This document shows, piece by piece, positions 1 to 45,507 of a stretch of 45,507 nt of DNA. The notes under the pieces are model-generated. The model was given only the letters and a program-made list of their open reading frames with translations, ran no database searches and had not been told where the DNA came from. The translations under genes and the position numbers were made by a program. The DNA lies in the NCBI GenBank assembly GCA_013153145.1, contig JAADEY010000004.1, forward strand, positions 1 through 45,507. Reading direction: 5' to 3'. Position 1 is the first letter of the stretch, and every line of letters begins with the position of its first letter. This stretch comes from Thermoproteota archaeon. GTDB taxonomy: Archaea > Thermoproteota > Thermoprotei_A > Sulfolobales > Pyrodictiaceae.

Positions 1-387
1 GGTGGTGCTGTTTCTGCTCCTAGTCCTCTGCCTCCTCCGCCGCCTGGCGTGTTCAGGGTGGCTGCGACGACTACTGATGGTAGGGGGGTGGAGTCGCCTA
101 TATCTCCGAGGTTTGCTAGGGGAGCGTACATAGTTGTTGTCGACCTTGCTGGGGGTGGTATAGCTGATGTGAGGGTGATGGCTAACCCGTTCGCGGGCTT
201 CCCGCATGGTGCGGGTGTGGCTTTTGCTCGGTGGCTGGTCTCCTCTGGGGTGAGGGCTGTTCTGGCTCCCCGCCTCGGCCCTAACGCGGCTATGGTTCTC
301 CGGGAGACTGGTGTGGCTGTGTATAGTGTTGCGCCGGGAGCACGGGTTATCGATGCATTGAGGTCCCTGGGGCTTGTGAGGGTGTAG
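1..387 (+). CDS. NifX/NifB-family (dinitrogenase Fe-Mo cofactor biosynthesis, COG1433) protein, possibly 5'-partial
   Basis: The last 112 residues (from a GTG at 49) form one NifX-type domain: a beta strand, SPRFARGAYIVVVD, then a small helix-strand fold with the FPHGAG turn and a GVAVY strand near the end. The family binds or carries metal-sulfur cofactors or precursors. The frame stays open to the left edge and reads a Pro/Ser/Ala-rich stretch (PLPPPPPG) just before the GTG, which looks like an interdomain linker, so the true start may lie outside the window. It ends 3 nt before the first of two MinD-ferredoxin ATPases, so the three are probably co-transcribed. Domain call is by eye; the exact cofactor is unknown. 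Confidence 0.75.
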   Translation, partial: GGAVSAPSPLPPPPPGVFRVAATTTDGRGVESPISPRFARGAYIVVVDLAGGGIADVRVMANPFAGFPHGAGVAFARWLVSSGVRAVLAPRLGPNAAMVLRETGVAVYSVAPGARVIDALRSLGLVRV

Positions 388-390
388 TGG

Positions 391-1275
391 ATGGAGGTAG
401 TGGTAGCTAGTGGTAAGGGTGGTACGGGGAAGACCTTCATAGCGTCTAACCTCACCTACTTCATCTGGCGGGAGGAGGGTGTTGCGGTAGGGGTTGATGC
501 TGATGCGGAGGCACCGGATCTCCTAGTAGCTCTGGGGGGCTCCAGGAGACGCATCAATGCCAGGGAGGTTAGGGAGTCGAGGAAGGCTAGGATAGACCCC
601 GGTAAGTGTACGGGGTGTCTGAGGTGCTTTGAGGTATGTAGGTTCAATGCCGTTGATGTTAGGGGTGGCGTGCCCAGTATTATTGAGGAGTACTGTGAGG
701 GTTGCGGCGCATGTGCCATTGCCTGCCCGGCCGGCTGCATAGACTTCTACGTGGCGAGGACGGGGTACATCAATGTTGATGAGTCTGCAGCCGGCCCCAT
801 CATCGTTACTGCCGACTTGGAGGTGGGGGGTAGGAATACGGGGGATCTAGTCTACCTAGCTAAGGAGGAGGGTAGGAGGCTAGCCTGGGAGCTCGGGGCC
901 AGGCATGTGGTGGTTGACGCGGCTGCCGGCATAGGGTGCCCGGTCATATCTAGCTTGGCTGGTGCTGACTTACTCATAGTAGTCGTTGAGCCTACACCAC
1001 CCTCCCTTAAAGGGGCTAAGAGGCTACTTGACGTCGCCGAGCAGTTTAGATTAAGGGCCTACCTGATACTGAATAAGTACGACCTTGCACCCGACTATGC
1101 TGAGAAGGTGGCCGAGGAGCTAGGTATTGAGGTGCTCGGCAGGGTCAGGTACGACAGGGTCGTGGCTGAGGCATACGCTAGCATGGAGCCCCTACTAGCG
1201 CGCGACCCGCAACACGAGGTGTCTAAGACCCTCACCTCGATCTTCAAACACCTATTGGAGTGTGTGCTGCATTGA
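391..1275 (+). CDS. MinD-superfamily P-loop ATPase with inserted ferredoxin domain (copy 1)
   Basis: Predicted ATPase of the COG1149 type, 294 aa. A deviant Walker A (SGKGGTGKT, residues 7-15) opens the MinD/ParA fold. A double [4Fe-4S] ferredoxin module is inserted at about residues 68-118, with CxxCxxCxxxC sets at Cys73/76/79/83 and Cys102/105/108/112, the second followed by Pro. The MinD fold then resumes with VVVDAAAG (Walker B-like) and NKYD. Such proteins are thought to couple ATP hydrolysis to Fe-S or metal-cofactor assembly, and in sulfate reducers they belong to the ORP complex. It starts 3 nt after the NifX-family gene and overlaps the start of copy 2. Partner and substrate are not shown by the sequence. 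Confidence 0.88.
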   Translation: MEVVVASGKGGTGKTFIASNLTYFIWREEGVAVGVDADAEAPDLLVALGGSRRRINAREVRESRKARIDPGKCTGCLRCFEVCRFNAVDVRGGVPSIIEEYCEGCGACAIACPAGCIDFYVARTGYINVDESAAGPIIVTADLEVGGRNTGDLVYLAKEEGRRLAWELGARHVVVDAAAGIGCPVISSLAGADLLIVVVEPTPPSLKGAKRLLDVAEQFRLRAYLILNKYDLAPDYAEKVAEELGIEVLGRVRYDRVVAEAYASMEPLLARDPQHEVSKTLTSIFKHLLECVLH

Positions 1276-2171
1276 CGCGGGTCGTAGCAGTAGCTGGAGG
1301 TAAGGGGGGTACTGGTAAGACCCTTGTAGCGGCTAGTATAGCGTATTTGCTGAGTAGTAGGGGCTTTAAGGTCCTCATAGTCGATGCCGACGTGGATAAC
1401 CCCTCAATCTCCTCACTATTGAGGGTTGAGTTCACAGAGGTTAAGGAGGTCACCAGCTTTAAGCCGGTGATAGATGGTGGTAGGTGCACTGGATGCGGAG
1501 AGTGTGTCAGGAACTGCCATGAGAACGCCTTAGCACTACTGCCGGGAGGCAGGGTGGTGCTTATCGAGTCCCTATGTGATGGGTGCGGCGTGTGCCAGCT
1601 TGTATGCCCGGTTGGAGCCATAACTGAGGGGAGGAGAGTGGATGGTGTGGTGAGGTATGGGAGGGAGGCGGGTGGCGCAGACCTCATAGTAGGTGAGCTG
1701 GCCCCTGGCTGCAGGAGGACGGCAGCCCTGATAACGAGGCTGATCGAGGATCATAAGGATGTCTTCAAGAAGTATGACTATGTAGTAATCGACTCCCCGC
1801 CGGGTGCTGGAGGAAGCCTTTACCCCATAATTAGGTACGCGGACACCGTAGTAGCCGTGACTGAGCCAACTCCTCTAGGGGTTAGTGACTTGAAGAAGTT
1901 CCTAGCAATGCTTGAGAAGTACTGGCAGGGCAGGAGACAAGCACTGGTAGTCATTAATAAGTATGGACTACCAAGTAAATCCTACAGAGAACTCGAAGAC
2001 CTGATCAGTGAGCATGGCCTCCGTTACGTGAAGATACCCTACAGCGACCTGGTACCAGCATCATATGTGAGGAGAGAGTTGATTGTAGCCACGCACCCGG
2101 AGAGCGAGGTGAGTAAAAGCATGAACGAGATAATCCGCTACATCGCTGCAGCAAACAATATCCCCGCATGA
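1260..2171 (+). CDS. MinD-superfamily P-loop ATPase with inserted ferredoxin domain (copy 2)
   Basis: Paralogue of the preceding gene, 303 aa from a GTG at 1260. A TTG at 1272 overlaps the upstream stop and lies 11 nt after a GGAG, so it is an equally good start. Walker A is GGKGGTGKT (about 13-21). Two cluster motifs follow at Cys76/79/82/86 and Cys106/109/112/116, then VVIDSPPG (Asp178) and the nucleotide-binding INKYG. The tandem arrangement suggests a heterodimer, as inferred for bacterial ORP3/ORP4. The gene ends 22 nt from the convergent mannosidase. Confidence 0.88.
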   Translation: MCAALTRVVAVAGGKGGTGKTLVAASIAYLLSSRGFKVLIVDADVDNPSISSLLRVEFTEVKEVTSFKPVIDGGRCTGCGECVRNCHENALALLPGGRVVLIESLCDGCGVCQLVCPVGAITEGRRVDGVVRYGREAGGADLIVGELAPGCRRTAALITRLIEDHKDVFKKYDYVVIDSPPGAGGSLYPIIRYADTVVAVTEPTPLGVSDLKKFLAMLEKYWQGRRQALVVINKYGLPSKSYRELEDLISEHGLRYVKIPYSDLVPASYVRRELIVATHPESEVSKSMNEIIRYIAAANNIPA

Positions 2172-2193
2172 ATGGAAACACCATCTTCACTCG

Positions 2194-4455
2194 TCAAGAA
2201 CTCGTCTCCAGTATCGCCATGATTGTCTTTAGGCTGTATGGTGGTATCCTTGTCTTTATGGTGTTGTTTTTGATGCTTGTTATTCTTCTCTGTGGTTGTT
2301 CCAGGAGGTTTGTCTCCCAGGCCTCCCTGATCCCCGTGGGGAGTGTTATCTCTGCCTCTGTCTCCTTGTTGTAGGGGTTGTGGAGTCTTATGATTACTGC
2401 GTCTCTCTCCTCTGCTAGTTTTAGTGCTGTGAGGTGTATTGTGTCTGGCTCTACCCTGATCTTCTCCTCTACTAGTCTTTGTAGTGGGTGCATGGTGAGC
2501 TGGTGTGCTTTTGTTGGTATTCTTGCCTGCTGCCAGTCTCCCTGGTGTGGGTGTAGTGTTATCCTGAACTTGTAGCTTCCCTTCTCGAGGACTGGTTGTT
2601 CTGCGAGTAGCTGGGGTAGCCATGGCTGGCTCCATGCTCCTTCCGGTGGTGCGCGGGGTGCTCGGAGGAGTGTTAGGCGGAGGGTGTTGCCTATGGCGTC
2701 GTATCCGTGGAGGCTTGTGGTTATCACTGCTAGTCCTTTCTCGCCGTTGCTGTAGTCTAGCCATGTGTGGAGCCATGTCTCCCATGCTGCTCTCTGGTGG
2801 AGTGTTGAGTATGGTGATGCTGGGTTTGTGCGTGTTGTGTGGCCGTATGGTTGGCCTGCTGTGACTTGTTCTGCGTAGTGGTTTAGTGTTATTGCTAGTT
2901 TGAGGAGCCTGTGTATGGTGTTCCATTCTGCCTCGATGTCTATGTGTATGTATTGTCCATGTAGGCTTATCGTCTGCCTTATTCTTACTCCGTCTCTGTG
3001 GGTGATTGTTTCGGTTACTTTGCCGTTTCCGGTCTCTATCTCTGATGCTTCTAGGCGCTGGTATTTGACTCCGTTTATGTCTTGTAGGTGGTAGAGCTCC
3101 CAGGCGTCGAAGACATAGTCTACTACCCAGCCGGGGGTTGCTGTGGCTGCCCTGGCTAGGATGGGCTCGTCCTTGTAGAGTTCTAGTCTTATTCCTGGTG
3201 GTGCTAGGTATTCTGTGCCGTCCCTAGTCTTTATGCTCTTTATCCAGCCCGTCTCCCTGTCCACCACGACCTCTAGGTGCTTGTTGTATAGTGTTATCTC
3301 GTTCCCTGTAGTCTTGGTTTCTGCGTCGCTTTCCTGGCTCCTGCTGGCCTGCTGTGGTGGTAGCCTGGCTTGTAGGGTTCTCCTCAGCTCCTCCAGCCTC
3401 TTGACCGCCGCGGTGTATGGTGTCTTGGACAGCGTGCCTGCTATTGTGTCATGGAATTGATTTGTTAGTAGTCTTCTCCAGAGGCTGCGCATCTCCTCCC
3501 GGTCGTAGGGTTTGCCGGTCTCGATGTATCTTAGTGTCTCCAGCATCTCTAGTGCTTGGAGGAGCTGTTCGCATTCATGGATTAGGTGTTTTATCTTCTG
3601 GCCGGTGGTGTATGTTCCTCGGTGGAATTGTAGGTAGAGTTCCCCGGTGTACTCGGGTATCTTGTCCCCGTAGTTCCTCTCGATGTGCTTCATGTAGCCT
3701 GTGGCTGTGCTGTGTCTTGCTTCTATGTGGCCGTGGCTCTCGGGGCTTCTTGCTAGTTCCTCTGCGTGTCTTATCATCTCCTCTGTTGGGCCTCCCCCGT
3801 GGTCGCCTTTGCCGTATACTAGGAGCATGTCCTGTATCCCGTGGCGGTGTGTGAAGACTAGGAGTTGGCGTAGCCTCTCCCTATCGTCTCCCGGGTCTCC
3901 CCAGTAGCCTCCGGGCATCTGGTAGACGAGTATTCTTGAGCCGTCGGGCGACCTCCACCAGAAGAGGTTGTAGGGGAACATGGTTGTATCGTTCCAGTTG
4001 AGCTTCTGTATGACCAGGTACCTTACACCACACCCCCGGAGGATCATTGGGAGTGTGGAGGGGAACCCGAAGCTGTCGGGGAACCAGGCGGTCACGACAT
4101 CCACTCCGAGGAGCTCCCTGAAAACCATCTTGCCGTAGAGGAACTGCCGGACAAGCGACTCCCCGGAGGGCATGTTGCAGTCGCACTCAACCCACGAGCC
4201 CCCCACGGGCTCCCAGCGGCCCTCCCTCACCCTGGCCCGGACCTCCTCGAGCAGGTCGGGGCGGTCGGCTGCGAGCCAGGTGTAGTAGAGGGCTGTGCTC
4301 TGCGCGTACGTGAAGCCCCTATAGCGCCTCATGAGCCCAAGGATCCTCTCAACAGTCTCTATGAAGACCCTCCTAGTCTCACCGATGGGCCACAACCACT
4401 CCACGTCAAGATGACTATGAGCAAGCAAGTAGAGCCTACCAAGAGGCGTGGACAA
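2194..4455 (-). CDS. Alpha-mannosidase, glycoside hydrolase family 38
   Basis: Hydrolyses alpha-mannosides; 753 aa, compact next to the roughly 1000 aa of many GH38 enzymes. Family hallmarks visible: HSHLDVEW (His15 and Asp17, zinc ligands), AWFPDSFGF with probable nucleophile Asp127, GKGDHGGGPT near 215-223, and NQFHDTIAGT near 332 carrying another zinc-ligand His. The C-terminal half is beta-rich. No signal peptide, so likely cytoplasmic, perhaps acting on glycans or imported oligosaccharides. Start is TTG at 4455, with a TATA-like element about 35 nt upstream, giving a very short leader. The 3' half of the coding strand is A/C-rich and G-poor compared with the 5' half. A GH130 gene near 43 kb is a possible functional partner. 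Confidence 0.9.
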   Translation of the reverse strand: MSTPLGRLYLLAHSHLDVEWLWPIGETRRVFIETVERILGLMRRYRGFTYAQSTALYYTWLAADRPDLLEEVRARVREGRWEPVGGSWVECDCNMPSGESLVRQFLYGKMVFRELLGVDVVTAWFPDSFGFPSTLPMILRGCGVRYLVIQKLNWNDTTMFPYNLFWWRSPDGSRILVYQMPGGYWGDPGDDRERLRQLLVFTHRHGIQDMLLVYGKGDHGGGPTEEMIRHAEELARSPESHGHIEARHSTATGYMKHIERNYGDKIPEYTGELYLQFHRGTYTTGQKIKHLIHECEQLLQALEMLETLRYIETGKPYDREEMRSLWRRLLTNQFHDTIAGTLSKTPYTAAVKRLEELRRTLQARLPPQQASRSQESDAETKTTGNEITLYNKHLEVVVDRETGWIKSIKTRDGTEYLAPPGIRLELYKDEPILARAATATPGWVVDYVFDAWELYHLQDINGVKYQRLEASEIETGNGKVTETITHRDGVRIRQTISLHGQYIHIDIEAEWNTIHRLLKLAITLNHYAEQVTAGQPYGHTTRTNPASPYSTLHQRAAWETWLHTWLDYSNGEKGLAVITTSLHGYDAIGNTLRLTLLRAPRAPPEGAWSQPWLPQLLAEQPVLEKGSYKFRITLHPHQGDWQQARIPTKAHQLTMHPLQRLVEEKIRVEPDTIHLTALKLAEERDAVIIRLHNPYNKETEAEITLPTGIREAWETNLLEQPQRRITSIKNNTIKTRIPPYSLKTIMAILETSS

Positions 4456-4486
4456 GCTACCACAGGTAGTGGGGCGTGTCTGCGGA

Positions 4487-4494
4487 GTATATTA
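4487..4494 (-). promoter_or_regulatory. TATA-like promoter of the alpha-mannosidase gene
   Basis: TAATATAC on the minus strand in otherwise G+C-rich DNA, centred about 35 nt before the TTG start. Archaeal start sites lie about 25 nt downstream of the box, so the leader would be only about 9 nt. Confidence 0.45.
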
Positions 4495-4532
4495 GACTTA
4501 ATCAGGCTTGAAAATAACCTCATGGAGGAGGC

Positions 4533-4760
4533 CTAGGTTCTTTCTCTAATTACTTCCTTATGGATGCCTATCTGCGCCACGGCCTCGGCAAGGTAGCCCT
4601 TGGGTATACTCAGGTAGGGCTGCAGTTCGGCGATGTCCACTATTTCCTCGATGTCCCTAACCTCCCTCTCTTTTATCATGTTTACCGGGTACTGTTTCTT
4701 TTCACCTATCAAGCCTCCATGCTGTAGGAAATCTTGATCAATCAGCCTCCCCGGAACCAC
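4533..4760 (-). CDS. Hypothetical 75-aa protein or gene remnant
   Basis: A frame from a GTG at 4760 encodes 75 aa with a plausible globular composition, including RDIEEIVDIAELQPYLSIP and AEAVAQIGIHKEV near the C-terminus. No family was recognised. An ATG within the frame would give only about 48 aa (MIKEREV...). No clear ribosome binding site is visible. The opposite strand has stops here. The segment sits between two divergent genes and could be the surviving 3' end of a larger gene. This frame is all that the roughly 330-nt stretch between the mannosidase and the coiled-coil gene appears to hold. Confidence 0.3.
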   Translation of the reverse strand: MVPGRLIDQDFLQHGGLIGEKKQYPVNMIKEREVRDIEEIVDIAELQPYLSIPKGYLAEAVAQIGIHKEVIRERT

Positions 4761-4782
4761 TAATGCGGGGGATTCACTGGCA

Positions 4783-5223
4783 TTGAGTGGTGCTGCTGGT
4801 AGTGTTGCTGGTGCTGTGCTTGCCGAGCTTACGAGGAGTATACTGGAGAAGGTGAGGAAGGGGGAGAAGCTGTCTACTGAGGAGATCATAGTCCTGCTGC
4901 TTGATCTAAACTACCGGCAGGTGTCTGATCTTCAGAAGCAGGTGCTGGAGCTCTACCGGCAACTTGACGCCAAGATTGAGGGGGTTAGGAGGGAGCTCTC
5001 TGATAGGATCACCGCCCTGGATAGGAAGGTTGACGGGATGCGTGGTGAGATGTTTGACCTGTATAGGCAGCTTGATAGGAAGATAGAGGCTACTAGGAGC
5101 CAGGTGGAGGAGACGCGTAGGGAGCTGCTGGTCAAGGTGGATGAGTTTAGGAGGGAGGTTAACCAGCGCTTGGACGCGGTATATCAGTTGCTTGTGAGGG
5201 CTGCTGGGCTTAGGGAGGGCTGA
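4783..5223 (+). CDS. Coiled-coil protein of unknown function with an internal 36-residue duplication
   Basis: 146 aa from TTG at 4783; GTG at 4816 is an alternative start. A short Ala/Gly N-terminus and a helix (residues 15-45) are followed by a long charged heptad-like region, about residues 45-138. LYRQLDAKIE (57-66) recurs as LYRQLDRKIE (93-102), and the blocks 57-92 and 93-128 align, pointing to a tandem duplication. No membrane segment and no known domain. It resembles the coiled-coil parts of crenarchaeal DUF3782-like proteins, but the nuclease part of those is absent. It ends 2 nt before the CCA end of the convergent tRNA-Arg. Confidence 0.6.
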   Translation: MSGAAGSVAGAVLAELTRSILEKVRKGEKLSTEEIIVLLLDLNYRQVSDLQKQVLELYRQLDAKIEGVRRELSDRITALDRKVDGMRGEMFDLYRQLDRKIEATRSQVEETRRELLVKVDEFRREVNQRLDAVYQLLVRAAGLREG

Positions 5224-5225
5224 TG

Positions 5226-5303
5226 TGGCGGGCCCGCCGGGATTTGAACCCGGGATCACCGGCTTAGAAGGCCGGCGCCCTATCCTGGCTAGGCTACGGG
5301 CCC
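5226..5303 (-). tRNA. tRNA-Arg (anticodon TCT)
   Basis: Full cloverleaf on the minus strand: acceptor GGGCCCG pairing with CGGGCCC, anticodon stem CCGGC/GCCGG around loop CTTCTAA (anticodon TCT), T arm CCGGG-TTCAAAT-CCCGG, discriminator G and an encoded CCA. No intron seen. Its 5' end overlaps the last codons of the DUF434 gene by 10 nt, so the mature 5' end is probably cut by RNase P from a joint transcript. Confidence 0.95.
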
Positions 5304-6001
5304 AGCTGTTCCTGGCACCATTCCCGGTGCTGGCTTGATAGTATCTTCCTTAAATCGGTTATTTCTTTCCTCATTATGGTTGTTATTGCTAGTGCTGCTA
5401 GGTCTAGTAGTTTCTCTACTCTTCTTGCTATGACTGTGTCTGATGATGCTACTACTGTGTTTTTTCCGCGTCTTGATCTGAGGATTATTGTTGTGTCTGC
5501 CTTCTTTGAGGTTGCTGTTATGGCCCATGGGATTAGTTGTCTTATTTTTGCTGCTGTCTGGCCGGAGTGGGGTATTGCTGAGTCTATGACTATTATTGTC
5601 TTGTGTGGGTTGAGCCTCTTGATTGCCTCTGCTAGTATCCTGTATACTGTTGTGTCTCTTGGTGTTGGCTTTGTTGCTCCTAGTGCTGAGTCTCTTGTTA
5701 GGCCGTCTGTGCATCTTGCCACTAGGTGGTGGGTTTCCATGAGTGTTGCCTTGATTGGTGAGGCTTGGTTTGGTAGGTCTATGATTAGTGTCTTTCCGGC
5801 TGCTTCTCGTGGCTCTATGATCTTCCTTAGTGTCTCCTTTGACTCTGTTGGTGGGTGGATGCAGCGTTTTAGGAAGGCTTTCTCCTCGGCTGTGAGCTTG
5901 TAGGTTGCTGCTAGTAGTGCTAGTATCCTGTCCCTGTGGCGGTGGCCTCTGGCGAGGAGGGTGTAGTAGTCGTAGGCTGCTGCTTCTAGTTCTCTGCGCA
6001 T
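5294..6001 (-). CDS. DUF434 (DUF5616) conserved archaeal protein
   Basis: 235 aa from an ATG at 6001, preceded by GGAGGAG about 10 nt away. It overlaps the 3' end of alaS by 16 nt, so it is probably translationally coupled. The helical N-terminus (ELEAAAYDYYTLLARGHR) leads into KTLIIDLPNQ and TIIVIDSAIPHSGQ, the alternating strand-helix pattern of DUF434 with conserved acidic residues (a nuclease-like appearance, function not established). The open frame continues upstream inside alaS, but that part is a shadow. The stop codon lies inside the tRNA-Arg acceptor region. The coding strand is very A/C-rich. Confidence 0.75.
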   Translation of the reverse strand: MRRELEAAAYDYYTLLARGHRHRDRILALLAATYKLTAEEKAFLKRCIHPPTESKETLRKIIEPREAAGKTLIIDLPNQASPIKATLMETHHLVARCTDGLTRDSALGATKPTPRDTTVYRILAEAIKRLNPHKTIIVIDSAIPHSGQTAAKIRQLIPWAITATSKKADTTIILRSRRGKNTVVASSDTVIARRVEKLLDLAALAITTIMRKEITDLRKILSSQHREWCQEQLGP

Positions 6002-8712
6002 TGTTTCTCTAGCTCCTCCTTGAAGGCCTTGATTATTTCTTCTGGCTGTCCCTCTGCTACTCCGGTTATGTGGTTTGGTTTTCCTCCTGCCTTCACTCCC
6101 TTGCTGCGTAGGTTTCTTGCTGCTTTTGCCAGGTCTAGTTTTGTTGTTGATGCTTCGATGTAGTATTTGCCGTTTAGTGGTGTTAGGATTACTGCTGTTT
6201 TGTCGCCGGGTTTCTCTGATAGTTTTAGTGAGATTAGGCGGGCTAGCTCCCTGTCGCCTAGTGGGAGTATTGTGGTGTAGAGTTTTGCTCCGCAGAGTGT
6301 CTCGGCCTTCTCCTCCATCTCTCTTATGATGTGTTCTGCTAGGAGGCTTTGTAGCCTCGCCGTCTTCTTCTTGGCTTCTTCTAGCTGCTTCTTGAGCTTC
6401 TCTATTCTTGCTGGGAGCTCCTCTATGCCTGCTCCTAGTCTTGATGCTGCGTCGTGTAGTATGTCTTCTAGCTTGGTGGCTGTCTTGGCTGTCTGTGTTG
6501 CGGCTGTTATCTCTAGCCTCACTACTCCGTCCTGTATCCTCTCGGTGTTGATTATCTTTATTGCCCCTACCTCGCCTGTGTTGGCTACGTGGGTTCCGTA
6601 GCATGCCTCGGTGTCTACGCCGGGTATCTCTACTATCCTTATCCACCTGCTTAGGGGTGGTGGTCCTCCCTGGTATAGTGTGAAGCCATACTTCTCCTCT
6701 GCTGCGTTCCTGTCCATCATCATTGTCTTCACGGGTATTCTCTCATCGATTATCCTGTTGGCCTCCTCCTCTATCCTTTTGACTAGGTCTCTTGTTAGTG
6801 GCTTGTGGTGTGTTATGTCTAGCCTTGCCTTCTCCGGTGTCTTCTCTGCGCCTGCCTGCCATACGTGGTTGCCGAGTATGCGTCTGGCTGCTGCTAGTAG
6901 TATGTGGACTGCTGTGTGGTGTCTCATTAGCTTGTATCTCCTCTCCCAGTCTATCTCTAGTGTTGCCTTCTCGCATGGTTTGAACGGCTTGTCGAGCACG
7001 TGTACTACTACGTCCTCGTGCTTGTAGACTGCCTTGACGCGGTACTTCTCGCCGCAGGCCCTTATCTCGCCGGTGTCGTGTAGCTGGCCGCCGCCGAGGG
7101 GGTAGAAGATTGTCTGGTCGAGGACTAGGAGGTTGCCGTGCCATGCGAGTGGCTTTGCCTCCGCCCTCCTCGTGTAGGGCTCTGCATGGTATAGTGGCTT
7201 GGTGGGCTTGCCAACCTTCTCTGCTAGCTCTACGACTTCTCTCGGCTTCTTCTCCTCGGGTGGCTTTGCCAGCCTTGTCGGCGCCTGGTGCCGTTTCGCG
7301 AGCTCTGCGTAGAAGTTTGGCGGGACCTCTACCTTTACGCCGTGTTTGGCTGCGATCTCTGCTACTAGGTCTGGTGGTGCTCCGTGGGAGTCGTAGAGCT
7401 GTAGTAGGTCCTCTAGTGTTATCTTCTTCCTGCGTCTCAGGAGTCTCTCGACGAGTCTCGCCGCCCTAGCTATCGTCTTCCTGTACCTCTCCTCCTCGGT
7501 GAGCACTGCGTCTATTATGTAGTCCTTGTTCCGTGTGAGTTGGGGGTAGTCCTGGCTCCAGTAGTCTATCTGTAGCCTTACCAGGTCTGCTGCGTCCACC
7601 GCCGCGCCCAGCCTGTCCAGTATCCTGAATATCCTCCTGGCGACGAGTCTTGCTAGGTAGCCCTCCCCGGTGTTTGAGGGTACTATGCCGTCTCCGAGCA
7701 TTAGTGCGAGTGTCCTCGTGTAGTCCAGGGCCCTGTAGACGTCCCAGACCCTCCTCATCAACGCCTCTACCTTCTCTACGGGGTTGCCGGTCTCCCTCGC
7801 CATCGTCTCTATGTAGCGCTTCACGGTCTCCGGGTCGTCTGGGTCTATGTTGCCGGCGTCCCTGGCCGCTACCCATAGTATGTCTTCGGGGGGCTCCTCG
7901 ACCCCTAGTATGTCGTGGAACCGGTGGAGGAGTGGGCCGTAGATCGCGTGGAGTGCTGTTGGCTTCTTGGAGAGCATCCATGTTATCCTCTCTATCCCGT
8001 AGCCGGTGTCTACTATCTTGATTGGCTGCTCCTCGTAGCCCCCGTCCACCACCCTATACTTCATGAAGACTAGTGTTGCCAGCTCCAGGCCTCCCACGGT
8101 TACCTCGAAGCATGGGCCTGCGTTTCCGCCGCCCTCCCACCAGGACTCCTTGAACACTATCTCCTCTGGTGGTATGCCGAGCTCCTTTGTGAAGAACTCG
8201 TACGCGTAGCGGACGGTCTCCTCCTTCCAGTAGACCTTCCTGTCTGGGTAGTTGAAGGCGTGGTGGCCGCCCATCTCGAAGCTTGTGAGGTGGCGGCCGA
8301 GGGTTATGCCGACGTTGTCTATGTCTTCGAGCCTTATGGAGGGCTGTACTATGACTAGGGGGTTTGCTGGTGGTGGTACCCTGCCGCTTGTGACGTGGGG
8401 CTGGAAGACGATTATGCTTGCAATGGTTAGGTAGAGGTCCCTCCTCCACCTAGCCACTACGGGCCTGGGGGGTATGGGTTTGTGTCCATGCCTCCTGAAG
8501 AACTCCTTGAAGAGGCTCCTCGTCTCACGCACGCTTAGGGGTGGCTTGGAGCGGTCGACCTCCCAGAACCGGTACCTGGTGCATGGGGCGTCGTTGCAGG
8601 TGTCGCGGGGGGTCTTGCTCCAGAAGTATGAGCCGCAGACCCTGCACCTCCTCCTCTCGAAGCCCTCCTCCGCGAAGAACCGGAGACGGTACTCGCTCTC
8701 GGGCACGGACAC
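5986..8712 (-). CDS. alaS: Alanyl-tRNA synthetase
   Basis: Charges tRNA-Ala; 908 aa, normal for the archaeal type. The N-terminal Zn-like CRVCGSYF and CNDAPC motif typical of archaeal AlaS precedes the class II catalytic core. The editing domain shows HHTAVHI (HxxxH) and CYGTHV (CxxxH) zinc ligands near 600-715. A coiled coil (about 755-795) and a C-terminal DHHA1-like domain follow. GTG start at 8712 with a TATA-like element about 40 nt upstream. It lies downstream of L10, as in other Crenarchaeota, but without L12 between them. Codon use drifts from G/C-ending at the 5' end to A/C-rich at the 3' end. Confidence 0.97.
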   Translation of the reverse strand: MSVPESEYRLRFFAEEGFERRRCRVCGSYFWSKTPRDTCNDAPCTRYRFWEVDRSKPPLSVRETRSLFKEFFRRHGHKPIPPRPVVARWRRDLYLTIASIIVFQPHVTSGRVPPPANPLVIVQPSIRLEDIDNVGITLGRHLTSFEMGGHHAFNYPDRKVYWKEETVRYAYEFFTKELGIPPEEIVFKESWWEGGGNAGPCFEVTVGGLELATLVFMKYRVVDGGYEEQPIKIVDTGYGIERITWMLSKKPTALHAIYGPLLHRFHDILGVEEPPEDILWVAARDAGNIDPDDPETVKRYIETMARETGNPVEKVEALMRRVWDVYRALDYTRTLALMLGDGIVPSNTGEGYLARLVARRIFRILDRLGAAVDAADLVRLQIDYWSQDYPQLTRNKDYIIDAVLTEEERYRKTIARAARLVERLLRRRKKITLEDLLQLYDSHGAPPDLVAEIAAKHGVKVEVPPNFYAELAKRHQAPTRLAKPPEEKKPREVVELAEKVGKPTKPLYHAEPYTRRAEAKPLAWHGNLLVLDQTIFYPLGGGQLHDTGEIRACGEKYRVKAVYKHEDVVVHVLDKPFKPCEKATLEIDWERRYKLMRHHTAVHILLAAARRILGNHVWQAGAEKTPEKARLDITHHKPLTRDLVKRIEEEANRIIDERIPVKTMMMDRNAAEEKYGFTLYQGGPPPLSRWIRIVEIPGVDTEACYGTHVANTGEVGAIKIINTERIQDGVVRLEITAATQTAKTATKLEDILHDAASRLGAGIEELPARIEKLKKQLEEAKKKTARLQSLLAEHIIREMEEKAETLCGAKLYTTILPLGDRELARLISLKLSEKPGDKTAVILTPLNGKYYIEASTTKLDLAKAARNLRSKGVKAGGKPNHITGVAEGQPEEIIKAFKEELEKQCAEN

Positions 8713-8750
8713 ACTATGGCACCTAGGTATGCCTCGGAGGGTATGGTGAG

Positions 8751-8759
8751 GGTTTAAGG
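8751..8759 (-). promoter_or_regulatory. Probable alaS promoter (TATA-like)
   Basis: CCTTAAACC on the minus strand in the 78-nt gap after L10, about 40 nt before the GTG start of alaS. The predicted start site near 8728 gives a leader of about 15 nt. Suggests alaS can be transcribed apart from the ribosomal genes. Confidence 0.4.
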
Positions 8760-8790
8760 GTGTGTTTGGAGAAGAGGGTTGGAGGGCCTG

Positions 8791-9828
8791 CTAGAACCCG
8801 AAGAGACCCTCTAGGCCTGCTGCGAGCTCCTCCTCGCTGACGGCCTCCTTCTCCTCCTCTTCCTTCTCCTCTTCCTCCTTCTTCTCCTCCTCTTTCTTCT
8901 CCGGCTGCTGCGGCGCCGCTATGGTCACCTCTATGCCTAGCTCCTTCGCCTTGTCCCCGAGCGCTGCGACCACGGCTAGTGCCTTGGCTACTGCGTGGCG
9001 TATGACGAACTCCGCGGTCTCGGGTGTCACGTAGCCTGCCTCGGCCGCCACCATTAGTGCTCTGCGTACAGCCACCGGTATCGCTATCTTGAGTACCTCG
9101 GGCTCCGGGTAGCCTATCTCGACGCCGACCCATAGTGCTGCCTTGGCGGCCTCTATGACCTTTGACTCGTACTCCTTGAGGTCTAGGTGGAGCTCCTCGC
9201 CCGGTATGACTAGGCCATGGTCGTAGGCGGCCTTGAGGCTTATCTTCACCTCTATAGGCTCTATGCCGAGCTTCTGTAGGAGTGATGCGAGCTCAGGCGA
9301 TATCTCGTCTCCGGGCTTCGCCGCGACCACGTCCTTCGTTATCCATATCGTGCCCTTCTGGACCCTTATCGGTATCTTGAGCTTACCGAACACGCTCATT
9401 ATCGGGCCCGGCCTGAACCCCGTGTCGCCCGCCGGTATCGTTATCTCGCATGGGGCCTTCATCCCCGGCTTGGCTGGGGCGGTCACCCTCGTCTTGTCGA
9501 GTATCAGTGCGAGCTCGAAGGGGTTCATGTCTGTGAATATGAACATGTTGCTGCCGGTTAGGTACTTCTCGAGCTTCTCGGGTTCTATCCCCGCCCTGCT
9601 CAGGGCTAGGCGGAAGAGGGTGTTCTTCGCAACCCTCGTTACTATCCTATCCCCATACCTCTCATGGAGCTTCTTCTTTATCTTCTGGAGCTGGGCTGTC
9701 GGCACCCCCTCAATGCTCGCAATGCCTATCACGGGGTGCTGCTTTATGAGCTCAGCCAGCTCCTCTACCTCCCTGACCTTCCATTCGGGTATCTTCTTCC
9801 TCCTCTTAATCATCACGGCGTGGAGCAT
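8791..9828 (-). CDS. rplP0: Large ribosomal subunit protein L10 (P0, uL10)
   Basis: Stalk base protein that binds 23S rRNA and L12 dimers; 345 aa, the long archaeal form. The N-terminal domain has KIPEWKVREVEEL and the central insertion has PCEITIPAGDTGFRPGP. The C-terminal helices that recruit L12 are followed by a highly charged Lys/Glu hinge (KKEEEKKEEE) and the LEGLFGF tail shared with L12. ATG at 9828 is favoured because GGTG lies 7 nt upstream; ATG 9813 is the alternative. The missing L12 neighbour is unusual. Confidence 0.97.
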   Translation of the reverse strand: MLHAVMIKRRKKIPEWKVREVEELAELIKQHPVIGIASIEGVPTAQLQKIKKKLHERYGDRIVTRVAKNTLFRLALSRAGIEPEKLEKYLTGSNMFIFTDMNPFELALILDKTRVTAPAKPGMKAPCEITIPAGDTGFRPGPIMSVFGKLKIPIRVQKGTIWITKDVVAAKPGDEISPELASLLQKLGIEPIEVKISLKAAYDHGLVIPGEELHLDLKEYESKVIEAAKAALWVGVEIGYPEPEVLKIAIPVAVRRALMVAAEAGYVTPETAEFVIRHAVAKALAVVAALGDKAKELGIEVTIAAPQQPEKKEEEKKEEEEKEEEEKEAVSEEELAAGLEGLFGF

Positions 9829-9875
9829 TAAGCGTCACCCACGGCCTCCCGGGGAGGGACGGGCTCCCGGTGCAA

Positions 9876-9885
9876 GGATTTAAGG
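9876..9885 (-). promoter_or_regulatory. Possible internal promoter before L10
   Basis: CCTTAAATCC on the minus strand lies immediately after the L1 stop codon, about 50 nt before the L10 start. The predicted start site near 9855 would give a short leader and allow extra L10 transcription. Confidence 0.35.
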
Positions 9886-9887
9886 GG

Positions 9888-10541
9888 TTACCTTAGCTTT
9901 ACCTCGACGGGCGGCCCCATCGTAGTCTTCACTATTACGCGGGCGATGTTGTGCCTCGGGTTCTTCAGCTTGCCCTCAATGGCCTGCAGTACCTTGTACG
10001 CGTTGTCCGCTATCTCGTTCACCGGCATATCCTCCGTGCCTATCCTGCACATGACCTGCGGCTGGTCCTTCGTGCGTAGCCTGACCGCGGAGCGGTAGCG
10101 CTGGACTATCTGTGCTGGGTCGGCGTTGGGGGGTACTGGTACTGGCGGCTTGCCCCTCGGGCCGAGGGCTGGGCCTAGGACCCTGCCGGCTAGCGGCATT
10201 AGGTTTACCTGTACGAGCACCCAGTCGCAGTACTCCGCTATCTTCTTCGCGGCCTTCCTGTTCCCGACCAGCTCCTGCAACTCCCTCCTGTTAATCACCC
10301 TGTCGGCTACCTCCTTCGCCTTCATCTCGAGGTCTCCTTCCGCCACTATGCATATCTTCACGGGCTTCCTGGGCGGGTGTGGTAGGAAGACTACCTCCCT
10401 TATCCTGCCCTGCGGCGACCTCGGGTCTACGTCGCGCAGCACTACTATGAGTTCCACGGACTGCTTGAAGTTCCTCTTGGGGGAGGCTTTTAGGGCCTCC
10501 TCTATCGCCTTCTCCATGTTGCTCCTAGGTATGAACGACAC
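9888..10541 (-). CDS. rpl1: Large ribosomal subunit protein L1 (uL1)
   Basis: L1-stalk protein binding 23S rRNA, and an autoregulator of its operon in many archaea. From the GTG at 10541 it is 217 aa. GGTGAGGT lies 9 nt before this codon but abuts the earlier GTG at 10550, so 10541 is preferred. Family features: GNRKAAKKIAEYCDW, LPLAGRVLGPALGPRGK-type glycine/proline loop (here MPLAGRVLGPALGPRGKPP) and the C-terminal VIVKTTMGPPVEV. It sits between L11 and L10, 10 nt from L11. Confidence 0.96.
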   Translation of the reverse strand: MSFIPRSNMEKAIEEALKASPKRNFKQSVELIVVLRDVDPRSPQGRIREVVFLPHPPRKPVKICIVAEGDLEMKAKEVADRVINRRELQELVGNRKAAKKIAEYCDWVLVQVNLMPLAGRVLGPALGPRGKPPVPVPPNADPAQIVQRYRSAVRLRTKDQPQVMCRIGTEDMPVNEIADNAYKVLQAIEGKLKNPRHNIARVIVKTTMGPPVEVKLR

Positions 10542-10560
10542 GGCCCGCACACCTCACCGT

Positions 10561-11070
10561 CTACGCCTTAAGCCATTCCTCCTCGTGTTTCGCCAGCACA
10601 GCGTCATATAGGCCTTCCTCCACCTCCCTCACAACCTGCTTGGGGTCCTTACCGTCTACTGTTATCCCTATGCACCTGGCCGTGCCTAGTATCGTCTTCA
10701 CTGCTGCCTTCAGCGTCTTGCATATGAGTGCTGGCTTCTTGAGTATGGCTATCTCGACTATCTTCTCGAAGGGTAGGTCTCCTATCTTCTTATGCATGGG
10801 GTCTCCGGAGGGCTCCTTCGCGCCGACGGCGTGGAGTAGGAGCTCTGTTGTTGTTGGCGGCTTGACCTCTATCTCGTACTCCTTGGTGTCCTCGTCTATC
10901 ATGACCTTGACTGTTACCTCGAACCCCTTGTACCTCTCAATAGCCTTGTTCACGTCCTCCATTATCTTGGCGGGGTCTAGGCCTAGCTTGCTCGCAGCCT
11001 GCTCTAGGGCTGGGGGCACCTCCTTAGCCCCGGGCTTCACCTTGATGGTTACTACCCTCAGTTTACCCAT
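10561..11070 (-). CDS. rpl11: Large ribosomal subunit protein L11 (uL11)
   Basis: GTPase-centre protein; 169 aa, normal for archaea. The N-terminal domain carries [20 protein letters not shown] and [14 protein letters not shown]; the C-terminal rRNA-binding domain has [22 protein letters not shown] near 108-130 as separate helices. ATG start with a GAGGTGAGG-type ribosome binding site just upstream. It is 7 nt from nusG in the conserved secE-nusG-L11-L1-L10 order. Confidence 0.97.
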
Positions 11071-11077
11071 CCCTGCC

Positions 11078-11554
11078 TCACCTCCTCTCCCTCATGGGCC
11101 TCACGGAGCCTCCTGGCACCGTTATCTGGAGGGGGTAGGACGCGTCAAGTAGTTTTAAGACTACCTCGTTCCTTGCCTTATCTACCCTCACTACCTGGCC
11201 CTTCATTCCACGGAATGGCCCGGAGACTATCTCCACGAAGTCCCCGGGCTTCAGTGCTTCTATGAGGGCCTGCGGCTTCAACAGCTTCTCGACCTCCTCG
11301 GTCTTCAGTATGCCGGGCACTATGCCCTTCGCGTACCTTATGCCGTGGATGACTGTGGCCACGTGGTGTGCTGCCGGCGCCTCGACGATTATGTACCCCC
11401 TTATATCGGGGAGTATGGTTATCGATGCTATAGGCACGTTCTCCGTCTTAGCCCTCATCTCGGCTATGAGTGCTACGTCGAGCTCCCTCCCCGCTACAGT
11501 CCTCACCGCGTAGAGCTTCATCTGCCTAGGGGGCTTGGCCTCCGCTTCAGCCAC
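11078..11554 (-). CDS. spt5: Transcription elongation factor Spt5/NusG
   Basis: Binds RNA polymerase clamp and enhances processivity. The N-terminal NGN domain ([18 protein letters not shown]) is followed by a C-terminal KOW domain ([19 protein letters not shown], then [12 protein letters not shown]). GTG at 11554 has a GGGTG 7 nt upstream and adds 11 residues; ATG at 11521 is the alternative start, matching the usual archaeal N-terminus. It lies between secE and L11. Confidence 0.95.
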
Positions 11555-11595
11555 CTCGACACACCCATACCGCTGTGTAAGGGAGGGCTGGCGGG

Positions 11596-11610
11596 CCCCT
11601 GGAACAGGGG
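11596..11610. other. Short perfect hairpin between secE and nusG
   Basis: CCCCTG / CAGGGG arms with a 3-nt loop in the 57-nt spacer. There is no U-tract, so it is not a clear terminator; it could affect processing or coupling. Nothing else is visible in the spacer. Confidence 0.35.
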
Positions 11611-11611
11611 G

Positions 11612-11815
11612 TTAGGAGCCGAGGAGTATGAAGGCTGTCAGGTGTATGATGTATGCTATTACGCCTACTATCACGAGGCCTAGTACCACTGCTTTCAGGT
11701 TCTGCTTGAACTCCTCCCTAGTCGGCTTCTTGACCCTCATCAGGGTGAGTTGCCAGCCCTTCATAGACTCCTTGACTGCCTTCAGTATGCTCTTCCTCTC
11801 CGTCCGCTGGGCCAT
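11612..11815 (-). CDS. secE: Preprotein translocase subunit SecE / Sec61 gamma
   Basis: Single-span subunit of the Sec translocon, 67 aa as expected. An amphipathic cytoplasmic helix (SILKAVKESMKGWQLTLMRVKKPTREEF, seen as two charged stretches) precedes one C-terminal membrane helix, about residues 42-65. ATG start with AGGAG just upstream. It lies between ftsY and nusG, so secretion and transcription genes share an operon. Confidence 0.95.
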   Translation of the reverse strand: MAQRTERKSILKAVKESMKGWQLTLMRVKKPTREEFKQNLKAVVLGLVIVGVIAYIIHLTAFILLGS

Positions 11816-11843
11816 ACTCCTGCCCCCTTCCTCCCGGCCACTT

Positions 11844-12779
11844 CTAGGCCTCTAGCCCCTCAAAAATCCTCTCGGCAAATATCCTGGGGTCGAAGCGCTC
11901 CAAGTCCTCGTAGCCTTGACCCGTACCGATGAAGATTATTGGCTTCCCGGTTGCATGTATGAGGCTTATCGCTGTGCCTCCCTTCACGTCCGCGTCGACC
12001 TTTGTCAATACTAGGAGGTCTATGCCCACACCCTCATCGAATGCCTTCGCCTGCTCAACTGCATCATTGCCTGTGAGTGCGTCTACCACCAGTAGCTTGT
12101 AGTCTGGCTCGGCAACCCTCACGAGCTTCCTCAACTCCTCCATTAGGTCTACGTCGGCGTGCATCCTGCCGGCAGTGTCTATGAGGAGTACCTTGTAGTT
12201 CCTCGCCCTCGCATACTCTATCGCGTCGTAGACCACTGCTGCCGGGTCGGAGCCATACCTTGCAGTTATTATTGGTAGGCCGAGGCGGTCGGCATGCCTC
12301 TTGAGCTGCTCCTGGGCCCCAGCCCTATAGGTGTCCGCAGCAACTATGACCGGTGTTATGCCGTGCTTCTTGAAGTAGTAGGCTACCTTTGCTATCGTCG
12401 TCGTCTTCCCTACTCCGTTGACGCCGAAGAAGACTAGCTTGAGTAGGCGCCTCGACTTCGCCTCCCTCAATAAGTCTATGTCTGTCTTCCCCTTCTCCAG
12501 TATGGAGAGCACCGCCTCGCGGAAGGCCTGCATGACATACTTCTTCGGGTCTGTGAACCTCCCTATCTTCACGCCGACGAGCCTCTTCTTGAGCTCCTCG
12601 GCTATAGCCTCCGCGGTTTCGAACGCGACATCACTCTCAACAAGCCCTATAACTAGGTCTTCGAGGAGCGGCTCGATATCCTCCTCACGCAGCTCACGGT
12701 AAGCAACCTTACTAGTTATCTTCTGCGCGGCCTGCGAGACGAAGCTCTTAACGACCTTCTTCAGCCTATTGAACACCAA
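11844..12779 (-). CDS. ftsY: Signal recognition particle receptor FtsY
   Basis: SRP GTPase docking SRP-ribosome complexes at the membrane; 311 aa, short N-terminal A region as in Crenarchaeota. The N domain is about 1-105. The G domain has GVNGVGKTTT (P-loop, about 119-128), DTYRAGAQEQL (insertion box), DTAGRM (G3), TKVDADVKGG (G4 region) and IGTGQGYEDLERF (closing loop). Start is TTG 12779 or GTG 12776. Downstream genes are secE and nusG. Confidence 0.97.
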   Translation of the reverse strand: MVFNRLKKVVKSFVSQAAQKITSKVAYRELREEDIEPLLEDLVIGLVESDVAFETAEAIAEELKKRLVGVKIGRFTDPKKYVMQAFREAVLSILEKGKTDIDLLREAKSRRLLKLVFFGVNGVGKTTTIAKVAYYFKKHGITPVIVAADTYRAGAQEQLKRHADRLGLPIITARYGSDPAAVVYDAIEYARARNYKVLLIDTAGRMHADVDLMEELRKLVRVAEPDYKLLVVDALTGNDAVEQAKAFDEGVGIDLLVLTKVDADVKGGTAISLIHATGKPIIFIGTGQGYEDLERFDPRIFAERIFEGLEA

Positions 12780-12842
12780 GGCTCACACTTCACCCGGGCC
12801 CAAACCACTAAGACATCCAAGGGGGAGGAGGAGCCCAGGCCC

Positions 12843-12921
12843 CTCTATACCCTCCTCCCTCCAGTAGGAGGAGGAAGCCTCCCCGGCCGGAGGGATGCCC
12901 CTGGCAGCCCCCTGGGGGCTA
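12843..12921. other. Hairpin-rich spacer between prefoldin alpha and ftsY
   Basis: The 168-nt gap holds three consecutive inverted repeats: AGCCCCC/GGGGGCT (12906-12920, 1-nt centre), CCTCC/GGAGG around GGCC (12878-12893) and CCTCCTCC/GGAGGAGG (12851-12858 and 12867-12874). Read on the minus strand they follow the prefoldin stop and precede a TATA-like GGGTATAGAGG near 12842-12852. The likely role is transcript 3'-end formation plus an ftsY promoter, by inference from position only. Confidence 0.4.
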
Positions 12922-12947
12922 GGGGCTGGATGGGGATGGGGATTGTC

Positions 12948-13397
12948 TTAGCGCTTTCTCTGCCCCTGCTGAGCCCTTCTGGCGGCCTCGACTGCCTGCT
13001 CTACTGCTGCGCGGAGGTTCTGGTAGTACTGGGCTACGCTCATTAGCTCGCGGCGGTAGTTGTCTAGGAGCCTGGCTGTCTTTGCTCTCTCGTCTCTTAT
13101 GAGGTCTAGTGCTTTTTCTCTTGGGAGCTCCGCGTATAGGTCTAGGCCTAGGTGTATGAGGAGCTTGTCTGGGTTTACTGGTTTTGCCTTGAAGTAGACC
13201 TCTCCGGCCCCGTCCACCGATGCCATTATCTCGGCGTTCTCGTCGAGCATTTGTATGGCGTCTTCCGTCTCGGTGAGCCTGGCTATCCTCTGCTCCAGCG
13301 CTGTTATGAGGGTCTGGAGCCTGCCCATGTAGTCCTCGAGGGCGGCGAGCTGTGCTAGGGCCTCCTGGAGGCTCATGCCCTGCGGCTGCTCAGTCAA
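12948..13397 (-). CDS. pfdA: Prefoldin alpha subunit (GimC alpha)
   Basis: Hexameric holdase that passes unfolded proteins to the thermosome; 149 aa. Two long coiled-coil helices (about 8-58 and 95-145) flank a beta-hairpin region with VYFKAKPVNPDKLLIHLG, the prefoldin alpha pattern. TTG start at 13397 overlaps the LX stop by 8 nt and has a GGTGGGTGAAGG binding site; ATG 13376 is a possible downstream start. The Gln/Arg-rich C-terminus is typical. Confidence 0.92.
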   Translation of the reverse strand: MTEQPQGMSLQEALAQLAALEDYMGRLQTLITALEQRIARLTETEDAIQMLDENAEIMASVDGAGEVYFKAKPVNPDKLLIHLGLDLYAELPREKALDLIRDERAKTARLLDNYRRELMSVAQYYQNLRAAVEQAVEAARRAQQGQRKR

Positions 13398-13653
13398 CCT
13401 TCACCCACCTCTTGAGCTCGGCTAGCCTCAGTAGGTTCATGTCCTCCAGCTCCTCGGGGCTTATCGGCTCGACGCTCTCAATCACTATGTGGTACCTCTT
13501 CACCTTATGCCTGCTGCCAAGCTCCGATAAGACTTTCTCAACGGCGTGCTCGGGCTTCACAGCCCTAACGTCTATGGTGAACTTCCTCCACTCGGGGTTC
13601 TTGTAGTGGCGGAGCAGCATCCTCCCCTTAACCCTGTAAAACCTGACCTCCAT
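13390..13653 (-). CDS. rplX: Large ribosomal subunit protein LX (L18Ae, eL20)
   Basis: 87 aa, the archaeal single-domain form of eukaryotic L18A. Recognisable by VRFYRVKGRMLL at the start, EHAVEKVLSELGSRHKVKRYHI in the middle and the final MNLLRLAELKRW. It lies between aIF6 and prefoldin, the usual archaeal order, and overlaps prefoldin by 8 nt. Confidence 0.93.
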   Translation of the reverse strand: MEVRFYRVKGRMLLRHYKNPEWRKFTIDVRAVKPEHAVEKVLSELGSRHKVKRYHIVIESVEPISPEELEDMNLLRLAELKRWVKVD

Positions 13654-13679
13654 GGCCTCGGCCCCGGCTGCTAGGGGGT

Positions 13680-14357
13680 TCAGTCTTCTGGTCTTAAGGC
13701 TTGCTGGATCCTCATCAGCTCTGGGCCGGTGGTCTCGTCGCCTACTAGGACTCCCTTGTCGTTTGCCACTATGCCCGCCTTGACGAAGTATACGCCGAAG
13801 TTCACTGTACCGGTGAGGAATTCTACTCCGAAGAGGTTGTTTAGTATCTTCAGCTCCTCCTCGCTGACGCTGGGGTGTACTAGGCCGCCCTTATTCGTCA
13901 CAACCATCATTGATCCGACCGTGGGTATGTTAGCCAGCTCCCTCCTCAACACCACCTCGACGCCGAGCGCCTCCTTTATGACTGGTATCGTGGATGGGTC
14001 TATCATCCTTGAGACTAGTGCTGCCCTCGAGTTGGCTACTATGAGGTTCCCGAGCGCTGTCGCCTTGACGTTCAAAACAACTATCTTCATCTTGCTTGAT
14101 AGCTGCTCCTTGAGGTACTCGTATTCCTCGGGCTTCACTATCCTCGGCAATAATATGCCCTTATCATTGCCTGCGAGCAATACGCCGTTTATGACCATGT
14201 CGGCTATCTTCGTCTCAAGAACCTCCACTCCCAGCACGTCCTCAATCTTCTTCTTCTCCCGCTGAGTCACGCCGGGCGGTACTATGGCTACGTGGTTGTT
14301 GGCGAAGAGGTATACTCCTATGTTGGGGTTGCCATAGACGCTCATAAGCTCGATCAA
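13680..14357 (-). CDS. eif6: Translation initiation factor 6 (aIF6)
   Basis: Anti-association factor that binds the large subunit through L14/L24e; 225 aa, a pentein of five quasi-repeats. Conserved YGNPNIGVYLFANN near the start and NSRAALVSRM and NKGGLVHP in later repeats. TTG start at 14357, with GGTG about 10 nt upstream. It follows L31e after 54 nt that contain a TATA-like element, so it may have its own promoter. Confidence 0.95.
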   Translation of the reverse strand: MIELMSVYGNPNIGVYLFANNHVAIVPPGVTQREKKKIEDVLGVEVLETKIADMVINGVLLAGNDKGILLPRIVKPEEYEYLKEQLSSKMKIVVLNVKATALGNLIVANSRAALVSRMIDPSTIPVIKEALGVEVVLRRELANIPTVGSMMVVTNKGGLVHPSVSEEELKILNNLFGVEFLTGTVNFGVYFVKAGIVANDKGVLVGDETTGPELMRIQQALRPED

Positions 14358-14396
14358 GGCAGTGACGCACCATAAAGGATACCTATTACCCTATCC

Positions 14397-14406
14397 CCTT
14401 AAAACC
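14397..14406 (-). promoter_or_regulatory. Possible aIF6 promoter
   Basis: GGTTTTAAGG on the minus strand just upstream of the L31e stop region, about 45 nt before the aIF6 TTG. The predicted start site near 14376 gives a leader of about 20 nt. A second AT-rich stretch (TTTATGG, near 14373-14379) is too close to the start. Confidence 0.35.
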
Positions 14407-14411
14407 TGGCC

Positions 14412-14699
14412 TTACCTCTTCTTCTGCCTGACCAGTAGAACCTTGACCGTCCCCTTCTCGGGGTCCTTGACTGCCTTGACTGTTATCCTCCTCGGCGGCT
14501 TCTCAATACCCCTACTCCATATGTACTCGTTAACGTCGGTGTGTATGATCACCTTCTCGGGCTCGACGCCGAAGTGCCTCGCTATGAACCTCCTCACCGC
14601 CTTGACTGCCCTGGCCGCGCGGTTCGTCCTCCTACCCCAGTATATGCGGCCTAGGGGGATCGTGTAGATCATCTCCTTCTTCTCCTTCACCGCGGCCAC
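14412..14699 (-). CDS. rpl31e: Large ribosomal subunit protein L31e
   Basis: 95 aa. MIYTIPLGRIYWGRRTNRAA and AVKAVRRFIARHFGVEPEKV are the family signatures. GTG at 14699 or GTG at 14691 could start translation; the latter has GGGGTGG a suitable distance upstream. It follows L39e by 9 nt, the standard L39e-L31e-aIF6 order. Confidence 0.95.
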   Translation of the reverse strand: MAAVKEKKEMIYTIPLGRIYWGRRTNRAARAVKAVRRFIARHFGVEPEKVIIHTDVNEYIWSRGIEKPPRRITVKAVKDPEKGTVKVLLVRQKKR

Positions 14700-14708
14700 C
14701 CCACGTTA

Positions 14709-14864
14709 TCAGAGCTTGAGGCTCACCCTCCTCCAATGCCTCCTGCGCGGATGCGTGGTGAACCTCCTATTAGTCTTCATCGTGACCCATAGGGGTACTG
14801 GGCTGTTCGACTTATAGGCCCTTGCCAGCCTAAGCTTCCGTGCGAGCGGCTTGTTGCGCGCCAT
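14709..14864 (-). CDS. rpl39e: Large ribosomal subunit protein L39e
   Basis: 51-aa tunnel protein with no folded core. Translation from ATG 14864 begins [17 protein letters not shown]-like and ends [24 protein letters not shown] and the Arg/His-rich HPRRRHWRR are diagnostic. Too short for usual gene-length cutoffs. Located directly upstream of L31e, confirming the assignment. Confidence 0.95.
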
Positions 14865-14917
14865 GGCCTAATCCTCCTCCCCCTGGGGCTGCCCTGTGAG
14901 TGGGGTTCTGCGGCGTG

Positions 14918-15289
14918 TTAGAAGCCGCCCCTTCTCTTAACCCTTATCCTTGTCTCGCGGTGTGTCTGCTCGTAGATTGTGCTTAGTAGCTGCTTCACTA
15001 TGTCTTCGTCGACTGGTGGTCTGAGTCTGCCGCTCTGGACGAGTGCTATTAGCTGGTCCTCGACGAACTGTGCCAGGTCTGGGCGTACTAGCCTCACGTT
15101 TGCTAGGCGTTCTCTCGCCTTTGGCGTGAGGATGGCTCTTAGTAGTGCCTCTCTCCTAGCCCTGGCCTCTGCCTCCGCCTTCCTCCTTGCCTCTTCCTCG
15201 AGGAGTCTGCGTTGTAGCTCGAGGAGCTTCTTCCTCTTTATTGCTTCTAGCTCGTCGTAGTCCCCCCCGCCGGCCTCATAGTAGCTCAC
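14918..15289 (-). CDS. PDCD5/TFAR19-family DNA-binding protein
   Basis: 123 aa. A long charged helix (residues 10-50, rich in Lys, Glu and Arg) precedes the helical bundle with LTPKARERLANVRLVRP and VEDQLIALVQSGRL, the hallmark of archaeal PDCD5 homologues. The tail is basic (RIRVKRRGGF). In archaea it binds DNA, but its cellular role is unclear. GTG start. It lies between S19e and L39e, its normal archaeal setting. Confidence 0.93.
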   Translation of the reverse strand: MSYYEAGGGDYDELEAIKRKKLLELQRRLLEEEARRKAEAEARARREALLRAILTPKARERLANVRLVRPDLAQFVEDQLIALVQSGRLRPPVDEDIVKQLLSTIYEQTHRETRIRVKRRGGF

Positions 15290-15360
15290 GGTTGTCGCCT
15301 CCCTCCTCCTCTAGAGGGTTTCTTGCCCGGCCTTATGCGGGTTTCCCCGTGTTTCGTGGT

Positions 15361-15825
15361 TTAGGCTGAGAGGTATTTCTTGAGCTCCGGCATCCTCTCC
15401 GCCAGCTCCTTCATTATCTCGTAGGCCGTGTTGTCCAGTAGGCTGCGCCCCCGGGGTGTCAGGACTCTGCCGCGGCGTGGGAGTTTCCTTACGAGGCCCG
15501 CTCTCTCGAGCTGCTGGAGTATCTTCCTTATCACTGAGCCCGACGCCTTGTAGAAGTGCTCGGGGGCTACGCCCCTGTTCATCCTGCCCCCGTAGGCTGT
15601 GCGGAGCCTTTCTATGCCGACTGGGCGGCCGTACTTGTAGAGCTTGCGTAGTATGCTGGCTGCCCTGTAGTACCACCAGTCGGGGTTCTCGGGGGGCCTC
15701 TCCTTATGCACGCCTGTCTTTACGTAGTAGGCCCAGGCTGGGGGCTTTATGTGGGGGTTTCTTTTGAGCTTCTCGGCGAGCCTCTCTATTAGCAGGTTTG
15801 CGGGGACTTCGAGGGCTGTTACCAT
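15361..15825 (-). CDS. rps19e: Small ribosomal subunit protein S19e
   Basis: 154 aa. [20 protein letters not shown] opens the conserved core, then [34 protein letters not shown] and [14 protein letters not shown]. All are family signatures, so the ATG at 15825 is secure. As a result its first 122 nt overlap the 3' end of the YhbY-type gene in another frame. Confidence 0.97.
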
Positions 15826-16144
15826 GTATTCCTCCCGTTACCCGTGCCCCTCCTCCCTGGTTTTTAAGCTTCGCAGCCTCCTTGTCGTATAGTATGAAGG
15901 TTCTGCCTCTCACGTCTAGTAGTAGTGCGCCGGTCTTTTCTGCGACGTATCGGGCGAGCTGCCTTCTATCCATGCCGCTCGAGATTATAGCGGTTCTCAA
16001 CGCCTTTACCTTGACTATTCCCTTCTCCTTGAGCCTCCTCTTTATCTCCCTTATCACTGCCTCCGAGGGGCCATGCTTCCCTATTATGACGTCCGCCGGC
16101 CCCTGCTGCGCCTCCTCCTTGAGCCTCTTGAGCCACCTCTTCAT
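15704..16144 (-). CDS. YhbY/CRM-domain RNA-binding protein with C-terminal extension overlapping S19e
   Basis: 146 aa from ATG 16144, which overlaps the Rpp21 stop. The CRM/YhbY domain fills about residues 8-92: [17 protein letters not shown] (GxxG-like loop), [26 protein letters not shown] and RTFILYD. Such proteins bind pre-rRNA or ribosomal particles. The domain should end soon after residue 95. Instead the frame runs about 50 residues further (Arg/Lys/Pro-rich) across the S19e start. Either the overlap is real or a stop codon was lost recently; see findings. Confidence 0.85.
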
Positions 16145-16491
16145 GACTTCCTCTCCTCTATCCTCAGCATGTAGCCGCAGAGGAGGCATGTCGTTGTTAT
16201 CCTTATGTGCTTACCTCTACTCCTGAGCCTAACCCTGGCGGTGACCCCCGGCACTAGGGGGGCGTGGCAGTTTGGGCATATTGCTCTGCGGAGGGGTATG
16301 GGTTTTCTCACTCTTAGCCGCCGGTGTATCTCCAGGGCATGTTCTATGAGCCTCCTCGCCGTCTCGTAGTCCCCTCTTCTTGCCCGCTCAACGCTCAGCC
16401 TGTAGAGCTGGAGCATTGCCTGCCTCGCTATGTCTATGGCTAGTCTCCTAGCATCTATTTTCCTGCGCTGCCGGTGTTGCTCGCGGGGCAT
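16141..16491 (-). CDS. rnp4: RNase P protein component 4 (Rpp21)
   Basis: Subunit of archaeal RNase P, working with Rpp29 on tRNA 5' processing; 116 aa. Two N-terminal helices (ARRLAIDIARQAMLQLYRLS and ARRLIEHALEIHRRLRV) are followed by a zinc ribbon with CPNCH at about 73-77 and CLLCG near 103-107. It heads the long minus-strand cluster and is divergent from nep1; the two 5' ends overlap by a few nucleotides. ATG at 16491. Confidence 0.92.
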   Translation of the reverse strand: MPREQHRQRRKIDARRLAIDIARQAMLQLYRLSVERARRGDYETARRLIEHALEIHRRLRVRKPIPLRRAICPNCHAPLVPGVTARVRLRSRGKHIRITTTCLLCGYMLRIEERKS

Positions 16492-16497
16492 GCCTGC

Positions 16498-17199
16498 TTG
16501 CGGGGGGCTGGCGGGGCCTTAAAGCTGGTGTTGGCTGAGGCTGCCTTGGAGCTTGTTCCTAGGGAGCTTTGGAGTCATCCGGCGGTGTATAAGTCTGCGA
16601 GGAAGAGGGGGAAGAGGCCCGGCGAGATCCTGCTTGATAGGAGCCTCCATCACGCCGCTATGAAGGGGCTGAGCGGCTCGCTTAAGAGGGGTAGGCCGGA
16701 CATAGTGCATTTCTGCATGCTTGAGGCCCTCGGAAGCCCGCTTAACAGGGCTGGGATGCTCGAGGTCTACGTGCACACGGTCGGCGACTACGTCATATTC
16801 GTTGACCCCTCCACACGGCTCCCAAGGAACTATAACAGGTTTGTTGGCTTGATGGAGCAGTTGTTTGCCGAGGGCTCCGTGCCGCCTGGCTCCGAGAAGC
16901 CACTTATGTGGCTGAAGCCGATGAAGCTAGGCGCCCTGGTGAGGAGGCTGAGGCCGGAGAGGGTCATACTCCTCAGCGAGAGGGGGGAGAGGAGGAGGCT
17001 TAGGGAGATCGCAGGGCTGATCGCCTCCGATCTAGCGGGGAGTGTTGTCATAGTTGGCGCGTTCCCGCATGGAGACTTCAGCGAGGAGGCCTATAGCGTC
17101 GCGACGCACGTATACAGCTTCTACCCCGAGACGCTCGATGCATGGGTTGTTGTCTCCCACCTTCTTGCACTAGTAGCGGATCAGGTGGGGGTGATCTAG
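16498..17199 (+). CDS. nep1: Nep1/Emg1 SPOUT-class rRNA pseudouridine N1-methyltransferase
   Basis: Methylates a pseudouridine in the 16S/18S decoding region and aids small-subunit assembly. Features: LVLAEAALELVPRELW (first strand), HHAAMKGL, RGRPDIVHFCMLEALGSPLN, YVHTVGDYVI, TRLPRNYNRFVGLMEQL and GAFPHGDF from the knotted SAM site. The first beta strand requires a start upstream of the GTG at 16528; candidates are TTG 16498 (used here) and GTG 16474, which lies inside rnp4 on the other strand. About 233 aa. Confidence 0.92.
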   Translation: MRGAGGALKLVLAEAALELVPRELWSHPAVYKSARKRGKRPGEILLDRSLHHAAMKGLSGSLKRGRPDIVHFCMLEALGSPLNRAGMLEVYVHTVGDYVIFVDPSTRLPRNYNRFVGLMEQLFAEGSVPPGSEKPLMWLKPMKLGALVRRLRPERVILLSERGERRRLREIAGLIASDLAGSVVIVGAFPHGDFSEEAYSVATHVYSFYPETLDAWVVVSHLLALVADQVGVI

Positions 17200-17207
17200 C
17201 CTCCTTG

Positions 17208-17558
17208 ATGATAGTCCATGCACTCACCCCTGCAGCGAGGGCCGCCCTGGCCTGGGGGGTTGTATGCCTCGCTGTAGCCATAGCAGCATTGATTATTAGG
17301 CTAATAATACCCTCGGAGCCCGTGAGGAGGGCCACGGCCGCGATAATAGCCGTTCTACTCCCAGTCATCCTACTCGGGGAAGTCGTACCGGTGATAATAG
17401 AGCCTAGGGTGCAAGTCACAGTGCTACCATTCATACTAGTAATGAAGTATAACGGCAGAGGAGTCATAGCCATCGACTTCACACAGCTATTCGCCCTCTA
17501 CCTCATATATGAGGGTATCAGCCTTTACAAAGCGAAAACTAGAAGAACCCCCCGCTGA
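17208..17558 (+). CDS. Small membrane protein of unknown function
   Basis: 116 aa from ATG 17208, 8 nt after the nep1 stop; the frame is open further upstream but only as a shadow. Two clear hydrophobic spans (about residues 9-30 and 39-62) and a weaker one (75-105) suggest two or three membrane helices, with a basic C-terminus (KAKTRRTPR). No family recognised. Its stop overlaps the -26 region of tRNA-Glu. Confidence 0.65.
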   Translation: MIVHALTPAARAALAWGVVCLAVAIAALIIRLIIPSEPVRRATAAIIAVLLPVILLGEVVPVIIEPRVQVTVLPFILVMKYNGRGVIAIDFTQLFALYLIYEGISLYKAKTRRTPR

Positions 17559-17582
17559 AAAGCCTCTTGTCATGGCGCGGCT

Positions 17583-17660
17583 GCCGCGGTAGTATAGCCC
17601 GGCCAAGTATGCGGGCCTCTCGAGCCCGTGACCCGGGTTCAAATCCCGGCCGCGGCACCA
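17583..17660 (+). tRNA. tRNA-Glu (anticodon CTC)
   Basis: Acceptor GCCGCGG/CCGCGGC, anticodon stem CGGGC/GCCCG around loop CTCTCGA (anticodon CTC), T arm CCGGG-TTCAAAT-CCCGG, discriminator A, encoded CCA. No intron. An AT-rich GAAAAG lies about 26 nt upstream and may be its promoter. Confidence 0.95.
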
Positions 17661-17852
17661 CACGGCCGGGCACCCTTTCCTCACTCCCTCTCTCGCGTCA
17701 AGCCTTCAGACATAGTAATTAATTCTCTCCCATTGCTCATGAGGCAGGCCCTATCTGTGGGTGTGTCTTTCTCCGGTGCCGCGCCGGGTGGGTTGAGGAG
17801 GGGTTTAGCTGTCGGGGCTTCGGGGGGTCTTGTTTGATGTGTTTCAATTGGT

Positions 17853-18554
17853 TTAGAGGAATGTTGTTAGGTCTGTTGGGAGTCTTCCTTCTCTTAGTTG
17901 TTGTGGTGTTATGTTTCCGTGGTCTAGTTGTCTTGCTGCGATTCGTGAGTAGTGGTCTGCGTGGTATATTGGTATTGGTAGGTAGTGGCGTGGGTGCAGG
18001 AGTTGTTTGACTATCTCGACTGCGTGTTGTAGGCTTATGTATGCTCCCTGGCTTATGTAGAGGTCTTTTCCTCTGTGGGTTATTATTACTGCTACTATTT
18101 CGCCGTGGTGTTCGAGTACTCTTGTGCCGTTTACTATTTTCTCTCTGCCGGTGAGCCTTGATTTTGCTACTCCTATTGTTGGTTTCTTGACTGCCATCCC
18201 TATGTGTGTCGCTATTCCTGTTCTGCGTGGGTGGGAGAGGCCGTGGCCGTCTATTAGGAGGATGTCGCAGGGTGTGTTTAGTCTCCTGTATGCTGTGTAG
18301 AAGAGGGGTGCTTCACGGAAGGCTAGGAGTCCGGGTATGTATTTGAGGGGTGCTTCTCCTATGCTGTATGCGACTTCGATTAGTTCCCCGTCTTGTCTGC
18401 ATGCTATTGCTGCTGCTACTCCCCCGTATTTGCGTGAGTATGCTGCGTCTATTGCGCAGTATGTGTTTGGTTTCTTTGGGGCCTTGTCTGTCGTGTCTAT
18501 CTTTTCGGCTATCTTCCTCTGTAGTTTTATGAGTCTCCTTATGCTTATCTCCAT
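17853..18554 (-). CDS. nfi: Endonuclease V (deoxyinosine 3'-endonuclease)
   Basis: Cleaves the second phosphodiester 3' of deoxyinosine, repairing heat-driven adenine deamination; 233 aa. Catalytic and wedge elements visible: AIDAAYS (first Asp), EAPLKYIPGLLAFREAP, LLIDGHGLSHPR (second Asp) and IGVAKSRLTG. It starts 9 nt after the inactive proteasome beta gene and is probably co-transcribed. The coding strand is A/C-rich and G-poor. The 192-nt stretch from its stop to tRNA-Glu holds nothing recognisable. Confidence 0.95.
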   Translation of the reverse strand: MEISIRRLIKLQRKIAEKIDTTDKAPKKPNTYCAIDAAYSRKYGGVAAAIACRQDGELIEVAYSIGEAPLKYIPGLLAFREAPLFYTAYRRLNTPCDILLIDGHGLSHPRRTGIATHIGMAVKKPTIGVAKSRLTGREKIVNGTRVLEHHGEIVAVIITHRGKDLYISQGAYISLQHAVEIVKQLLHPRHYLPIPIYHADHYSRIAARQLDHGNITPQQLREGRLPTDLTTFL

Positions 18555-18563
18555 GGGTGGTCA

Positions 18564-19190
18564 CTAGAGCTGTATTATTCTGGACTCCTCGTGTACTTCT
18601 ATCTTCCCTGGTGCTTTGACTCTGAAGGCTAGTATGTCTATGCCGTCGCCAGATATGGGGTCTCTTTCTAGGGCTGCCTTCATTGCCCTTAGTACTAGGT
18701 TGTATGCTTTCTCGTACTCTAGTTGCTTGTTGTATTCTGCCTCGAGGACGCCTACTGCTATGGGTGCGCCGGAGCCTAGGGCTGCGTAGTCGTCCTCTAT
18801 TAGTGAGCCTAGTGCGTCCATGACGTAGAGCCTCGGCTTGTTGTCGTGGTCTATTCCGCCTACGAGCGTCTCTGATATGAATGGGAAGATTTTGTTCTCG
18901 TAGAGTATTGCTGCGAGTAGTCTTGCTGCTGTCTTTACGGTCATGGGTTTTCTTGTGACGAGCTCGTAGTATTTTATGTTTGCATGCATTAGCTTGCTTA
19001 TGGCCTGCATGTCTGCGAACAGGCCTGCGCAGGCTATGCCTATCCTATCCGTTATCTTGAAGACCTTCTTGCCGGCCTTGCTCATTACGAAGCCGCTGTA
19101 TGATACCCTCTTCTCTGAGGCGAGTATGACGTAGTCGGGGCCCCGGACCCCGATCGTGGTTGCGCCGATGCCGTAGTCCTGGTATGACAT
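18564..19190 (-). CDS. psmB: Proteasome beta subunit, predicted inactive
   Basis: Beta-type 20S subunit, 208 aa; it lacks the alpha-type N-terminal helix and keeps the beta signature LGSGAPIAVGVLEAEY. Aligned with active subunits, catalytic position 1 is Ala10 (YGIGATTIGV), position 17 is Glu26 (ASEKR) instead of Asp, while Lys33 is kept (Lys42). It has no processing Gly-Thr. It should therefore fill a ring position without cleaving peptides, as reported for the inactive beta of Sulfolobus. A TTTATA box and a GAGGAAGAGGG binding site precede the ATG. Endonuclease V follows in the same operon. Confidence 0.92.
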   Translation of the reverse strand: MSYQDYGIGATTIGVRGPDYVILASEKRVSYSGFVMSKAGKKVFKITDRIGIACAGLFADMQAISKLMHANIKYYELVTRKPMTVKTAARLLAAILYENKIFPFISETLVGGIDHDNKPRLYVMDALGSLIEDDYAALGSGAPIAVGVLEAEYNKQLEYEKAYNLVLRAMKAALERDPISGDGIDILAFRVKAPGKIEVHEESRIIQL

Positions 19191-19236
19191 GACGCCCTCT
19201 TCCTCCCCAGGGAGTGGTGAGCCTGCCGGCTGCCAG

Positions 19237-19246
19237 GTATAAACTG
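19237..19246 (-). promoter_or_regulatory. Promoter of the inactive beta subunit-endonuclease V operon
   Basis: AGTTTATACC on the minus strand, a near-ideal archaeal TATA box in G+C-rich DNA. The predicted start site near 19216 gives a leader of about 26 nt containing the ribosome binding site. Confidence 0.65.
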
Positions 19247-19371
19247 CTTCCTTGAGGCCCGTGGCGGGATTAGTTTTGGTCTGGTGTCAGGCGCTGGGCT
19301 TAGGCGTCTACACTCCCTGCATATCTCCAAGCCTAACTCGATAACTGGAAGGTGGCGGAGCGTGCATCGAT

Positions 19372-19902
19372 ATGATGCTCGCTGTCATAGGGAGGAGGAA
19401 CCGCTGCCCGGTCTGTGGTTCACGTAGCCTCGTGTTGACGAGGGAGGGGCTTGTATGCAGGGGCTGCGGCCTAGTGCTTGAGGACACCGTCTTCGCGCTC
19501 GATACTCCCTGGAGTGGCGTTGAGGAGGAGAGGGTTGCAGGGAGGGGTGGGAGGTATGAGGGCATGAGGGTATCATCTGCAGTCACTAGGCTTGCCAGGG
19601 CAGCTGGGGTTAGGGGTGTTGAGCTTGCATCTAAGCTCTCGAGGGAGCTCGTGACCCTAATAGACATGGATCCCGAAGGCGCGAAGGATGTGGCCTCGAA
19701 TGACTGCCTCCGTAAACTCATGCGCCGCCGCCGTAGGAGGCCAGGGGAGGTTGCGGCAATCCTCTACACCGTGATGAGCATGAGGAGGCATGGCGCTCCG
19801 CCACTGCCCTCACTGCTTGCATCCATGTACTCTCTCCCGAGGAGGAAGGCGAAGCGGATAATCCATGCCGTGAGGATATGCATGGAGGGCGGCGACATAT
19901 AG
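19372..19902 (+). CDS. Truncated TFB-like transcription factor (zinc ribbon plus one cyclin-like repeat)
   Basis: 176 aa, against about 300 for full TFB. The zinc ribbon has Cys12, Cys15, Cys29 and Cys32 (CPVC ... CRGCGLVLED). The linker (about 40-75) lacks a recognisable B-finger. The rest resembles a single cyclin fold: RPGEVAAILYTVMSMRR, then PSLLASMYSLPRRKAKRII, matching the last helices of a TFB repeat. It could bind RNA polymerase through the ribbon but lacks one of the two DNA-contacting repeats, so it may be a regulator like Sulfolobus TFB3. Divergent from the inactive proteasome beta gene; no strong TATA seen upstream. Confidence 0.75.
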   Translation: MMLAVIGRRNRCPVCGSRSLVLTREGLVCRGCGLVLEDTVFALDTPWSGVEEERVAGRGGRYEGMRVSSAVTRLARAAGVRGVELASKLSRELVTLIDMDPEGAKDVASNDCLRKLMRRRRRRPGEVAAILYTVMSMRRHGAPPLPSLLASMYSLPRRKAKRIIHAVRICMEGGDI

Positions 19903-19939
19903 GCCCCCAGGGGCTAGGGGCTGCCATGGGTATACCTAG

Positions 19940-21028
19940 ATGGAGTTGAGCGAGAAGTGGGCCGAGAGGCTTAGGGAGGCCGAGCTATGTAAGAATGTCT
20001 ACCGCGTGTTTAGAGAGACTCCGATACCTACATGCAGGGATATAGTGGAGAAGGCCGGAAGGGAGTATAGGAAGGCCGCCGGGGGCACGCGGAACTGGAG
20101 GGAGGTTGAAGCTAGGAGACTGCAGGCCGTCTACCATACAGTGCGCAGGGCCTTGAAGAGGATCCTAGAGCTCCCGAAGCCCGAGGAGATGAGCACGTTC
20201 CACCGCGAGCTCGTTGACGCGGCTGTAGGTCTTGATGCCTATAGGAAGGCTCTTGACAGGGTTAGGAGGAGCCTGCATCTCGCAAAGAGGTTCTACTCGG
20301 ATTACATAGTACTGGTCACGACCTCAAGGAGTCGTAGGGAGGCGGCACGGTATAGGAGGGAGGGCTGTGGCAGGATACTCTCACTAATCCACCGGCTCTG
20401 CAGGCACCTCGAGATCCTCGAGAATGTTAGAAGGGAGGTGTTAAATGCTCATATAGTTGCTGAAGGCCTACCAGTCGTTGTCGTAGCCGGCGCGCCCAAC
20501 ACAGGCAAGTCTACACTAATATCAAGACTGTCAACGGCTGCACCAGAGGTAGCACCATACCCCTTCACAACCAAGAACGTCATCGTAGGCAAGGTTAAGC
20601 CCCTCAGCCGCAACTGCATCGACTACTACATGGTTGATGTACCGGGCCTCCTGGACCGGGAGCCTAGGAGCGAGGCCGAGAAGAGGGCTGTCGCGGCAAT
20701 CAAGACGCTAACCGACGTGCTCGTCTTCATGCTCGACCCCACGGGCACCGCGGTGGAGCCCCTCGATAGGCAGCTCGAGCTACTGAGAAGGATCAACGAA
20801 CTCATACACCCAGCACCCCTAATAATAGCCATCAACAAGATAGATGCAGCCACACGCGCCGAGGTGATAGATGCACTCCGGAGAGCCGAGGAGCTCTGCC
20901 GTGAAACCCCCTCCTGCAGGCGGGTCGTGGCGGTCTCAGCACTAAGGGGTGACAACCTCGAGGAGCTGCAAAGGGAGGTTGAGAAGCTGATAGCAGAGAT
21001 GCTCACCGCTGCAGGCAGAGCCCCCTAA
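19940..21028 (+). CDS. Nog1-like OBG/HflX-class GTPase
   Basis: 362 aa. An N-terminal helical domain (about 1-170) typical of archaeal Nog1 relatives precedes the G domain: GAPNTGKST (G1, about 184-192), PFTTKNV (G2), DVPGLLDR (G3), NKID (G4) and SALRGDN (G5). Eukaryotic Nog1 acts in 60S assembly, so a large-subunit role is inferred. The C-terminus overlaps the convergent rtcA by 26 nt. Base composition changes within this gene, from G-rich to A/C-rich on the plus strand. Confidence 0.9.
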   Translation: MELSEKWAERLREAELCKNVYRVFRETPIPTCRDIVEKAGREYRKAAGGTRNWREVEARRLQAVYHTVRRALKRILELPKPEEMSTFHRELVDAAVGLDAYRKALDRVRRSLHLAKRFYSDYIVLVTTSRSRREAARYRREGCGRILSLIHRLCRHLEILENVRREVLNAHIVAEGLPVVVVAGAPNTGKSTLISRLSTAAPEVAPYPFTTKNVIVGKVKPLSRNCIDYYMVDVPGLLDREPRSEAEKRAVAAIKTLTDVLVFMLDPTGTAVEPLDRQLELLRRINELIHPAPLIIAINKIDAATRAEVIDALRRAEELCRETPSCRRVVAVSALRGDNLEELQREVEKLIAEMLTAAGRAP

Positions 21029-22079
21029 CCCTGGCAACGAACGGCTTCTCCCTCTCACCGCCCCTAACCAGCTCGACGACACCCCTATCGCCAGCCATGA
21101 TCCTCGCCACCTCCATGTTGGTGTACGCGTGCATCGTGAGCCTAGCACCACCAAGCAGAGACTCCCCACACGCAAGCAGCGCTATGGGGAACAACATGTC
21201 AGATGCATGCCTATCAAGAGCCATCCCCGTCTCAAGGTCCTCCAGGAGCTTCTTCGCAGCCTCCTCGCCCACCACCTCAGCCCTCTTCCCACGAGCACCT
21301 AGACTATCACCGCCAAGCACACTATGCTCAGTCAAAGCCCACACAACCACCCCACTACCAGGCCCTAGATGCCTATCCCTACTAGGCTCATACCACTCAA
21401 CATCCACGTGCACCGGCACCCCACTAAGCCTGGAGCGCAGCAGCTCCATAGCAGCCCTAGCCTGCCTCTCAGCAACATGCCTCGGGAGCCTCACTGCATG
21501 AGACAAGCCCTCAACCCTCCTCACCTCACCCCTCTCAACGAGACTAACCGCCCTAAGCCTTCCAGGCGGCTCCGCGACACGGAAGACAACCCTACCACCA
21601 CCACGAGGATAATGACCACGCCTATAGAGCTCAACCTCAACCCTAAACCCAAACCTCTCAAGAAGCCTGGATAATACAAACCTAACATAGTCTATCGGCG
21701 GGCTCCAAGGCACATCAGTACCACCCCTCAACTCTACCTCAACAGGCCCAGGCACGAAGGGCAGCACCGGCATCAAGGCCTGGAAAACAAGCGTCACACT
21801 ACCCGCAGTACCTATGTCAAACCTGAACCTCCCAGACCTCAACCCATCAGGCTCAAACTCCAACACAGTCGAGCCGAGCCTAAGCCCCCTCACACGAGCA
21901 TTGGAGATAGCCGCAACCGCCTTGACGGCAATCATATGCTGTCTCCGGAGACCCGGGTTAGGCCTACCAGCACGGATATTGATTATACGTATAGGCTTCC
22001 CAAGAACAGCCGACAAACCCAAAGCAGTACGAAGTATCTGCCCACCACCCTCCCCCATACTACCATCAATAACTATCAA
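21003..22079 (-). CDS. rtcA: RNA 3'-terminal phosphate cyclase
   Basis: Converts RNA 3'-phosphate to a 2',3'-cyclic phosphate using ATP; 358 aa. VIDGSMGEGGGQILRTAL at the start, RAGRPNPGLRRQHM, FDIGTAGSVTLVFQAL and the catalytic-His region HASDMLFPIALL are family signatures. TTG at 22079 overlaps the nadM stop (TTGA), making coupled translation likely; the GTG at 22103 would add eight residues. The coding strand is G/T-rich, unlike nearby plus-strand genes. Confidence 0.95.
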   Translation of the reverse strand: MIVIDGSMGEGGGQILRTALGLSAVLGKPIRIINIRAGRPNPGLRRQHMIAVKAVAAISNARVRGLRLGSTVLEFEPDGLRSGRFRFDIGTAGSVTLVFQALMPVLPFVPGPVEVELRGGTDVPWSPPIDYVRFVLSRLLERFGFRVEVELYRRGHYPRGGGRVVFRVAEPPGRLRAVSLVERGEVRRVEGLSHAVRLPRHVAERQARAAMELLRSRLSGVPVHVDVEWYEPSRDRHLGPGSGVVVWALTEHSVLGGDSLGARGKRAEVVGEEAAKKLLEDLETGMALDRHASDMLFPIALLACGESLLGGARLTMHAYTNMEVARIMAGDRGVVELVRGGEREKPFVARVRGLCLQR

Positions 22080-22612
22080 GCAGTACCACCCCCACCGGAG
22101 CACCCATAGATCCTCCTAAGCCTACCAACACCATCAATACCATCAATATAGCTCGCGACACAGGCAGGCACAAGGCTGCGCCACGACTCATCACCACTAA
22201 CCATTAGGCTCCTAATCCTAGTACCGCTACAGACCTCCCTACGGTAAAACGGGGGCTCAGCGACCGGGTAACCATAATCCCTAAACAGCTCCGCAACAAG
22301 CCTATTACCAGTAACCACCAGGTGGAACCTCGGCACCATAGTCTCCAGGTACCTCGGCCAGACAGGATTCATGTTTATGTCCTGGAGAGGCACGAAACGG
22401 AAAGCCGCGAGAGGGAGGCCCGCCTCCCTAACCGCACAGCGCAGCATCTCAAGCCTCTCCGAGACTGTAAACGGGTTCTTCAACGTGTAGCTCTCCTGCG
22501 CAGACCCAATAACCACAACGACCTCGTCGGCGAACCCTAGGCACCATGACAATACATGAATATGGCCGAGATGAGGAGGCTGAAACCTACCCACAAAGAG
22601 AACTCTTAACAC
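22076..22612 (-). CDS. nadM: Nicotinamide-nucleotide adenylyltransferase, archaeal type
   Basis: Makes NAD+ from NMN and ATP; 178 aa. VGRFQPPHLGH carries the HxGH nucleotidyl-transfer motif, and CSGTRIRSLM the second phosphate-binding motif. Usual length. GTG start at 22612 with a GGGGGTG-like site upstream. Divergent from the NSUN methyltransferase, only 36 nt away. Confidence 0.95.
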   Translation of the reverse strand: MLRVLFVGRFQPPHLGHIHVLSWCLGFADEVVVVIGSAQESYTLKNPFTVSERLEMLRCAVREAGLPLAAFRFVPLQDINMNPVWPRYLETMVPRFHLVVTGNRLVAELFRDYGYPVAEPPFYRREVCSGTRIRSLMVSGDESWRSLVPACVASYIDGIDGVGRLRRIYGCSGGGGTA

Positions 22613-22648
22613 CCCTCAAAACACCCCCTCCCGCGGCCAGACAGCGTC

Positions 22649-23662
22649 TTGCAGCACCTAGCCACCCTGATTCACGAGGAGCTATTCAAAGCCTTCTCCA
22701 GGCTCCCCACGCCGCCACCAGGCATAGCCGAGCTAGCCAGGAGGCTAGGCATGGAGGACAGGTATGCAGCAAGACTAGTAGAACTACTCGGCGAAGACGA
22801 GGCAAGAGAACTACTAGCAGCGGGGCCGGACAGCATACACGAAACCATAAGGGTAAACACGCTCAAAGCAACGAGGCGGGCCGTCGCGGAGAGGCTCGAG
22901 AAGGAGGGCTTTAAGGTAAAGGAGTACACGCCGACACCCTACGGCCTAATCATACTAGAGAAGCCATACTCTCCAGGCGCCAGCAAGGAGTACCTCAAAG
23001 GCCTATACACGATACAGGGGCCGGCGAGCATGCAGGCAGTGCTAGCACTCCAGCCGATACCGCGCGGCAAGCCGGTACTAGACCTCTGCAGCGGGGCAGG
23101 AGTAAAAGCGACACAAATAGCCCAGCACACCAGTGCACCAATAATCAGCATAGACGTATCGCGCAGGAAACTACTAGCATTAAGGAACAACGCAGCCAGG
23201 CTGGGAACACCAAACATAGTAGCAGTGAGGGCAGACGCGGCAACCATCAAGCTAGGGGCAAGGTTTGAGAGAATACTACTCGACGCGCCATGCACCGGCG
23301 AGGGGCTAATCCCCCTGCCGAGGGGACGCAGGATAAAACGAACCCTACACGGCCTCGTAGAGAGAGTACAGCTACAAGTGGAGCTACTCCTAAACGCTGC
23401 TAGACACCTCGCCCCCGGAGGAGTACTGGTATACGCTACATGTAGCACAGCCGTGGAGGAGAACGAGTACGTGGTCTCGAAGGCCATCCAGCTAGAGGAA
23501 GGCCTCACACTCGAGCCACCACCACTAGACATAGGCTCCCCCGGCGTCAACGACTACCTAGGCCTGCCCCTAGCGGAGGAGGCCAGGTACTGCACGAGAC
23601 TCTACCCGCAGAGACACTCCACAGAGGGGTTCACCATATGCAGGCTGAGAAGGACTGCATAG
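22649..23662 (+). CDS. NSUN/RsmB-family RNA cytosine-5 methyltransferase
   Basis: 337 aa from TTG 22649. The N-terminal part is helical, followed by a short PUA-like stretch and the Rossmann SAM domain: LDLCSGAGVKATQI (motif I), LDAPCTGEG (motif IV Cys) and VYATCSTAVEENE (motif VI catalytic Cys). Both cysteines needed by the NSUN mechanism are present. The target (tRNA or rRNA) cannot be told from sequence. Overlaps the following Nip7-like gene by 25 nt. Confidence 0.92.
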   Translation: MQHLATLIHEELFKAFSRLPTPPPGIAELARRLGMEDRYAARLVELLGEDEARELLAAGPDSIHETIRVNTLKATRRAVAERLEKEGFKVKEYTPTPYGLIILEKPYSPGASKEYLKGLYTIQGPASMQAVLALQPIPRGKPVLDLCSGAGVKATQIAQHTSAPIISIDVSRRKLLALRNNAARLGTPNIVAVRADAATIKLGARFERILLDAPCTGEGLIPLPRGRRIKRTLHGLVERVQLQVELLLNAARHLAPGGVLVYATCSTAVEENEYVVSKAIQLEEGLTLEPPPLDIGSPGVNDYLGLPLAEEARYCTRLYPQRHSTEGFTICRLRRTA

Positions 23663-24147
23663 AGGCGCTAAGGCTCCTAGCAGGCCTCAGTAAATGCATA
23701 GGAGCAAACACCTCCTGGGCAAGGATAAGATGCGTTAAGGGCAGGAAGGGCATCAACCTATACCTGCACACAATAAGCCAAGAGACCCTAGAGATCCTGA
23801 AGGAAGCCGACATACTATCCTACGGGGTCCACATAGCAGTATACACTAGAGGAAGGAGGGGCAGACACATCCTCCTACCCTCCCTAGGCCTGCTAAACTA
23901 CATACGCACACCAAGAACCTACGTACGCGTGAACAGGAAGGCGGCGATACTGTTCACCTACGGCCGCGACATACTCCCAGAAGGCATCATAGAGCTGCGC
24001 AAACCCCCACGGGAATGCCCAAACATACTCCCAGTCCTCGACGAGTACGGCGAACCGATAGGATGGGGGCGGCTGAACCTAAGCCAGGGCAAGCCTATTA
24101 TAGAAAACCTGCTCGACGTAGGCTGGTATCTAAGAAGCGGGGTCTAG
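23638..24147 (+). CDS. Nip7/UPF0113-like PUA-domain protein
   Basis: 169 aa. The pre-PUA part is about 1-90. The PUA part follows with VNRKAAILFTYGRDILPEGI, VLDEYGEPIGWGRL and the C-terminal LLDVGWYLR, which match the Nip7 pattern (FLYGN, PLGFG and HQADIGEY in other members). Nip7 acts in large-subunit biogenesis in eukaryotes. Starting 25 nt inside the NSUN gene, it may help deliver that enzyme to RNA, but that is inference. Confidence 0.7.
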   Translation: MQAEKDCIEALRLLAGLSKCIGANTSWARIRCVKGRKGINLYLHTISQETLEILKEADILSYGVHIAVYTRGRRGRHILLPSLGLLNYIRTPRTYVRVNRKAAILFTYGRDILPEGIIELRKPPRECPNILPVLDEYGEPIGWGRLNLSQGKPIIENLLDVGWYLRSGV

Positions 24148-24149
24148 CC

Positions 24150-24860
24150 ATGCCATTCAATGAGGGCGACTTCGTACTCGTCAACTACACGCTCAGGATA
24201 AAGGGTACGGGGGAGGTCGTGGACACCACAGACCCCGACATAGCCAGGAAGGCAGGCATATACGATGAGGGTAAGCGTTACGGGCCGAGGCTAGTAGTCA
24301 TCGGCGAGGGTAGGCTCATCAAGGGCCTCGAGAAGGCTATAAGGGAGATGAATGTAGGCGAGAAGAAGACAGTCGAAATACCCCCCGAGGAGGCGTACGG
24401 CAAGAGAGACCCATCAAAAGTCAAGATACTACCTAGAAGCTACTTCACGAGGCAGGGTATCAGGCCCGAGCCGGGAAGAATGGTCGACATAGGCGGGAGA
24501 ACCGGGATCATAAGGAGTGTGACGGGCGGCAGAGTCGTAGTAGACTTCAACCACCCCCTGGCAGGGAAGACCCTTGAAGCAGAGATAGAGGTTGTAAAGA
24601 AGGTCGACGAGGTACCCGAGAAGGTCAAGCTCCTCCTACTACGCCGCCTACCACCGAGGATAGAGGAGGACGAGGTGGAGGTGGAGTACAAGGCGGAGTC
24701 GAAGGAGGCTATAGTCAAGCTCCCGGGCAAGATAATAGATGTCCCCGACGCACAGCTCGTTAAGAGGATAGTAGTAGACGAGGTCGCCCGGTACATACCC
24801 GAGATAGAGGACATGGAGTTCCGTGAACGCGTCCACGTGGCGCCGCCTTCGAAGAAGTAG
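24150..24860 (+). CDS. FKBP-type peptidyl-prolyl cis-trans isomerase, long archaeal form
   Basis: 236 aa from ATG 24150, 2 nt after the preceding stop; the open frame further upstream is a shadow. FKBP core: GDFVLVNYTLRIKGTGEVVDTT, then EGRLIKGLEKAIREMNVGEKKTVEIPPEEAYG (split here between residues 50 and 85). An insert-in-flap domain (VKILPRSYF ... GGRTGIIRSVTGGRVVVDFNHPLAGK) follows, with NHPLAGKTL the SlyD-like signature. The C-terminal acidic alpha/beta extension is of the long archaeal class. Cytoplasmic; no signal peptide. Confidence 0.95.
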   Translation: MPFNEGDFVLVNYTLRIKGTGEVVDTTDPDIARKAGIYDEGKRYGPRLVVIGEGRLIKGLEKAIREMNVGEKKTVEIPPEEAYGKRDPSKVKILPRSYFTRQGIRPEPGRMVDIGGRTGIIRSVTGGRVVVDFNHPLAGKTLEAEIEVVKKVDEVPEKVKLLLLRRLPPRIEEDEVEVEYKAESKEAIVKLPGKIIDVPDAQLVKRIVVDEVARYIPEIEDMEFRERVHVAPPSKK

Positions 24861-24862
24861 CC

Positions 24863-25933
24863 TTACTCTATGACCCTCGTGACCCTTGCCAGTTTTTCGG
24901 CCGCCTCCGGCGTAAGGCCCGTCTCTCCGAGGATGGTGTAGCGCTCCGGCCTAATCCTGTGCGCGAGGACGAGGGCCTTCACTATATACCTCTCCTCTAT
25001 CCCGAGCTCCCTCGCATTGACCGGCAGGCCTATGCGTTTAAGGGTGCGCCTGACCGCGAGCCACCTCCCACCATGGAGGTACATCATCATTATCGTGCCG
25101 ACGGCCACCTGCTCTCCATGCAGGGCTGGCCTGGGTGCAACCAGGTCGAGTGCATGGCTGAAGAGGTGTTCGGAGCCGCTCGCAGGCCTCGTGGAGCCCG
25201 CGATGCACATCGCGACGCCGCTGCTTATGAGGCCCTCGACGACTATCCTCGCTGCCTCGACGCCGCCCTTGGCTATGATGTCCGAGTACCTTATCACGTG
25301 CTTCGCCGAGAGGAGCGCCAGGCTTGCAGCATACTCCCCGTAGTACTCGCCCTTCAGCCTATGCGCCAGCCTCCAATCCCTCACAGCCGTCAGCTTGGCG
25401 ACGAGGTCCCCGGCACCCGCCTTCAACAGCCTCTGAGGAGCCCTAGCTATTATGGAGACGTCGGCCACCACCGCGAGCGGCGTCGCAGCCCGCACCGAGT
25501 GCGGCTTCCCAAGCCCCTTCAGCGACGCGAAGGGGGACGCTATCCCATCATGGGATGCGCTCGTCGGGACGCTCACGAAGAACGCTGAGAGCTTGTAGGC
25601 TGTGTACTTCGCGAGGTCTATAGCCTTACCGCCGCCGAAACCAATGATTATCCTGGCGCCGATCTCCCTGGCCTTCCGGAGTATCCTTGCAGCCTCGTCC
25701 AGGCTCGGCCTCTCGGCGATAACGAAGACGTAGTCCGTGTAGCCCTTAGACTTCAAGGCCTCCTCGAGCTCGCCGCCATAGAGCCGGTAGACGTGGGGCC
25801 CGGTGACGACAAGTATCCTTCCATCAAGCCCCAGCTCCCTCAGCACAGTCCCCACGACAGCTACAACGCCCTCGCCGACCACAATCTTCTTCGGCAGCTC
25901 TATGGTGTGTATGCTCGGCCCAGACATGACCAT
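24863..25933 (-). CDS. egsA: sn-Glycerol-1-phosphate dehydrogenase
   Basis: Reduces dihydroxyacetone phosphate to G1P, the step that sets archaeal lipid stereochemistry; 356 aa. [17 protein letters not shown] binds the cofactor; [24 protein letters not shown] and [13 protein letters not shown] carry the metal-ligand Asp/His residues. ATG 25933 or 25927. Divergent from the active proteasome beta gene, with a shared AT-rich element between them. Confidence 0.97.
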
Positions 25934-25968
25934 ACCCAGGCCACTTCTGAGACTCCAGGCACCTTAGC

Positions 25969-25980
25969 ACATATTATACC
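25969..25980. promoter_or_regulatory. AT-rich element between egsA and active psmB, possibly a bidirectional promoter
   Basis: ACATATTATACC is the only AT-rich stretch in the 109-nt divergent spacer. Read either way it gives a TATA box, about 14 nt leader for egsA and about 46 nt for psmB. CCCGC/GCGGG (25991-26005) and CCAGCC/GGCTGG (26019-26031) repeats lie in the psmB leader. Confidence 0.45.
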
Positions 25981-26042
25981 TAGCCCGAGCCCCGCCCTAT
26001 GCGGGAGTGTTCTACGCCCCAGCCAGGCTGGAGGGATAGGCC

Positions 26043-26687
26043 GTGCAGAGACCATGGCATCCTGCCAGAGCTAGGCCGCCAGTCCTAAAGGGCACCACGA
26101 CGGTCGGCCTACGCCTAAGGAACCACGTGGTGCTCGGCGCCGATAGGAGGGCCACGGCGGGCTACTATGTCGCCCACAAGCACGTGAAGAAGATAGTGAA
26201 GCTCACCGACTACATGGCAATGACGACGGCAGGCCTTGTGGCGGATGCACAGGTGCTGGCCGAGTGGGTTAGGACGAGGGCACGGCTATACGAGATGGAG
26301 ACCAGGAAGAGGATGCCCGTATCCGTAGCCGCAAACCTGCTAGCCTCAATACTCCTCACGAGCAGGAGGCAGTACTTCATGCCCTACTTCGTCCAGCTCA
26401 TCCTCGGGGGCTATGATACAGCCCCCAGGCTCTACAGCCTAGACCTATACGGGACGATAACCGAGGAGAGGTACATAGCGACTGGATCCGGCTCCGTGAC
26501 CGCGATAGGCCTCATAGAGGACGAGTACGACGAGAACATGCCCGTCGAGAAGGCTGTTGACCTCGTCCGCAGAGCCATACTCTCATCCATAAGGAGGGAC
26601 GCCTTCACGGGCAACGGGATAGACGTCGTAGTCATAGGCCCGAAGGGCATCATAGAGAAGAGCTTCGAGGTTAAAGCAAAGTTTTAG
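26043..26687 (+). CDS. psmB: Proteasome beta subunit, active
   Basis: Proteolytic 20S subunit, 214 aa. A 17-residue propeptide ends in Lys-Gly and the processed Thr18 becomes Thr1 (KG|TTTVG). Asp34 is Asp17 (GADRRAT) and Lys50 is Lys33, so the catalytic triad is complete. GSGSVTAIGLIEDEY is the beta-type signature. GTG start. A strong hairpin follows its stop. It lies upstream of FttA. Contrast with the beta-like subunit at 18564, which lacks Thr1. Confidence 0.96.
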   Translation: MQRPWHPARARPPVLKGTTTVGLRLRNHVVLGADRRATAGYYVAHKHVKKIVKLTDYMAMTTAGLVADAQVLAEWVRTRARLYEMETRKRMPVSVAANLLASILLTSRRQYFMPYFVQLILGGYDTAPRLYSLDLYGTITEERYIATGSGSVTAIGLIEDEYDENMPVEKAVDLVRRAILSSIRRDAFTGNGIDVVVIGPKGIIEKSFEVKAKF

Positions 26688-26701
26688 ACCCAGTAGATGC
26701 A

Positions 26702-26726
26702 GGAGGGCTACCCGAGGAAGCCCTCC
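26702..26726 (+). terminator. Hairpin after active psmB
   Basis: Perfect GGAGGGCT/AGCCCTCC arms with a 9-nt loop, 15 nt after the psmB stop. No U-tract, so it may be a processing or stability element instead. The rest of the 135-nt gap to FttA shows no box of note. Confidence 0.4.
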
Positions 26727-26822
26727 ACCTCGCCCCCCGCCGCGTTCTCGCCGGAGGGCGTGTTTCTAGCCTTGGAGACCTCGGCCTCCCACGAGTCATG
26801 GAGTAAGGGTAGGTGGTAGGGT

Positions 26823-28766
26823 GTGTACAAGCGTAGCAATACTAGAGTGATAGCACTGACGATAATGAAGTACATGCCGCGCGATGCCGGGATAACGAGG
26901 ATAGAGTTTGAGGGGCCCGAGATAGCGATATACGTGAAGAACCCAGCCGTGATAGTCAACCAGCCCGAGATAGTGAGGAAGATAGCAAAGGAGCTCAAGA
27001 AGAGGATAGTCATAAGGACAGACCCCTCAATAAGGCTAGACAAGAAAGAGACGAAGAAAAGGATACTGGAGCTCGTGCCGAAGGAGGCAGGCATAGACGA
27101 GAACAACATACTCTTCGACGACGTCCTAGGAGAAGTGATAGTCAAGGCTAAGAAGGTCGGCCTAGTATACGGCAAGGGTAGATCGATCTACAACCGCATA
27201 CTCATAGAGACTGGCTGGAGGCTAAACGTCGTAAGGAGGGTTGACAACGAGCCGCAGATACTACGCACAGTGATAGGATACCTCCTCAGCAAGAGCAGCT
27301 ACCGGCTAAACGTGCTCCGCTCAGTCGGCGAGCGCATACACCGCGGAGTAGTGTTCGAGAACAGGTATGTGAGGATAACTGCACTCGGAGGCTTCATGGA
27401 GGTAGGGAGGTCGGCGATCCTCGTCGAGACGAGCGAGAGCAAGATACTCCTAGACGTAGGCATAAACCCCGCCGCGATAGGCTCATACAACATGTACCCC
27501 CGCCTAGACATAGATAGCCTCAAGATAGAGGAGCTGGACGCAGTCATAGTCACACATGCACACCTAGACCACATGGGGCTCGTACCCTACCTCTTCAAGT
27601 ACGGATACCGCGGCCCCGTATACGTGACCAAGCCGACCAGGGACTTAATGATACTGTCACAGACAGACCTCCTAAACATACTGCAGGCGAGCGGGAAGAG
27701 GCTCCCCTATGACCAGCACCAGATAAAGACCATGGTGCTCCACACCATACCCCTAGACTACGGCGAGGTCACCGACATAGCGCCGGACGTGAAGCTCACA
27801 TTCTTCAAGGCCGGCCACATCCTCGGCTCAGCCATGGTACACCTCCACATAGGCGACGGGCTCCACAACATAGTATACACCGGCGACTTCAAGTACGGGA
27901 GGACACGCCTCCTAGACAAGGCCGACGACACGTTCCCAAGGGTTGAGACCCTCATAATGGAGAGCACCTACGGGAACACCGAGCAGAAGAGGAGGGCCGA
28001 GGCAGAGTTCGACCTACTGAGCATAATAAGCGAGACGATAAACAGTGGCGGGAAGGTGCTCATACCGGTACTAGCAGTTGGCAGGGCGCAGGAGATACTC
28101 CTAGTCATAGCAGACGCTATAAGGAAGAAGATACTCCCCGAGGTACACGTCTACATAGACGGCATGATAGACGCCGTGACAGCCATCCACCTCCTATACC
28201 CGGAGCTGCTCTCAACACACCTGCGTGAACGCATCTTCCGCGGAGAGAACCCCTTCGACGCACCATTCATAGCGAAGGTGAAGAGCAGGAGCGAGAGGGA
28301 GAGCATAGCGAAGGGCCCCGAGCCATGCATAATCCTGGCTACATCCGGTATGCTCCAGGGAGGGCCTTCAGTAGAGTACCTCTACTACCTCGCGCCAGAC
28401 CCGAAGAACACACTGATATTCGTCAGCTACCAGGTCAAGGGCACCCTCGGCAGACAGATAAAGGATGGGGCCAGAGACATCTCCCTCGTGAGCCCGGAGG
28501 GCAGGCTCGAGCTTGTCAAGGTGAGGATGAAGGTTAGGAGCGTTGAAGGCTTCTCCGGCCACTCCGATAGGAGGCAGCTGCTAGCATTCCTGGCGAACAT
28601 AAAGCCCAAGCCTAGGAGGATAATACTGAACCACGGAGAGCCAGCGGCCATAAAGTCGCTTGCAAACACGATTAGGAGGAGGGCACAGCACCTAGGCCTA
28701 CCGGCGGGCGTCGAGGTGTATACTCCAAGCATACTCGACAGCATAAGGGTCGCTGGTGTCGCCTAG
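26823..28766 (+). CDS. fttA: FttA/aCPSF1, beta-CASP ribonuclease and transcription termination factor
   Basis: Cleaves nascent RNA and ends transcription; 647 aa. KH-type RNA-binding domains fill about 1-150. The metallo-beta-lactamase core has ITALGGFMEVGRSA and THAHLDHMG (HxHxDH, about 244-252), then GHILGSAMVHL and VYTGDFKYG. The beta-CASP part has ESTYG, LIPVLAVGRAQE, and later FSGHSDRRQLL and LNHGE. GTG start at 26823 with GGTGG 7 nt upstream. Located between psmB and the MCT-1-like gene. Confidence 0.97.
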   Translation: MYKRSNTRVIALTIMKYMPRDAGITRIEFEGPEIAIYVKNPAVIVNQPEIVRKIAKELKKRIVIRTDPSIRLDKKETKKRILELVPKEAGIDENNILFDDVLGEVIVKAKKVGLVYGKGRSIYNRILIETGWRLNVVRRVDNEPQILRTVIGYLLSKSSYRLNVLRSVGERIHRGVVFENRYVRITALGGFMEVGRSAILVETSESKILLDVGINPAAIGSYNMYPRLDIDSLKIEELDAVIVTHAHLDHMGLVPYLFKYGYRGPVYVTKPTRDLMILSQTDLLNILQASGKRLPYDQHQIKTMVLHTIPLDYGEVTDIAPDVKLTFFKAGHILGSAMVHLHIGDGLHNIVYTGDFKYGRTRLLDKADDTFPRVETLIMESTYGNTEQKRRAEAEFDLLSIISETINSGGKVLIPVLAVGRAQEILLVIADAIRKKILPEVHVYIDGMIDAVTAIHLLYPELLSTHLRERIFRGENPFDAPFIAKVKSRSERESIAKGPEPCIILATSGMLQGGPSVEYLYYLAPDPKNTLIFVSYQVKGTLGRQIKDGARDISLVSPEGRLELVKVRMKVRSVEGFSGHSDRRQLLAFLANIKPKPRRIILNHGEPAAIKSLANTIRRRAQHLGLPAGVEVYTPSILDSIRVAGVA

Positions 28767-29251
28767 AGGCCCTTAAACATCCTCCAATACCTGTCCCCAA
28801 CGTGGTGTAGGCACTTAGACACCCTGCCCCTCTCCATAGCCTTTATCTCCTCGCTGCTGTAGAGGGATCTATGCACCGCCAAGGGTAGGCGGTGGTTAGG
28901 GTCAACGATAACCACTATAGCCCCCCTATCGAAGTCCCCGCCAACCTCAACTATGCCCGGCCTCATGAGGTCGGCCCCCCTCGATATAGGCCTCACAGCC
29001 CCCTCGTCGACGACTATGTAGGGCAACCAGCCCCTATACCCCCGCTTAAGCAGGTAGAAGAGGAGCGGGATGAGCGTGCCGTCGCCCGCCTCGTAGAAGG
29101 CCGGGATGCCGTCGATGAGGTATGCCTTCACATCCTCCTCCACAACGACCTCTATCCTTGCATCCCTACCTATGCCTAGTCCAGGGTATAGGCTGGAGAG
29201 CCTCTCAAGAAGCCTCTTCCTCTCACTCTTGGATATAACCCATCTACGCAT
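28763..29251 (-). CDS. MCT-1-like PUA-domain protein
   Basis: 162 aa. An N-terminal DUF1947-like domain ([20 protein letters not shown]) is followed by a PUA domain, about 75-155: [30 protein letters not shown] and [11 protein letters not shown]. Archaeal homologue of eukaryotic MCTS1, which with DENR works in translation re-initiation and ribosome recycling. Convergent with FttA, overlapping its stop by 4 nt. Confidence 0.88.
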
Positions 29252-29286
29252 ACCCCTTCTCCTCCCAGCTCAGCGTTCAACGTAAG

Positions 29287-29294
29287 CTTAAAAT
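29287..29294 (+). promoter_or_regulatory. Promoter of SmAP-L37e
   Basis: CTTAAAAT, about 45 nt before the SmAP ATG. The predicted start site near 29316 leaves room for the GAGGGGA ribosome binding site (about 29319-29325). Confidence 0.5.
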
Positions 29295-29335
29295 CGGCTC
29301 AGCCGGCCCCTAGGCGCCGAGGGGAAGAACTAGTA

Positions 29336-29569
29336 ATGGGCGAGACCACCCATAAGGTTCTCGCAGAGAACCTCGGGAACACCGTCCTGGTGAAGCTGAA
29401 GGGAGGCAGGGAGGTCCGTGGGAGGCTCAAGAGCTTCGACCAGCACTTGAACCTGGTCCTCGAGAACGCCGAGGAGATACGCAGCGACGGCTCGACGAAG
29501 AAGCTCGGAACAATAGTGATAAGGGGGGACAACGTGATGCTCGTCTCCCCAGCACCGTTCGCGGGGTGA
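29336..29569 (+). CDS. Sm-like archaeal protein (SmAP)
   Basis: 77 aa, one Sm fold: Sm1 motif [29 protein letters not shown] and Sm2 motif [14 protein letters not shown] (here read as separate strands). Forms RNA-binding heptamers. ATG start. Co-transcribed with L37e, 7 nt downstream, as in many archaea. Confidence 0.96.
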
Positions 29570-29576
29570 GTAGGCC

Positions 29577-29765
29577 GTGACCAAGGGAACACCCTCCTTC
29601 GGCAAGATGGGTAAAGGGAAGACGCACATCCGCTGCCGCCGCTGCGGGCGCCACGCCTTCAACGTCGCCAAGGGCTACTGCGCCGCCTGCGGGTTCGGCC
29701 GCTCGAAGAGGATTAGGAGGTACTCCTGGCAGCACAAGAAAGTGAACAGGGTTAGGATAAGGTAG
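29577..29765 (+). CDS. rpl37e: Large ribosomal subunit protein L37e
   Basis: 62 aa with a zinc finger: Cys20/Cys23 (CRRCG) and Cys34/Cys37 (CAACG), and the family phrases [19 protein letters not shown] and [15 protein letters not shown] start, with the GGGGTGAG binding site overlapping the SmAP stop. Confidence 0.96.
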
Positions 29766-29810
29766 CGGCTGGAGCTATTTAGACTTGAATCCCCCGGCAC
29801 GGAGCCATGC

Positions 29811-29818
29811 TATATAAT
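29811..29818 (+). promoter_or_regulatory. Promoter of the RNA polymerase operon
   Basis: TATATAAT, the strongest TATA box in the window, in the 93-nt spacer after L37e. The start site is predicted near 29841, 18 nt before the rpo5 ATG. Confidence 0.65.
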
Positions 29819-29819
29819 A

Positions 29820-29834
29820 GGGTGTATTACACCC
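29820..29834. promoter_or_regulatory. 15-bp palindrome between TATA box and start site of the RNA polymerase operon
   Basis: GGGTGTA and TACACCC arms around a single T, beginning 1 nt after the TATATAAT box. A repressor bound here would block the polymerase. No candidate regulator is seen. Confidence 0.4.
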
Positions 29835-29858
29835 CTAGCTGAGAGGGAAGGACTGGTT

Positions 29859-30119
29859 ATGGCTAGGAGCAAGCAGCAGAAGAGGAAATTCAATATTCTC
29901 GAACACGAGCTAGTCCCCCGCCACGAGATAGTGCCCCCCGACGAGGCTATCCGGATCCTACGCGAGCTCGGCGTCAAGCCCGAGCAGCTCCCATGGATAA
30001 GGGTCACAGACCCGGTCGTCCGCGCCATCGGCGCCAAGCCGGGCGACATTATACGCATATACCGTAAGAGCCCCACGGCCGGGGAGATAGTTGTATACCG
30101 GTACGTGGTGGGCTACTAG
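29859..30119 (+). CDS. rpoH: DNA-directed RNA polymerase subunit Rpo5 (H)
   Basis: 86 aa, homologous to the C-terminal domain of eukaryotic RPB5. [16 protein letters not shown] and [26 protein letters not shown] are the signatures. First gene of the operon rpo5-B-A'-A''. Confidence 0.97.
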
Positions 30120-30173
30120 CCCAGATCCTCGTATACGCGGTAGAAGCCACTCGCGCCCCAGGAGGGAGGTGTG

Positions 30174-33100
30174 ATGGCGGCTGCACAGCAGTTTCCAACC
30201 CCGGATGACCGCTGGCTCGTCATGAAGGCGTTCTTCGACGAATATGGGCTTGTAAGGCACCATATCAACTCGTTTAACAGGTTCTTGGATAACGAGTTGT
30301 CGAAGATAGTGAAGGAGTTCGGCACCATATCGACGCTTCGAGGAGAGTACGAGGTAAGGCTTGAGGATGTGAAGCTCGGCGAGCCCGTGATACTTGAGGC
30401 GAGCATGGCGACGCACGCAGCCGTGACGCCGATGGAGTGCAGGATAAGGGATCTCACCTATGCAGCCCCGATAAAGGTCAGGGTTACTATCGTCGAGAAC
30501 GGGGTGGAGAGGGAGCCGGAGGAGGCGACGATAGGCTACCTACCCATAATGCTCCGCTCAAAGGCAGACCCACTAGCCGCATGCTTCTACGAGGGGAGGC
30601 CGGAGGAGGAGTGCATAGAGAGGCTCGTCGAGGCGGGCGAGGACCCGAAGGACCCGGGAGGCTACTTCATCATCAACGGCTCCGAGAGAGTAGTCGTTAT
30701 GCAGGAGGATCAAGCGCTTAACAGGATACTTGTCGACAAGGCTAGGGCCGGTACAAGCGCCCTCTACACGGCTAAGGTTATCTCGGCGCATGCCGGTGTG
30801 AGGTATCAGCTCATACTAGACATGCATAAGGATGGCACGCTCCAGGTCTCCATGACCAGGGCCCTCGGCAAGATACCCTTCGTAGTCCTCATGAGGGCCC
30901 TGGGCCTCGAGAAGGATCTAGACATAACGCTTGCCGTTAGCCCCGACCCGGAGATAAGGAACCTGCTCATACCCTCGCTTGAGCAGGTAAGAGCGATATC
31001 CACCGTTGAGGATGCACTTGACTTCATAGGGAGCAGGTTCAGGGAGGGTATTGGTAAGCCGAGGGAGCAGCGTATAAGGATAGCTGAGAGGGTTCTCGAC
31101 ACACTCCTACTCCCCCACTTGGGTACGAGGAAGGAGGACAGGATTAAGAAGGCAATATTCCTGGGCCAGATGGCCAACAAGCTGCTAGAGTTCGTGCTCG
31201 GGAGGAGGGGGCCCGACGACAAGGACCACTACGCCAACAAGCGTATACTCCTCGCAGGCGACCTGGTCGCGATAGTGTTCAGGGTAGCGATGAGAGTACT
31301 TGCCAACGATATAAGGCAGCAGCTAGAGAGGGCTAGGAGCAGGGGCAGGAAGGTAGCCCCGAGGCTCCTCATAAGGCAGGACATAATAACGAACCGCGTG
31401 CGTGAGGCGCTTGCAACAGGCAACTGGCCGGGCCAGAGGACTGGTGTGAGCCAGATACTTGACCGCACCAACTGGCTCTCAATGCTCAGCCACCTCAGGA
31501 GGGTCATATCACCGCTCAGCAGGAGCCAGCCACACTTCGAGGCAAGAGACGTCCATGGAACCCAGTGGGGCAGGATCTGTCCATTCGAGACCCCGGAGGG
31601 CCCCAACTGTGGACTAGTCAAGAACCTCGCCGTCTCGGCATACATCTCCGCCGGCGTCGACGAGGAAGTTGTAGAGAAGATACTCAAGGAGGAGCTCGGG
31701 GTACAGGACGCTGTAGAGGTGTTCAAGAAGGTCCTCGAGCTCGGAGACTACCCGCCGGAGATAGCTGCATCAGCCAAGGTGTTCCTCAACGGGAGGCTCG
31801 TCGGCTACCACCCCGACGGCGAGTGGCTCGTAAACACGCTTAGGAGGCTGCGCCGCAACGGGAAGATACCGCCCGAGGTCAGCGTCTCGCTTTACAGGAC
31901 TGACAAGATATACGAGGTCTACATAAACACTGACCCAGGCAGGGTGCTGCGCCCGGTCTTCGTCGTCGAGAACGGGGAGCTGAAGTACAAGCCGGAGCAC
32001 GCCGAGAAGCTGAGGAAGGGCGAGTGGAAGTTCTCAGACCTCCTCAAGCACGGCATAGTCGAGCTCCTAGACCCCGAGGAAGAGGAGAACGCTTACATAG
32101 CGATAAACCCCGAGGATCTCACGAAGGAGCACACCCACATGGAGATATGGCCCGCGGGCATCTTCAGCGTGACGGCCTCAACCATACCCTACGCGGAGCA
32201 CAACCAGGCGCCTAGGAACACCTACCAGGCAGCAATGGCCAAGCAGGCCCTAGGCATATACGCGATAAACTACCAGGTCAGGGTGGATACCAGGGGCCAC
32301 CTCCTCCACTACCCCGAGAAGCCCCTCGTGCAGACAAGGATGCTCGACGTAATGGGGTTCAATGAGAGGCCCGCCGGCCACAACGCCATAGTGGCCGTGA
32401 TGTCGTTCACGGGCTACAACATAGAGGACGCAATAATAATGAACAAGTCCTCCGTGGAGAGGGGCTTCGCCAGGAGCACCTTCTTCCGCCTCTACCAGGC
32501 CGAGGAGCGCCGCTACATGGGAGGCCTCACCGACCGCATAGAGATACCGGAGACCGGTGTTGAGGGGGCGAAGCCGCCAGAGCTGTACAGCAAGCTTGAT
32601 GCCGACGGCATCGTGAGCCCCGAGGTTCATGTGAGGGGCGGCGAGATACTCATAGGGAAGACGAGCCCGCCGAGGTTCATGGAGGAGTACCGCGAGTTCG
32701 GCACGGTAGCTGCAAGGAGGAGGGACACCTCCATACCGATGAGGTATGGTGAGAAGGGGGTAGTAGACACAGTCCTCATAACCGAGAACATTGAGGGCTT
32801 CAAGCTCGTCAAGGTGAAGGTCAGGGATCTGAGGATACCCGAGCTGGGAGACAAGTTCGCGTCGAGGCATGGACAGAAGGGAGTCATAGGCATGCTCATA
32901 CCGGAGTACGACATGCCCTTCACGGAGGACGGCATAACCCCCGACATAATCATAAACCCGCACGCCTTCCCATCACGTATGACCCTTGGACAGATGCTCG
33001 AGACGATTGCAGGCAAGTACGCCGCCCTGGCAGCAAGGTTCGTCGACGGCACACCCTTCGCCAAGGAGCCCCTGGAGAACATAAGGATCGGTCTGCTGAG

Positions 33101-33665
33101 GCTCGGCTACGCGCCCAACGGCGCAGAGCTGGTGTATGATGGGCGCACCGGCGAGCTGATAAGGACACCCATACTCATAGGCGTCGTCTACTACCAGAAG
33201 CTGCACCACATGGTCGCAGACAAGATACACGCCAGGGCAAGGGGCCCCGTACAGATTCTGACCAGGCAGCCCACTGAGGGTAGGGCGAGGGAGGGTGGTC
33301 TAAGGTTCGGCGAGATGGAGAGGGACTGCCTCGTCGGCCATGGAGCAGCGATGCTGCTGAGGGAGAGGATGCTTGAGAGCAGCGACCGCTACGTGATGTA
33401 TGTCTGCGAGCTCTGCGGCCACATAGCATGGTTTAATAGGTATAGGCGTACCTACGTCTGCCCGATACACGGCGATAAGGGCAAGATATCGGCTGTGACC
33501 GTCCCCTACGCCTTCAAGCTCCTGCTCCAGGAGCTGATGAGCATGTGCATAATGCCCAGGCTCCGCCTCGGGTACAAGTATGAGTGGAGGCCCCTGAAGG
33601 AGCTCGAGAAGCTCGAGGAGAAGATAATTAGCAAGACCGGTGGGGAGGGGGGTGAGAAGGCATGA
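30174..33665 (+). CDS. rpoB: DNA-directed RNA polymerase subunit B (Rpo2), unsplit
   Basis: Second-largest subunit, 1163 aa and uninterrupted, as in Crenarchaeota and unlike methanogens with B'/B''. ATG 30174 preferred over GTG 30171 because GGAGG lies 8 nt upstream. Conserved blocks: [33 protein letters not shown]-type (here [23 protein letters not shown] read in two parts), [13 protein letters not shown] and the C-terminal zinc finger CELCGHI ... CPIHGD. ATGA overlap with A'. Confidence 0.98.
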
Positions 33666-36310
33666 GTGTCGAGGAGAAGATAATTAAGAGCATAAAGTTT
33701 GGCGTACTATCCCCGGACGAGATAAGGAAGATGTCGGTAACAGCGATAGTGACCAGTGAGCTCTACGACGAGGACGGCAAGCCGATACAGGGAGGGTTGA
33801 TGGATCCACGCCTCGGCGCTGTGACTCCCGGGCAGATATGCGCCACCTGCGGAAACGATGCGAAGAACTGTCCGGGGCACTTCGGCCACATAGAGCTGGC
33901 CAGGCCGGTGATACATGTCGGCCTGGCCAAGCACATCTACGACGCGTTGAGGACTACTTGTAGTAAGTGTCACCGCATAAAGCTCCCGGAGAAGGAGCTT
34001 GCAAGGTATAAGAAGCTCTTGAAGAGGCTGAGGGAGAGGTGGCCGCTGCTAGCGAAGATGCTAATACTCGCAGTGAAGAAGCGTGCATCGAAGGTCATGA
34101 TATGCCCTCACTGTGGGGAGAGACAGCATAAGGTGATATTTGAGAAGCCCTACACGTTCTACATCGAGACTAAGCCTAGGGGGAAGGAGTTCCTAAACCC
34201 CATAGAGGTTAGGAGGTGGCTCGAGCACATACCGGACGATGACGTCGAGCTGCTGGGCTTCGACCCTGTTGAGGCGAGGCCGGAGTGGGGAGTGCTCACC
34301 GTACTGCCCGTACCCCCAGTCCACGTTAGGCCATCGATAGTCCTAGAGACGGGCATAAGAGCCGAGGACGACCTGACACACAAGCTGGCAGACATAGTGA
34401 GGACTAATGAGAGGCTCAAGGATCTGCTTGACGCCGGCGCCCCGCAGACGCTAATAGATGAGCACTGGATGCTCCTCCAGTACCACGTCGCAACGTACTT
34501 CGACAACGAGCTTCCAAGGATACCGGTTGCGAGGCATAGGAGCGGCAGGCCGTTGAAGGGGCTTGCGCAGAGGCTTAAGGGTAAGGAGGGTAGGTTCCGC
34601 GGCAACCTGAGCGGTAAGCGTGTAGACTACTCCGCGAGGACGGTCATCTCGCCGGACCCCTACATCAGCATCAACGAGGTTGGCGTGCCTGTAGAGATAG
34701 CGAAGATACTCACCGTTAGGACGCCCGTACTTCCATGGAACATCGAGCAGATGAGGAAGTATGTGCTCAACGGCCCCAACAAGTGGCCCGGCGCGAACTA
34801 CGTGATAACCCCCGATGGCAGGAAGATAGACCTGCGCTACGCCGACCGTAAGAAGATAGCGGAGACGCTGGCCCCAGGATGGTTCGTTGAGAGGCACCTA
34901 AGGGACGGCGATATAGTGTTGTTCAATAGGCAGCCCTCGCTGCACCGCATGTCCATGATGGGCCACATAGTGAGGGTGCTGCCGGGCAAGACGTTCCGCC
35001 TCAACCTGCTAGTCTGCCCACCATACAACGCCGACTTCGACGGCGACGAGATGAACCTCCACGTGCCGAGGACCGAGGAGGCGCAGGCAGAGGCAAGGGA
35101 GCTGATGCTGGTGCAGCACCATATACTCTCACCGCGCTACGGAGGCCCCATCATAGGGGGCCTGCAGGACTACGTGAGCGGCGCCTACCTATTAACGATA
35201 AAGGCCACGCTGCTCACCAAGGAGGATGTGGCGGATCTCCTCGCCGTAACCGGTTATGAGGGTGAGCTCCCTGAGCCGGCGATAATATCGCCGAGGAAGC
35301 TGTGGACAGGTAAGCAGCTTGTAAGCCTCTTCCTACCCAAGGACTTCAACTTCAAGGGTAAGGCGAGGGTATCGGCAGGTATCTTCGCATGCGAGGACGA
35401 GTTCTGCCTCAACGACTCATACATAGTGATAAAGAAGGGAGAGCTCCTGATGGGCGTGCTGGACAAGAAGGCCATAGGAGCCGAGCAGCCCGAGAACATG
35501 ATGCACTGGCTGATAAAGGAGTATGGAACCGATACCGCCAGGAGGCTATACGACACCCTCTTCCGCATGTTCATAAGGCTCCTCGAGAAGCGCGGCTTCA
35601 CAATGACCGTTGAGGACGTCGCCCTGCCAGAGGAGGCAAGGATGAAGGTGAAGGAGGTCATAGCCGAGGCCGAGGAGCAGGTGAGGGAGCTGATAAGGGA
35701 GTATGAGGAGGGCAGGCTCGAACCCATACCAGGCAGGACTATGGAGGAGACGCTGGAGCTGCGCATACTAGACGCGCTCTCCGACGCCCGTAAGAAGATA
35801 GAGGATATAGTCGTAGACTACCTAGACCCATTCAACAACGTCTTCATAATGGCTAGGACCGGTGCAAGGGGCAACGAGCTCAACATAACACAGATGGCTG
35901 CGATACTCGGCCAGCAGTCGGTACGCGGTGAGAGGATACACCGCGGCTACAGGGGGAGGTTCCTGCCACACTTCAAGCCGGGAGACCTAGGGGCGGCGGC
36001 CAGGGGCTTCGTCTACTCGAGCTTCTACGACGGCCTATCACCAGTCGAGGTGTTCTTCCACGCAGCAGGCGGCAGGGAGGGCCTGGTAGACACTGCAGTG
36101 AGGACCTCGCAGAGCGGCTACATGCAGAGGAGGCTCATAAACGCCCTACAAGACCTGAGAGTAGAGTACGATGGCACCACGAGGCTACCCGACGGAACCC
36201 TAGTACAGATAAGGTACGGTGAGGACGGCGTAGACCCGATGAAGAGTGCACACGGAAAAGCAGTCAACATAGACCGTGAGATAGAGAGGGTGATAGGATG
36301 GAGAGTCTAA
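33662..36310 (+). CDS. rpoA1: DNA-directed RNA polymerase subunit A' (Rpo1N)
   Basis: N-terminal half of the largest subunit, 882 aa. Zinc clamp at [17 protein letters not shown] and CPHCGE. Active-site loop NADFDGDEM at about 456-464, with Asp458, Asp460 and Asp462 binding Mg2+. Trigger-loop/bridge region near [19 protein letters not shown]. Ends where all archaea split this subunit. ATG overlaps the B stop; A'' starts 13 nt before its end. Confidence 0.98.
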
Positions 36311-37572
36311 CCCAGACCCTAATCCGTGACTGGAGCGTCCTGGAGGGGGAGGTTAAGCCCCTCCTAGACGAGGCAAGGGAGGTGCTGCCGAAGAGGATAT
36401 ACGAGGAGCTCGTGGAGAAGCTGAAGACAGTTACGGAGAGGCATGGATTGAGCGTTGAGGAAGCACGCCGCATCATAAGATACGTTATAGACGACTACGA
36501 GAACAGCCTCGTAGAGCCGGCCGAGCCAGTGGGCACTGTCGCGGCCCAGTCGATAGGCGAGCCCGGCACGCAGATGACCCTGCGTACCTTCCACTACGCT
36601 GGCGTGAGGGAGTTCAACGTAACCCTCGGCCTCCCGAGGTTCATAGAGCTCGTCGACGCTAAGAGGGAGCCCTCGACGCCGATAATGTATGTCTACCTTG
36701 ACGAGGAGCACCGCTACGACGAGGAGAAGGCTAGGGAGGTTGCACGCCGCATAGAGTATACCAGGATAGCCAACGTCGCCAGGGAGGTTGATATTGAGCT
36801 GATAAACTTCCGCATAGTAGTCCACCTAGACCCCGTCATGCTTGAGGATAAGGGCGTGACCGTGGAGCAGGTGAAGAAGATACTCGAGAAGCTCAAGATA
36901 GGCAAGGTTGAGCAGAGCCCCGACGACCCATACACACTCATCATATGGCTCCCGATGACTGGGACGATAAGCCTCGTTGACATGAACAAGAAGAGGGATA
37001 AGATACTTAACGCGAAGATAAAGGGTATAAGGAAGATAAAGAGGGTCATAATACAGGCAATGACTACCCCGGAGGGCAAGACGGAGTACGTGCTAGTGAC
37101 GGAGGGAAGCAACCTCAAAGACGTCCTAGCAGTGCCGGGCGTCGACCCGACGAGGACAATAACAAACAATATTCATGAGATAGAGGAGGTTCTAGGGATA
37201 GAGGCTGCAAGGGCTGCACTGATAAGGGAGATGAAGAACGTCCTGGACGAGCAGGGCCTTGATGTGGATATACGCCACCTAATACTCGTAGCCGACATGA
37301 TGACCCACACCGGCAGGGTGAGGCAGATAGGCAGGCATGGAGTGAGCGGCGAGAAGCCAAGCGTCCTCGCGAGGGCCGCGTTCGAGATGACCGTGCAGAA
37401 CCTCCTGGACGCCGCTGCGCAGGGAGAGGTCGACGAGCTGCTGGGCGTCACGGAGAGCGTGATAGTCGGCGGCATAATAAACCTCGGAACCGGCATGGTG
37501 GAGCTATACATGAACCCGCAGCAGGTTGCCTTAAAGAGGGCTGAGGCCGGGGAGAGTGGGGACGGGAAGTAA
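36298..37572 (+). CDS. rpoA2: DNA-directed RNA polymerase subunit A'' (Rpo1C)
   Basis: C-terminal part of the largest subunit, 424 aa. [24 protein letters not shown] (conserved trigger-loop region, read in parts), then [15 protein letters not shown] and [14 protein letters not shown] near the end. ATG 36298 overlaps A'. L30e follows 29 nt after the stop. Confidence 0.97.
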
Positions 37573-37601
37573 TCTGAGGCCATGCCTGGAGGGTGCAGGT
37601 C

Positions 37602-37940
37602 ATGTCTTCGAAGGCTAAGCCTGGGCTCGCGGTGGAGAGGGAGCTTATCACCGCGATAAAGACCGGGAAGGTAGTCCTAGGCACTAGGAGGACTATGAAG
37701 CTGCTGAAGACGGGGAAGGCGAAGCTCGTAGTGGTCGCCGCGAACGCCCCACCAGAGGTGAAGAACGACCTGAAGTACTACGCTAAGCTGAGCGGTACGC
37801 CTATATACATATACCCGGGTACCAGCGTTGACCTTGGAGGGGTCTGCGGTAAACCCTTCCCCGTAATGAGCCTCGCCGTGATAGACCCGGGCAGCTCCAG
37901 GATAATAGACCTTGTCAAGGAGGAAGAGGAGGAGGCCTAG
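37602..37940 (+). CDS. rpl30e: Large ribosomal subunit protein L30e
   Basis: 112 aa from ATG 37602, which GGAGG precedes by 9 nt; a GTG at 37593 abuts the same site. Features: ELITAIKTGKVVLGTRRTMK, VVVAANAPPEVKNDL and GVCGKPFPVMSLAVIDPG. An acidic C-terminus is unusual but short. Part of the RNAP-L30e-nusA-S12 operon. Confidence 0.95.
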   Translation: MSSKAKPGLAVERELITAIKTGKVVLGTRRTMKLLKTGKAKLVVVAANAPPEVKNDLKYYAKLSGTPIYIYPGTSVDLGGVCGKPFPVMSLAVIDPGSSRIIDLVKEEEEEA

Positions 37941-37956
37941 GAGGGGGTTATGAGTC

Positions 37957-38388
37957 ATGCCCGAGATAAAGTTGACGGTTGAAGAGATGAGGTACATGTC
38001 GCTCCTCCAGGACCTCACCGGCGCCGTCGCAAGGGACTGCATAATAGACAACGAGAATAACAGGATAGTGTTCGTCGTGAGGCCCGGCGACGCGGGCAAG
38101 GTTATCGGCAGGAGGGGCTCTAACATCAATAGGCTTAGGCAGCTCTTCAGCAAGGAGATAGAGGTAGTTGAGTACGCCGACAAGCTGGACGACTTCGTGA
38201 AGAACATATTCGCGCCCGCGAGGGTCATAGGGATAAGGCTCGTGAGGAGGAACGGGCAGCGAGTACTCTACGTCATGGTCGAGCCTAGCGACAAGGGCAA
38301 GGCCATCGGCAGGGGCGGCAGGAAGGTCGCCGTTGCACGCCTACTGCTGAAGAGGTACTTCGACATAGACGATGTAAGGATAAGGTAG
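37957..38388 (+). CDS. nusA: NusA-like transcription factor (two KH domains)
   Basis: 143 aa, the archaeal short form lacking the S1 domain. Two KH cores: VIGRRGSNINRLRQL (about 48-62) and AIGRGGRKVAVARLL (about 117-131). ATG 37957 with GGAGGGGG upstream. Binds RNA; its role in termination or antitermination is inferred from bacterial NusA. Confidence 0.95.
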   Translation: MPEIKLTVEEMRYMSLLQDLTGAVARDCIIDNENNRIVFVVRPGDAGKVIGRRGSNINRLRQLFSKEIEVVEYADKLDDFVKNIFAPARVIGIRLVRRNGQRVLYVMVEPSDKGKAIGRGGRKVAVARLLLKRYFDIDDVRIR

Positions 38389-38434
38389 ATAAACCCTATA
38401 CACCTCCATGCGGTGAAGGAGGGGGCAGCCCGCA

Positions 38435-38878
38435 TTGACTGGTAAGAAGTCTCCCAACGGGCTCTACGCCGCCAGGAAGCTCAAGAGGAAGAGGCTGAAG
38501 TTCAGGTGGAGCCAGAGGGAGTTCAAGATAAGGATGCTGGGCCTCAAGAGGAAGTACGACCCACTCGAAGGAGCCCCCATGGCTAGGGGTATCGTGCTCG
38601 AGAAGGTCGGCGTCGAGGCTAGGCAGCCCAACTCGGCTGTACGTAAGTGTGTGAGGGTACAGCTCATCAAGAACGGCAGGGTTGTAACCGCCTTCGTGCC
38701 GGGCGACGGCGGCCTACTCGTAGTGGATGAGCACGACGAGGTACTCATCGAGGGCATAGGCGGGCCTAGGGGCAGGTCGATGGGCGACATACCAGGCGTG
38801 AGGTACAAGGTTGTAACGGTTAACGGTGTATCGCTGAAAGCTATACTCGAGGGTAGGAAGCAGAAGCCCCAGAGGTAG
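38435..38878 (+). CDS. rps12: Small ribosomal subunit protein S12 (uS12)
   Basis: 147 aa, decoding-site protein. The conserved [18 protein letters not shown] region contains the lysine that guards accuracy, and [15 protein letters not shown] follows. TTG start at 38435 with GGAGGGGG upstream. The usual next gene, S7, is displaced by a DUF151 gene on the other strand. Confidence 0.97.
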
Positions 38879-38916
38879 CCTCCTGGAGTCAGGGCCTCCT
38901 TTCACCCTCTACAGGG

Positions 38917-39429
38917 TTACGGCCTGAGGTCCTCCTCGCCTTCCTCCTCTCCCTCGCCGCTCTCCTCCTGCCACTCCTCCTGCTGGTCTACTAGGCTGCT
39001 TAGCACGTAGATCGGCTTGCCGAGGAGTAGTGCGAGGTATATCGCGTGGCTTGGTATCATGCGCCTCTTCATTATGATTCCTCCTAGGTCGAACTCCGCT
39101 GTCGCAGTGTATAGTGAGGTGTCGTAGTCAAACTCGTCTATGACTACGCGTACGAGGGTGTCTCTCAGCTTGTCAAGGCTGTGGCTCAGGTCTAGGAGGA
39201 CGTCGAATATACTCTCCCTACCCGTTAGCGGCTGGAGCTGGTCCGCGTAGTGGCTGCTCTGCATCTTGTTTATCGCGAAGACTATCTCGTACGGCACATA
39301 GTATAGTGTGAAGTCCCTGCCGTCCTCGAGGTTGAGTACTATGACGGGGACGTGCGGCGGGTTGGGTAGTATTAGCGCGTCGACGCCCACGGCCTTCAAT
39401 AATACACTCCTACCGTAGGGTGGCGGCAT
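38917..39429 (-). CDS. Bifunctional nuclease (BFN/DUF151)-family protein
   Basis: 170 aa. The BFN core is about 10-140: LPNPPHVPVIVLNLEDGRDFTLYYVP, the helical middle, then GIIMKRRMIPSHAIYLALLLGKPIYV, the family's typical ending. A very acidic tail follows (about 20 of the last 25 residues Glu, Gln, Asp or Ser). In other organisms members have RNase/DNase activity. It is inserted between S12 and S7 on the opposite strand, an unusual position. GAGGAGGG precedes the ATG. Confidence 0.75.
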   Translation of the reverse strand: MPPPYGRSVLLKAVGVDALILPNPPHVPVIVLNLEDGRDFTLYYVPYEIVFAINKMQSSHYADQLQPLTGRESIFDVLLDLSHSLDKLRDTLVRVVIDEFDYDTSLYTATAEFDLGGIIMKRRMIPSHAIYLALLLGKPIYVLSSLVDQQEEWQEESGEGEEEGEEDLRP

Positions 39430-39504
39430 CCCTCCTCAAGCCCCGGAAATCCTAGGCCACAATTACCGACTTATCTAGCTTGGCACTCCATCCGAGATGA
39501 CCCC

Positions 39505-39510
39505 TTATTA
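39505..39510 (+). promoter_or_regulatory. Probable S7 promoter
   Basis: TTATTA in a C-rich setting, with the start site predicted near 39532. S7 thus needs its own promoter after the DUF151 insertion. Confidence 0.4.
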
Positions 39511-39547
39511 GCCCTGGAGCTGTTGCTAGGCCTCCCGGGTGGCATGG

Positions 39548-40138
39548 GTGGCTGCTAAGGCTGAGCTGCAGCCGGAGGAGCCGAAGCTGTTCGGGAAGTG
39601 GAGCTTCACCGGGGTAGTGGTTAGGGATCCGGGGCTCAAGAGGTACCTCTGCCTACGCCCCGTCTGGGTGCCACACACCGGCGGCAGGCATGAGCATAGG
39701 AGGTTTGGTAAGGCAGAGGTCCCAGTGGTGGAGAGGCTAATAAACAAGATGATGAGGCCTGGGAGGAACGCTGGCAAGAAGCACTTAACATACAATATAG
39801 TGAAGCACGCCTTCGAGCTAATCCATATAAGGACTGGGCAGAACCCGCTGCAGGTGTTCGTCCGCGCGATAGAGAACGCTGCCCCGAGGGAGGATGTGAC
39901 TAGGATCATGTATGGTGGTATAACCTACTTCGTCGCTGTTGACGTCTCGCCGCAGCATAGGATCGACGTGGCGCTTAAGCATATAGCTGAGGGTGCTAGG
40001 CGCTGCGCCTTCAACAACCCTAAGCCTATAGAGGAGTGCCTCGCCGACGAGATAATAGCTGCGGCCAACAATGACCCGAAGAGCTATGCTATAAAGAGGA
40101 AGGAGGAGATCGAGAGGATAGCGCTGAGCAGCAGGTAG
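39548..40138 (+). CDS. rps7: Small ribosomal subunit protein S7 (uS7)
   Basis: 196 aa from GTG 39548, with GGGTGG 5 nt upstream; GTG 39539 adds three residues. Signatures: [32 protein letters not shown] and [17 protein letters not shown]. The insert in the middle is typical of archaeal S7. Followed by EF-1A. Confidence 0.96.
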
Positions 40139-40156
40139 CGGGCTCAACCGAGAACA

Positions 40157-40164
40157 TTTATTAA
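40157..40164 (+). promoter_or_regulatory. EF-1A promoter
   Basis: TTTATTAA preceded by a purine-rich GAGAAC (BRE-like), about 55-60 nt before the start; start site predicted near 40187. Well formed, as expected for a highly expressed gene. Confidence 0.6.
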
Positions 40165-40217
40165 CCTAGCAATTTTAGCCACTACCTGCATGGCATAGAG
40201 GCTAAGGGGTGAGGAGA

Positions 40218-41540
40218 GTGAGCTCACAGCAGAAGCCACACATAAACCTGGTAGTGATAGGCCACGTAGACCACGGTAAGAGCACCCTGGTAGGCCACCT
40301 ACTGTATCGTCTAGGCTTCATCGACGAGAAGACAATAAAGATGCTAGAGGAGGAGGCTAAGAAGAGGGGTAAGGAGTCCTTCAAGTACGCCTGGGTGCTC
40401 GACAAGCTCAAGGAGGAGAGGGAGCGCGGCGTAACGATAGACTTGAGCTTCGTGAAGTTCGAGACCAAGAAGTACTACTTCACCATCATAGACGCCCCCG
40501 GCCACAGGGACTTCGTAAAGAACATGATTACCGGCGCCAGCCAGGCCGACGCCGCAATACTAGTCGTCTCGGCCAGGAAGGGTGAGTTCGAGGCAGGCAT
40601 GAGCCCCGAGGGCCAGACAAGGGAGCACCTGATACTCGCCAAGACCATGGGCATCAACCAGATAATAGTCGCCGTAAACAAGATGGACGCCACCGAGCCC
40701 CCGTACAGCGAGAAGAGGTACAAGCAGATAGTAACCATACTCGGCAAGTTCATGAAGGGCCTCGGCTACGACCCGACCAAGATACCGTTCATACCGGTCT
40801 CGGCCTGGACCGGCGAGAACCTGATAGAGCGCAGCCCCAACATGCCCTGGTATAAGGGGCCGACGCTAGTAGAGGCCCTCGACACCTACATAAAGCCGCC
40901 ACCAAAGCCGATAGACAAGCCGCTAAGGATACCCATACAGCACGTCTACACCATCACCGGCGTAGGCACCGTGCCCGTCGGCCGTGTTGAGACCGGCGTG
41001 CTGCGCGTCGGCGACAAGGTAGTCTTCATGCCTCCAGGCGTGGTCGGCGAGGTTAGGAGCATAGAGATGCACCACCAGCCCATGGAGAAGGCTGAGCCCG
41101 GCGACAACATAGGCTTCAACGTGAGGGGCGTCTCGAAGAAGGACATAAGGCGTGGCGATGTAGCAGGCCACCTAGACAACCCGCCGACCGTGGCTGAGGA
41201 GTTCACGGCAAGGGTCTTCATAATATGGCACCCGTCAGCGATAACCGTCGGCTACACGCCGGTAATACACGCCCACACCGCCAGCATATCCGCCAGGATA
41301 GTCGAGATAGTGGCCAAGCTAGACCCGAGGACGGGCAAGGTGGTTGAGAAGAACCCGCAGTTCATAAAGATGGGTGACGCCGCGATAGTGAGGTTCAAGC
41401 CGATAAAGCCGATGGTGATAGAGAAGTACAGCGAGTTCCCGCAGCTAGGAAGGTTCGCTATGAGGGACATGGGCAAGACCATAGGCATAGGCATAGTCAC
41501 CGACGTCAAGCCGGCCAAGGTAGAGATCAAGAAGAAGTGA
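40218..41540 (+). CDS. tuf: Translation elongation factor EF-1 alpha (aEF1A)
   Basis: Delivers aminoacyl-tRNA to the ribosome; 440 aa from GTG 40218, chosen because GGGGTGA lies 5 nt before it; GTG 40209 adds three residues. G1 [10 protein letters not shown]3 DAPGH, G4 NKMD and G5 SAWTG. Domains 2 and 3 follow ([12 protein letters not shown], then HTASISARI). A hairpin terminator candidate follows before S10. Confidence 0.98.
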
Positions 41541-41550
41541 CCCGGCAGGC

Positions 41551-41571
41551 GCCCCGCCGGGGCATGTTTTT
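41551..41571 (+). terminator. Hairpin plus T-run after EF-1A
   Basis: GCCCC/GGGGC arms around a 3-nt loop (41551-41563), followed 3 nt later by TTTTT. Resembles an intrinsic terminator or an attenuator before S10. The TTTTTAA could also act as the S10 promoter box. Confidence 0.5.
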
Positions 41572-41637
41572 AACAGGGAGGATTCACCCCTCTCCTCCTC
41601 ACGGCCACAGCGCCTCGGGAGCAGGGTGGTGTCTCTT

Positions 41638-41946
41638 ATGGTGCATAAGGCCGAGATAAGGCTGTGGAGCACGAACATCTCCAGCCTGAACTACGTCGTC
41701 GACCAGATAAGGTCAATAATAAAGAAGACCGGTGTACGCATGAGCGGCCCAATACCCCTGCCGACCAAGAGGCTTGTAGTGCCGACGCTGAGGCTGCCGC
41801 ACGGCGAAGGCTCCAAGAAGTGGGATAAGTGGGAGCTCAGGATACACAAGAGGCTGATAATAGTCGATGCAGACGAGAGGGTTATGAGGCAGATAATGAG
41901 GGTTAGGGTGCCGGAGGACGTCTATATAGAGATAAAGTTGAAGTAA
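41638..41946 (+). CDS. rps10: Small ribosomal subunit protein S10 (uS10)
   Basis: 102 aa from ATG 41638, with GGGTGGTG 6 nt upstream. Signatures: [42 protein letters not shown] (read in two parts) and [14 protein letters not shown]. Usual partner of EF-1A. Confidence 0.96.
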
Positions 41947-41978
41947 CCCACCCTCTACAAAGCCTTTAAGGGCTCCTC

Positions 41979-42305
41979 TTGGCGTTCGACGCACTCATAA
42001 TCCTTGCAATAGCTATACTCATACTCCTCGCAGTCCTACCCATACTCCTCGGAGCAATAATCATAACCCTACTCGTCTTCGCCTGGCCCCTCCTACTCGC
42101 CCTAGGCATAGCACTCCTCATAGGCATACTGGCAGGAGCCATAAGCTTCGAGGCCAGCACAACCGACGGCTACAGCCTAAGAATACACATCAAAGACCCC
42201 TTCCTACTAGCAGTCATATTCATAATAGTGGTAGTCCTCTTCGCCATAACACCCCTCCTACTCCTCCCCACCCACCACCCAGCGCTCCACACAACATGGA
42301 GGTAG
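41979..42305 (+). CDS. Small hydrophobic membrane protein
   Basis: 108 aa, from TTG 41979. Three hydrophobic spans are likely (about 5-30, 32-54 and 78-98), with a short polar loop between the second and third (SFEASTTDGYSLRIHIKD). No family. The T-free, A/C-rich coding strand is unlike the ribosomal genes before it. No good ribosome binding site seen. Confidence 0.55.
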   Translation: MAFDALIILAIAILILLAVLPILLGAIIITLLVFAWPLLLALGIALLIGILAGAISFEASTTDGYSLRIHIKDPFLLAVIFIIVVVLFAITPLLLLPTHHPALHTTWR

Positions 42306-42342
42306 ACAAGCACCCTCCATGGCGAGGGAGGTAAAAGATAAA

Positions 42343-42381
42343 GCCAGGATAGACGCCAACAAGCCATAATGGCGTCCTGGC
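42343..42381 (+). other. Bulged stem-loop between membrane gene and tRNA-Ser
   Basis: Outer stem GCCAGGA/TCCTGGC, 4-nt one-sided bulge TAGA, inner stem CGCCA/TGGCG, 11-nt loop: 12 bp in all. The 120-nt gap (42306-42425) also has CCCTC/GAGGG near 42313-42328. Could be a terminator for the membrane gene, a tRNA precursor element, or a small RNA. Confidence 0.4.
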
Positions 42382-42425
42382 CAGACCTACACGGCCAAGT
42401 CCCCGGCCCCACATTCCACGCGGGC

Positions 42426-42513
42426 GCCGGGGTGCCCGAGCGGTCCAAGGGGCCGGCCTTGAGAGCCGGTGGCCGAAAAGGCCACGCGGGTTCAAATCCC
42501 GCCCCCGGCGCCA
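42426..42513 (+). tRNA. tRNA-Ser (anticodon TGA)
   Basis: Class II tRNA. Acceptor GCCGGGG/CCCCGGC, anticodon stem CCGGC/GCCGG around CTTGAGA (anticodon TGA), long variable arm TGGCCGAAAAGGCCA, T arm GCGGG-TTCAAAT-CCCGC, discriminator G, encoded CCA. No intron. Confidence 0.95.
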
Positions 42514-42540
42514 CCCCTCCAAAAGATCCAGTTCTTCTCT

Positions 42541-42566
42541 CAGCACCCTCTTGCCGGAGGGTGCTG
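42541..42566 (+). terminator. 10-bp hairpin 27 nt after tRNA-Ser
   Basis: Perfect arms CAGCACCCTC/GAGGGTGCTG with a 6-nt loop, preceded by a pyrimidine-rich run. Not followed by a U-tract, so either a terminator of tRNA transcription by another means or a 3'-processing block. Confidence 0.4.
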
Positions 42567-42588
42567 GCGGTGTAGTGTGTGGCGCGAG

Positions 42589-42596
42589 TAATATTA
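42589..42596 (+). promoter_or_regulatory. Promoter of a leaderless small membrane gene
   Basis: TAATATTA, centred about 24-26 nt before the ATG at 42616, so the transcript would begin at about the start codon. Confidence 0.5.
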
Positions 42597-42615
42597 GGCT
42601 CCTGGAGTCCACATA

Positions 42616-42807
42616 ATGCATGGTGTGGGGCTGGTCTGTATGAATCTAGTAATAGGATTAATCATGGCTGCGTTGATGTACTTCTTCATGAGCTATGCCG
42701 TCTCCGTGTACGCGGAGTACGGGTATGTGCCTAAGGAGTATAGCACGATCATAGCTATTGCCGTGAGCCTGGTAGCCGGCCTCCTCGTGGCAGCCATAGT
42801 AGGCTAG
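42616..42807 (+). CDS. Small membrane protein, probably leaderless mRNA
   Basis: 63 aa from ATG 42616; ATG 42640 (MNLVIGLIM) is an alternative. Two hydrophobic spans, about 9-30 and 43-62, joined by a charged YAEYGYVPKEY loop. No family seen. The gap after it (42808-42963) holds a TTTTT at about 42859 and CCCCTC/GAGGGG arms near 42873-42889 between convergent genes, a probable termination zone. Confidence 0.55.
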   Translation: MHGVGLVCMNLVIGLIMAALMYFFMSYAVSVYAEYGYVPKEYSTIIAIAVSLVAGLLVAAIVG

Positions 42808-42963
42808 AAGCAGCCGCTAGTCCTCCCGGGGGGCCAGCTACTCCCCACGCTCCTCCTCTTTTTGCCTCCCCTCTGAAGGAGGGGTTGGCGTGTGTTCGCC
42901 TGGGCGTCTCGCTTCTTTAAGGGAGGGTAAAAGGTGTAGAGAGGAGTGTTTGCTGCCAGGTGC

Positions 42964-44082
42964 TCAGTATATGCGGCCTTTGTCGAGTATGCTTAGGAGC
43001 TCGCTTAGCTCTATCTCGGCTATCCCTGTCATTAGGTCTGCTGCACCGTATGTTATGATGAGCTTGTTATCGAGCATCACGCATCCGCATGGGAATACTA
43101 CGTATGGCCTATCGCCGTAGAGCTCGTAGGATGTCTTGGGGGCCATGATGTAGTAGGGTGTTACTGCCTTAACTGTTATCTCTTTCCCTAGCTCGAGCAG
43201 CATTGCGAAGACACGGTAGGACATGATCTCGTTCTCTAGTGCGTGGACGAGCACTAGTGCCTCCCCCTTGCTTATCTCTATTGGTGGTGCCGCCCAGCCG
43301 AGCTTCTCCTCGAATGGGGCGTGCCTGGTTATCCACACCGGGTCTTTAGCGACCACCTCTGTTGGTATGTGTGAGGCCTCCCTGAGCTTCTCGAGCAACA
43401 CGTTCCTATCGACGCGGCTCACGAGTATGTAGAAGTGTTCGTCGTCGAGGTGTGGGCGGTGGAAGAAGTAGACGTTGCCGCCGTCGTCGTAGAGGAAGGC
43501 GTCCTTATCGCTTATGACGTGGTCCCGGAGGGGCTGGGGGAGGACGTGTACGTAGAACTTCCTCCACTCGGCCTTCCACCTCCCATTCCTAACCCTGACC
43601 GCCGTTATCGGCAGTGTACGCTCCTTGCGGTGAACGGGGTTGAAGTAGTATACCGTGCGGCCGACGTACGTCATGCAGGTGTAGTCCTCTATCTTGTACG
43701 CCCTCGGATCCTCCGTGCCCCATATATCGTAGCGGGTTGAGGGTATGATCTGCAGCTTCGCGGAGTACTGGTTGATGTTAATGGCCCCTGAGTATATGTC
43801 CTCGAGGGGGATGTCGAGCTTGACTATCGCCGAGACGTACATGTAGTAGCCTATGATTATCCTCGAGTATATGTGGGCGTACTCACCCTCCAACACTATC
43901 GAGGAATTGAATATAGCTGCAGGCCTCCTTACAGGATAGTTGCTGAGGTTTACATGGTATGGTGAGAGGACTCCAAGCCTCTTAGCGATATCCCTAACCT
44001 CGTTCCGGCGGATCTTGACTGCCTCCTCAAAGCCATGAGCCTTCTTGAAGGCCTTCTCCCCGAGTGGGGGGCGACTAGACAT
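42964..44082 (-). CDS. Glycoside hydrolase family 130 protein (beta-mannoside phosphorylase-like)
   Basis: 372 aa from ATG 44082, with GAGGT 9 nt upstream; ATG 44091 abuts the site. Five-bladed propeller features: GTEDPRAY (about 124-131, the GH130 Asp region), CMTYVGRTVYYFNP, KDAFLYDDGG and the ending FPCGCVMLDNKLIITYGAAD. Members mostly phosphorolyse beta-1,4-mannosides. Substrate is not decided here. A TTTTTA box precedes it. No signal peptide. Confidence 0.85.
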   Translation of the reverse strand: MSSRPPLGEKAFKKAHGFEEAVKIRRNEVRDIAKRLGVLSPYHVNLSNYPVRRPAAIFNSSIVLEGEYAHIYSRIIIGYYMYVSAIVKLDIPLEDIYSGAININQYSAKLQIIPSTRYDIWGTEDPRAYKIEDYTCMTYVGRTVYYFNPVHRKERTLPITAVRVRNGRWKAEWRKFYVHVLPQPLRDHVISDKDAFLYDDGGNVYFFHRPHLDDEHFYILVSRVDRNVLLEKLREASHIPTEVVAKDPVWITRHAPFEEKLGWAAPPIEISKGEALVLVHALENEIMSYRVFAMLLELGKEITVKAVTPYYIMAPKTSYELYGDRPYVVFPCGCVMLDNKLIITYGAADLMTGIAEIELSELLSILDKGRIY

Positions 44083-44125
44083 TGAATGCATACCTCACTT
44101 TAGACTGCTAAGGGTCTTCAAGGGG

Positions 44126-44135
44126 GGTAAAAACA
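44126..44135 (-). promoter_or_regulatory. GH130 promoter
   Basis: TGTTTTTACC on the minus strand, about 47 nt before the ATG at 44082. Start site predicted near 44105. Confidence 0.5.
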
Positions 44136-44172
44136 ACTAGCCTAGTGATACCCTTGACACGTCGCCGGATCC

Positions 44173-44198
44173 AGCCCTCTCCACCGGTGGAGGGGGCT
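44173..44198. terminator. Near-perfect 13-bp inverted repeat after the surface-protein gene
   Basis: Arms AGCCC-CTCCACC type with a single T-G wobble and a CCGG centre, 12 nt after the stop of the minus-strand surface protein. Likely transcript end or processing site; also just upstream of the GH130 promoter region. Confidence 0.45.
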
Positions 44199-44210
44199 GT
44201 GTCTTCTTCG

Positions 44211-44753
44211 TTAGGCTGGCCTCATGTGGGTGAAGTAGTAGAGTATTGCTGCGAGTAGTAGGAGGAGTGCTAGGATTACTACCGGGTGCTGCATAACTAT
44301 CGTGGGCGCGTTGACGACGGGTGTCTGCAGGGTTACCCGTAGGCTTGCCTGTGCCAGTAGGGTTCCGTTGACTATGTCGTATACTGCGAGGGTGTAGTTG
44401 CCTGGCTTGCTCGGGGCCTTAATCGAGAAGACTGCCTCGGCGTCTGCGTCGAGGGTTACTATCGCGTAGCCTGTCCCCTCGACCTCGACGCTCCCCTTAT
44501 ACACCTTGACGACTTTGAGTGGCGCTGGGTCGCCGGTGGAGTTTGTGAAGTGCAGCTCTAGCGCGTAGCCAGCGTAGTATGTCTTGTCCTGCCCCGTGTA
44601 GGCTATGGTGACTAGTACCCCGCTCCCGGGCTTGCACTGCGTGGTGTTGAGGGTTATCGTGAAGCCCGTCTGCTGCGCGTACACAGTGTAGGCGCCGACC
44701 AGTAGTACTGCTGCGAGTGCTGCGAGGACTCCTAGGACTAGGATCCTCTTCAT
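44211..44753 (-). CDS. Predicted secreted protein with C-terminal membrane anchor
   Basis: 180 aa from ATG 44753, preferred over ATG 44759 and GTG 44765 because GGGGTG lies 9 nt upstream. Signal peptide: MKRILVLGVLAALAAVLLVG, cleavage near AYTVYAQQ. The body is beta-sandwich-like and Thr/Asn-rich (TLNTTQCKPGSGVLVTIAY; FSIKAPSKPGNYTLAVYD, CARDB/Ig-like pattern) with several Asn-X-Ser/Thr sites. C-terminal helix (about 154-174) then a short basic tail. Not a recognised family. Divergent from the last gene. Confidence 0.65.
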   Translation of the reverse strand: MKRILVLGVLAALAAVLLVGAYTVYAQQTGFTITLNTTQCKPGSGVLVTIAYTGQDKTYYAGYALELHFTNSTGDPAPLKVVKVYKGSVEVEGTGYAIVTLDADAEAVFSIKAPSKPGNYTLAVYDIVNGTLLAQASLRVTLQTPVVNAPTIVMQHPVVILALLLLLAAILYYFTHMRPA

Positions 44754-44794
44754 ACCCATAATCACCCCTACATCACTCCTCTGCGAGGCAATAG

Positions 44795-44812
44795 CCTAGG
44801 TCTAGGTCTAGG
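44795..44812. repeat. Three tandem hexamers (YCTAGG)
   Basis: CCTAGG-TCTAGG-TCTAGG in the divergent spacer, between the TATA box and start codon of the minus-strand surface gene and probably at its transcript start. Confidence 0.5.
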
Positions 44813-44822
44813 ATCGACTCCT

Positions 44823-44832
44823 CCTTTTATGC
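44823..44832 (-). promoter_or_regulatory. Promoter of the minus-strand surface protein
   Basis: GCATAAAAGG on the minus strand, start site predicted near 44800, leader of about 47 nt that includes the hexamer repeat. Confidence 0.5.
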
Positions 44833-44857
44833 ATAGCTCACAAGGGCTGAACAAACC

Positions 44858-44866
44858 TTATTAAAA
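44858..44866 (+). promoter_or_regulatory. Promoter of the plus-strand surface protein
   Basis: TTATTAAAA, about 44 nt before ATG 44906; start site predicted near 44888, just before the GAGGTG ribosome binding site. Confidence 0.5.
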
Positions 44867-44905
44867 CCATGACGCATCCTCATGGACTTGACGAGGTGCC
44901 CCCGT

Positions 44906-45507
44906 ATGCGTGGTAAGACAATAGCAGCCGTAAGCCTCGCAGTCGTGCTCGTTGCAGCGACGCTGGCAGCCATAACCATGGCCTCCACGCTAAACACGCA
45001 GCCACTAGAGACGCTGTTCTTCAAGGGCCCTAAGGGCAACGCCACCCAGACCGGTACAGGGACGTGCACCAATACCACCGGTACCCCGACACGCACGAGG
45101 ACAAGGACTAGGACGGCCACAGGGACGTCGACTGGCACGCCGGGAGGTATGAAGAACTGGAGTATGAAGAGGATGCCTGCAATAGTCACCGGCAGCGTCG
45201 TCTCAGCCTATGGTAGAACCATAATACTTGCGAACGCAACCATAGTGACCGAGAACGGCACAAGCATCGAGGCCAACAAGACCATAGTAGTGGTGCCCGG
45301 CGTACTCTGGTACGTTGAGCCCGGAGACACGTTCATCAATGCATGGAACGTGACGCAGAAGCTGACGCAGGGCATGCAGGTGAAGGTCGTCGGACTACTC
45401 ATAGAGAGGATGACCAGCAGCGGCCAGCAGCACTACACGATATACATCCTCGTACCCGGGCTCATAATAGACCAGACGAACATGGTACGCTACACGAAGA
45501 TAATCTA
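44906..45507 (+). CDS. Predicted surface protein with Thr-rich linker, 3'-partial
   Basis: At least 200 aa, open to the right edge with no stop, which is why length-limited gene lists miss it. ATG 44906 has GAGGTG 7 nt upstream; ATG 44882 is in frame but lies before the predicted start site. Signal peptide KTIAAVSLAVVLVAATLAAI, then a Thr/Gly/Arg low-complexity linker (TRTRTRTRTATGT, near residues 62-75), then a beta-rich region with several Asn-X-Thr sites (VTGSVVSAYGRTIILAN; IVVVPGVLWYVEPGD). No known family. Forms a divergent pair with the preceding secreted protein. Confidence 0.7.
   Translation, partial: MRGKTIAAVSLAVVLVAATLAAITMASTLNTQPLETLFFKGPKGNATQTGTGTCTNTTGTPTRTRTRTRTATGTSTGTPGGMKNWSMKRMPAIVTGSVVSAYGRTIILANATIVTENGTSIEANKTIVVVPGVLWYVEPGDTFINAWNVTQKLTQGMQVKVVGLLIERMTSSGQQHYTIYILVPGLIIDQTNMVRYTKII

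Follow-up and report, generated by a model that had tools for sequence, protein, structure and literature searches.

Does a proteasome β-subunit that has lost its catalytic threonine still belong to a working 20S particle, and in what capacity? This question is raised by a gene at 18564-19190 in the window (the whole stretch of 45,507 nucleotides of a Thermoproteota archaeon of the Pyrodictiaceae that was analysed). In the original prediction it was read as an inactive β-subunit with Ala at position 1 and Glu at position 17, which would tune proteolysis in a ring mixed with an active β-subunit encoded nearby.

Identity of the gene product and its active site

The gene is real, although its coding strand had to be corrected to minus (Table 1). 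Its product, further referred to as Ala1 β, has 208 amino acids when the open reading frame is read from the ATG at 19188-19190. It scored 227.3 bits against the archaeal proteasome beta family TIGR03634, which is above the curated cut-off of 224, and matched PF00227 as well. When all PDB chains were searched by sequence, the best one was 6z46_H (E 1.2e-58), from the Sulfolobus acidocaldarius 20S proteasome (Saci0613/Saci0662), which consists of α and an inert β. The AlphaFold2 model of Ala1 β (pLDDT 87.8, pTM 0.88) showed the Ntn-hydrolase β fold with helices H1-H4, and 6z46 was also its top match in Foldseek (TM 0.80/0.90).

In a gapless alignment with the β-subunit of Thermoplasma acidophilum (1pma), Ala10 of Ala1 β coincided with Thr1 and Glu26 with Glu17. 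The alanine follows a conserved glycine at position -1, and no threonine was found in register at the true position 1, as had been predicted. A Thr1 hidden by a wrongly set start or register was ruled out, since direct reading of the frame revealed no in-frame start upstream of 19190 and the alignment is gapless. At positions 1, 17, 33, 129, 166 and 169 Ala1 β has A, E, K, S, D and S, compared with T, E, K, S, D and S in Thermoplasma β and T, D, K, S, D and T in the second β-subunit of the window. Of the residues expected in a catalytic β-subunit, Lys33 and Asp/Glu17 (here Glu17) are thus present and the Thr1 nucleophile is absent. Judged from these residues, the nucleophile at position 1 is the sole loss from the site. 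The Glu17 that had been counted as a second inactivating change is indeed there, but it is no sign of inactivity, because the active Thermoplasma β has it too and the proteasome triad is described as Thr1, Lys33 and Asp or Glu17 (PMC4792962).

A proteasome of the Sulfolobus type also contains a Thr1 β encoded by the same genome. The gene at 26043-26687, 7 kb from that of Ala1 β, does encode such a subunit with the complete Thr1/Asp17/Lys33 set that had been assigned to it. A gene for the α-subunit was not found in this genome, the assembly of which is only 78.8% complete; the full subunit set was therefore deduced from relatives, as three proteasome genes were present in nearly all near-complete genomes of the order.

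Table 1. Features of the window around the two β-subunit genes
Feature	Position	Strand	Basis
Endonuclease V (nfi), following Ala1 β after 9 bp	17853..18554	minus	PF04493, E 1e-47
Ala1 β (P0001), non-catalytic proteasome β, Saci0662 orthologue	18564..19190	minus	TIGR03634/PF00227; 6z46_H; AF2
Lys33 of Ala1 β, retained	19065..19067	minus	invariant in 188/188 non-Thr1 β
Glu at mature position 17 of Ala1 β, catalysis-compatible	19113..19115	minus	as in Thermoplasma β
Ala at mature position 1 of Ala1 β, codon GCA	19161..19163	minus	alignment to 1pma; DNA read; column tally
Short TFIIB-type zinc ribbon protein	19372..19902	plus	PF08271
Thr1 β (P0002), catalytic proteasome β; Asp17, Lys33	26043..26687	plus	TIGR03634/PF00227; site residues
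Thr1 codon of Thr1 β	26094..26096	plus	
FttA/aCPSF1 transcription termination ribonuclease, downstream of Thr1 β	26823..28766	plus	TIGR03675, 913 bits; PF17214 KH_TffA

Distribution and origin of the β-subunits without Thr1

Whole genomes were searched with the Ala1 β protein and position 1 was read in every β-subunit found. This yielded 297 distinct sequences, 109 with Thr1 and 188 without it (Ala in 173, Gly in 13 and Ser in 2), tallies that represent related sequences and not independent events. All 188 non-Thr1 sequences were nearer to Ala1 β than to the Thr1 β of the window; the reverse was true for 106 of the 109 others. Every one of the 69 genomes of the same order had a non-Thr1 β, and in 63 of these a Thr1 β was found as well. 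Elsewhere in the phylum a non-Thr1 β was present in 42 of 47 families, the Thr1 β-subunits of which were only partly sampled. The five families in which none was found (f22, f25, f29, f40 and f54) are represented mostly by incomplete genomes, with fragments at contig edges in f40, so that the absence there may be only apparent. One genome that is 92% complete (G261; loci L292 and L366) has two Thr1 β-subunits and no non-Thr1 β; it is possibly incomplete and possibly a real exception. Outside the phylum, Ala1 β-subunits occurred in Asgard metagenome-assembled genomes (MAGs) under the labels Njord-, Jord-, Borr- and Sigynarchaeota, with a Thr1 β in the same genome for each of these four labels; in one further Jordarchaeum MAG the Ala1 β alone was detected. 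At L330 and L331 (Jordarchaeia and Sigynarchaeota MAGs) the Thr1 β beside the Ala1 β has Glu17, not Asp17.

Positions 1 and 17 were left out when a maximum-likelihood tree of 82 representatives was calculated, for which α-subunits served as the outgroup. In this tree the β-subunits without Thr1 formed one clade (SH-aLRT 99; ultrafast bootstrap 100, a value not fully settled), and the S. acidocaldarius sequence (L059) fell inside it, apart from the Thr1 β-subunits. Position 1 varies within the clade between Ala, Gly and Ser, and is never Thr. Tree and genome survey together show that the non-Thr1 β had one ancient origin and that genomes carry one non-Thr1 β and one Thr1 β. Such an inert and active pair is already known from Sulfolobus; its breadth and the single origin are what is added here. 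A statement that an inert β occurs phylum-wide was not found in the literature searched, which was covered in part, so earlier reports may exist.

Among 28 readable non-Thr1 β-subunits of the Sulfolobaceae, 18 had Ala, 10 Ser and none Thr at position 1. Ser1 was combined with Val17 at L337 and L339-L344, and L338, of the same genus, has Ala1/Val17. At L353, L360 and L361 the combination was Ser1/Glu17/Lys33. These latter subunits could conceivably have some activity, because the yeast β5-T1S mutant retains autolysis and activity (PMC4792962).

Three genomes of other families of the phylum encode an extra pair of adjacent genes, one for a divergent α-like protein and one for a Thr1/Asp17/Lys33 β [L369:6213-7500(-), L370:about 5860-7153(+) and L371:5633-6901(-)]. 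The extra β of L369 and L371 begins with Met-Thr-Thr-Ile and has no propeptide. The pair looks like a second proteasome-type complex.

Gene order

The coupling of the inactive gene to endonuclease V and of the active gene to FttA, which had been noticed in the window, is present and was conserved across relatives. An endonuclease V frame lay at most 1.5 kb from a non-Thr1 β at 66 loci, always downstream and on the same strand, and FttA was never within 1.5 kb among the non-Thr1 β loci. Where enough flanking sequence was available, FttA was found within 1.5 kb of the Thr1 β at 75 of 92 loci, nearly always downstream and on the same strand. Endonuclease V was a neighbour of the non-Thr1 β only, and FttA of the Thr1 β only. 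At L163 and L164, from the taxonomic family to which the window belongs, the order beta(Ala1)-EndoV-beta(Thr1)-FttA occupies a few kb of one strand. The association of endonuclease V and FttA with the two β genes is one of conserved gene order, co-orientation and synteny. The gene for a zinc ribbon protein (Table 1) lies about 180 bp upstream of Ala1 β on the opposite strand.

Conservation of the site without nucleophile

Lys33 was invariant in 188/188 non-Thr1 β-subunits, as were Asp166, Gly128, Gly130 and Gly170 in the 187/187 that reach these positions. Gly47 was also invariant, position 169 was Ser in 183/187 and position 129 was Ser or Thr in 186. Tyr22, Ser28 and Lys/Arg81 are among the conserved residues that are specific to the non-Thr1 clade. 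The invariance of Lys33, Asp166, Gly47, Gly128, Gly130 and Gly170 indicates that the non-Thr1 β is under strong constraint and is not decaying. Chance, a sequencing slip, an error in the MAG and lineage-specific decay were ruled out as sources of the Ala1 codon, as 188/188 relatives are without Thr1 and the site residues are invariant.

The simplest reason for their retention would be the packing of the site, given that in yeast the active site collapses in a K33A mutant (PMC4792962). In a purely structural site, catalysis would place no demand on Lys33 and Asp166, so that their strict conservation calls for another explanation. One such explanation is that the dead pocket still binds its own propeptide or a substrate peptide, which would keep Lys33, Asp166 and Ser169 conserved in a subunit devoid of a nucleophile. 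In yeast T1A mutants a propeptide remnant does occupy the substrate channel while the structure of the site is unaltered (PMC4792962). As packing may account for the same residues, we regard peptide binding as rather doubtful, though worth weighing.

Comparison with known proteasomes

Ala1 β is the orthologue of Saci0662, and the inactive Sulfolobus β invoked as a precedent was well chosen. The two proteins are about 49% identical and share the fold, the residues Ala1/Glu17/Lys33/Ser129/Asp166/Ser169, the clade and the occurrence of one inert and one Thr1 β per genome. The Sulfolobaceae differ in having Pro, not Gly, before position 1 and Ser1 in some relatives; moreover, endonuclease V was not detected beside their inert β. 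Thermoplasma β resembles Ala1 β in its gapless core and in Glu17, Lys33 and Ser129/Asp166/Ser169, but it has Thr1, is active and forms homoheptameric rings of a single β type. Yeast T1A mutants are like Ala1 β at position 1; they were made in the laboratory, whereas in Ala1 β the alanine is a stable natural state. Eukaryotic β3, β6 and β7 are, like Ala1 β, inert members of mixed rings. The β3 and β6 chains were among its best eukaryotic fold matches, while in a profile comparison catalytic β5 ranked first among the eukaryotic chains. As the two rankings disagree, direct descent of the eukaryotic inert β-subunits from the non-Thr1 clade is only a possibility.

Role of the Ala1 subunit

In S. 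acidocaldarius α (Saci0613) and Saci0662 together form a 28-mer without activity, and Saci0909, the Thr1 β, does not pair with α by itself; the three proteins combined give an active 28-mer in which Saci0909 is present at a lower ratio (Anjum et al., 2015; PMC4569737). Saci0662 was described in that study as seemingly inert and essential for the interaction with α. It is very probable that Ala1 β is likewise the structural, non-catalytic β-subunit of a hetero-β 20S proteasome to which the Thr1 β supplies the proteolytic sites. Its inertness, its part in assembly and the ring ratio are inferred from S. acidocaldarius. Together with α, Ala1 β would assemble most of the two inner rings, and the Thr1 β encoded at 26043 would be inserted among its copies. 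With Ala1 it should neither remove its own propeptide MSYQDYGIG nor attack a substrate, as yeast T1A mutants perform neither autolysis nor cleavage (PMC4792962). By analogy with these mutants the propeptide would be kept, unless a neighbouring active β trims it.

The mixed ring of the original prediction thus agrees with the Saci0613/0662/0909 reconstitution; the tuning role that it proposed does not, and a scaffold fits better. That Ala1 β is a minority modulator, the inert copies of which dilute active sites, would accord with the existence of both β-subunits, with the mixed rings formed in S. acidocaldarius and with a ring composition that could vary with conditions. In the reconstituted particle, however, the inert β is the majority subunit and is needed with α, whereas the active β is the one at low ratio (PMC4569737), and presence in all 69 genomes of the order suits an obligate part. 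We consider modulation unlikely. Because Saci0662 is needed for the α-β cylinder and is the more abundant β, Ala1 β is likely to be an obligate scaffold and not a tuning accessory.

Far less probable still is that Ala1 β is active after cleavage one residue further in, with Thr2 as the N-terminal nucleophile. Thr2 is invariant in 188/188 non-Thr1 β-subunits, and Anjum et al. stated a Thr equivalent to T1 for both Saci β-subunits (PMC4569737). Furthermore, the β chain of 6z46 aligns from Thr2: the β-subunit of genome G081 showed no visible difference from 6z46_H over 189 residues, and an Ala directly precedes the covered part. It seems from these sequences that the crystallized chain starts at Thr2 and that the deposited deltaN chain, which begins with x-TAIG, exposes this residue. 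Yet the Saci0662-deltaN construct was inactive with α (PMC4569737). Thr2 is also just as invariant in the Thr1 β-subunits, so that it carries no special signal, and it is off register, the spacing from position 1 to 17 and 33 being gapless.

Implications

The two-β arrangement of Sulfolobus is the rule across this archaeal phylum, with an inert subunit of one origin, and Thermoplasma with its single β is a poor stand-in for the proteasomes of Thermoproteota. A dead but strictly conserved site offers a good test of the non-catalytic roles of proteasome active-site residues, for which Ala, Gly and Ser at position 1 provide natural variants for comparison. Tentatively, it is possible that Thr1 was lost once, before Thermoproteota and some Asgard archaea diversified, that this gave rise to an obligate two-β proteasome and that the dead subunit has since kept the remainder of its site because this still functions, in holding the uncleaved propeptide or substrate peptides or in gating assembly. 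If true, differentiated inert and active β-subunits would predate eukaryotes.
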